Assembly (NCBI GenBank): GCA_029379385.1
Contig: CM055607.1
Coordinates: 15,810,001 to 15,874,000, forward strand
Length of the DNA stretch: 64,000 nt
Source: Quillaja saponaria
Lineage: Eukaryota > Streptophyta > Magnoliopsida > Fabales > Quillajaceae
Direction of reading: 5' to 3'
In this document: positions 1-64,000 of the stretch, piece by piece
Numbering within the stretch: the first letter of the stretch is position 1
Layout: every line of letters starts with the position of its first letter
Translations under genes and position numbers: made by a program
Notes under the pieces: model-generated
The model's input: the letters and a program-made list of their open reading frames with translations, nothing else
What the model was told of the DNA's origin: nothing
Database searches by the model: none

Positions 1-956
1 AGGCATCTCCCAACTCAGCCCACCAAGAGCCCAGCCCAATAAAAGTGCAGATCTCCAACTCGAGCTGACAAACAAAGCCCAAGTTATCTATTTTGCTATA
101 TAGTCCATATACTTCATGTATATTATGGTAATGACCTATATAGTTTACATATTTACACAATTTGCTCAAATATTTAAATAATTATAATTTTGAATCGTTA
201 ATTTAACTATATTTCACATACGGGCTAAATATATTTTTTAATTACATAAATAGCCCAGATTTTTATAAATTCATATAATTACCACATATCTTTTCATATT
301 TATCAAATATGCCCTTATCATTTATATTATTTACATAATTGATTCAAATTAATTGCACAGTAGTCCACAGGCTTTTATATTATCATATAATTGACCAAAG
401 TAATTCTAGAAAATTGCATATAGGCCCTAAAATTCTTTAAATGGCCTAAAAAATTTATAAATTTTACACAAATTGCTTGCAAACTTCTATGTTCTTATAG
501 AATTTTATATCTTCATGCAAATCTGCTAGAATCGAATGCTCAACTTAATTTATGTCTGATTAATTGTTAGATTACATGTTCATCAACAACAAAAATATTC
601 CAAGTCTTGAAAATATTATAAGGCCAGGTCCCCTAAAAACACCATAATTATAAGGACCATCACAAAAATGACCCGGTCACTCACTTGACAAAATAAAGGG
701 CATCTTAAGGTATAGTGGATCAATAATTCACCTCGCCTACATCTTGCACTTTGTAGCAGGATAAAAATGATAATTACAATGCAACTATATCTTTGACATA
801 TTATTGTATATTCATAAAGCATATTATTACATGTTCACCATCACATGTGGCTAATGAATATTTCTGTTGAGATCGGTTGTTTGGCCACAGTTGCAAGAAA
901 TTTCTGCAGGTGAAGTTGAAAGGAAGAGGCATATCCCCTCAAAACCAATCAAAAAG
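1..956. other. AT-rich repeat-like DNA, no gene
   Basis: No coding exon is recognised here. The first 100 bases are richer in GC and resemble the region at 2731-2790: both contain phrases such as 'agcccaataa' and 'gcccaccaa'. The rest is AT-rich. The stretch 821-905 (ending just before the tandem array) resembles 2463-2553 just after the array, both with a 'gagatcg..tgtt/tatt..ccacagttgca'-like core. The array therefore appears to sit between two related flanks, as in the non-coding part of an LTR retrotransposon. That origin is inference. Confidence 0.45.
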
Positions 957-2400
957 AAGATCTTCAAACCCGGGTGCGGTTGAGGTTCACCTGGTCGATT
1001 CAACGATCCTGACAGGGAACTCGACCCCCCGGTGCTCGCGGTTAGGTACTCGAGGCCGCCAGGTTTTCACCCGCGGTTCGAGCCTCGGCTGAGTCCCCAA
1101 GATCTCCAAACCCGAGTGCGGTTGAGGTTCACCTGGTCAATTCAACGACCCTGACAGGGAACTCGACCCCCCGGTGATAGCGGTCAGGCACGCGAGGCCC
1201 CCAGGTTTTCACCCGCGGTCCGAGCCTCCGCCGAGTCCACAAGATCTCCAAACCCGAGTGCGGTTGAGGTTCACCTGGTCGATTCAACGACCTTGACAGG
1301 GAACTCGACCCCCCGGTGCTTACGGTCAGGCAGGCGAGGCCTCCAGGTTTTCACCCGCGGTCCGAGCCTCCGCCGAGTCTCCAAGATCTCCAAATCCGGG
1401 TGCGGTTGAGGTTCACCTGGTCGATTCAACGACCCTGACAGGGAACTCGACCCCCCGGTGATCGCGGTCAGGCACGCGAGGCCGCCAGATTTTCACCCGC
1501 GGTCCGAGCCTTCGCCAAGTCCACAAGATCTCCAAACCCGAGTGCGGTTGAGGTTCACCTGATCGATTCAACGACCTTGACAGGGAACTCGACCCCCCGG
1601 TGCTTGCGGTCAGGCACGCGAGGCCGCCAGGTTTTCACCCGCGGTCCGAGCCTCAGCCGAGTCCCCAAAATCTCCAAACCCGAGTGCGGTTGAGGTTCAC
1701 CTGGTCGATTCAACGACCCTGACAGGGAACTCGACCCCCCGGTGCTCGCGGTCAGACAGGCGAGGCCTCCAGGTTTTCACCCGCGGTCCAAGCCTCCGCC
1801 GAGTCCCCAAGATCTCCAAACCCGGGTGTGGTTGAGGTTCACCTGGTCGATTCAACAACCCTGACAGGGAACTCGACCCCCCGGTGATCGCGGTCAGGCA
1901 CGCGAGGCCGCCAGGTTTTCACCCGCGGTCCGAGCCTCCGCCGAGTCCCCAAAATCTCCAAACCCAAGTGCGGTTGAGGTTCACCTGGTCGATTCAACGA
2001 CCCTAACAGGGAACTCGACCCCCCGGTGCTCGCGGTCAGGCACGCGAGGCCTCCAGGTTTTCACCCGCAGTCCAAGCCTCCGCCGAGTCCCTAAGATCTC
2101 CAAATCCGGGTGCGGTTGAGGTTCACCTGGTCGATTCAATGACCTTGACAGAAAACTCGACCCTCCGGTGCTCGCGGTCAGGCACCCGAGGCTGCCAGAT
2201 TTTCACCCGCGGTCCAAGCCTCCGCCGAGTTCCCAAGATCTCCAAAACCCGGGTCGGAAACGGTTGAGATTCACCTGGTCGATCCAACGGCCCTGACAGG
2301 GAACTCGACCCCCCCTGTGCTCGCGGTTCAGGCACGCACGGCAGCCAGGTTTCCATCTTGCAGTCCGAGCCTCCGCCGAGTTTGCCTGTAAAAGGTCTGC
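957..2400. repeat. GC-rich tandem array, about ten 142-bp units
   Basis: A unit running from 'agatctccaaacccg' through 'gtgcggttgaggttcacctg', 'gaactcgaccccccggtg' and 'gttttcacccgcggtcc' repeats head to tail. The anchor 'gtgcggttgagg' (or its variant) starts at 974, 1116, 1258, 1400, 1542, 1684, 1826, 1968 and 2110, exactly 142 bp apart each time. A tenth, more diverged unit starts near 2253. Units differ by scattered substitutions but by almost no indels. The array is GC- and CpG-rich, unlike the AT-rich surroundings. 142 is not a multiple of 3, so it does not encode a repeated protein; open frames seen in it are incidental. It may be an internal minisatellite of a retrotransposon. Confidence 0.93.
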
Positions 2401-3100
2401 ACTCAGATATTTAACTCTTCAAAGGTGGACTCTAGTACTACATGACCCTTTTTAATCGTAAAGCATATTGTTTTACCTTTATATGTGCCTAACAAATTTT
2501 CTTTTGAGATCGACTATTTAACCGTAGTTGCAGGGAAATTTCACAGCCCAAGACAAAGGAAGTTAGAACTACGAGCTCACCCCGACGTTGCAAGGCTTGG
2601 AGCCAAAAGCTCGTCCGCTAAGAAAAAACTTAATTGACACTGGTTTTGCCCTTAGTTCACTTCAAGTCCGAGTCACTTCATTCCTCGAACTTGTTTTTGA
2701 TGGGACTTGTGTTAATACAAACATTAACTTAAGCCCAATAAGCTCAGGCCCACCAAATGCCTTACAAATACAAGCTCTCACACTATGAAAAAAGGTTAAC
2801 TCTATCTGCACATTAGCTCTCCCTTATCTCTCTAGATACTGACTTGAGCTTCGGAGTACTGACAGGTCTCCAGACCACACCCCTGCAGGTCTCCAGCTCG
2901 GACAAGTAGGAGGCATTGAGGAGACCAAGTCTCCAACTCGGACACATTGAGGAGACCACCAGGTCTCCAGCTCGGACAAAATCCGACATTAACACTTTCA
3001 TTATCTTTATTAGTTTTATATTGTGAGAACTTTTGTGATTTGGTGAATCACTTCTCATTTCTATGAGGATTCTAAGAGAAATTAGAGATTAGGTATAAAC
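2401..3100. other. Probable LTR-retrotransposon-derived sequence
   Basis: No gene. At 2463-2553 the sequence resembles the left flank of the 142-bp array. At 2731-2790 there is an 'aagcccaata..ctcaggcccacc' stretch followed by a TATA-like 'cttacaaatacaag', the arrangement often seen at promoters in plant LTRs. From about 2860 to 2990 a short phrase ('ggtctccagctcggacaa' and variants) recurs about four times. No LTR pair could be delimited, so the retroelement origin is a guess from texture. Confidence 0.35.
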
Positions 3101-4515
3101 TTAGGTAAACTTTTGCTAAAAATATTGTGTGTAACGTGAATGTTACTGAATCCTATAATTTGTGTGAATGTTATTGACTCGTGTAATTCAATGTAAAAAT
3201 TTTGTTGGTCTCTATAATTCTACTGTGTAAAAGGAAGTCATGCAATTTAGCTGATGGTTGATTGAATTTCCAAGAAAAGTGAACCACTAGAGCAATTTTT
3301 GTTATCCCTTACTTCTTTTGTTTTCTGCTAATGAAAATTTATTGATTACTTGCTGCTTGTTTTGAAGAAAGCCATGGTGAAATCATTACATTATACTGAA
3401 TCCAAAAATCACAATAACCACTTAATACACACTTAAAACAATCATTGCTGTACTCAAAAGTGATTAAATAAAAGAAACACAATGCACATGTAGAAGTTTG
3501 AGACGAATCGAAGTAACGCCAATATGAATGAAGTATGAACACAATAATGATAAGCATAAGAAGAATTTTTTTTTTATTTTTTTTTTCTCTAAAATTACAT
3601 CGAATCTTGAACTGTAGGACTGTAGGTACTTTCTCTGAAGCTTTCTAAAAGTCATTTCTGATACACTACCATTACAATTTATCAGTGATAAAGAAAAATT
3701 GAAAGGAAAAAAATCCATATTAGTAATTATGAAGCATTCAAAAATAATATGAGACACCTCGTAAGTTTGAGAAGTCACAACGAAAGAGGAAAAAAACACA
3801 GAAGTATGATGAATTTCTACTATCATAAACGAGAGTTAGAGTTTTAATACTTCAAAAAAAAAAAAAATGGTTAAAAGTTATTAGTAAAGTTCAACTCTTT
3901 TTTGTGTTCTAGACATTTATGACTGATCATCCATATATATCCACATTTAACGCCTCAGAATGACAATATACTTCTTACCAAAAAAAAGAAGAAGAATGAC
4001 AATATCCTAACTAAATTACAAAACAAAATATTAAATTACTGCAAATAAATAAATTAAATTTGATTGAGTTAATAAAAATGTAATAAGTTTAGATGAGGCA
4101 CTCATGTGACCATGTCCCGAAAATTCTGTCTCATCAATAACCAAAATACAAAGTTGAGTCAATAATTGATTCTAACCACTTAGCTACCAAAAGAGCTGCT
4201 GAAACTACCACTTCGTTATTATATATTTCTAATCAAATATCCACCGCCAAGAATGAAAACTTAATCGAAATACAAGAAGAGTCTAGCTGTCCTACTCAAC
4301 TAGAAAAACAAGAAAACTACACTTTCAGGAATGCCAATTCTCAGCTGCCACACTAACTAGTACATTATCTCTCTTTCCTTGGAACTGGTCCAAAATCCTT
4401 ACAATGGTAATTGATTGAGGCAAAAAAGAGAAACAGGAAGAACACGTAAAACCCTCTTTCTATACAATTGTAGAAACCCTACTGATCACCTAGAATTACC
4501 ATCATGGCCAATCAT
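3101..4515. other. Downstream flank of the methyltransferase gene
   Basis: AT-rich DNA without a recognisable exon. The part nearest 4515 should hold the 3' UTR and polyadenylation site of the minus-strand methyltransferase gene. Several AATAAA-like stretches exist, but none can be chosen. Open frames at 3339-3826 on the minus strand are low-complexity and match nothing I know. Confidence 0.5.
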
Positions 4516-7500
4516 TTAAGCAGACCTCTTACTGTCCACTGCTTCCTTGAGTTTTCTCCCTAATGCATAAGCCAAGGGAGGGGGAACAGCATTTCCAATT
4601 TGCTTGTGCTTGTTCTGGATGCTACCAGAAAACTGGTAGGTATCGGGAAAACCCTGCATACATCAAACTAGCAATGATTAACAAAGGCCTACGCAGGAAG
4701 AAGGAAATGAAAAAACTAGAGATCAGAAAACAGAACATGTAATATTATAAAAGTAAGTCTCTGCCTCAGGATGCAGTAACCTCAATTTTCAAATGCAATT
4801 ATAGGCTTACTTGGGATCTGGCACATTCTCGAACTGTAAGAATCCTGTCTTGGTCAGGATGAAAGCACATTCCCACTTTCCCCATTGGTTGAGGATCTGT
4901 AATTGAAGTTGGGAAGTTTCCTTCCCAATCCAACCTCCCAAACAGCCCCTTCCATTGATTGTGCCGCTTGGCTGTGTTTGGCAGGCACCATGGTATCAAA
5001 TCAACTACTTGTCCAGTAGACAACTTAATCTGCATTATAGATCAGCTCTTATCAGGACTGTCAACCTGAGAAACCCTACAACATTTAGCTTATTTCAACA
5101 ATACCTTTTCATCAGGAAGATCTCGCCAATCGGCACCTGGTCGCTTAGGAATTTTCTGACATCGAATCAAATTCAACTCATTCATTTCTTTTGAAATATG
5201 ATCTGTCAAGACGACCATATTCCCTCGGATTTTCTTTTGGAACCATGAAACAGGGTCATGTTGATACTGCAATTGGACGGTAAGTTGAACACATAGGGAA
5301 AAGTCGAATTAATAATAAAGTAAAAGAACATAAAACATTTTGTATCACTTATACCTCCAAGTTTGTCCTAGAGGCTCCATTTCCAACCGTTGGGAGATCG
5401 CCAATTGTATCCCTTACAGTTATTGCACGGAATGGTGCTCCACTAGCAGTACTTCGGACTGCAGCATACTGTAAGTTTTCTGATAACGAGATTTTCAACT
5501 CTGGTGCATTAAAGACATGCATTGGCTCTGGCCATTCAGGAAGAATCTCCTCAGGGGATGCTGCCCATATAAAAGCACGTTTTCTTGACTGTGAAACTCC
5601 ATAAGCTCCAGCCTCTAGGATACCAAACCGCACCTTAAAACAAGTAAAAGCAGCTTCAGTTAGTTCCTGAGTCTAATAAATCACAGAAATCTATACCCAG
5701 ATCCACAAAAACATCCCTGCAGTCCAACCTATTAAGAACAAATGATTTTTGACATCCATAAATAATCCCATATTTACCAATTACCACCCAATTAGAACCT
5801 TTTTCAAGTTTTTTCATTATAAGAACTTGACCAATATTTACCTGATATCCCATCTCAAGAAGTGAAGCCACAGTTAGACGGAATGTCTGTCCTTTATTGA
5901 AAGACACAAAGTTCCTCACATTCTCCAGGAGGAAATACTTTGGACGAAAGTAATCAGCAAACGACAGGAATGCTAAGATCATCTCGCACTGAACTTTACT
6001 CCAAGTGCTCTGATTGAACCTATTCATTCCAGAAAATCCCTACAGAAACAAAGCAATGTTTAATAGTTGCTTAAATAATTTATCTAGTAGGGAAAAATTA
6101 TACAAACCTGACATGGAGGCCCTCCATTGATAAAATCCACTTGCCCTGGCATCGGCAGATCATTAATCAGCTTCTCATCTAATGATGCAGCCAATTCTGC
6201 AGCTTCAGAAGTTGAAATACAATCATCTACATCCCCACACTTTTCCATCACAGCCCTGCATCACAATCCAATTAGAAATCACATACACAATGGGTATTTT
6301 TCTCCCACTTTTTCCTTTCTGGGGTGATTGGGAGGGAGGGAGTCATCTCATTGCAATCATTACCTAAGGATGACATTGCAATTATTAATAACCATCAGTG
6401 CCTCAGAATGATTGAGCTTGAATGCATCTCCAGCGGGCTCTTCATACTCTATTGCCCACTTCGTTAATGAAACACCTGCAACGTTTAAGCAGCAATAGAC
6501 ATATATGTAAAGATTGATAGTACAAATGATCATATTTATAACTGTATTACTGACAAATAGATTACCTGCACGCTGCAATCCCTCTGATAGGCCACCACAA
6601 CCGGCAAAAATGTCTAATGTTGCTAAACGATTCTCCTCAGATGCTTCTCTTTGTTTCTCAGATTCTAAATTGTTTTCCGCCTCTATACACTTACCCTTTT
6701 TCTTTTTAGCTGCAGTATCACCAGCCATCTTTCCAGTTGAGTACCTTATTTTGGTATGAGCTGGCAACTGTCCAAAAAAGATATTGGAACAACATTAATA
6801 GTTAAACTTATCCAAGCTTAATTATGCACCATTAAAAGTTTGAGGAACAATGACTATCAGATAGATTTCCTGAATAATTGGAAAGCATAATTCCTTTTAA
6901 CCTAATAACAATATGCATAGGTTATTGAATGAGATAAAGAATATCGAATAGAATTACATAATTTAACTTAATAGCAATATGCATAGGTTATTGGATGAGA
7001 TAAAGAATATCGAATAGAATTACATGGTACATGTAATAACCAATAGTAAAACATTATATAGGAAGTATATGAAATATGATGGGAGATATAGATAGCTCAT
7101 AATTGGTACACCTGCTTAGTGGGTACAAAACTCTGCAACTTACTAGTCAAGACAGCCAAATGCGTTCTTGCAAAAAACTGTCAGTTCTGGCCAAGAAACA
7201 GATCAGAATGGCCTGACTGATTGAACCAGCCAGGCTAGGCCTGTTCTAATGCAAAAACTAATGTAATTTCATAAATCAGAGATCTTTGCTGCCATTTCTA
7301 TGGAGTAATCTAGTATATATTGCAAATAAATGAGCAGAAGACAAATTACCTGCTTGAGCGACCCATTAGAAGGATCATACAAATGTTCACAGAAAAAGGA
7401 TATGTTCAAATATGGCAGGAGCACAGCATGCTGGAAGATCATTCTTCTTTCTGACTTTACATTTCCCTTCTAAAGAATCAATGGATATTATACATGTTTC

Positions 7501-10500
7501 TTCACTGTAGTAGACCTAATAACCAAAAACATTGTTAAAATGGGATATACATAGAATGTGAGTGTTTGATTTCAGGAATTTTAAAATGATACCAGGTAAA
7601 TATTTTTCACTATGTAAGTGGCTTTTACCTCTCGAATATCAGAATGGTATGCCTTCTCACTTGATATATCTTCTGGTCTGTAAAACCTTCTGACTTTAAC
7701 CTGAGTAGATTTGACTTCAGCTCGCTTTAATTCTTTTTGGACAATGATCTCCAAGAGTTGGCATATGACATATGCTCTCAACCCTACATTCCTCCCACTC
7801 TTGAAAGTTCCTTGCTCTACCCTTTCCTCAACAAAATAGCAAGGGCTTACATACACAAAATCATGAACAGTGTACTCTGTTCCGCTGTAGACAAAACCAG
7901 TTGCAGAATTCAATTTAAACTTCTCCTTCTGTGTCTCTTTTAATTCGCAAGAATGGCAGATGCCAGAGCCTATACCCATAGTGTCAAATGGAAGACTAAT
8001 GAAAGCACCTCTTTCAGGCCAGTACAGACTTTTACAATAGAATTCTATTGGTAGGCCTTTCTTCATCCTCTCTTCTGCTCTAGATCTATCTATTTTACTT
8101 GCATTGACAATGTCCTTCCTATGCTGAAATCCCCAAAGCATTGGACGAATTTCAACTCTTGTTGTTTCCTTGACATCTTCCAATCTTATATCAGTGCACA
8201 AGTTAGTCAAAAATACCTCCCTCTCATAAGCAGCATTACCAAGAACAGTATCAGAACCCCGCTGCATCATTCTTCCATGCAACATTTTCCTTCCATCTGA
8301 AGATTCAAACAAGTATTCCACAAAATAGATATCAGGAAGTTCATGTGAATCATCATCTCCTACCAACACTGAACCCCCAGCGGTAATCACATCTCCACAG
8401 ACAATGGCTTGTCTAAACAGATCATACCCAGAACATGTTTTGTCAAAAGGCTCCGCATCCCATCTTATTTCCCTGTTCCTATGACATAACTTTGTATGTT
8501 TTGGAACTGAAGGTACTTTTTGGGTTCCCTCAATGAGTAACAATGTGTCCTCATCAGCATCATCATCGTCATGATCCTCTTGTTCATCAACTCCATCCTC
8601 CTCCTTCATTTCACTGGCATGCTCCCCTTTAGAATCCTCAGGAAGGTAATTTGAGTAATACTCTCCCCAAATTTTGTTAATAAGCTTTGTGGTTGTAGCT
8701 TGCATAGCTTTCCTGTTGGACACCACAGGAGCCATTGCTGCTCTAGGATTCAAATTTTTTTCGCTCTTTTGTACAGTCTTCTTCTTCACTAACCATTTCG
8801 TGTGGTGCCGCTCTTCCATCTTTTTTGCAAGACCAGCCACAAAGGCACACTTTCTGATCTTTGCATCAGGAAATTCTGCAAAGAGTTGCATTATTATCTG
8901 GCCATGGACCACAATGTATCTCTCAACAGCTGCAGCATCAGAAGCAATGTACGAGCGATGATCCTTACTAAGCTCAGATACTTTCTTGATGACATCCCCG
9001 AAAGAAAGCCGGGATACTCTGCTCTGCTCCTTTAATAATGAAATTATGTCTATAGCAACCTTAGCTGTTTTTAAAACAGGTTCATACCATGGTGCATACT
9101 GCTTGGACGGCTTCCCGAGTCTATACCTAAAAAGGGAGCAAAAAGTAATAAGCAGGAATGACAATAAAGAAACTTCCATCAACCAGGATATGCTATAATC
9201 CATACAAATCAATGACTATTTACCATTCCAATTATAAGGCCATCCAAATTCATTCATGAATGTAACATTGCCATCATAAATCCTTGCAAACGAGTACACA
9301 CATACACATACCATAAACAGATACCATAACACAAACAGGTTCCTTTTCTTTTATCTTTTAAGAAATATAAATAACATTATTAAGAGGAAAAAAAAAAGTC
9401 ACCATACCAGGCCATATCTGTTCGGATGGATATAAATATCATTGATGAACCAAATTCAATCATCCATTCTTTTATTGCACTCAAATAAATTGGCATTCCA
9501 TCAGCAACTTTTTCCCCTGAGCCACTGGAGGAAGACTGACTGGGATCATTATCAAGATAGAAACCACTTCCATCATCTGAAGTCATAACTCCTGACCCAA
9601 AGATGGTGACATCAATATCTGAACATGGTTTCATTGGAAGAAGTTCCAAAGAAATCAACCTTGAGTCCAAGTTATAGAGTGACCAATTATGAAGCATGCT
9701 TCGAGGGAGGTCATCAGTTTCATATACATCAAAGTCACTGTCAAAAACTATGAACTCATCAGTTTCTTGTACAGAGTTTTTGTAGTAAGCTGGCAGAGGA
9801 TAATCATTAGCGATTTCATCTTCGTTAATTTTAATGTAATATTTGTTTTTCGAAGAAGCTGAACCCTGATGTTTCTTCTGCTTCATTGACTGCCAGTACT
9901 CTTCTTCTTGTAGTAACCTTGCTAACTTTATATCCTCATCTTCGTCAACCTCACCTGTGTTTAAACTAGACTGACTTATTTTGCTCTCTTCATCTCCAAG
10001 TTTTATACCAATATTTAAACACTCACTTGCAGTTGTCAATTTTGCTTGCACAAAATTTCCATGCTTGAGACTTTCATCTCTAAGAGCAGCAAGAACAGGA
10101 ATATCTGAAAACTTCATGACACTTTTCTTTGAGGACATATCTAGACCTATCAGTTGCTTGTAGATAAACTCACCCTGGGAAACAATAAAGTCCTTTACAG
10201 ATGCACTACCAGAAAAGCACTTGCTTCCACTCATTGAACGAGCTATGCCAGCAAGCAACTCATCAAGGCTGCACTCAGGGTCCCCTCCAGAAGATTTTGA
10301 CAGCCTCTTATAAACCTCCACACATACACGAGCCTTTTCAAAGAAATGGTCATAGTGTTTTTTATAGTTGGTTGCTGGTTTCTGACATTCATAATCAGCG
10401 ATATCAGTTGAAAGCCATATCACTGGATATCCATCTTCATATCCAGATATGTCCCATGATTCAATCCGTCCGAAACCTTCACATCTGATTCCCTTTTCCT

Positions 10501-12807
10501 TTCTCTTGTCAGCATTTTCTTCCAGAGGCAATACAAGAGCAGAGATAAACATGTCATCAACTTCCAACATCTCAAGGGGTTGTGGAACACCCTCTGTATC
10601 ATGCAAAACAAATTCAGTAAGTCTTCTATTTGGGCGACCATCATCTTGTCCAGAAGTTAAGCATACAGCCAGAATCTCTTCATCGGCATATTGATCCTTC
10701 TTTATTTCAATACGAGAATCCTTTTCAGATATGGAAATGGATCTCTCCTTCAAATTTTTGCAGGCCGCAGCTCGTCTTGGCATTTTACGAGAAACAACAG
10801 GCACTTCATTTTTGTCAGACAAACTTCTCTTCTTTCCCTTTCGCCCATTCGTTGCTTCTTTTTTAGGATTTGTATCTGCTGTATTCTGTTTGCCTTTAGC
10901 ATTCTTCATTCCTAAGTATTAATGCAATGAAGCAGAAAGATTGTAAGTTTAAAGTCTTGTAAGGAGTAAAAACCCCAAAAAAATTAACATAAAGAATAAG
11001 ACACAATCTATGAACATCCTACTCATATCTTATACCAAGAGGAACGCAGATTAATCGAAAGGTAACAACCACAGAATATCCAAACAACCAAGACAAATGA
11101 ACAAAGAATGGGACAAGTAGAGAAAAAGAAAATAAGATATATGATATGAAATATAACTATTCTGTATGGTGGCATGATGCTAATGGAGGATAACAACAGG
11201 GTGAAAATTGCCTGAGCATTTTGTCATGTATGAAGAAATGCTATATTGATTCGCAAGATGGAAAAGGAAAACATAATACCATCAATAGCCAAACATAATA
11301 ACAAATACATATTATATAAGCCCGGTACTGGGAAAAGGACACATGTTATCATCCCTAATTAATTACAGTTAAACCTTACTTGATTTGTTGTGTGGAACAC
11401 AGATTGTCTACACCTTTCCTGGATAGATCCACATGGCAGAATCTATAATATTTTTTTTTTTAAATATCCATTTGGACAGCCAAGAGGAAAGATGAAATGT
11501 GATGGCGTTATCATTTAATTATTGAACAATGTCACAGTAGAAATTAACATGTATTAAGTAGATGTATTACATTTAAGCAAGAATGACAATAAAAGTTGAA
11601 TAGCAGGACAAGAAAAATAAGCATTGAAACTAAAAGAAAAAGGGAAAAAGAAAGAAATGTTTGTGCACACTAAGAGATATATCAAAGGGTTGCAGAACTT
11701 TCAGTTATAAGAACAACAATAATTGATTGCGAGTAGGCACAAACAAGCATATACGTTGATGCATGACAGAATCTGGAATGAAAAGACAACAGCAATACCA
11801 AGAATACAAAACAGTAGGACAAACAATAAACGTACTCAGCATTCGAAAAGTTTACTCTTTCCATTTTGAGAACATGAAGAAATATCAACCCTCTTGGCTA
11901 AAGGGGTTGAAAGAAAAATACATGCAGAGGCCTCTACCCACTGCACCAGAAGGGTTCAGGGACTATAACTTATTATATTGCAGTGCCTAGAGGGTTGAGC
12001 ACAGCAAAACTCTTTTTAATTTCCATAACATAACCACTCACCCAGTTGATCTATTCCGGGGCTAAATCATAATATATATAGCATATCAAATTTTCAGAAC
12101 TATGATATATACCCTGATCCTGACAGAACTACCACCCAAAAAAAAAAAAGAACTAAAAAGTCTCAAGAGCAAATTAATGATTAAAAAACCAGTTTAATTC
12201 AGGGGAGCAGATGAAAAACCTTCAAGATCAAAATTTTTTTTCTTTTTCTATAATTTGATAAATATACTATTTAAAATTGAAGTTACCTACAGATATGAGT
12301 AAATAATATATGGCCTTAAATAGACCAATCTTTCAATTAGGAGTTAACTGAAAAGGGATGTCAACATTAAGATGAAATATTAGAATATGACTTCCGTATG
12401 TCAGAAAAATAAAATAGCAGCCAGCCCAATTCTTTGGCACTGAGGAAAAAAGATTTCTCTGTTGTGTAGCGAGCAACAAGCTAAACTGGAAGTTTACAAA
12501 TTGAACGAAAATGGGTATTGTCTCATGTTGATAAAAGAAAACCCAACAAAAAAGAAACAAGACTATCTCATTTATCGCAGGTTCTCATAAACAAGCTAAA
12601 CTGAAATTGTTATGATTTAAGTACAAGATGCGTCCACGAAAACCAGTCAGACCCTCCATACACTGATTACAAAAACCTAGAGTTTCTGAAGCCGTAAAGC
12701 CAAAACTGAAGCAGATGCTAAAAATTCCTTTTACCTGGTGATGATTTGGAAGAATCACTTGTGGAAGACCCATTGGGCACTTGAGAATCCAAAGTAACAG
12801 ATCCCAT
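4516..12807 (-). CDS. MET1: DNA (cytosine-5)-methyltransferase, MET1/DNMT1 type, frameshifted in exon 4
   Basis: Maintenance methyltransferase that copies CG methylation after replication in the nucleus. Coding exons (minus strand): 12735-12807, 9408-10911, 7629-9126, 7350-7515, 6566-6767, 6364-6475, 6108-6255, 5842-6039, 5355-5633, 5105-5266, 4811-5029 and 4516-4653. All introns are GT-AG and phases agree. Intended product is about 1565 aa, normal for MET1. Domains: basic N-terminus, two replication-foci domains (about 115-250 and 390-600), an acidic stretch near 700-720, two BAH domains (about 770-900 and 945-1090), a Lys-rich linker, then the catalytic domain. Motifs: [62 protein letters not shown]. 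Exon 4 has one extra base, so the frame meets TGA at 7387-7389 and would give about 1067 aa ending in BAH2, without the catalytic domain. The start ATG is in exon 1, spliced across a 1.8-kb intron. Either the allele is dead or the base is a sequence error. Confidence 0.95.
6904..7025. repeat. 66-bp tandem duplication in MET1 intron 4
   Basis: The segment starting 'aataacaatatgcatagg' at 6904 recurs at 6970 with one or two substitutions, giving two adjacent copies of about 66 bp. It lies wholly within the intron between exons 4 and 5 and has no coding content. Confidence 0.85.
7387..7399 (-). other. 1-bp frameshift and premature stop in MET1 exon 4
   Basis: On the minus strand the exon reads in frame to FEHI and then through 'cctttttctg' into TGA. 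MET1 proteins continue here as a conserved [17 protein letters not shown] stretch. The sequence supports that reading only if one base of the CC/T5 run is surplus. After that, the downstream frame ([14 protein letters not shown]) and the exon 5 join are correct. Exon 4 is 166 bp, whereas phase on both sides requires 165. A homopolymer run is a common place for a consensus error, so a sequencing artefact is a serious alternative to a real mutation. Confidence 0.85.
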
Positions 12808-13300
12808 TTCCTATGTTTCTTCAAAGACGGAAGGAGACTAAAGTGATTAGATAAACGAGCAAAATGAATCTTGAGAAGAGACAGAAAGTTGTATAGGTGG
12901 GTGGTTTGGTTCTTGGTTTTCTTCTTCTTCTCCCTCTTGAGGCTTTAAATTTCTATGTGAACTGTTTTTTTTTTTTTTCTGATTGGCGGGACGTGATTTC
13001 TGTCAAAGGATTTTCGCGCCCATCGCCAAAAAAACGTATCCCTTGGTTTCCCCCGTCTTCCAAAAAGAACCGAAGCAGGTGTTTTTAAAAGTTTTGATTC
13101 CTGGGTCAGTACAAGTACGATGGTTTCTTAGGAACCGGGTTCGGAAATTGCAACAAATACTAATTGCGATTGGAAAAAATCTTCTTCTATTCTGACTATC
13201 TAAACGGAGATGCAATTTGTGTTAGTGTGTTCAGTTTGTGTGTCGACCCTAAGGTATTAGGTCAAATAAAATCTCATAGTACTATTAGATTGTGTTTGGT
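12808..13300 (-). promoter_or_regulatory. 5' UTR and presumed promoter side of MET1
   Basis: This is the upstream side of the minus-strand MET1 start codon. It holds pyrimidine-rich tracts (for example 12967-12979) and a locally GC-richer patch near 12985-13080 containing 'ttttcgcgcccatcgcc'. Written on the minus strand this includes 'gggcgcgaaaa', which resembles the E2F-site core TTTSGCGC known from replication-linked plant genes. The E2F reading is inference from one motif. No convincing TATA box was found. Confidence 0.4.
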
Positions 13301-15477
13301 TTAGCAACGAGATAAGAAATCTCTATTTTGTCGTATTTTTTATTTGTTATATAAATTATTCGAAAGAATTCAGCATTCAAATTATTATTTATAGAAAATG
13401 ATTTTCAAAAATATATTTGTAAAAGATAGAAGAAATCAAAAGATACTGCATCCCTTCATTTATTTACTTTTAAAACGTGTCAATCCATTGATTTGGTGTT
13501 CTACACGACAAATCGAAAACGATATCTAAATCTATCTAAATTTAGCAATGGAATCACCATTACAAATATTGCTCAACCACAACTGGGTGAGTACAACACC
13601 AGTGGCAAGAAATGTTGTATTGCAATCATGAAAGTCAAACTTTCTCGTGGTTTTGTCCAATTCCAAGTGATAAAGAACTCCCAAGAATTTTGCATTTGCA
13701 ACATGGAAAACCCATCTCTGTCCTTTGATTTCAAATCGGTAATAAAAGATGTTGATTTTCAAATGTAAAGTCATGAGAAACATCAACATGCTTGAAAATC
13801 GGAGATTTTAGCTTTTATTTCTAATCACAATAACACTCTCGTTTTAACTTATTTTTATTAACAGATAATGAGATTTATAAGAATAATGTTGTGTCATATT
13901 CAGGTTTACGAGTCAATCTCCGTTATAACACAAAAATATTATATAGTTACCGTGCTAACCTGTTTTCAATTCAAACTCATTTATGATCAACCTTAATCCC
14001 TAGTTTCAAGTTAGATTTGCATGTCATGTTAGAAATTGTCACCTCTATCTATTTCAAACATATATTTTATGAATTCTGAGCAAACAAATGAAGATTTAAG
14101 ATGAAAGGAAATAATCTTAAAGGAGAAAGAGGAAAAGTATAGTAGTAAAACAACTTGCTTACCTTTTTCCTTGATATGGGTACAAATAAATCAAAAGTCG
14201 AAAGGAATGGAGGAAGCACAAAGAGTTAAGATCATATGGTGAGCATATGGAGGGGTGAGGGGTGAGGGGTGAGGGGTGAGGGGTGAGGGGTGAGGGGTGA
14301 AAGGGGTGACAATCAGGTTTGATATAGGCCAAGTAGTTGGCACCGTAGAAGTACAAGTTATTTGCCTTCTTCTTTTGTTTTTTGGTTAATAAATGAAAAG
14401 GTAAGTAAGGTATTCATTTATTCTGGCAGGTAATATTGTATCCACATTATATAAGTTATATCTGAAAGAATCTCCACCATATTTATGTCAGAATCGAAGT
14501 TAAAGATTTTTCAATAGTAGTCACAATCATGCAGAATAACGTAAATTTACTTCCAAAAAAAATTGTCAAAAAAACTCGAACTCTCAATCTCAATCTCACG
14601 GAATGAGCACTTCTTTTTACTTTCTTGTTGAAATACAATGTTACCCATTTATTCCAGGAATTTGAAAAAATTACACAAAACAAATAACCCTTTAGACAAA
14701 TAAGTAATCATTTATTGATATTTTCACCCAAAAAAAAGACAATTTACCGATATTTAAATCATTGAATTGTCTAGTTACTTATAATATATATAATTAAGGT
14801 TTCCTTTTTACTTCTGTTACCTCTTAAATAAATAATTAAAAAGAATGATTTATCCCTTAATTACTGATAATTATTAACTCTGATATTAATTAAAGGTGTA
14901 CAATTTCTGTCACTTACAAAGTTCATCTTCACTCTCCAGTCAATTGTTTACTTAACCAAACACCCTTCAGAGTCCATATTGATTTTCTCAGGAGAAGAGA
15001 AAATTATATTAGTTTTTTCTTAACGAAACACATAACTTTATTTACCCTTCTTGTCAATGTCAATATTGTGGTCATTCTCATTCTCATATGCTTTGAGCTA
15101 ACACAAAAATTGGACCTAGAAAGCACTTTAACAGTATGACTTTCCAGTGGGTATTCTTACCCAAAAAAAAAAAATTGCAGGGTATGAGATAAACCAGATA
15201 CTGGACAATCATCTTGTATCTTCTTGATTTTGATTATTAGATTAGATGAATTAATTGAGTTTGATTTACATTTACATTAACTTTTTTCTATAAATCAACA
15301 GAAGAGAGAGGGGGCAAAGGAGAGAAAAAAAAAAGAACCAAGAAGAAGGAGGAAGCAGAGAAAACGAAGTTTGAAGATGGTGAGAGAGAGAAATTGTGAA
15401 TATATAGTTAATTAATATGAAACCCGTCTAATTACAAATTAATATTTTTTTTTTAATAATAATTTAAAAAATTTAAT
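13301..15477. other. AT-rich intergenic DNA
   Basis: No exon or RNA gene recognised. The only clear structure is the 7-bp minisatellite at 14252-14309. A phrase 'ttgtgtttggtttagca' near 13292 resembles the termini of small transposons seen elsewhere in the window, but no partner was found. Confidence 0.45.
14252..14309. repeat. (GGGGTGA)n minisatellite
   Basis: Seven perfect head-to-tail copies of the 7-mer GGGGTGA run from 14252 to 14300, followed by 'aa' and one more copy. The G-runs are all on the plus strand, so four-stranded G structures are possible on that strand. It is not the plant telomere repeat (TTTAGGG). Confidence 0.95.
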
Positions 15478-15998
15478 GAGTAAGGGCTAAGTTTTATAAA
15501 TAAAAAATATGTAATATCTATTATGGTAGTGTTTATTATTTTAGTGCTATTTAATACATAAATTATTATTTTTAAAAATTTTAATTTTTAAATACTATAT
15601 TTATTGTAACTTAATAAGTGTATTAAGGAATTCATTAAAAAAAGTTGAAAAATTATTATATTAATTTTTTTTTTGGGTGCAGAAAAATTATTAAATTATT
15701 AATTAAAGAAAGAAATAGTATTTTCTAATATTTTGTCAAAGTTGTGAATATAACAATGTTGAATGTGAAAATAATGGCATTTGAGGTGTAATGAATACTG
15801 TCATAAAAAATTAAAACATTTTAAATGTAGTATTTTATTAAGAAATTTTTTAATTATCTTAAGAGCACTTGTAATTAAATATAATTTTTGAAAATTAAAA
15901 TTTCTAAAAATAATAATTTATATATTAAATAATGCTAAAATTATGAAATCATAATAAATGTTACAATTTTTTTTAATAAAATATTAATAAGTGCACTC
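15478..15998. mobile_element. Inverted-repeat element (MITE-like), family also at 23818
   Basis: The left arm (from 'gagtaagg', then 'gtaatatctattatgg' at 15511) matches the reverse complement of the right arm ('ccataattt..' side, ending 'gtgcactc' at 15998), with many mismatches over at least 100 bp. There is no coding capacity. A related single arm lies at 23818-23950, which argues for a dispersed family. The target-site duplication was not determined, so the superfamily is unknown. Confidence 0.65.
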
Positions 15999-16172
15999 AA
16001 AATAATCATTAGAAAAAACTCATTCTATAATTATAAATCACTAAAATTATTATAATGCAATAAAATATTGAAAAATATCTACATATATAGTGTGCATTTC
16101 AAAAAGATTCATCATTAATTGCATGTCATTAAATAACATTGTCAACCATTATTTTAGTTATTAAAAAATATT

Positions 16173-16646
16173 TGGCTAAATTACACTTTTCATTTCTATA
16201 ATTTATACTAGAATTCATTTTAATTCTTATAATTTAAAAAGTTAAAATCAATTACTCCTAGTTTTAAAATTGAGCCAATATGGTCCTTATTACATCATCT
16301 TTCATCTAAACTAACTTAAGAAAGAAGACGTTAACCATATTTGAGACAAATGTATTGACATCGTAGTTTTAAAATCAATGTCTTATAGTTTTAATTATTT
16401 ATTTTATATATCTTTAAAAATAAAAATAAAATTAATTGAAATAGGTGTATTGATATATCACCTTTTATATGGTAATGTAAGATTATGCTGATTCACGTCA
16501 TATTCACTTATATCAATTTGGATGGAAGATGACAATAGAGACCAATCATGTTGACTCAATTTTGAAACTACAAGTCCTTGATTTTAACTTTTTAAATTAA
16601 GTGAATTCTAATTCAAATTGTAAGGATAAAATGTATAATTTAGCCA
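16173..16646. mobile_element. Long-terminal-inverted-repeat element
   Basis: The left end 'tggctaaattacactttt' and the right end 'aaaatgtataatttagcca' are inverted copies, and similarity continues inward for well over 100 bp. No ORF. The total length of about 474 bp fits a non-autonomous DNA transposon. The same 'taaatta(t/c)acttttcat' terminus occurs in the element at 57753. No clear target duplication was seen. Confidence 0.7.
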
Positions 16647-16881
16647 CACAAAAAATGATATGTCACCTTAACAAATATAATTTATACTTATTAGGCCTAT
16701 TTGGCATGCAGTTTTTTTTTTAAATTATGTTTTTCTCCTATGAAAGCATGAACTACCCCAAATTTTATATTAGTCTCATAAAATATTAAATAAGCACATA
16801 TATCCTATGAAATCATACTTAGTAAATAATTCACAATCATTCAAGAAAGTTATTAAAACTAACCAATTAATTTTAGTTTAA

Positions 16882-17040
16882 TTTTTTTGGTTAGGTGTAA
16901 TAAGTTGCTGAAAATTACCTACTACTTTTTAAGAAACCTAGAAAGTCAATTAAAAATTAATTTTTTTGGTTAGGTGTAATAAGTTACCGAAAATTACCTA
17001 CTACTTTTTAAGAAACCTAGAAAGTCAATTAAAAATTAAT
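16882..17040. repeat. 79-bp tandem duplication
   Basis: The segment beginning 'tttttttggttaggtgtaat' at 16882 is repeated immediately at 16961, nearly identical (only a 'gctg'/'accg' difference noticed) and ending 'caattaaaaattaa' in both. This points to a recent local duplication in intergenic DNA. Confidence 0.92.
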
Positions 17041-17663
17041 TAATAATTGACAAAGATAAAAAATACAAGATTTTAAACTCGAGAGTACTATTACGTTCAA
17101 GAAAAAAGAATCTTACAATATCCATTTCAATAATAGTACATATTTAAATTACATGTGATTAGAATGAAATATAATTTTTTAAAATTAATATATAAAAACA
17201 TATTTTTTTTCTTTTTTCTTTTTTTTTTAAAAAGGAGAACTTGACATCTACACTTTATTTAAGCATCCCAAAATATACTAAATAAGAATCAAAGTCTACA
17301 TAGTTCGCCCATCTCATTATTTTTAGATTTTCTACTCTCTCTTTTGCTGTATATTTTTGTTAAGTCCTAGTCCATCCTTTCTTATTTTCCATGCATTAAA
17401 AAAAATCTAAAATTTTATCTCAATGGCAAAGGTTAATACTACCAATTACCAAATAATGATTGTTGTCTTTTATATTTCTTTCTATTTACATCTAAAATGA
17501 ACCGGAGATACTGAGCCCAATAAGACTAAAAGAATGGACCGAGCCCACTGATATGTCAATAGCCCACCTTAGGACTCCTTCAACTGCAAAAAATTATATC
17601 AAGTAACCCTTACAAGGAAATACTTTATTTTTTGCAAAGGTTTTACGGAAAAATTCATTTTAA

Positions 17664-18138
17664 CTTAGGTTGAGTTTGATAATGCTGTGACTTTTAAAAA
17701 ATTATTGTGATTTTCGTGCTAGGAAAAAGCAACTATCAAAAAGTCACATTAACCATGTTTGGTAAATCTTTTATAAAAGTTAATGTAGATAATAAAAATA
17801 ATGAAAAATGTGTTTGATAAAACAAATCATAAATTATTGTAAATGTATAAAATAACTACCATTAATTAAGGATATATTTAGAGAGAGAAATTAGATAGTT
17901 TATAAATTACTTGAAGATACATTTGGTAATTTTCTAAAATTATTAAGATAATTTTTGTATTTTTAATTTTGAAAAGACACATCTAGCTTTTACAAGTACC
18001 ACTTGAGAAGTATCCTTGACTTTTTAAAAGCAATAGAAGAAGTACTCCTAAAAAATTTAACCAGACAATTTTTAAGTGATGTAGTTTTTCAAAAGTCAAA
18101 ACACCCTCTTAGAAAACATTACCAAATCCAGCCTTAGG
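17664..18138. mobile_element. Small inverted-repeat element
   Basis: The left end 'cttaggttgagtttgataatg' corresponds to the reverse complement of the right end 'taccaaatccagccttag'. Both ends carry a '(g/t)actttt' block further in. About 475 bp, no ORF. Termini of the type 'g(g/a)gtttgg' suit hAT- or PIF-related MITEs. The class is not proven. Confidence 0.5.
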
Positions 18139-21100
18139 TAAAACTGTTTTTCACTTTTTATCTCCTTTAGGTCCAAATTGATTTAGCTTTTGGTTTGAAA
18201 ACACTTTTAAAACCATAGTTGTAAATACCAAACTACTTTTTTAGTTATGTTTAGATGACTTTTAAAAACCGTAGCTTCCAATCATGATTTCACAAAATAT
18301 TTTTTTTTGTTTGTTATGTAAATTATAAAAAAATCATGCACTATCTTATTTTATAAAATTATTGAAATGGTGGAGAAAAATAGAAAAAATGACTTGCCTT
18401 TATAGAATAATGGCATCAACTTCTTTATTTTTTTTAAAAAGATGCAACGGTAGAGGTGAGCATTGGGCTCAAAAAACCGAACCAACTCAACCGATTAAGC
18501 CAATAACTGACTCAACCCCAAAGTTCTATCTCACCAACAGTTTGTATGAGATTGTACTGCAACCTGTTTCAATTTATTCATATGTTTCATTAATTGTATT
18601 AATGAATATGTTTCATTAATTTTATTAATGAATAATTACTACATTGAGAGAAAGACGAGTGTAGATCAACGGTGCCGATAACTAGCATATAGTATTCTTT
18701 TTTATAAATAGAACCTTGTAACCCTTCTTTAAACTAGTCTTTGTGTAGGTTAATATACTCAGCATTTTTGTGAAGGCCCTTTAATCCTCCCAAAGTATAA
18801 CCTTTCCCTCATTTTTTTTTACTAAACACAATATTAAAACATATTAATGATTTATCTCTTAAAATTTCACTTATTTTAGTCTCATACCAAAGACCCTTAA
18901 TTGTGTATTTTTTTTTTCTTTTAATTCAATATATATGGTCTGAGTTGTTGTGAAGCTCTGGATTCTTGAGTCGTCACTTACCACTCGAGGATTAGTTATA
19001 AACAAATAAGAAGATTATTATAGACTACTACTAATAAAAATGTCATCTAATTTTTCCTGTAAAACGTATGCCTGCATGCGTTGAACAATTTAATATGTGT
19101 GACAATATTTAAGCATGAATTAACTATGAAATATTTTAATCTGTTGACAGAAAAGCTTCATAGTTATTTATTAAGAATTTGATTCAAATTTTCTTTTTTC
19201 CCAATCTCAGTTTTCCAAAGCATATTAATTAGGTTTTGCAAAAATGCAGTAATTATGTTAATGAGTCTATTATTTAATTTATTATTAGTGTACAAATTTA
19301 TTTCAATAGATGAGAGATTCAAATTTGATATTTCTTTCTAGTATCTTTGTCTTAATCAATTCAATTAAGATCTCATTAGTTTATATATTAATAATTGTTA
19401 ATATTAATTTATAAATAAATTAAAGAATATGCAATAATTAGACTGTCTGTTTGTCTTGACTCTTGAGATGGGCAGATGGCATATGCCTAATCCATATTGA
19501 AAGACAAATAAGTCAATAGTGAGTTAAAATATCTAACTTCAAAGATTTCTTATTTTTTTTCTTCCTCTAGTTAAATAATTAGATTTTTGCGTGTAATAAA
19601 TTTGAAGCATGCATCAAAATTTACCCATTTTTCTTAGTATGTATATAAATAATATAAGAATAAATAACTTTCTTCTACTTCGATAACCAATTACAAGTAA
19701 TTAGATATGTATAATATAACAATGTTGAAAGTTAGAGCATTCCCAGGTCACTCCATTGACTATAAATATAATTGTTTACTATTATTCAATTATTTGTTTG
19801 GAAAATTATATAAATATTTATATTATATACAACCATCATTTCGTCCCCTCAATTTGTTTTTATTAAATATACAAAATCAGCTCTATAATTCATCAAACGT
19901 CAACCTGATCGACTCATCTTTCTTTTTACTTTTATCTCTTTTTTTTTTTTCTTTTTTTTTCCCTCCCGAATAAATTTGTTTGTTTATCCGTTCATGAAAC
20001 CATGCATTAATAAAATGAAGTTGTACACCCACCGAAATGTTATTACTATTTTTTTTTTACCACGGAAGAGATGTGTCTTTTTATTCAATTAATTTAAAAA
20101 ATTGTAATAGACTGTTTGACGCATCATATAAGAATAATATAATAATATAATTATCTAGTTAATTTTTATGTAATCTCGTATAGAAATATAATAATATAAA
20201 TTTATACTGTTAATCTCTTTTTATATTATATCTGATAATATAAAATTATATAATAAAAAAAATTATAATACAATAATATTATTATACAATTTAATATATG
20301 GTGTATATAATCTTACACTACATAATCTTATACAATGCACTATAGATGGCCTATGATGAAATCCTATATTTTACTGATTCTCATTGAAATTCACTGTCCT
20401 CTGTACCACGAACCCTACATTTTATTAAAATCTGATTCAAATTCACTGCAGATGGCCTCTTGAAAGTTGATTGCTTTTCTACTGCATTTGTTTTGTACGA
20501 ATAATGCTAAAGAAAATAAGAAACTTTTCATGAGTAATTAGCATAGAAAAATGTAGTAATATACAACTACCAAAAATTTAAACTTTGACAGTGTCTTGTA
20601 ATATTGTTTCAGTTAATATACTAATTGGAACTATTTAATATTTTTTTGTTTTTGTTATTATAATTTTATTTCAGATTAATTTCTAATATTGATGATAATT
20701 CTTTAATTTTATTTTTTTATTTAGTGGTCAAGTAATATCCGAGTCAATTAATACACACTTTCACTAGTTTATTTATACAGTTAAATCATATACAGCTATC
20801 CATTTAGAATTACACAGATTATTTTTCCCATAACCCTCTGTCTTGTCTCTCTCCGTGATGGGGTTTTGGCTGTGTTTCAAGTTTTAACACTATATATTCA
20901 AAGTTCAAACCTCACCTACCATCTTACCACATAAACTAATCTAATAAGTGAGCCAATCTTCAACTTCCACCTACATTTCTAGCTTCTCTTTTGATCAGAA
21001 TCACGTGTAGAACAGTTCAAGCCTATTTTGGAAAAGAATATATATATATATATATATATTGATAAAATTAAATAAAACGAATTCATATAACACAACAAAG

Positions 21101-22702
21101 AAAAACTAGCTTCTTTAAGTCCAACATGAAAGTTACTTAAACAAAATAAATAAAATTTGTAACGTAATCATACATTAAAAGATTAGAACCTTTGCGTCAC
21201 TCCGCATTGATTAAACCATTTGCACACGATGACCTCACAATAAAAGAGAATATTATTTGTAATATCAAATTCTAGAGCTTTGCTTTCGGTAACTATTACA
21301 TATCTCCAAGTTTGGACATGTTATTACTTTTATTTATTTTCTACTTGGATAATTACATGTTTGTAGACTGTTAGTTATTGAGTTATGCTTTGTAATACTT
21401 TTTATTTCCATGTAAGTTAATTTATTAATTCTCTTGTACCTCTCTCTAAATTTTTTAAGTTCTCTTAAATTCCTTTTTGTATAAGGGGTTGTGGCCCCAC
21501 TCCTCTGGCGACAACTTTTATCAATTTCATCTATTTTATTTATTTTTTAATAAATTAATTTCAGATTTGATTATTTTATGAAAAATTTAAAAATTATGAT
21601 GTTTTTCCCATATCTTATCATTTTTATGACATATTTTAAGACTGTTTTAGTTTTCGTAATGTAATTTATCTCTCTTTTTTAAGAGTTTCATTGCTATGAA
21701 TCCTATCTACTCCTCTCTTATCGAGAGTTAATGATCTACATAATATCATATGGATGGATAGTAATCGCTACAATACATGTAAAAAAGATCTTCTTTGATA
21801 AAGAGATTTGGTCATCGATATCGAGATGAAATATCTATATTTCAGTAAAAAAAGAAGTTAAAGTTTATGTTATAACTTTTAACACTTTTTAGAATTATCA
21901 AGTAATTAATTACTTATTTTGTAGTGCCACTAGACTTTTTTTTTATTAATGATCATTGTCATTTTCCCCTTAAAAAATTACTAATAATTTTTAGTTTAGT
22001 TGTAAATAATAATAAAATGACCTATCTTTTATTTTATTTTTGCCTAATATAATTTTTTTTATTGATAATCCAATAAAATAAACGATATGGAAAAAAACAT
22101 TAACGTGAATATTGTAACCCTAAAAAGAAAAGGGGATACAGAGGAAGGATTCAACAAGATTACATGGAGATGCTCAATTCCTTTCATCAAGAAATTAGAT
22201 TATTATTTTTCTCTATGGAAGTCAACAACAAACAAAAGGTTGATCTAGCAGCATGTGTTGAAGAAAAATCGATGATACTTTAGTTTTGCACAGTAAAATA
22301 GACATATTAATATATGAGTTTGAATTTCATGACTTATAGTTATGTTGAAGAGGTACTACTATCTTAATTAACAATTTTTAATAATAGTTTTGACATTATA
22401 TATATAATTGATTTTTTTTTTTGATTAAAATAATTTTGTTTTAGACGAAACTATTTTTGACATCTTCTCTCGTATAGATGGGACTGCATCTGATTTTGTT
22501 TTTGCTATCAAATAACAATTAATGTTGAGGGCCTTACAACTTTATGGTGGATGAAAAATGTAATTAGACTGGTGCCACAATTTAATATCTTTTTTGTTTT
22601 ATAAAATTCTGTAGGTTTAGTTTTTAAATAAAATTACTTAAGAAACAAATATTAAAATATATAATTTTTTTTTAGTACTTATTGTTATTTTTACATAAAT
22701 TT
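18139..22702. other. Gene-poor AT-rich intergenic DNA
   Basis: About 4.5 kb without a recognisable exon. It contains low-complexity T-runs, an (AT)n microsatellite at 21038-21060 and a phrase near 18450 ('ggtgagcattgggctcaaaa') typical of degraded transposons. Open frames such as 18362-18619 and 19707-19973 are short, AT-driven and without known motifs. Confidence 0.45.
21038..21060. repeat. (AT)n microsatellite
   Basis: An uninterrupted run of about eleven AT dinucleotides in intergenic DNA. Confidence 0.9.
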
Positions 22703-23382
22703 TGGCTTAACTACTATTTTAGTTTTTCAAAATTGTCTCAATTTTTAATTTAGTCATCTAGTAATATTTTCAATCAATTTCATCATTTAGGATTCAGAAT
22801 TTTCAATCAAAGTACATTATCTCGTTCTCATGTTTATGAGAGAAATTCGAATCAAATAGTTTTGAATGGGACATTATTTGAATTTGAATTATAATACTCG
22901 AAATCTAATTTATATAAAATTTCAAATATTCAGATTTGAATATTCAAATACTTAGGATACTTTAGTAATAAAAAATATTATAATGTAATTTTTTTAATAA
23001 TAACATATATTATTCAAATTATTTGTCAAATATTAAATTGGAATATGAACTATTCAAATTCAAATATTAAGTAAAAATTCAAATTCGAATCCAAATTGTT
23101 TGATTTGGATACCATCACTACTTGTGTTATGCATAAATACAATAATTATACATTATTTAATAATAAAATGACATTTTTTTGTTACAATATATTAAAAAAA
23201 ATGTATATTATTATCTTTATGTCAAGTGTGGTTATTTAGTTAATTCATAACATATAAATGAAAAAATAGATCTTGATTAAGAAATTTTGAATCTTGAAGG
23301 ATAAAATTGATTCAGAAAATTATTGAATGACCAAACTGAAAACTAATATAATCGTGAAGGACCAAAACAGTAGATAAACGTA
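22703..23382. mobile_element. Long-terminal-inverted-repeat element
   Basis: The left arm, starting 'ggcttaactactattttag' and passing 'ttcaatcaatttcatcattt', matches the reverse complement of the right arm, which passes 'aaaattgattcagaaaatta' and ends 'aaaacagtagataaac'. Arms exceed 100 bp with roughly a quarter of positions changed by eye. No ORF. Probably an old non-autonomous transposon. Confidence 0.65.
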
Positions 23383-23817
23383 AATTTGTAGTTTTAAAAT
23401 ATCTTTAAAATATATTTATTGTAAATTAATATGTGTTTTTAAGACATTACTAAAATAACTGATATTTTAAAAATCAGACAGGACCTATTATATGTCATCT
23501 AGGTGACAAATCGGACTGGATTTGATATAAGAATTGTTTTCTTGGTTGGTCCGTTAAAAATCATAAGAACCAGTAGGCTGATTGAATCAAATCATTTTTT
23601 TATAAAAAAAAAAAAAACTATTAATTTTATTAAGAATTGGTGAGATATTTATATTTTATATTAAGGATTTGTGAAACAATTGTATTTTATATTGATGTTA
23701 CCTTTATTATTTTGATGCATAATAAATTTTAAGTTATCTTATTAACTATTTAAGAACTGTGTTTGACGATGTGATTTTCTTATTATCTAATAAATAAACT
23801 TTCTAACGAGTTCTTAG

Positions 23818-23950
23818 AAAAATAAAAAATTTGTAATATTTATTATGGTAATTAATCACGATTTTAGTGTTATTTAATGCATAAATTATTTTATTTGAAA
23901 AAATTTAATTTTTAAACATTATATTTATTGTAGCTTAACAAGTGTCTAGT
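23818..23950. mobile_element. Partial copy of the 15478 element family
   Basis: This stretch ('tttgtaatatttattatgg' then 'gcataaattatt' then 'tttattgtagcttaacaag') aligns with the left arm of the element at 15478-15998 in the same orientation. No matching second arm was found, so it is a truncated copy. Confidence 0.6.
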
Positions 23951-24436
23951 CAAAAAAATCTTTTAATAAATTTTTTTTTATATTTAATATTTATGATTAA
24001 TAAAAAAAGAGAACTTATATAATATGTATATAATATTTAAAATATATAACTAAATATACAACATCAAGAAATTTTAGCCATGGCAAATTCCATTTATTGT
24101 TTTAGAGGAGAATACATATACTGAATTTATTACTAAATATGAAAATTAAAAAGAAAAAGAAAAAGAAAAAAATGTGGAAAACTTAAAAGTTTCCTTGCTC
24201 ATGCTGTAATTTTCTTGGAGAGAGAGGCAGTGTTAACTCTAATAATCAACGACTAGGAATTTTTAGTTGGCTAAACCTAATAAAAACCTGAATCATACGG
24301 CTGTAATTAAACCAAGCTCCTTTACAAATACGTGGTTCTCTGTCTCAGATCTCATTCAGAAACCATTTAACTTGTTCTCCGAAAACAGATTCCCTTCTTA
24401 CTATCTCACTGTATTCTGTGGATCCAAGCTTCGTTC

Positions 24437-28853
<4,417 letters not shown>

Positions 28854-29175
28854 AGTATCAACACCATCAAACGAGATACTTTATGCGTGTCTTCAGCAAT
28901 GGGGTTTGGCTTGTAATGAATAAGTTAGGTAGAATGGTTTTGTCAAATGAGACATTTCCCTTTCCCCAATAATTGTCATCAAGTTTTGGTTTCGAGATCT
29001 TGAGCAGTTTCTGCACTGAATTGAGAATTTAGACCATATTAATGGTATTTTGTTTGCTATTTTTGTTGCTGGCTATTCTTAGTTTGTGCTTTGGTTTTTT
29101 TTTCCCCTAATAAAGAAATGAGGAAATTGACATTTTAAATCCACTTCCCTCTGCCCATACACCCTGATGCTGATG

Positions 29176-29665
29176 TAGGGTGTGTTTGGTATGGCGGAGA
29201 CACATACCATGGTCTGAAGCTGTGGTAAAAAAGTTTGATGTCATTCTGTTTTTTAAAGTGTATTCTGTTTATATTATTCAAAAATTATGATTCGAGGTCT
29301 ATTTGAATGGTTCAAAAATAATGATTTGATATCAGAGTTGTGTAAAATCTATTAAAATAGTATTTATGTGTTGTATTAAAAATAAATAAATTAAGTTGTT
29401 TTATTTTAATCAGTTTTCATTTTAAATTATATTTAACTTCTTATTAATCTTAACATTAAATTAATTTAAAGTGAGTTGTGATTATTTTTGTTTTTTAATT
29501 TATGTTAAAATAATTTTTAATTTAGTTTTGAGGTTTTATTTAATAACGGGCGTGACAAAGAAGTTTCAATTTTGAAGCTTTTCGGACGTTGGCGCCTCCC
29601 TGGCAGCACAATGGCTCCAAGGCGATCCGCAAAGCAGTTTTGCCGTGCAACCAAACGGGGCGTAG
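29176..29665. mobile_element. Probable MITE downstream of enolase
   Basis: The left end 'tagggtgtgtttggtatggc' and the right end 'gcaaccaaacggggcgta' form short imperfect inverted repeats around about 490 bp of non-coding DNA. This fits a hAT- or PIF-type MITE inserted just after the enolase 3' UTR. No clear target duplication was seen. Confidence 0.45.
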
Positions 29666-30809
29666 ATATACCTGATGTTATGTAGGGGTGATAATTTCTG
29701 ACACAAAATGCCAACTTGAATACTTGATTTGAAAATGACATGAAATTAAAAAGATTATGGTTCCGAATAAATCGGTTTAGATCCAAAATCAGTTGACATG
29801 ATTTTTACACAATTGATGTGTTGTGTGAGTTCATTCATGGTATTAATAGTTGAAACTCGTGGTACACAATCAGCTGCAAATTGAGATGCATTATGGCCCA
29901 TTTAATAGGGCTATAGATTTTGAATAAGTTTTCCATTTGATTTGTTAAAATTATAATTATATTATTACATGAATGAATTAAGCTACTGCAACAAAATTTA
30001 TATGTAATTATGTATTAATTAAAAAAATACTCATTAATTATCCTCATCCAATAGATATGTTTATTCATTTATTATACTAGTCCCTTCACATGTGTTTAGA
30101 GACTTTTTGTTATTTTTTTTAAAATTCTTTAAGAGAAAGTAAAAAAATATTTTTTAGTAACTGTTGTATAAAAATAAGAGGCAACTGTCAAAAGTTTAAT
30201 GTAATATTTTAATATATTTACAAAAAATACTTGGACAACTAATAAAAAAATAATGATTTATAGTACAAGTGATAGAAGAGAAAGTGTATAATTATCAAAA
30301 TTTTAAATTGACAAAAACTCTAAGGAGTCTCTCATATTTAGAATAGTATAGATATTATTAATGTCAATTATCTACAGATAAAATTATCGAATACCACTAC
30401 CATTTTCAATACACACCAAAGACGATAACAATGTTATCGAGATTTATTAGGGACAAAGACCAAGTGCTTGAAACACAATTTTAATTATAAAAATTTTATT
30501 TTTTTTATGTGATTCAAACTTATAAAATATAGTTTAATTTAACTTATTTATATGAGAATTAAAATTAATTTTATAATTTAAATTCCATTACTATTTTGAT
30601 GCGTACAAATGCAGCCCCATTGTTTTATATTTCCACTTATCCGCTCATCTCCAGTCTTTAGCTTCTCGATTTTAATTTTGAGACTACTAATAAAATTGGA
30701 AGTTGAAACCCTAAAAACGACAACTGGTCTGGCGCGCGCAAGCAAGACAGAAAGAGAGAGATCCTTATAGTCTTCTTCGTGGTTTGTTGATTTTTGTTTG
30801 GATTTAGAT
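29666..30809. other. Intergenic region and U2AF 5' flank
   Basis: AT-rich, no exon seen. The last 200 bases before the U2AF start are less AT-rich and contain 'ggtctggcgcgcgcaagcaa' near 30730, probably the promoter-proximal part and 5' UTR. No TATA box is assigned. Confidence 0.45.
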
Positions 30810-33760
30810 ATGGCGGAGCACTTGGCTTCGATTTTCGGGACGGAAAAGGACAGGGTGAATTGCCCTTTCTACTTCAAGATCGGAGCTTGCAGGCATGGCG
30901 ACCGCTGCTCCAGACTTCATACGAAGCCCACTACCAGTCCAACTCTTCTTCTATCCAATATGTACCAGAGACCTGATATGATCACTCCTGGTCCTGATCC
31001 TGATCCTAATATTGCTCAAGTACTCGACCCGGACAAGGTCCAGGATCACTTCGAGGTTTGGAACCGTTTTCTTTCTCTTGCTTATGTTTCGAATTTCGAT
31101 CTTGGTCTATGTCTCGATTCCCTATTTTGATTTTTTCCCTTTTAAATTTGGGTGGAATTGCAGGACTTCTACGAAGATTTATTTGAGGAGCTGAGCAAAT
31201 ATGGAGAAATTCAGAGCTTGAACATCTGTGATAATTTGGCTGATCACATGGTATAACTTCAGTTCTACTTTTTAGTAAACACTATCATGTTCTATGTTTA
31301 AGACTTAATTCACTGTTTTTGGGTCAGGTTGGTAATGTATATGCGCAGTTTAAAGAGGAAGACCATGCTGCAAATGCGCTTATGAATCTGAATGGCCGAT
31401 TTTATTCAGGTTACTGTCGAGCTATTTCCTTTCTCCATTGCCTACCATCTTGACTTTTGTTGGTATTTTTGTGATTTCCGACATGAATATGAGATTATTG
31501 GTCATGATAAGATAATGTTATTTCAATTGCTATAACATTTGCCATGATTATGGAAAAACTCAATTTCATGCTGATTTTTGTTGATAATAGATTTGGGAAA
31601 AAGCCATTGTTGGTTGCCTGATGTCTATAATGCTTAACTGTAATCATTTTCTGTGGTGTTCTATTTTATATTATTATCAAATGGGAACAAACTACAAAGT
31701 AAATCATATTAGTTACTTTCCAAAATATTTTGAGTTGCGTAAGTCTTATGCCCTTGTAGTTTCTTTAGGGTGTTATCCACTGAAAGAAACAAGAATATGA
31801 TCAATCATTATAATAAGAGACACATTTTTGGTTTTTGTGTAAGCAAAATTTAATAATTAAGTTGGTTTCAGGTCAATAGGTTGGAGATACTCAAGTGGTT
31901 TGGCATGACAGAATTAAGTTTTCCTACTGTATCCACTGTAATTTGGCCCATATTTTACTCATCTTGGACTCTTTGAGCATTATCTGATGAAATACACATT
32001 GTCAGGTACCTTGTGATCTGTCAATGGTAGTTATCTATTCCATTTGATCAGTATTTTCTGGTCTAATCTTGTTTTCTTTTGTGTTTTTCTCCTTTCATAT
32101 TTCTTAATGCATCAGAAAACAGGGATGTTATGGCTTCCAGTTATTATTAGATGGATCTGGAAAAACTAATATGTCTTATACTAGTTGCACCTTATTTATT
32201 GGGAGTTGGACTTGATGATGTGTGTATAAGTCATATGTATGGGTGAGGGTTAGGAGGGAGGGGAGGGAGGATCGTGCCAGTTGGATTCACCTTGAAGTAG
32301 CCGAATTTGGAGTTACATCTTATGATATACCTTTGAGGAGAATGGTTACTTTTGGCTTCCTTGGAAATTACAATTTTTTTCATTGACAACTCATTTGAAC
32401 ATACTGTTTATTTGTGCTGGATGTGGCAGTGGGTTGATTTAAAATATCTTTCGATGTTATTCATTTTCTTGGGAATAATAGTGGTTGAGATACTGGTGTC
32501 TAATGTGGATAAAGCAAATGGTGGAATTTTTGTTGCTTATAAATGGAAGGATATATATTGTATGTATGAGGTTATAGTATTTACTTTTCTGTTTCTGCAA
32601 TATGTAGATGGTATAGCTCCACCATTCCCCCCTCTCTCTCCTCCTGCAGAATTAGTTAGTGTCCACTTTTATACTACTTGTGCACCTAAACTTTCTAGAG
32701 TTCCAAAGAAAATGTAGTTGCATGTTTGTAGTTTTGTACCTATGTGGGTTGCAAAACTACAAAAGCACAGTAGTTAAAATGATCTCAATTTTATCTTAGA
32801 TTTTCTTCTTTTTTTTCCTTTTTTTTTTCTACTGGAAATAGGATAGGTGGGACCACCAACATGGTGATATATTTGCAAAATATGGTGAAACTCATACTTG
32901 ATGTGTATGTTTTGCATTGAGGTATTGAATAAGAGTGGCCTTTGGTTTGGGTCATGAATTATTGTATTGGTATTTGATAATTATTCAGTCAGTCGTTAGC
33001 TATCCCATAAACATGATATGTGGAGTTGTATAATTTATGTAGATCATATTGTTTTATGGGAAAAGAATATAGAAGTAACAGTAAAAAAACTACTATTTCC
33101 TGAAACCACTTATTTTGAATGTATTATAAATATTATATACATTAGGGAGACCCATCATCGTCGACTTCTCTCCTGTGACGGATTTTCGAGAAGCTACATG
33201 TAGGCAGTATGAGGAAAATGTATGCAATCGAGGTGGCTACTGCAACTTTATGCATCTGAAGAAGATTAGCAGGTGAACTTATCAGTATAATTCCTTTCTC
33301 AAACTTCAATTATCATTCATGAAATTATTATTTCAACGTTTCCCCCACACTCCCCGATCTTAGGGAATTGAGAAAGCAGTTGTTTGGGAGAAATCGGCGA
33401 CATGGGCTAAGTGGAAGCAGAAGCCAGAGCCCTCCCAGACACCGTAATTATGATGAGCGTCCCCATAGTGGTCGTAATCCTGGTAAAAGAGGCTATGACA
33501 AGGATCATCGCTACCATGATAGGGACAGGAGGCTAAGAAGCCAAAGTCCTGGAAGAAGAATGGGAAGAAGTAGAAGCCCAGCTGGAAGGAAGAATAGGAG
33601 TCTTAGGGAAAACAGTGCCGAAAGAAGAGCTAAAATAGAGGAATGGAACAGGGAAAGAGAATTGACAGAATCTGGTAACAAGAATGATAGGAATAATAGC
33701 GAGCCTGAAGAGAAGGGTTTTGCACAGAATGGAAGTCTGTATGATGACCCTCAGCAGTAG
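30810..33760 (+). CDS. U2AF35: Splicing factor U2AF small subunit (U2AF35)
   Basis: Nuclear pre-mRNA splicing factor; with U2AF65 it recognises the AG of the 3' splice site. Coding exons: 30810-31055, 31164-31250, 31328-31409, 33146-33272 and 33364-33760, total 939 bp, 312 aa, all GT-AG and in phase. Exon 1 encodes a CCCH zinc finger (C18, C27, C33, H37) after [20 protein letters not shown]. Exons 2-3 and part of 4 hold the U2AF-homology (RRM-like) domain. Exon 4 carries the second CCCH finger ([19 protein letters not shown]). Exon 5 ends in an RS-rich tail with [10 protein letters not shown] and RSRSP. Intron 3 is unusually long (about 1.74 kb). Plants usually have two paralogues (a and b). 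Which one this is cannot be told. Confidence 0.95.
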
Positions 33761-36007
33761 TAGCAGCATCATGGATATGTTTAATGTCCCTGTCAGATAG
33801 TCCAGTTTGTCTCTGCTGCACTTGGATTGATGAGTTTTTAGTATCGTATTACAGTCCAATCAGAATTGTCATCAGATTAGTAGTAATTTCTTCATAAATT
33901 TTGCAGTTTTTGCTGTTCCTGCTTCCTTTGATCGAGCTTCAGGTCTTTTAGGTGGCAATGGCCACCGTGATGATTACTGATACAGGTGAGCCACAGTTAA
34001 TACCTGCAGAGCATGTAGCCTGGAAGTTACTGTCAGTGTGTTTTGTGCAAGCAATAAATTTGCTCGTGGACCTCCATACAGCAGACATCATCGATGAATC
34101 TTCTGCCATGTTGAACTGTTACCAAGATATGCCTTTGGGCCCTCTAAAATAGTGATGTTTTGCTTTCGTTAATTACATATAATCTTCCTTTGCCCTCTAA
34201 CTCTGTGAACTGCTCTTCATGACATTTTAATGTTTTTATACTTTATCTTGATGATGCGTTGCTTCAGTTTTCTTTGTGAATATTTCCTTTGTTACTATAT
34301 TTGCATAGATTAAGTTGTAGCAAAGAAGGGAAGGGATTGAAATGCCCCTTGTGCTGCATTGATTGTTGGTGTCTGTGTTACTTGCTCTCAGGCGTCTTAC
34401 TTTGATGTTGCTTGCTACTTGCTAGCTGAGTTTACAGAAAAGCATTTAGGGTACTTCATTTGTTCTGGGGCACACTGACTCTTAGGCCATGGTTGATAGA
34501 GTATCTCCTCTAGTTTCAAACTGCAAACACTCCCTTCCCCCGCCAGAACACGCCAATCATTTTTAAATTCATGCCAGGGAATTAAAAAAATAAAAACTAT
34601 GGTTCCATCTGTGTGTGATAATACTGATTTGTGTTGGTTTCTCACGAGACTAAGATGTAACTGAGTTAACTCCAATAAGATATAAAAGAAATTTAAATAA
34701 TAATAATTTTTAAAATAATGTTATTATATGTAATCAAAGCTAATACTTTCTAAAGCTGTTAGTAATTTATATTTTTTTTAAACTTTGGTATTTTGTAAAA
34801 TTAGTTTTCATAATTTATTATTATTATTTTACAATTAATTATTAATTTAAATTTTATGAAATATTTTCCTAATCTTAACTGTTTATGGAAATTTCCAATC
34901 AATGGCAATGTTTTAAACAATACGGTTGACAATCATGTTTTACTGGTAATTATCAATAGTACAACAACTGAACTGTTAACAATTGTTATAGTACAGTTGA
35001 CAAATCATGTTATATTGTACACAAAAAAATTAGGTAGTTACACAATCCCTTATTAATAGTATTGAAGAAACTGGTTACTTTTACTATAAAAGTGAAGAAA
35101 CTACGTGGTTTTTTACTACTAAAAATTTGATTGTTGCAACCAAGAAAATAGTTTATAGTAAGTCTCAGTTCTCAATTGATTACACACGGCTGATCATAAC
35201 CAACAATTTGAGTAAACTTCTGCGCAAGTAAACAAGTCTTGATTAACCATAATCAAATCTTAAATGTTCCAAAAATAAAGCAAATTGTTAAAAGAAAAAT
35301 GAGAACAAAAGTGAAGAAAAAGATTATAGTTTTAACTCTGCTTATCTGAGGAGAAAATAAAGAAGTGCAAAGGCAAGAAAAGAAAAAGCGAAAATTATAA
35401 TATTCAAAAATTAATAGAATGCTTTTTCATTGATTTCTCTTACAAACCACATAATGTAGTGATAATATAATTATAAACCACAATGTTGAAGCAGGTAACC
35501 ATTTTCCTCTATTGGTGGAAAGATTTTCTTATCCCAAGATGAAAACTGTCTCCAAAATCCTTTCATTTTCCTCTTGGTTATCAAATATTCGAAAGTAACT
35601 TCTCTTACTTTTCACTTTCTTTCCTCATTTTCACCCCTCCCAAATGAACCGTAAAAGACAACACGAACCATATCCTAAATCTAAGGTTACATTTTGGTCA
35701 GTCTCAACTAATATTATTATTATTGTTGCAAAATAAATTCTTTTCCCTGGCCAAGTTTCAGGATAGACAATATCACATAAAAATTGACAAAAAGTTTCAG
35801 GATAGACAAGATCACATATATAAGGATTAATAGGGCTCCGAAAGGTAAATTAAAAAATCCCCAATGACAAGCACATAATAGTCAAACATCAGAACTACTT
35901 AACTAAGCTTCCCTGTTCACATCCCCGTATTCCACCATTGTTCAAATCAAAATCAAAGCACGTAGAAAATAATATTCAAGCTACAACGTAAACATAGACC
36001 TCACTTT
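33761..36007. other. Intergenic region between convergent U2AF and HD2 genes
   Basis: The first few hundred bases should be the U2AF 3' UTR. The last few hundred are the HD2 3' flank. A stretch at 33936-33990 follows a good acceptor ('cttttag') and reads GNGHRDDY then stop, so an alternative terminal exon or a 3'-UTR intron is possible but not shown. The remainder is AT-rich with no recognisable gene. Confidence 0.4.
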
Positions 36008-39000
36008 CTACTTTGCTGCGCTGTGCTTGGCCTTGTTGTGAGATTGTAAAGCATCTTCTGATTTAAAAGACCTGCAACCACAGTAGTTGACATTATCAAA
36101 TTATCATGAGTTTTTGCTGCAAGTACAAAGAAAATTGATTCAGCAAGAAAAGAAATAAATGAAACCAAGAAAGGAAATATAAAACCTGTCACAAGACTTG
36201 CAGCCATAATCGCCGCTTGACTTCGGAGTTTGCTGCTTTGACTGACTCTTGTTAGTTAGAGCTGTCTTCCCAGCCTGCTTTGAAGGGTGAGGAGTTGCAA
36301 TGTGAACGGCACCTTTCTTGCCATCTGGACAAAACATCGCAACTCATTAATCTCTCAACCACCACCACTCCCTTGCAGAGGGAGAGCAGACAGATAAAAC
36401 CTGAATAAGTTTGCTTCCACTCAAGTACAATCTGTTAGCATTTGTTCGTTATTTTTCCCTTGATCTGTAAGGGTACCGATCTACTACCATTCATTTATTA
36501 TTTTTACCTTAATCTGTTAGCATCATTTGTTATTTTACCTTACTCTGTTAGCATCTGATCATTCTAAGTATGTTTAGCCTTTCTTGAGCAATTAATAGCA
36601 CACAATTTTAAATGTCAAGAATAATGAACTTCGGAACAAAAGACTAACCAGTCTTCTGCGGAGTAACCAACTTCGCTTTCTTGTCTGGACCAGGGGTTTT
36701 CTTAGCAGATTCCAAAGGCCTCTTCTTGCTTGCTTCCACCTTTTGGAAAAAAAAAAGAATGAGCACCAAGATATATTGTAGATAATAGCATTAAGAGCCT
36801 ATACCTTTTTTGGTGTCTCTTCATCCTCACTTTCATCATCATCATCACTATCACCTTCATCACCATCACCCTCATCTGACTCTCCGTTCATCACATCCTA
36901 AATAATGGAAATGCAACAATGAGTACGTACTTACATATTTCTATACAAGCAAAAATCCTTCCAGGTTAAAATCTACAAGTTCAGAAGAGTTATTCACTAG
37001 ATGTTCACAAGGAATGGAATCCCATATAAGAAACAGTCATGTCTAGTAAACACGTGAATGATTTTGCAATGTCCTAGAGAAAAGTTGAGATGCCAAGAAA
37101 AACAGATAAGAGAACCACTGCATTTTCTAATGATTAATTAACTAGATATATTAAGTTTCTAATTTATCATTTTATTTTAAGTTTCTAACCGGAGTCTGTT
37201 TTTATAAGTTCCCACGAATGTGGAACATGGATATATAAACACAAAACTGTTGTTCCAAGGTCGACTTTCAATTGCATATTCACAATAAAATCCATCTGGT
37301 TCAAGACTACAATATAAGCAACTACTTAGTAAAGATAAAATTTTCAATTAATCTAAATGTAGCAATGCCATATCTGACACATATTAGCGTCTAAGAATTT
37401 CCTATGCAAGAACCTCTGCTCCACATTTAAAATTTTTGCCAACCTATTTCACTCAACATAAGATAGCCAAAAAAATCGAATCATAAGAAACTAAATATCA
37501 TAGGTAGGAATCCTCTTGAAAAGGTATTGAGGTAATAATCCAACAACCAGAAAATAAATCACTTCTAAATAAAGAAGATTTGACAATCAATTACCTCATC
37601 ACTAGAGTCCTCAAAATCATCAGATTCATCTTCATCTTCACCCGCGAAGGTACCTTTAAGATTTGGCTTGTCATCCTTTTTTGGATCCACTATATTCACC
37701 TTTTTCTTGGCTGCATGTGCATCTGGCTTTGTACCCTGCTTAACCTGGGACTGGGGTATTCCTGGAACTGTTAAAAGTTTAAAAAAGAGCTCATACAAAG
37801 AGATCCAAGAAAGTTCATATGACAACAGGACAATATGAAATGCATTCTTCCTCTACCATTATTGGCAACATGTAATGGTATATCTTCTTCCTCTTCAGAA
37901 TCTGAAAGACAATGCAAGACATTACAAATCAAGCAGTCACAAAATAAGTCTAAACCAGTCGGAAAAGCTTCTCTCACCGAAAAGTTCATCATCAGTCTCG
38001 GTAGTAATGGTCAGAAAGAAGGCAGTCAAGGAAAAACATAAACTTATAATGAAATTGATGATTGAGTATTGACTATAAATGGGATATCAAATCTATAGCC
38101 TATAGTTACAAAAGATTTACAGAAAGGATATCTGTTTTGATCCACTGCTTTATACCCAGTAAAGAAGACACTCCCATTTTTCCAATTATGAGATAGTGAA
38201 AAATCCTTTTCAAACACCAGATCGAAAGATATTTGAGGAAACTTCTCAGAGGAAAGTATCCCAAGTGTGAGCTTCCGACCATCCGGTAACTCCACAAACA
38301 GGGAAACTGGTTCACTTCCTTTTTCCTTCTTGACCTCTCCTAGGCAAGCCTGTGATAAAACAGATAACACTGTATAATCAATATAAATGTCAAAGAGAGG
38401 AACAGAACAATCAGATATTAATGAAGCATCATATCTAACCTGTGAAAGATGCAGGATCCTGCCATTACCAGGTTCCACCTTCAGAGTTTTCCCACTTGGG
38501 ACCTCAATACCTGGACATGATAATATGTTTTAATGATAAAGATGGAAGCGATGCAGAAATTGACATTTATATAGCACAAAAGAACACCTATACTATACAA
38601 CAATAATAATACAGTACAAGACTTTATATGTTTCATATACAAATTAATAAAGAAAAAGGCACAAAAGTTTTGCAACACTAGTAATAATAATTTCAGAGTC
38701 TTATGTTCAATAGTTTCCAATATCTGGCAATAAAGAGGGTCCCTATTTCTAATAATGTCCAATAGTCATAGACCAACAGAGTTTGCTAGAGAAGTCATTT
38801 CGCTAATTATGAATATGAATTATATCAGCAGATATGTGGCTAACATCACAGATAGACAATAAGGCAATAACCAGGATAGAAGCATCAGCCGGAGAGATGA
38901 TCCAACAACCACAAAAGGGAAGCACACCAGAAAAGGAGGGGGAGGGGTTCCTTAGTACTTAGAGTTGGGTATGACCGTATGAGTGATTACAGAAAGGACA

Positions 39001-39614
39001 TAAATTTCCATTGGCCATTATACTGTGCACCACAAAAAGGAAAAAAAAAAAAAAAAAAAGGACTGTAACTCAAAAGGAAGAGTGTATAAGTATCACAACA
39101 GTTTCAGTGATACAGGAATAAGCACGTACAGACTGATGTTACATGAGAACAACATATAAGATCACTACAAGAGACAAATATCTATCTTGGACGTTTCAAC
39201 TTCATAATCAAAATTCAAAATGAATGGAAAAACGACAACAATATAATGTCAATACTCGAGGAACAACCAACCAACCCTTTGCATAGATTTAACTGCTGTT
39301 CAGTGGCTGAGACACGCCATGAAAAAGATGAATCAGTTCACCGTATACGGAAGAGCTAAAATACTCAACTAAACAGTGACAAAAGAGCTGTGCAAAGTGT
39401 AGCCTTGTGGTTCGTTAAAGGCCTAAATAAGAATTATCTAAATACTGAAATCTTTGGATTTCCAGTCGTTTCCCTCATTTTCTCGGTATCCAAACGGAAA
39501 AGGAAAAGAAAAAAAAAACAAAAAACGAAAGGGTATGGTAAAACAGAACCCTAGCATAGCATTAATCGACGTGAATTAGCTAGACATAGAGAGATGATTA
39601 CCCCAAAACTCCAT
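36008..39614 (-). CDS. HDT: HD2-type histone deacetylase
   Basis: Plant-specific nucleolar or chromatin HD2 deacetylase. Coding exons (minus strand): 39602-39614, 38440-38510, 38110-38349, 37978-37996, 37857-37901, 37595-37767, 36805-36897, 36649-36739, 36186-36324 and 36008-36071, total 948 bp, about 315 aa. The N-terminus is the diagnostic MEFWG (split after four codons by intron 1), with the conserved His at residue 25 (RILHLS) and Asp near 71 (SFDLVFE). The middle is acidic (DSEEEED, EDEDESDDFEDSSDE, DSDDDDESEDEE), followed by basic KKRP/KKTPGPDKKAK stretches. It ends in a C2H2 zinc finger, CKSCDRSFKSEDALQSHNKAKH. Exons of 13 and 19 bp are unusually small. The end of exon 3 is uncertain: donors at 38109 or slightly upstream (after GYKA) keep phase, so up to 12 residues may differ. 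Confidence 0.92.
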
Positions 39615-40680
39615 TGTTGGCTGCGACTTGCGAGAGGTTGCAGAGCAGAACAAAACGTAGGGTTTAGCAAATGGCAATACACCAGAGAATTTGAGAGCTA
39701 AATAGGGTTCTTTAGGGTTCGGGGGGGTCTTTATGGTAATTATACAGAGTAGGGGATGCTTTCCTTTGGGAGAAAAAAGCAGAAGTTGAATCACGTTAGC
39801 CTAACCTTAAGTTTAACGTAATGCTTCCCTCCACGTTTAGAAAATTACAATGGCCTTCCCTCAACTGACAGAGTTAAATTGGTATTTTCATTCACGGTTT
39901 TACTCTTTTTCTTTTACGTCCTTAATTGGTTTAACTTTTGAAATAATTTTGATTTTAATTTTTTCACTTTCGCAAAAAGTGTTTTTTAACTTTTTAGAAT
40001 CTTAAAAGTTGAAGCTTAAATGATTTTCCAAATAAAAATAAGAAAAATTAAAATAATGGTTAATAATTTTTTGATTTAAACAAATATATCCATAATATTT
40101 CTAATATTTCAACATGGACCCTTATTCTAATTTATGTGCATAATCAAAATCTCTCAAATCAACAAAAATAAATATATATTATCATTATTTAAAAAATAAT
40201 GTAAAATATATTTTTTCATTATTTAGATATCAAAACTATTTATATAAAAATATTTTTGAAACAACTTGTTGCAAGAATGTTTCAAAAGAGACCTCTTTCT
40301 AGTAATTTTATTATTCAATATCTTTTTTTTTTTTTTTTCTAAAATACAATTAAATAATTCTTTATATCTCACAATAATTTTATGTTAACTCATCCAAATA
40401 CATTTTTTAACTTCTTATACAATATTTTTTAAACAAATACTTGAAAAGTGTTTTTACTTACAGTGGTGTGGGTGTTTAAGGGAAATTATTTTAAAGGATA
40501 TTTATATATTGGACTGGATTAGCTAGATCGGGTCATTCACTTCAGAAGTCCTCAACTAATCCAACACTATAAAATTGGTAAAGGGGACTGAATCATCCAA
40601 TTTAGACAACAACAAATCTAACCAACCCTATCGAATAGTTTGGTTTCGGGTTAGATTGAGCATGAACACCCCCAAATTGT
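39615..40680. other. HD2 5' flank and AT-rich intergenic DNA
   Basis: 39615-39830 should contain the HD2 5' UTR and promoter. No TATA box could be fixed. Beyond it the DNA is AT-rich, with no exon. 40500-40660 has a degraded-transposon texture ('gggttagattgagcatgaac'). Confidence 0.4.
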
Positions 40681-42150
40681 TATTGTCAATTTTAATCATG
40701 CAAATGCACGTATCGTTAACAAGTAATATAGAGTAAAATAGAGTGTCAATCCCATGAGAAATTGCTACTGATATATGCTAAGTACTAAAATTAACACAAT
40801 CATAATTTTATTCAAATAAACGAATTATGGTGAAAAACCTAAATTAAACTAAAAGTAACTGATGACAAATTAAACTTAAGAATTCAATTGATAAAAGTCT
40901 AGAATTATAATTATTTATGGTATCGAATTATTAACTTATGGTTTTAATTCAATTATAAGCATACATACTCCTATGCCTTATAAATGTATATCTCAATTAA
41001 CTAATTTACTATATTCCTATGAGAATTAGTCAAGCAAGACTCACTAATATTAGACCTAAATTAGCTACACAATGCATATAGGTATATTCTTATCCTATAT
41101 ACAAATCAAACTCAACAACATGCGTATGAATTCAATCTTGTGCTATTTTAATCAATGCTAACACTAAACTCCCTTTCGAAGTTTGTTTAGGCTACCACAT
41201 CAATTTAATTGGTAGCTAATCAACTAGAAGCATTAAGCATAGAGTGAAATCATATACCAAACCCTAAGCAATCAATAGATAAGAAAGACCATCAAGCTAC
41301 ATGTTGAGTTTAATTGTAATCCTAGAAAATAAATTAATTCATGCTACCTATATAGACATAAACTCAAAATAAAATCACCATCAAAGTAAATACAAGAAAA
41401 ACTAAAAAGTTGTCAATCTTCAATCAATTCTCATCCAAGCTACTCTTGCATTCTTGCACCCTTGATGACTTCATTTATCTCAGTTGTTTTTTTGTTTTAG
41501 TTTTTGTGTTTTTTTTTGGTCTTTCAAAGACCAACCTTCACTTCTTTATATAAACCTTTTTCTCCTAGCTCAAACCCAATTAGGATTCTAATTCTAATGG
41601 AAGCGCACACAGTGGCGTCTCATTCCTAAGCACTGCAGCACCAAAACTTATGTTCCAATATGAAGCCATATTTATTAATAGCTTTGCCTTCCTCCTTGAC
41701 TTCATGCTAAAATTCTTAGGACTTCACCGTATCGACATCACACACTCTGTCTAAAACTTTATTTCCTGCTTCTTCAGTGCTGCGGTACCTAAGTGTTCAG
41801 AGCCGTCATGTAGCCTTCAAATTCATCATTTTTGAATTAGACTAAGGTACTACTCAAATAAAAGCTAGTCTATTCTACTGTTCTGCATGAGTTGTCCTCC
41901 AATTTGACTTCTAATGGGATTTCTTATGCATTAGACCTTTAAAACTCACAACGAAGTTTATATAAAATATAACTCTTATTAAACACCTAATTTCTATTCA
42001 AAATCAACTAGGATTCAACATGCTAATACGATAATGACTTAGCTAGGAATTAACTAAAAATTGAACAAAATTTAACTAAACTAAAAAACATAGCTAAAAT
42101 ATATAAGTAAAATGATATGTAATAACATGATAGAGTTAGCAATTGCACAC
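40681..42150. repeat. Probable LTR-type retroelement remnant
   Basis: No gene. The opening ('catgcaaatgcacgtatcg', 'agtgtcaatcccatgagaa') and the long AT-rich body with recurrent 'aatcaact' and 'aaactaaa' phrases look like the LTR or untranslated region of a large Gypsy-type element in degraded form. No second LTR, target duplication or polyprotein fragment was found. The call rests on resemblance only. Confidence 0.35.
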
Positions 42151-44339
42151 CTAATATTTTTTGTAGTTTAGGCAGCTCTATTTTTTTTCTTTATTAAAAT
42201 ACCATAAATTACTATTCTACACCTTCAAGTTGCCTAATGCCAATTTGGTATTATTAGGAATTTTCATAAGTTTTTAAAGTAATTTGACTTAATCAAAAGT
42301 CATTACTTTTGTTTAAATGAAAAGTTATTTCATTTAAAGAATGCAGTTAAAGTAGGAAGATATAATTGTAGAAACTAAAATTGAATTTAGAGTATTGCTG
42401 GAAAAACAATAAGCTTTATATTTAGGTCAGTCAATTTGAAAGAATCCCAAATTACATAAAAGACATGACCATATGCTGGACGGTGCATTCTGTGTCCCCA
42501 TTATCACCAGAAGGTTGCTCAGTCTTGATATTGATTTCTTTGAACTTTACACCACGGGGTAAGTTACTATGGAGATTAGGGTCATGGAAAATAAAACACC
42601 ATTTCTGATCTCTTATATGTGTTATCATAACAATTCTTGCAGGTAATATCAGATAAGAGGACTTGAGCTTCTTTCCGTAACATTTACAATTAGTATTCTA
42701 GTAAGTAACAAATAGAATTACTAGTTGGAATTTGAAAGTCCATTTTCTACGATTTCTGTCTAAACAAGCTCTAGGACTAGAAAATTGCATGTTCAATTGT
42801 TATGATTTCTGTTGCTTTAAACTTGCTGAATTGTCTAAATAGTATCTCAACTTTGTTTGGTTCTCGTGTTCAAGGTCTTCTATATGGATAAACCTCAACC
42901 TTAGCATTCAGTAATCACAAAGTTCTACATGAATACTGAAGATAACTCGTATATCCATATATAATGGAGAAATCATACTGCAACAAAAGCAATAGAACAA
43001 GGTAAATAGGTAATAATAATACATATGTAAACAGATACTAGCTAATTTTTAAACTCAAGACATTTATATTTTATTGGCAAAATTGAGCTCAGTTGTTGAT
43101 TGCAATTTGGATAGCTGAATATGTTCATTCTATGCATAGTTGGTTCATAATTTCATCTTATTAATCCCAGTTATCACTTTTTCATTGGTTGTTTTGTTTT
43201 CTCATTTTCTTGTCTATCCAAAGGTTAGGTGGCATCGCTACTCTATATTGCTGGTTGTAAAGTAAGGATTCATCCCTAAAGCTGCATCAGTGGAAATCTA
43301 CTACATGACTGGAATGTTTAACTTAATGAAGAGTGATGTCTTTTTGAGTTCAAGCCTTTTAAGGACTTCAGTTTCAGTGCAGATATGTAATGTGCTAGTA
43401 ATGTAATTGATCAATTCTTGCCAATTGACTTGGATCATTTAAAGAGTGTGTCAATCTTTTTTTTTTAAATCAATGCGAATAAGAAGATTGCAAAAATATT
43501 GGATGTGTTTGGAGAATGCAGACATCTGTGCCACTACCGATTTTCTCTCACTAACTGAGTTAATATACATGACCTGTCTTCAGCTCCACATTGCAGAAGA
43601 TTGAGAACAATTTAAGTAGGAAAATAGGATAAAGAGGGAGACCAAGAACCACTTGAGAATTGATAAGTAAAGATGTGTTTCAAAAGCTTAGAGGATATCG
43701 TAGCTCTGGATAGGACTGGCTGGCAGAAGAGAATCAATCTGTAGTAGTCTAATCAGTTTTGGAGTAATAAATAGGAATTGTGAAGCATGGTTACAAGTGT
43801 GTGACACGTAAAATGCTACAATACAGGTATAGATAACATAAAAATCATAATTGGTACTAGGCACACTATATATAACTATAGTTTATGTAGGTTGTTCATT
43901 GATTTTTGATCCTTATAGAACTGCTGTAGCTTAAGGTACTAGTAGATTCACCTAGTTCTTTAACATAAAAAGTATACCACTATATAAATGTGTCTTTGGT
44001 TAGAGTTAAAGTATCTGATGATTGAGACTTTTCTAGTCCTTGATCTAAATTATATATATATATATGCTTAAAAATGTTCATGTCTTATGTCTGATCATGT
44101 GTTGGATACAGGACACAAATTGCTAGCTTCAACATTTGAAACTCAGATGGCTGATTTTACACTCATCTATGAAATATCTCTATTTGGTTAAATATATGAA
44201 AATAGAATAAATAATACTCAAGCACCAACCCTTCTATCTGGCTTGGCAAAGAACTGTCAGCTGCTAGCTTCAATTTTCTTTCATTGCCTGGAAGGTGTTT
44301 TTAATCATTTTGATATTTGTGCTTTATATTAATACATAG
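42151..44339 (+). other. Region upstream of the sterol-reductase pseudogene exons
   Basis: No firm exon. Two short stretches could be decayed upstream exons of the delta(14)-sterol reductase copy. 43224-43262 resembles a coding sequence for LRYRCNGLL with a 3-nt insertion. 44111-44165 resembles the segment coding a TGHKL..SSSLKPH-like stretch. Both matches are weak and were not included in the pseudogene span. Confidence 0.3.
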
Positions 44340-45084
44340 GTGGTTTGGTATACAGCTGAATCCTCACTTTATGGGCATTGACCTCAAGTATGTCATCAAC
44401 TCCTCATTTTTTTTATAACTCAGGATAACTTTCTTTTTAGGCCTTTTCGAACAAGTAATTTTTTCTTTAAGGAATGCCTTGAGGATTATTTTAAGTACAA
44501 ATTTCTACTTATCCTTCTTCCTTTTTATATCTGTAACTTGTTCTCTGGCTCTCCATAGAGTTATTGTCTATCTTTGCAATATTATGGTGCCCAAATACAA
44601 CCTGGATGTAAACTTTTTGCTTAATGCTAAAACTGTTCAGCACACAGATAAAATCTAAAGACATATATGCGCATTTCTTATGAAAAACTGAAGTATGAGA
44701 TATTAAGCTATTAACCGCAGTCCAGATATGATAATGATAACTTGATTTGATGTCATAATTTTAACTTTTATAGAGTAGTATATGTGGTAGTAACTTATAA
44801 GGGACAAGAAATCCTAAGAAGATTTAAATAAATGGAAAGTGGAAACTTATGGTAATAATAGTTAGTGTCTCCTTCACCTCATATCCTATTTTTTTATGTT
44901 CTTTTCAACTTCTCATATTCCTGCCGTGTTGTTTCATGTTTCCCATGCCTGTTTTAAAGTTGCAGTGCAATTTAGGATTGTACTTTTGATGCTCTGATGG
45001 AAAAGTTGTTAACTTTTACAAGTTCATATTTGGAAATTTTTTGGTATCCTATCTAAATCTTGCTTCTAAAATCACTTGTTTAGT

Positions 45085-45252
45085 TTTTATTGGAGTTACT
45101 AGTTATTGAATGTCTATCATATAATATTCCCATCATTCTACATTGTATGTGACAATGGAGTCCAATTTTACATGTGATCATAACTTGTCATTTTATTATT
45201 GGAGTTACTAGTTACTGAATGTCTTTCATATAATATTCCTATCATGCACCAG
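45085..45252. repeat. Direct duplication, 109-bp spacing
   Basis: A segment with 'attggagttactagttattg' then 'catataatattcccatcat' at 45089 recurs at 45198 with three or four changes. It lies in the interval between pseudogene exons, left of the copia insertion. Confidence 0.85.
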
Positions 45253-45586
45253 GAGACAACGATAACCACCACCAAGTACTTGAAGCATAATTCAGGTTGT
45301 AGTTCTTTATGTTATCCAAACTCGTATATTGTAATCCTAACCAATTCTAATTTTAGTAGAATTCAAATTAGTTTTACAATTTCAATTCCAATTCAATGGA
45401 TCCAAATGCGGCCTTGGTGGTGTTGTCTCAATATCACTAGAGTCTGATGCAAACAGGCTTTATAATTTATTATTAGGTACTAGCCAATCTGCTGTCAAGC
45501 AATGGGTTCATGAAAAATCATAAGAAGATAACTCAGTTTGAAGTTAGAAATATCAGGATCATATAGTGAAGGAGTAAAAGAATAAG

Positions 45587-45591
45587 AATAT
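45587..45591. repeat. Target-site duplication AATAT, left
   Basis: AATAT directly precedes the left LTR and is repeated exactly after the right LTR at 50827-50831. Confidence 0.9.
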
Positions 45592-45711
45592 TGATGAGTT
45601 GAGTGAATCAAAGTATATTCATCATATTCAAAGTATGTACATCCTAGTATATATACTAGACAAGGGTTATTACCCAAACACCCTTATTACCCTTAACACA
45701 CATACACAACA
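45592..45711 (-). repeat. 3' LTR of the copia element, 120 bp
   Basis: It starts 'tgatgagttgagtgaatc' and ends 'cacatacacaaca' on the plus strand, and matches the other LTR over its whole length. It includes 'tagtatatatacta', a palindromic TATA-like stretch. Confidence 0.95.
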
Positions 45712-45722
45712 CTCCCCCTCAA
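45712..45722 (-). other. Polypurine tract of the copia element
   Basis: On the minus strand 'gagggggag' abuts the start of the 3' LTR (TGTTGTGTATG), the position where plus-strand DNA synthesis is primed. Confidence 0.85.
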
Positions 45723-48700
45723 GATGGTGCATAAATATCTCTCATGCCCATCTTGCAAACAATAGAATGAAAAACTAAACTACTAAGTCCTTTTGTAAAG
45801 ATATCGGCCAATTGGCTTTCAGATCTTACAAATGGTATACAAATGAGACGAGAGTCTAGTTTCTCTTTAATAAAATGTCTATCAATTTCAATGTGTTTTG
45901 TACGATCATGCTGGACTGGATTGTGTGCTATATTGATTGCAGCGGTATTGTCACAATATAGCAGAAGAGACTTTTCCCAAGATAATCTGAGCTCTTCCAT
46001 CAACTTCTTAAGCCATAACAACTCACAAGTCCCGTGGGCCATCGCTCTGTATTCTGCTTCAGCACTAGATCTAGAAACCACAGTCTGCTTCTTACTTCTC
46101 CATGACACTAAGTTCCCACCAACAAATGTGCAATATCTTGAAGTAGACCTTCTATCATCAAGTGATCCAGCCCAATCTGCATCTGTATAGGCTTCTAGTT
46201 TCAAGCTTCTATTGTTTTCAAAGAGAAGTCCCTTCCCAGGTGCAGATTTCAGGTATCGCAATATACGATGAACTGCATCCAAATGGTCGGAACGAGGGTC
46301 ATGCATAAACTGGCTAACCACACTAACAGCATAAGCTATGTCTGGACGAGTATGAGATAGATAAATTAGCCTTCCAACCAGTCGTTGATATCTCTCTCTA
46401 TCAACATATTCTCCATCTCCACTTTGTAACTTGTGGTTTGTCTCAATAGGTGTAGTTGCAGGCCTACATCCAAGCATACCTGTCTCTTCAAGCAAATCAA
46501 GGACATATTGCCTTTGAGATAGAAAGATACCCCTGTCTGAATGAGCAACTTCAATCCCAAGAAAGTAACATAGCTTCCCTAAATCCTTGATTTCAAATTC
46601 CTTGGCAAGATGACTTTTCAACTTAGATACCTCTGCAGGGTTATCACCTGTCACAACTATATCATCAACATAGACAATAAGGATAGTAATCCTCCCATGA
46701 CAGTGTTTTACAAACATTGTGTGATCAGCATTGCTTTGTTGGTATCCAAAAGAAATCATCGCCTTCTGAAATCTATCAAACCAGGCTCGGGGTGACTGTT
46801 TGAGACCATACAAGGACTTCTTCAGCTTACATACCTTCCCTTCAGTCTTTTGACATGAGAAGCCTAGAGGGATCTCCATATAGACTTCCTCAGCAAGATC
46901 TCCATGCAAGAACGCATTCTTTACATCCAATTGCTGTAAGTCCCAACCAAGATTTGCTGCACAAGAGATAAGAACTCTGATAGAATTCATCTTGGCAACA
47001 GGAGCAAATGTTTCTTGATAATCCACCCCATAAGTTTGAGTGAATCCTCTTGCAACAAGTCTCGCTTTATATCTCTCAATCGTCCCATCAGCTTTTCTCT
47101 TAATGGTAAAGACCCATTTACAACTAATAGCTCGTTTTCCATGAGGGAGACTAGCAAGCTCCCAAGTATCATTCTTGGATAAGGCTTTCATTTCCTCAAC
47201 CATTGCATCCTCCCATTTAGGATCAGCAAGAGCTTCTTTCCAATCCTGTGGAATAGACACAGAAGACAGAGTGGAGACAAATGCTCTATATGATGGAGAC
47301 AAAGATTTATATGAGACATGATTAGAGATAGGATGATGAGTACAAGTCCTAACTGCTTTTCTAATTGCAATAGGAAGATTAGTATCATCAATGACAGGAG
47401 AATCATGAGGTGTATTTGAAGAAGGAATAGCATCAGGAGACTTACAAGGATGTACCGGCATGGAAGCTGGGTCTGGAGAGAACTCTTGGCTAGGTAAAGC
47501 AGGTTCGATGGCTATTTTTCCATGTTGTCTACATCTGCGGCTATACTTAAGCAAATCCGGCTTTGCTAGCCTCGTATGAATCTCATTATTCCTCTCTTCT
47601 TCCAGTATACTCTCATCCTGTTTTGCTTCATCTTCCTTCTCTTTCATTCTGTCCTCTATTAACAACTCAGGTAGCCACTCCCCCTTACTACCATAAGACA
47701 CCTCTTCCTCACTATTACTCTCCCCCTGAAAAGGTGTCGTGGAGAAATAAGGATTGGATTCATGAAAAGTGACATCCATGCTAACATAAGTCTTCCTAGT
47801 AGGAGGATGGTAGCATTTGTATCCCTTCTGAGTGGCAGAGTACCCAATAAATATACATTTCAGTGCTCGATGATCAAGCTTACTGATGTTCTTTCCGTGC
47901 TCATGAACAAAGCAAACACAACCAAATACTTTAGGAGGAACCACAAAGGAACAATTACCTTGAAGAACATCCAGAGGGGTGTTAAAATCAAGAGTCCGAA
48001 GAGACATACGGTTAATGAGATAAGCTGCAGAGAGAACTGCATCTCCCCAATAAGCCTTAGGGACATTCATAGTAAACATGAGGGACCGTGCTACCTCCAA
48101 AAGATGTCGATTTTTGCGTTCAGCTGTACCATTCTGAGCCGAGGTGTCAACACAACTAGTTTGATGCATTATGCCATGATCCCGAAGATATTTCTGAAAA
48201 TTACCCTCTGTATACTCTGTACCATTATCACTCCTTAAAATCTTAACTTTACAATCAAACTGTGTACAAACAAGTTTATGAAACATCTGAAAACAAGTGA
48301 ATACTTCATTTTTAGCACGCAATAAGTACACCCAGGTAGTGCGACTAAAACAATCAATGAATGTAACAAACCACTTGTAACCAGATAAAGATACAACACG
48401 ACTAGGACCCCAAACATCAGAGTGAATAAGAGCAAAAGGAGTAGTACTTTTATTATTCAATAAAGGATAAGAAGCACGCTTATGTTTAGCAAATTCACAG
48501 GCATCACATAGCAAATTGTTCATAGTACAATGCTTAAGTAAGTCTGGAAACATGTTTCCTAGAACCAAAAAAGATGGGTGTCCTAAACGGCGATGCCACT
48601 GAACTAACTGCTGTTGAGAAGTAATAGAAGCACTACTCTGAAGAGATTGACTAGAAGCAACTGTGCCAACTGTGTTTGCCAAAATACTAGGACCATATTC

Positions 48701-50131
48701 CAATAAGTATAGCCCATCTTGCTCTTTACCATAGCCAATCGTTCTTCCTGTTCCCAGTTCCTGAAATTTACAACAACAAGAATCAAATATAGCTTGGCAA
48801 TTTAAGTCTCTAGTGATTGAGCTAATTGACAAGAGATTCATGGAAAATTTAGGAACGTGAAGAACAGAAGACAATGGTAAGGTAGGAGTGCACTGAATAG
48901 AACCTTTCCCAGAAATAGTGGACAAGGAGCCATCGGCTACCCTCACCTTGTCTTTACCAGAACAAGGGAAATAAGTAGAAAAATTTCTAGAAGTACCAGT
49001 CATATGGTCGGAGGCTCCAGAATCAATGATCCAAGGCTCTGAATCTGTGGTGGAATGAGTGCCAAGGGCATGATGAGAAGAGGCATGATGAGAAGATGCA
49101 GCTGAAGTGGAAGGACAACCATCAAGTTTTGCCATCAGACGCCTAAGATGCTGCATTTCTTCAGGATTAAGTGCACTTGATTCCGTAGAAGGTGATGACT
49201 CAACAGTGTCAGAGACATGAGCTCGTGATCTAGGCGGTCCTACAAACCTGCCACCTCTGCCTCTAGTAGGACGACCATGTAACTTCCAACATGTGTCTCT
49301 AGTATGACGAGTCTTACCACAATAATCACACTGCAAGTCATCCTTATCACTACCCCTTGCAATCTCAATCCCTCTAGTATGCACTCCTTTAGATTCTTTC
49401 GGAATAGGAGTTGCTACCATTGCAGATCTCTCACGAGTTACTACATGAAGCATAGCTATCCTCCTACTCTCCTCCTGTTGTACATAAGCATATGTCTGCC
49501 TCAGATTTGGAAAAGGATCTCTTCCCAAAACCTGAACTCTAATCTGATCATACTCAAGATTAAGTCCAGCCAAGAAATCATACACTCTCTCCTTATCCAC
49601 CACCTTCTTGTAAGAAGCTGCATCCGCAGGATGTACTGGCTGATACTCCTGATAGTAATCCAACTCTTGCCATAAACCACTCAGTTCAGCAAAGTACTGA
49701 GCAATAGTCAATTCTCCCTGCTTAGTCTCATGGAGCTTCTTCCTAAGCTCAAAGACTTGAATATCATTTCCAACTTGAGAATAAGTTTGGCACAAAGCTG
49801 TCCACATCTTATCAGCAGAATCAAGTAACAAATAACCACGGGAGATTTGTGGTTGCATAGAGTTAATCAACCACGACATCACTAAGGAGTTTTCCGAAAT
49901 CCATGACTCCAATAATGGATCTCCATCAGCTGGTTTCCTTTTGCTACCAATAACATAACCATACAACCCACGTGCCTGAATAAATAATAGGCACGAGCGA
50001 GACCAAGCCAAGAAATTGTTGCCATCAAACTTCATCGGGCTAATTTGGAGGGAAGGATTATCGTTAGAGATTCCAACTCTACTCCTACTCCCACTACTGC
50101 CATTCCCAGGACTAACAACTTCCTCTGACAT
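45719..50131 (-). CDS. Copia gag-pol polyprotein
   Basis: A single uninterrupted frame of 1470 aa. Domains in order: gag (about 30-230), CCHC zinc knuckle CDYCGKTRHTRDTCWKLH (268-285), aspartic protease with DSGASDHM (about 371-378), integrase zinc-binding HHCC region (about 513-546), integrase core with catalytic Asp in HSDVWGP and SDNGTEY and a Glu in the QNGTAERKNR region, reverse transcriptase (about 985-1230) with YVDD at 1154-1157, and RNase H (about 1330-1460) with DADWAGS and AEAEYRA. Integrase before reverse transcriptase defines Ty1/copia. All catalytic motifs look intact, and gag and pol are one frame with no shift, as is usual for plant copia. The stop overlaps the polypurine tract. 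Confidence 0.97.
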   Translation of the reverse strand: MSEEVVSPGNGSSGSRSRVGISNDNPSLQISPMKFDGNNFLAWSRSCLLFIQARGLYGYVIGSKRKPADGDPLLESWISENSLVMSWLINSMQPQISRGYLLLDSADKMWTALCQTYSQVGNDIQVFELRKKLHETKQGELTIAQYFAELSGLWQELDYYQEYQPVHPADAASYKKVVDKERVYDFLAGLNLEYDQIRVQVLGRDPFPNLRQTYAYVQQEESRRIAMLHVVTRERSAMVATPIPKESKGVHTRGIEIARGSDKDDLQCDYCGKTRHTRDTCWKLHGRPTRGRGGRFVGPPRSRAHVSDTVESSPSTESSALNPEEMQHLRRLMAKLDGCPSTSAASSHHASSHHALGTHSTTDSEPWIIDSGASDHMTGTSRNFSTYFPCSGKDKVRVADGSLSTISGKGSIQCTPTLPLSSVLHVPKFSMNLLSISSITRDLNCQAIFDSCCCKFQELGTGRTIGYGKEQDGLYLLEYGPSILANTVGTVASSQSLQSSASITSQQQLVQWHRRLGHPSFLVLGNMFPDLLKHCTMNNLLCDACEFAKHKRASYPLLNNKSTTPFALIHSDVWGPSRVVSLSGYKWFVTFIDCFSRTTWVYLLRAKNEVFTCFQMFHKLVCTQFDCKVKILRSDNGTEYTEGNFQKYLRDHGIMHQTSCVDTSAQNGTAERKNRHLLEVARSLMFTMNVPKAYWGDAVLSAAYLINRMSLRTLDFNTPLDVLQGNCSFVVPPKVFGCVCFVHEHGKNISKLDHRALKCIFIGYSATQKGYKCYHPPTRKTYVSMDVTFHESNPYFSTTPFQGESNSEEEVSYGSKGEWLPELLIEDRMKEKEDEAKQDESILEEERNNEIHTRLAKPDLLKYSRRCRQHGKIAIEPALPSQEFSPDPASMPVHPCKSPDAIPSSNTPHDSPVIDDTNLPIAIRKAVRTCTHHPISNHVSYKSLSPSYRAFVSTLSSVSIPQDWKEALADPKWEDAMVEEMKALSKNDTWELASLPHGKRAISCKWVFTIKRKADGTIERYKARLVARGFTQTYGVDYQETFAPVAKMNSIRVLISCAANLGWDLQQLDVKNAFLHGDLAEEVYMEIPLGFSCQKTEGKVCKLKKSLYGLKQSPRAWFDRFQKAMISFGYQQSNADHTMFVKHCHGRITILIVYVDDIVVTGDNPAEVSKLKSHLAKEFEIKDLGKLCYFLGIEVAHSDRGIFLSQRQYVLDLLEETGMLGCRPATTPIETNHKLQSGDGEYVDRERYQRLVGRLIYLSHTRPDIAYAVSVVSQFMHDPRSDHLDAVHRILRYLKSAPGKGLLFENNRSLKLEAYTDADWAGSLDDRRSTSRYCTFVGGNLVSWRSKKQTVVSRSSAEAEYRAMAHGTCELLWLKKLMEELRLSWEKSLLLYCDNTAAINIAHNPVQHDRTKHIEIDRHFIKEKLDSRLICIPFVRSESQLADIFTKGLSSLVFHSIVCKMGMRDIYAPS

Positions 50132-50693
50132 GCTTAAGTAGAGAAATCAGCAAAGAAAACCAGCACTGGATGAACTAAAATACAGAGAACTCAACACCCA
50201 CCACCCACACGATCAACAAAACACCCAACCCTCTCAACAATACCTCCAGAACACTACCCAGAACTCAGAAGTACCTGCAGGCAACAAGATCATCCAAACA
50301 GATTCGAGAAACAGTACCCGCACCTAGGAGAATCGGGTCTGTGAGCTCTTTCTCCAAAAAACCAGGTTTTTCCTCCCAAGCAACCCTCGAAATCCCCTCT
50401 CCTATTCCACTCGAAGTCACCGAGGGCCTGAAGGAGGGAGACAGCTGCTTAACACGGCCGGAATTGAAGAATTCCGAGTTAGGTCACGAACTCAAAAGAG
50501 GCAAAATAGACCTCTGAAACCGCAGCAGATGGAGACGAAAACCTGGGGGTTTTGTTCGTCTTCTCGAGGCGAATCTGCCTGTGGTCTTCAATCCTGAAAA
50601 AGTCGCCGGAAAGTGCCGTACACGGCGGCGCCGGCGCCGGTCAACGGCGGCTCTGCGGCGGTCAACGGAGGTCCTAGCAGAGATTAGGGTTTT
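50132..50693 (-). other. Leader region of the copia element
   Basis: About 560 bp between primer-binding site and gag start. It is AT-balanced near gag but very GC-rich at about 50595-50670, where 'ggcggcgccggcgccggtc' forms a near palindrome. In retroelements the leader carries dimerisation and packaging signals. Assigning that role to this motif is inference. Confidence 0.6.
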
Positions 50694-50706
50694 GGCTCTG
50701 ATACCA
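50694..50706 (-). other. Primer-binding site, initiator tRNA-Met
   Basis: Directly downstream of the 5' LTR on the minus strand is TGGTATCAGAGCC, complementary to the 3' end of plant initiator tRNA-Met, the usual copia primer. Confidence 0.9.
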
Positions 50707-50826
50707 TGATGAGTTGAGTGAATCAAAGTATATTCATCATATTCAAAGTATGTACATCCTAGTATATATACTAGACAAGGGTTATTACCCAAACACCCTT
50801 ATTACCCTTAACACACATACACAACA
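50707..50826 (-). repeat. 5' LTR of the copia element, 120 bp
   Basis: No differences were found from the left copy at 45592-45711. It is followed by the second AATAT target duplication. Confidence 0.95.
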
Positions 50827-53800
50827 AATATGAATACTGAAAGACTTATTTCTGCAATTATTATGGTAGTGTTCAACCCAGCTTGAAAGAGGCAGACAAT
50901 TATATGCCACTTTTCTTATAAATTTGTCATAGTAGATGTGAAAGTAAAGGAAAAAGCTCTAACCTGAAGTTAGCCCAACAAACATTTACTTTGAAGTAAA
51001 TGAATACGCATATTATATAGTAGATGCCAAAGTAGACCTAATGCTGACCCACGTTTAGGTGAAGCTTAGACCATTGCAGGACAACAGTACTCAAGTCTGT
51101 GCCAATGATTTCAATACTACCTCATCCGTGTTATAATGGGGCAGGAAATATATTAATATTACCAATATCTTGACCCCAATTGTAAGCAGTCACATGACTA
51201 TCTAGTAATTTTTTGTACATTTATAGTATATGGCATCTGATCTGGAAGTACTTGTGTCAAGGTTCAGGGCAGAGAAGTGGACGGTTTGCTCAAAGGAATG
51301 ACTAAGCTTTGTAAGATATCCTTGAATACTTAATAGTGGTTGAAAAAAATCAGCTTATCTGAGTTTTCTGGCAAGAGCCAAAAGCTAGTTTGTTTGTACA
51401 TGTGAAGCTGCCTTGAGAAGGTGCTAGTCTTCTTGCTGGCATGCCTGAATATTCTAGTCACTGGGCTGCTATCTGCTTATACATTATGCATCACTTTTAA
51501 CAAACACTTATTTTATCATGTACCTTCGGTTGTGTGTTATTTTCTTGTTCTTACCTCACATTTTGTATTTTACTAAGTTTATCTTGCTGATCTGAATAAT
51601 ATCACTCAAGTGTCTCATACAATTTATATTCTTCGTTATTACATTATGTCATGCTGGGGATTTTTCTTTGGTCATTTATATGATTTAGTTACATGTCTGA
51701 CCTACTGTACTTGTGTTTTTGATAGGTCAAATTTACTGCCTATTACTCATTTACAGGTGGGACATAATTGCAGAGAGATTAGGGTTCATGTTGATATTTG
51801 GAGATCTAGTGTGGATTCCATTCACTTTTAGCACACAGGTATGCAATTATTTACTATGTCTAATTAAGAAAATAAATGATACATTTTCTTCACAAGAACT
51901 CGGATTTACATTCTACACACTAGTTTTGGCTCATGGTGACACTGTTGCTTACGAACTGAAATTGACTTAGCATCACTAGTTTCCGTGTTTTTGGGGTGTT
52001 CAAAACTCCTAATGAAGTATCATGTTGATTGGAGAAAAACCCTTTTTCTATTTGGATTGCACGCTCTATTGCTTCCATAATCTTGATTGTCATTGTTTGA
52101 ACTTTGATGCCTACTACTGCAAGTAGAAATATCATACAGTGCATTATCTTCCCTGCTATCATCTGAAAATAATTTAGTATTAGCTTTCTCCCCTTAAGTG
52201 TATCACTGAAATAGTAATACTTAACTCTAAAAAGTTTCTCTTGTCCTATGGTATCCCAGCCTTCAGGGGCAATGGGTGTTTTGGATATGCCCTTAGATAT
52301 ATCTATGTATTTTGCTTTCTGTATGTGAAATTCTGAGAGATACAGACAGAGAACTAATGGTTTTGTTGCCTTGCTGCTCTTTTTAACTTGCATCTAGGGT
52401 GCATCTAAAATACACATGATATAATGATTTTATGTTGAATTCCCTGCTGTACATCACTTGGATCGGAATCCAAGTTGTTGAAGTTTCATTTTTTTATAAA
52501 GCAAAAATTCTGTAAACAACATATTCTACCTTGTTTTTGCCGTGCTTCCTTTTAGGTTTTCACTTAGGTTCTGGCTAATTTTGGGTATAATGATCCTAAT
52601 TGTAGGATATTATGCTGTTTGGACATTGCTTGTGAGACATAGTGCTTATTGTACTTGTGGTTTTAGTATATCCTGACAAAATGTTTTTGGATACAAGTTC
52701 GACCATCACTGCATTTTCTGAATGCCTTAGGCTCTCTGCTCTCCAAGAAGGCCTATGCAAGTGGCTTTATAATCAGGCCTAGTGTACTGCACTTTTCTAA
52801 CTCCCCCTCCCCCACTCAAATCTTAAGCTTGTTGCATTTATCAAACTGTTGAGAGTAAGGCAAGTCCAAGTTATATATTGGTAAGCTTTGAAGTCCTTCC
52901 ACTTGGATTTTCAAGGGCTCTACCTAAATTCTGTTTCATACCAAATAGAATGAAACATAAAACCATTCAGAACTTTTACCAATGAGGCGGGTTTGGTGGT
53001 TTCTAAAACATCTTTTGATATTGTAGACTGTACTACATTTATTAAAATTATAAGTGGTCCTTATATTATGATTGTATTGTTCTTTCTATTTCTCTTTATC
53101 TATGCAATGTTATGAAGGGAAAACTTAGGTCCTCAATAATGAACATAATGGCTTCAATGGATGCTTTAAGCACATTATAACTTGTGTGCAAAAGTTACCC
53201 CACATTTAGTAGATACACCTGTAATTATGATTACACATGAAAATTTATTTTTTTGCATGGACTACTGTCCATTTTGCTGTTAGGGTTGGTGGCTTTTGAG
53301 GAATAAGGTGGAGCTAACAACAACAGCCATTATAGCAAATTGATTTGTTTTCCTGATTGGGTAACTTACTATTTGATGTACTAAGTACACCTTTATGTGG
53401 AGAATTTGCCTAAATTGTAGTCACTTTTACCAAAACTGGACAGGTATCTTGCATTTCATGGAGCTAACAAGCAAAAGCATGTATTTAGCAAGAATCTAAA
53501 AGCTCTTATATGAGGCAGGCCTCCAAAAGTTATTGGGGAAAATTGTTTGCTTCTGGTTATTGGTAAGGTTTCATTTCATCACATAACTCATCATTTTTAT
53601 TGTCTTTATTTTATTTAATGGAAATGTTATTCGTTTATAAATTAGTGTCTGTACTTATTAAAAGAACAAATGTATTACTGATGTACCAAAAAGAAAAAAA
53701 ATAATCTTACCTTTTGGTAGGTAACTGGACAGGAATCTATTAGTAGTTTTCAGTATGCAACTGAACAAACAAATGGACACACACTCCCAGCAGCTAGGAC

Positions 53801-54765
53801 CCATGATCTCACTCGTCACCATGCTCTTTAGGTGGAGCCATTAGAATCAATGGTCATTAGCCATAATTTTGTGAAAGCTTTGTACGGTATAGATACAAGA
53901 TTGGTGGAAGTCAATTGTCGTATGGTCAATTACCAATTTGTCCATCACTGATAGGTAGCTTTCCAGCCTTTGTTGATGATCTTATGGTAATGAAGCTAAA
54001 CATAGCTCTAGGATGTATGATAGAAGTATTATGCCCAAATAACTTGATGCGGCAGGATGATGGTAGCTTAACCTCTCAACAATCTCATTTCTGGATTATG
54101 AAGTAATTCTCAAACACAGTATTTTTCCATACAATATGCAGTTGCAGTACTACGGTACTTAAAGTTGTCTAGTATTAGGCATGTAGCTTTTGCTATCACA
54201 TGCTCTATTCATGGATTGGTAAATAACATCTATGGTTGTTATCCTACAATCTGGGGTCCCTTTTTTTGCCCCTGTTTTTCTGTTACTACACCGTGTCTCT
54301 TTCCTTTTGCTTCCAGCGGGCAGCATTGGCCCTGACTCATTCTTAGGACGTACATGCTTTGTCCTCCTAGTCACTATTACGGGCAATGTCCATATTCTTA
54401 ACAGTTGACGTTTCTTCCGGCATATGTTATTAATGCTGTGGTTGTTGTGTTGAAGGGGAGTTTCCAGGCACTGCAATTACTAGGAGACTTGTTGCTTGCA
54501 CTCTCCTTTAGTTTGCCTTGTGGGATAAGGTAATTAGCTTAATTCTTTCATCTATATGTTGCTATGGATATTGTTTTCCTAATGAAAAAGTTTTCAATTT
54601 CATATATTCTCATTTTGCAGTTCCCCAATTCCATACCTCTATCCAATATATCATCATATTTTGCCAATTTGGAGAGAGAGAAGGGACGAGGCTCGATGCA
54701 CAGAGAAAGTACACAGAAATATGGGCAAACTTATTCCTTGGAGAATCTTACCTTCTGTATATTAG

Positions 54766-57091
54766 TAACTAGGCTTTGAATGTATTGCACAATAGCCATT
54801 AGTAGCCCGCTGTAGATCTTTAGTTGCCAGGAACTCATTTTCTTGTAAGTAGTCATTGTTTTAGTAGTCCTCACTCTTCAGTAGTGTTTACAATTTTCTT
54901 AAGAGAAACCATAATGACAAGATTGCACATCTGCACATCTTTTGTTAGGGTAAACCAGAAATGTAGGTTCGCTTTAATTATTAATGGAAGGCAAGATGAA
55001 ATGATAATATATGTAGATACAAAACCTTTTTATCTATAGTGTAAGTTATCATATGACAAAAAAAACATCATGAAGAATTTGATACATGACTGTATTCTGT
55101 TTAATCTTATCTAATTCAGAAATTAATTTCAAGTGCCAAAATGAAACCCTGGACCTGGAGCTAGTCAAGGCCACAGATATAATGAAATGCTCTAAAGGTA
55201 GCCATTCCTCTTCACTTTCCAAAACAATTTCTTGGCTTCATATCTTTGCCTGGACTGAATGAAACCCAACTTAAAATGTGGTTTGAGATTTATTATAAAG
55301 ACCCCCTCTGTTTCTCCTTTTCCTATATTTTTAATGGAAACCCAAGCTCCCTAATTTATTAGTCATTGTCGTTGGAGAGCAGTTCTGTAATCTTTATTAC
55401 TACATTGTTTTTCCCATCAGTCAAACACTGGACAAATAGGTGAAGCAGTGGTGGGTTGGGGTGGGGTGCCTTTTATTTTGTCATCCTCATTCCTTTTATC
55501 TATGTAATGCTTATGCTGCTGCCCTGTGGCCTCAGTTTCTTATCGTCCTTATCATTCAGGAAAAGAAGATAAAGTTAAAAGAGGGAGGCAAATAGGCAAT
55601 GACAATGCCTCTTTTATCAAAGCCTGGTGGTGGCCTGCATTATGCAGTGGAAAATGTTTACAGCTTTGTGATGTGTGTGGAGAGAGACACAGAACACATT
55701 TGAGCAGCCTTTGAAACTTGGTGGGTTAATAAGATGTGGTCCCCTAGTGGGTACTTATAGAAGACAAAGGGGAATGGTTGTTGTCATTATTGAAGTTTGC
55801 AGGCGGTCCTAATTGTGGCCTTATTCATAATTGTAGTTGGAATTTTTATCTAATCTAGTAAGGGATTTATCTGGAAAAAAAAAATTTGAAATATTTTAGT
55901 TCTTAACTTAGGTCTTCAGATCGAGAAGCCATGAAGAGATTACAATGGACACTGTTTTGATTTTTACCTTCTATCTCTTCGGACGAGGGATTAAGAGGGT
56001 TCTTATACTTTAAATGATAAAAAGAATAATTTACTTTTATATATGCATGATTGTGTAAAAGCACATTTGTTTTTTTATTTTAAAAAACTACTATGACATA
56101 CTTGAGTTCAGTGGTTGAAAAATTCTACAATATCAATAATTCGAGTCTGCAAGAAAATACTTGTAGAGACAGGTAATTGAGAATTCTGAACGAAATTACA
56201 TTTACACTTACAAGAATGTGTGGATACTCGTGAGAAATAAAAAAAAAAACAAACCATATTTATATTAGAACTTTCAAGTATTAGAATGAAATTGTAGGTC
56301 AACAAAAATTTTAACTATCCAATAGAAAACAACGAAAAAGTCTTTGTGAAACTTGTTAATTATCTGATCGAGCATAATACATAATATATATGTGTAGTAA
56401 TTATGTGACAGATTGATTGTTAAAAGTCAACTTAGTTCATTGCTCTTAATTCAAGACAAAAACTAGAATATTTCATTCTTAAATTTATTTTATTTGCTTT
56501 TTAATTTGTTTTCTTTCTAAATGTAACACTCTAAGAGTAAAGAGACCTCTTACAATGACAATAATTAAGGTTTGAGTGAAGTGCACGTCATCGTTAGTAA
56601 AGTGAACGAAGCCCTTGCTGGAAATAGGACCTTCAAGCATCTCTTAATGGTTAAGAGGAGCTTGGTTTAGCACAAGTATATATAGAATTTTGAATTTACA
56701 TTGAGCAAAAAAGGAAATTTTCCTTTTTCGTGTAGACGTATTAATATTAATATATACTTACTTAGAAATACATTTGATTGTTTGGTATTTATATCTTCCT
56801 GAATTTGAAGAGATGTTTTACCATAAAAAAATAAAATAAAATTGGAGGTGGGTTTTGTGGGATGCAGACAGGTGAGGTGAGGTGAGTGTGATTTGTCTAC
56901 TTTACAATGGTAAAAGCCAAAATGATGCCTGCTTTGACATGTTTGCTACCTTTCTTCTTCCTTTTTCTTTCTCTCTTTGATTTGTAATTTCACTATTTCC
57001 AATTAAAGTTCAAGTAGATGACATATAATTATCACATCCCAATATGAATCTTTATCAAACCACATGAATATATGTCGAGAAACAAGATTTC
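54766..57091. other. Intergenic DNA after the sterol-reductase pseudogene
   Basis: No recognisable gene. 54766-55760 is less AT-rich and could include the former 3' UTR. Short open frames at 54824-55039 and 55526-55714 carry no known motif. 56000-57090 is AT-rich. Confidence 0.4.
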
Positions 57092-57682
57092 TTAAGAGTG
57101 TGTTTGGAATCTAAAATTGTAAAATTTAATTCATTATAAATGAACTTTGATTAAAATCTTGTGCTTGGTATTTATCTTTTATGAGAATTCAATTCATTCT
57201 AAATCATGTTTTTATAACATTTTGAATTTTCATTAAAATTGATATGATTTGTTAAGAATTCAATTCAATTAAATTAAAAATACATATATACTCTTTATTT
57301 TTACTTCTACTCATATCCACATCTCAAAAACCACAACCCCTCCTTCTTCCTACCCTATTTCTCATCTCATCTCTTCTCTTCTTTCTTTCCCCTCCCCTTC
57401 CCCTCATTTCTCTTCCATCCTTATAATATATTAGACCTAAACCAATGATTTAAGTTGCTTTTGTAGGATTTTTATTTTTTATTTTTTTACTAATGTAAGG
57501 GTAATTTTATAAAAGTATTAAAATGAAATGAATTCTATTAGTTATAATAATATTCCAAACACTATAATTCAATTTTATTCATTTGAATTGTATCACCTAA
57601 ATGATTTATTTTAAACATTGAGAAATAATTTAAATTGAATTGAATTGAACTCTCATATATATTTATTCCAAACTCACCCTAA
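57092..57682. mobile_element. MITE-like inverted-repeat element
   Basis: The left end 'ttaagagtgtgtttggaat' pairs with the right end 'attccaaactcaccctaa' as inverted repeats. The interior is AT-rich, with repeated 'aattcaattcaatt' phrases on both sides. No ORF. Likely a non-autonomous hAT- or PIF-type element of 591 bp. Confidence 0.6.
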
Positions 57683-57752
57683 GGTGTCATAGAAGAGTAT
57701 ATTAGAAATGCATATTAACTACATAACTGTACATAGCATCATTTAATAAGAC

Positions 57753-58523
57753 TAAATTATACTTTTCATCCCTACAATTTACTCAAAAATTATTTTCATT
57801 CTTATAATTCAAAAATTTTCAGGTTTGTCTCTATAATTGTAAATATCAATCACGTTAATCCATGTCATCTCATTCCGTTTAAGTTAGCTTAACGGAAGTT
57901 TTATAAGAATTTTTGTCCCAAGACTCTTCAGAGAATATAAGTATGATATAATTAATTTGAAGTTGGGTATTAGGTGGTGTTGGAATTAATAGCTATGAAA
58001 TTAAGAGCATTTGGGGATAATTTCTGCATCTCTTGATCTGCTTCCTTGCTTAAAATTTTATGCTTATATTTCTTCTGGGTTTGCTTTTGATCTGATCTTT
58101 TAATTATATTGGTGTTGATTTTTGAATGTGAAGGAAGTGGTGGTGGTTATGATCCAAGAAATAGAGATGGTGGTGGTGGACTGTGAGGAAGAGGGGGAAA
58201 TGAAATGGCCTTTATTATTTATTATTTTTCAATATAAGTTTTATTTTTAAAAATATATAATATCTTATTTTATATTTTTTTAATTAAAAAATTTAAACCT
58301 AAATGATGTGGCTGTCACCTATTAGTTTATTATGTTACATAGAGAGCTATGTAGATTTTTGTTTGTCCACGTCATCATATGTCACACACCGTTAGAGTTA
58401 AGTTAGACGGCAATGATTAATTTGATTGATTTTTACAATTATAGGGACGAACATGAAATTTTTTGAATTATAAGGATGAAAATGTTTTTTAGAGTAAACT
58501 GTAGGGATTAAAAGTGTAATTTA
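57753..58523. mobile_element. Long-terminal-inverted-repeat element
   Basis: The left arm begins 'taaattatacttttcatccc' and continues through 'attttcattcttataattc' and 'tctctataattgtaaat'. The right arm carries the inverted copy, ending 'ggattaaaagtgtaattta'. Arms are at least 140 bp. The interior (58130-58200) holds a 'ggtggtggt'-rich patch. Termini are shared with the element at 16173. No target duplication could be fixed. Confidence 0.72.
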
Positions 58524-58614
58524 ACCTAAAAATAATTAACTCCAATCTTAGCCTACAAGTACTATTTTACCAAAGATATGAGTTAGTTTCAATTCATTAA
58601 ATATCAAGAACAAG

Positions 58615-59121
58615 TAGGGCTGGACACGAGCCGGTCTTAAGCTTATTCCACTAAGCTCGATTTGAGCTCTAAATTTTTTTTGCTTGTTCGAGCTCGGCTC
58701 GTGTTCTATAAAATAAAAAAAAATAAAATAAAAAACTTAAGTTCGAGATCGGCTCAAGCTTGGCTCATGACTGTTTGAGCTCGTGAAATCTATTTTTAGA
58801 TCAAATGTTTTTTTTTTCTACTTAAATCAATGTACTTATTCTTGTTTCAGTAACATTAACAATATAAATCATTCAAATAATATAATATAAGCAAGCATGA
58901 AATACATCCAAAATATATTTCTAACTAAAATAATTAATAAAAATGTAACATGTTTTTAGACCAAGCCTATTTTAGCTACTCGCGAGCTTGTCGATCCCAA
59001 ACATAAAAGCCCGATCTTCTAAATGAACCCCAAAAATTTTGTTCAAGCTCGATTGTAAACTAAAACAACCGAGTCGAACTCGAATGAGTAGAGCCTGAGC
59101 TAGGCTCGTGAGCCAGCCCTA
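58615..59121. mobile_element. hAT-like MITE with 8-bp target duplication
   Basis: The 507-bp element has inverted ends TAGGGCTGG and CCAGCCCTA, extended inward by 'cacgagcc'/'ggctcgtg'-type sequence. The flanks are AGAACAAG (58607-58614) and AGAGCAAG (59122-59129), an 8-bp duplication with one mismatch, which is the hAT signature. The interior has many 'gagctcg'/'cgagctc' motifs in both orientations and so can fold extensively. No transposase ORF. Confidence 0.82.
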
Positions 59122-59742
59122 AGAGCAAGTGTCTGCAAGCATCGATTAGAGCTGCAATATAAGGACAGAGTCTACTTCAACTTTGCAAAACTTAACTAAA
59201 ACAATATAATACAAACCAATTATCTTATTAAGGAAAAGAAGAAGAAGCAAGAACCCAATTAGAATTTGACCGTCTTATTAATTGACAATCTTGATGAGGG
59301 TGAACCCACCTACCAAATAAAACATATTATAACTTCATGCTACAAGTGTCTCACATGATACTAGAAACAATAAAAATGAAATATGCCCTTTTACCTCTTT
59401 GGCTACAAATAGGAAAAAGCCAAATATGAACCAAGAAAACACAACGGATTTATGCATACCAACCAAGAAACTTAAGACTATTCCTTTCGCAATTTCAAGT
59501 ATTGGAAGACAACAATAATTTTGATTTACTAAGATTAATCTTTTTAACTTCAGAACTAGACAAAAATCCTACAAGATATCTTACAATGTGGAACAATATT
59601 TATGAAAGAAACGAAGAACAAAATGTCGTCCTCAACTAATAGATGAAAAATTAGAGGATCATCTCTTCCCCATATACAAAAGATCCAAACTGGTGTCCTA
59701 ATAAGTCAAATTAGAGTGATAAATAGTTTCACTAATTTAAAA

Positions 59743-61314
59743 TGTACTTAGAACTTTTATTTTTATATCAATTATACACACAAACAGCAAACATCAAACA
59801 GCAAATATACAATTGCAAACAAACCACATAGTTGACAGTTAAAAGAAATAAGAATTAGAGAGATTGCTTAGCGATTTATAGTGGTTCACCAGTTCCTTTG
59901 GTTACGTCCACTATCATGCTCTACTTAATAGTTTCAATTCACTAAAAGTTGAATTCACAAGGCTCAGTAAAATCTTTACAAAACTAAATTGTAGACTTCA
60001 GAAACTTTTTCATCAGCTGAATTGCAGAATTTAGTAAAACATTTATACAAGCTTATTGTAGGCTCTGTAAACCTTTACAAAAGTTATGCATAATTATCCC
60101 GAGTATAAATTTTACCAAGTTTAATACTAAACTCGAATTTCTCACAACAAGATAAATGACAATTTCACTGGATTACTTAAGATATAAAAATTACACACAA
60201 GGAATGAAAATTGAGAGAAGGCGTAAAAATCCATTTCTTTCTCTGTTTGATGGGGATTTAAAATTTGAAACTTGATATTTTAAAAATTACAGACGAGCGT
60301 GTAAATATTGATTCTTGATTCACTGTTGGGCTTGTTCTCACTCTATTAATATATAGTCTGAGTTAGAATACTAGCCGTTCTTAGAGAAGGATCAAATCGT
60401 TGAGCAAAAAATTAATAAAGTGTTGTGACGTATTGTTCTTTCTCTGAAAGCTTGATAGTGGGCCAAAAATTTGGCTAAGCATGCATCATAAGTTATGAGC
60501 AAATGTATTAGCATTGATCTTATCCGCAATGTTGTCCTTATTTGTCAGTATCTAAGTTTTGGGGCGAATGATATTTTGAACTTGCTCAACTGAGGAAGAC
60601 AATGAATATTTGAAAGATCATTTGGTTTTCTCACCAAAATGACTGTGTCCGAATAGGTGCAGAGTTTATTTAGTTAATAAAAAAAATTTCAGCTTTATGA
60701 TAGGAAAAAGATTTCCTTTTGACATATATATTGGCAACTTAACTAATCGAGTAAAATATTTAGTTGATTGCTTCAACTAACTGTTAAATGAAACAATGTG
60801 TTTTGCATCTTCAACTATTTGAGATGAATAAGTTGAGATATCCATTGAGTTATTTAAGCTAATTGATTTTTAAATGAAATGGTGTGTTACAATTTCAGTT
60901 GTCTTCAGATGATATTCATGGTGTGACTTCAACTGATGGGAGATTAATGAAATGTTTCATTTAGTAGCTCCATCAAACTAGCTTTGATCCATTGACAAAG
61001 CTTCAACTACCGTGTCTTAGTCCACTAAATTATTTCAGTTGACTTGTTAACGTTGTTGTATTGAGACTCAGCTGACTCGATGATTGATTTACTGAGATGT
61101 CTACTGAGCGATCACTTCAACTAACTACTTCAATGCTTTGGTCGTTGACTTCTGTCTTCAGCTGTTGACTTTTTATTTAACTTAGTCAATTGTACATGCA
61201 ATAAAAATAGTATTTTTTTAAGTTAATTAATTATTGCAATGTATACTTAATTATTTAGCTACCATCAAAATCAAATACAAATATTATTGAATTAAATTTA
61301 TGTCTAATTCAACA
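59743..61314 (-). repeat. Probable long LTR (about 1.57 kb) of an old copia element
   Basis: On the minus strand a purine-rich 'aagaaaaaaggagat' follows 'aatcatc' and leads into TGTTGAATTAGAC at 61314, the arrangement typical of a copia polypurine tract and 3' LTR start. Inside is 'gtggttcaccagttcctttg' with 'ttacgtccact', a phrase typical of plant copia LTRs. The other boundary (59743, 'tgtacttag') is a guess. No partner LTR is in the window. Confidence 0.45.
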
Positions 61315-61846
61315 ATCTCCTTTTTTCTTGATGATTACAAAATAATTAATTTTAAGAATTTGAAAAGAAAAAAAATTTGAGAAAGAAAATTTAATTTAAA
61401 ATGGAAACTCCCCCTGAATATAAGGCATACAACTTTGCAACTTAATTATTTCTTTCCATGTTTTAGTCAACAAAACATAAACTTTTTAAATATTTTCTCC
61501 TTATTTTTGTCATTAGAAAAAAGAAAAAGCCAAAACTTTGGGGGAAAAAATATTGTAGAAAAGACACAAAATAGATAACATCTACCAAAAAAATTCCCAG
61601 AATATGAAGGAAATGTATAGAGAATTGCACTCAAATAAGATTCTCATCTCATAACACACCAAATTCAGAGTATATAAATTATGATACACAGAAGGAATGA
61701 GGGGAAAATGGAAAGTTCAATTATCCTATTACCAACCTAGTCTTTCTATACACTTCTCTTGTGGAACATGGTTTGCCTCTCTTGAAATAAACTACTTGAC
61801 AATCCAAACTATGCCGTTGCCAAGGTAGAAAATCAATTCCTTTATT

Positions 61847-62924
61847 CTATGGTGAACAAAGGCTAATATACTCTTGAACTGAAGATGAGCTTTGAGTTAT
61901 GTGCTTCACCCATTTCTTTATCCCACCAATCTCATCATTTTTCAAATCTACTTTGATATGAGTAATGTGTGTATTGTGTTGAATTTGATCAAGAGTTTTC
62001 AAGTTAGGCTTTAAATTTCCTGCAATTCTATCAGATGCCATCTAGTTGAGTTGTTCTCGCAGATTCTAAAAAAAGAGTCCATTCTTTTGAAGACTTGTGG
62101 ATGACTATACTGAGAAGCTTATTGAACTGCTCTTTTGTCCCAAATTTGTTTATCTAAAAGAAGCCCAATGTCATTAATTGTTTCCTTGATTTCCAACACT
62201 GTTTTATCAGTTAAGTCCACTGTTGTGTAAATCTAATCAACTCTAAAGTGGACTTGATTCAAGGTTTTGGAAAGTGGCTGCAGATTCACTGATGGAAAAG
62301 TTGAGGCTTGTTTAAGTAGTTGTCCAAGTTTTTCAGTGGAAGAGAGGAGTTTTCTTTCCATCACTGAGATCTTCTGGTTCAAGGTTTGCATTTGGGTGTG
62401 ATGAATATTATTGAGCTCTATGATTTGTTTATCTCTCAATTGTTGGCCTAGTGGTCTAAAATTTGAGGAAGCTGATTTTGTGACTCCTTAACTAGGTTGG
62501 TCAGCTCCTCTAATTATGACTGAATTTAGCTTAAGGGGGTTTTGTCAGCTTGTTCTAATTCATCAACAAGAGCTTTTCCTTTGCCTGTGGTTCTCTCTCT
62601 GCCTCTTCCTCTTATAGATACTGTTGTGTTTGTTGTTGAGGATGGCATGCTCTTTGCTATGTCATCCAATACGGTCACAATTTTGCCTAGCTGTAAATTA
62701 CCATTTCTGATGGTCTTTTCTATAGTCTTGAATTTGTGATCAAGGATTTCAAGTCTTTCTAAGATGTTAGCAAATAACATGTTAAACTTTTTACCTACCC
62801 ATTTACAAGCCTCATTCTTTGCTGTTGTTACTAGCAAATTGTTCTTCACATTAGTCTCAAAAGTTTGAACACACTGGAGGATGAAACAAAGAGAGGTCTT
62901 GTACCTTTCAATGATATGTATGAG
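61847..62924 (-). pseudogene. Decayed coiled-coil ORF, possibly retroelement env-like
   Basis: Reading leftward from 62924, an open frame starts at the copia LTR edge and runs to 62526 (with WVGKKFNMLF, RLEILDHKF and RGRGRERTTGKGKALVDELE). After two stops it goes on in the same frame (LEELTNLVKESQNQL), then shifts frame into 62233-62439 (MQTLNQKISVMERKL). A further piece is at 61847-62041. The heptad-like Leu/Ile spacing suggests coiled coils. Its place just upstream of a probable 3' LTR recalls the env-like ORF of Sirevirus-type copia elements, but that assignment is inference and no domain is recognised. Confidence 0.5.
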
Positions 62925-63369
62925 TGTTAGAAGAAAATAGTATGAGTAGAAAAGATTTTGAGACGTGTAATCATTATCTTTAAAGAGATAGTGCTTGTAT
63001 TTTCTTTAGGGGAAACAGATAAGTCTCTTCTAGGATATAACAAAGCCTCTTAGAACTCTAAAACTCTTAATGATTATCAGGAATAGATAAAGAGTTTATA
63101 TAAATACTAAAAAGTCATCTTCAATAGATACGTATATTAAATTAATTAAATTAATATGTATATTGAATTTGAAAATGTATTAATAACTAAAACTCTCAAA
63201 AGGTATTAATAACTAATAATATCAATTCACAAAATATATATATTAATATATTTATATTATATATTATTTTGACTTAGGAAATGGGCTTCCCTTTATAAAG
63301 CTTTAAATAACTTTTTATATTTCCAATGTGGGACTTTAAGCCTTCACATTTATTACAAACTATCTAACA
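62925..63369 (-). repeat. 3' LTR of the second copia element, 445 bp
   Basis: It begins TGTTAGAAG and ends CTATCTAACA on the plus strand, with terminal inverted TGTTAG. It contains 'ccaatgtgggactttaag', common in plant copia LTRs, and directly abuts a polypurine tract. Confidence 0.8.
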
Positions 63370-63926
63370 ATCCCCCACTAGTTTGCAATATTCGTCCATA
63401 ATATCAAGCATAGCAGAAAGTATCTTATAGATTTGAACTTTCTACTACTGTAAATATTTTAAAGTTTTAACGAAGTTATTGATGTCCTAGGATTGAACCA
63501 CAACTCCCTATGTCAAACCAAAAATATCACACACATGACACTACTATTATGCAATCATCAAAAAGTTCTGATATCTTGCTTCTAGCACTTTTATGGCCAT
63601 GTGCTATACCTGGGTTCATGAATATTTACAAGAGTAAACCCTTTAACCCTTGTTTGAAGCGGCACCACTTCAATATTCATATAGGTAGAGTTTGTCATTA
63701 TGTCCCTGTTACTCCAGACATTTAACAACTCTATTAAGATCTTGATCAACCTCCTTACATAACAGTTTGCACTAATCATTCATGAATGAGACTTTATAAA
63801 TTTCAATGCATATAATCAACACTTAGTAACTCTTTGTTATCCATTGAACTTTTGTTGTTAGATTTCTAACTCAAAGTTGGGTTTCCATTACTAGTGCTTT
63901 TAATTCAAGGGTTTCAGCCCCATTCC

Positions 63927-64000
63927 TCAATTATTCAGTTGGAGTACATCTCTTGGTAATGCTTTGGTAAGTGGGTCAGCTAAATTCTTGCTTGATCTCA
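63927..64000 (-). CDS. Copia pol C-terminal fragment (RNase H tail)
   Basis: The minus-strand frame entering from the right edge reads SSKNLADPLTKALPRDVLQ and stops at 63927. NLADPLTK..PR is the well-known end of copia RNase H. Partial because of the window edge. No defect is visible in the part seen. Confidence 0.85.
   Translation of the reverse strand, partial: RSSKNLADPLTKALPRDVLQLNN

Follow-up and report, generated by a model that had tools for sequence, protein, structure and literature searches.

Has the MET1 gene of Quillaja saponaria lost its methyltransferase half to a single extra base, or does that base exist in the assembly only? The window that we analysed, a 64-kb stretch (G000:C3:15810001-15874000; positions below are those of the window), carries a complete MET1-type gene on the minus strand, running from 12807 to 4516. 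As assembled, the single frame that joins the regulatory and catalytic halves of this gene is broken at 7399-7393. A literature search on the Quillaja saponaria genome and MET1 listed a single paper, which concerns the saponins of another plant. Judging from comparisons with paralogues, with outside homologues and with other gene families of the same assembly, we consider that the surplus base is probably a residual one-base consensus insertion and that the gene is intact in the tree.

The gene has a short first exon followed by eleven coding exons, and every junction is GT/AG. The first coding exon (12735..12807, on the minus strand like all MET1 features given here, with the end coordinate counted by hand from the sequence) starts at an ATG at 12807, encodes a 25-residue N terminus, MGSVTLDSQ..., that is contained in the public model P0001, and ends at the donor CAG/GTAAAA. 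The ATG of the gene model built here lies at 10909 in exon 2 (9408..10911, the start at 10911 being read by hand from the acceptor), which holds RFD1 and most of RFD2. According to the gene model and domain matches, exon 3 (7629..9126) holds the end of RFD2, BAH1 and most of BAH2. The methyltransferase half begins in exon 5 (6566..6767), where the motif DIFAGCGG was read, and GGPPCQ and LLENV were read in exons 7 (6108..6255) and 8 (5842..6039), respectively. The exon model further places exon 6 at 6364..6475, exon 9 at 5355..5633, exon 10 at 5105..5266, exon 11 at 4811..5029 and exon 12, with the normal stop codon, at 4516..4653.

The resulting domain order RFD-RFD-BAH-BAH-C5 methylase is that of plant MET1 (DNMT1 family). 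Pfam families PF12047 and PF01426 each match two stretches in the frame that precedes the stop, and PF00145 matches downstream of it; the RFD stretches were also recovered by a genome search. GGPPCQ, ENV and other motifs, whose roles we take to be catalytic, are all present, and P0001 is matched by PDB chains named DNA (cytosine-5)-methyltransferase 1 (best 9m5x, 2023 bits). The exon structure resembles that of the paralogue on C4, and the splice sites are kept, including all of those downstream of the stop.

The surplus base lies in exon 4 (7350..7515), which starts in phase 0 and counts 166 nt, while the downstream exons are open to the final stop only if it is counted as 165. On the minus strand a CC at 7399-7398 is followed by a T5 run at 7397-7393 (together 7393..7399), and the shifted frame then reaches a TGA at 7387..7389. 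This first stop is codon 1043 of the gene model without the short exon and codon 1068 when the 25-residue upstream exon is included. In the C4 protein the position equivalent to the shift is about residue 1049, which leaves some 18 residues to the end of BAH2, whose limits are borrowed from that protein (Pfam BAH to residue 1067). A second C precedes the T run in the window copy, but in none of the 5 other genomic copies of the exon with which it was aligned. It is the sole non-triplet indel relative to the intact C4 paralogue across 4.6 kb of coding sequence: all remaining indels between the two are triplets, and with codons compared in the C4 frame the window gene has no in-frame stop but the terminal one. 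The original prediction had placed one base too many in this exon, with a TGA at about codon 1068 inside BAH2, in a gene otherwise intact in its exons, splice sites and motifs; coordinates, exon phases, the copy alignment and the Pfam limits agree with it on each of these points.

Of the eleven main coding exons it is the third that contains the stop; the last exon junction lies a long way downstream, and nonsense-mediated decay is expected from such a position. We rejected a splice rescue by shifting the normal exon borders: on either side of 7399-7393 the exon is open in a different frame, and moving the normal splice sites cannot help.

The public Quillaja MET1 protein P0001 (1530 aa) sidesteps the stop by closing the exon 106 nt early at AAA/GTCAGA, which hides the frameshift by treating 7350..7455 as intron. 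To this cryptic donor a small and simple matrix, built from the twenty donors of the window MET1 and C4, assigns a score of 0.3, compared to 7.0-12.5 for those same twenty donors; among the 158 GTs of the two large exons, 30% reach this score of 0.3 or a higher one. A motif search among 120 listed homologues found such a join in P0001 only (0 of 119 others). We regard the splice as a gene-prediction artefact masking the shift. If the surplus base is an error, P0001 is wrong in BAH2, the C-terminal part of which is missing. Protein searches, for which the best 120, 120 and 22 matches were listed, named Quillaja only for P0001, P0057 and P0231, all from genome contigs. Most listed matches are unnamed; none of the 240 beyond P0001 and P0057 is more than 91% identical to these two, and the 22 reach 72% identity at most. 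At that search sensitivity no transcript of exon 4 was found in the protein database.

Further MET1 copies were sought with the exon 4 sequence, which gave six places including the window, and with the RFD family, and the resulting list may be incomplete. The original prediction had suggested looking for a second MET1 and comparing its exon 4, and this yielded an intact copy at C4:3.35M (public protein 1549 aa), whose counterpart of exon 4, at C4:3351897-3352065, lacks the surplus base. The copy at C1:18.53M (L007:1016-7349) has decayed, with 22 non-triplet indels and 12 premature in-frame stops, and its exons contain 15 one-base insertions versus 4 one-base deletions. Three copies near C6:10.6-10.8M have a common large deletion in the second big exon along with other lesions; the C6 copies contain 7 one-base insertions and 10 one-base deletions. 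Two C6 fragments are among the matches added by the RFD family search, and altogether five decayed copies or fragments (L008, L009, L011, L025 and L026; G000:C6:10.63-10.87M) lie within about 240 kb. At C3:11.30M (L021:1866-4271) a deletion has fused the first large MET1 exon to a later exon, and a 302-aa frame spans the fusion. The copy at C1:19.56M ends at the contig end and has two stops. Two short RFD frames on C8 gave zero blastn matches to the window MET1 exons.

To place the two intact-looking copies we used a tree of 42 proteins, hand-picked from the best 120 homologues listed and built by a quick method (LG+G4). In it C4 groups as sister to the window copy (SH-aLRT 99), next to the legumes; the terminal branch is 0.13 for the window copy and 0.30 for C4. 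The dS between them is 0.76. As this exceeds the Quillaja genome-duplication peak of 0.325 given in the available part of PMC13252982, the pair appears to predate that duplication, the two estimates having been obtained by different methods.

The window copy has been under constraint on both sides of the shift. Its branch has a dN/dS of 0.22 overall, 0.29 upstream of the shift and 0.10 downstream (bootstrap 0.05-0.20), and the C4-plus-stem branch has 0.11 downstream. For the C1 pseudogene the ratio is 0.62 overall and 0.81 downstream, the latter with a broad interval (0.35-5.0). Columns were counted as conserved if 97% or more of 40 outside MET1s agree in them. Downstream, the window copy keeps 267 of 269 such columns and C4 262; upstream, P0001 keeps 243 of 257 and C4 241. 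The 14 upstream misses of P0001 comprise 8 within its spliced-out segment and 6 substitutions. The window MET1 shows no sign of past decay. We therefore rejected an old pseudogene, given one frame lesion compared to the 22 non-triplet indels and 12 stops of C1 and a constraint that is not relaxed. A sole lesion with persisting constraint implies that the stop is either very recent or not real.

The same assembly offers controls in the GRAS and PPR-DYW families, which consist mostly of intronless genes. For GRAS, 78 matches correspond by hand count to 59 near-complete loci and 5 fragment loci. We inspected nine loci that were split, short or lesioned for frame switches, the other 50 standing outside that inspection. 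Five of them (L012, L013, L014, L015 and L020) have one switch each between long frames, all +1. A -1 switch and a stop occur in L017, several lesions in L016, one nonsense codon in L018 and probably an intron in L019; with the multi-lesion L016 excluded, 5/6 loci with one switch are +1. Alignment to paralogues identifies an extra base in 4 of the 5 +1 cases, the exception being L015. In MET1, L012, L020 and L013 the extra base duplicates the adjacent one. L013 has two extra bases relative to L017 and was left out of the dN/dS argument because L017 is itself broken. Compared to intact paralogues, L012 and L020 have dS of 0.31 and 0.36, dN/dS of 0.19 and 0.17, and no second frame lesion, which is the same signature as that of MET1. 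Both have intact duplicates, however, so their frameshifts could also be real losses, and this counts against a consensus error.

For PPR-DYW, 150 matches were scored of 197 candidates, and we used the best 67 by hand count (at least 137.5 bits). Of these loci, 51 have open frames of at least 400 aa, 15 have shorter ones without a stop, and 1 has a stop. Frame switches were examined in all 15 short-frame loci without a stop, the 51 longer ones falling outside this set. Seven loci (L031, L032, L033, L035, L036, L038 and L039) are otherwise complete, each consisting of two abutting frames with 645-1013 aa in total, and have one +1 switch each. L041 and L042 have two +1 switches each, L030 and L034 one +1 each in shorter chains with further lesions, and L044 a single -1 switch; no frame chain was obtained for L037, L040 and L043. 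Fifteen scanned pieces, among them one or more upstream pieces of every one of the twelve switch loci, proved to be PPR proteins. In these chains 13/14 switches are +1 (P = 0.0009 under equal directions, P = 0.17 if the insertion share of the C1 pseudogene is used), although any +1 called without an alignment, as in all of these loci and in GRAS L015, could be a -2.

We estimate by hand a rate of one switch per 13-22 kb of coding sequence. The lower rate, 1 per 22 kb, is based on the 59 GRAS domains, each about 1.1 kb long, which contain 3 in-domain abutting switches. The higher, 1 per 13 kb, is based on 67 PPR-DYW genes with an assumed length of about 2.1 kb and 11 switches, of which seven are those of the single-switch loci and four those of L041 and L042, two in each. 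A MET1-sized gene of 4.6 kb is thus expected to contain 0.21-0.36 switches, and the chance of one is about 0.19-0.30.

We infer that the control +1 switches are consensus errors and that the MET1 case is one of them. A consensus error is suggested because single +1 switches recur in otherwise intact genes and nearly all point in one direction, and MET1 falls in this class because it has one lesion, of the +1 type, repeating a neighbouring base and with constraint on either side. Regardless of direction, MET1, L012, L020 and seven PPR loci have a lone shift each, so that real losses would require several genes all to be caught at the first step. Decaying plant sequence is generally considered to favour deletions. 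The C6 copies, with 7 insertions versus 10 deletions, show no general insertion excess. The excess at C1, if real, would mean that decay here can favour insertions, which weighs against a consensus error; either there are insertion errors at C1 too, or decay in this genome can have such a bias. Also against it, errors are not everywhere: an apparently complete element at 45592-50826 (minus strand), which from the look of its protein we take to be of the Copia type, has a clean 4.4-kb frame of 1475 aa (45722-50146) flanked by identical 120-bp repeats.

Consensus errors of this kind have likenesses elsewhere. Gene-fragmenting frameshifts or residual indels made by long-read consensus errors are described in the accessible portions of PMC12007338 for small genomes and of PMC8812927 for bacterial ones. 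Public Quillaja reads of accession S10 (BioProject PRJNA914519) and RNA-seq data (PRJNA914309, SRR22829626-SRR22829649) are named in the part of PMC10972754 available to us. On the preferred reading, the published assembly of Quillaja saponaria would retain a one-base insertion at 7399-7393 in its consensus, and in the living tree the gene would be a normal MET1 maintenance methyltransferase, intact and well conserved.

The main alternative, to which we give a minor but appreciable chance, is that the frameshift is real and very recent, either fixed or heterozygous, with the transcript probably lost to nonsense-mediated decay and maintenance methylation carried by C4. That C4 is intact speaks for it, and so does the state of the other MET1-derived copies examined (C1, the three on C6, C3:11.30M and C1:19.56M), which are all dead; the insertion-rich decay of C1 means that a true +1 event would not be odd. 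There is also a precedent in wheat, where, in the accessible text of PMC4223845, the MET1 duplicates TaMET-5A1 and TaMET-5D1 are truncated before the methyltransferase domain, with a predicted product lacking it, while other copies are intact. The wheat copies, as described there, have deletions, premature stops and a higher group dN/dS, whereas a single shift and strong constraint characterize the window copy. The same text mentions that Arabidopsis METIII is considered a pseudogene, and, compared by description, it resembles the present case in being a presumed-dead MET1 member next to an active MET1. Against a real loss, the event must be very recent (a rough Poisson bound, scaled on C1, allows no more than about 0.007 synonymous changes per site), and neither a second lesion nor relaxed selection is seen. 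It leaves the recurrent isolated +1 shifts of the assembly unexplained, and the slowly evolving copy (0.13 compared to 0.30 for C4) is the unexpected one to go. It seems to us rather unlikely that the slow MET1 of the species, or of the sequenced tree, has just been deprived of its methyltransferase half and that CG maintenance now depends on the faster-evolving duplicate. The original prediction had named a very recent mutation, cover by a paralogue and a consensus error in the CC/T5 run as its options, and this was an apt choice. Its claim that the methyltransferase domain is lost stands insofar as the frameshift is present in the sequence, but real loss is not the best reading, in view of the selection downstream and the recurrent +1 switches.

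Two further readings also take the base to be real. In one, it is bypassed through the cryptic donor as in P0001, dropping 106 nt and giving a full methyltransferase with a BAH2 about 35 C-terminal residues short. P0001 is indeed built in this way, with the join in frame, and bypass would explain the continued selection on the methyltransferase half, but the weak donor, the restriction of the join to P0001 among the listed homologues, and the 8 conserved columns within the dropped segment make it very improbable. The other is that a stable protein with RFD and BAH domains and no catalytic domain is the real, selected product, and the 1042-residue frame does carry these domains. Such a product predicts relaxation downstream of the stop, and the opposite is found: selection there is at least as strong as upstream and all splice sites are kept, so we rejected a truncated functional protein and give this reading hardly any credence. 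The regulatory-half-only protein proposed in the original prediction would be unlikely even with a real base, the stop being so far from the last junction.

Returning to a consensus error as the preferred explanation, a notable share of intact genes would be falsely called broken in this assembly, given that 7 of the 67 best-scoring PPR-DYW loci share the signature. Anyone using this genome, which is mined for vaccine-adjuvant saponin genes, should then distrust unchecked frameshifts. If the loss is real instead, the locus would be a snapshot of a MET1 handover, with a core maintenance methyltransferase caught in the middle of its replacement by a paralogue.

A scan of the 64-kb window with Rfam at gathering scores gave zero matches. 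Several tandem repeats lie in or near the gene. A MET1 intron contains a 66-bp tandem duplication with 95% matches at 6896-7025. About 2.1 kb past the 3' end of the gene, a 142-bp unit is repeated in tandem about ten times (90% matches) at 957-2381, and a perfect 7-bp repeat, GAGGGGT, is present in 7.3 copies at 14250-14300.
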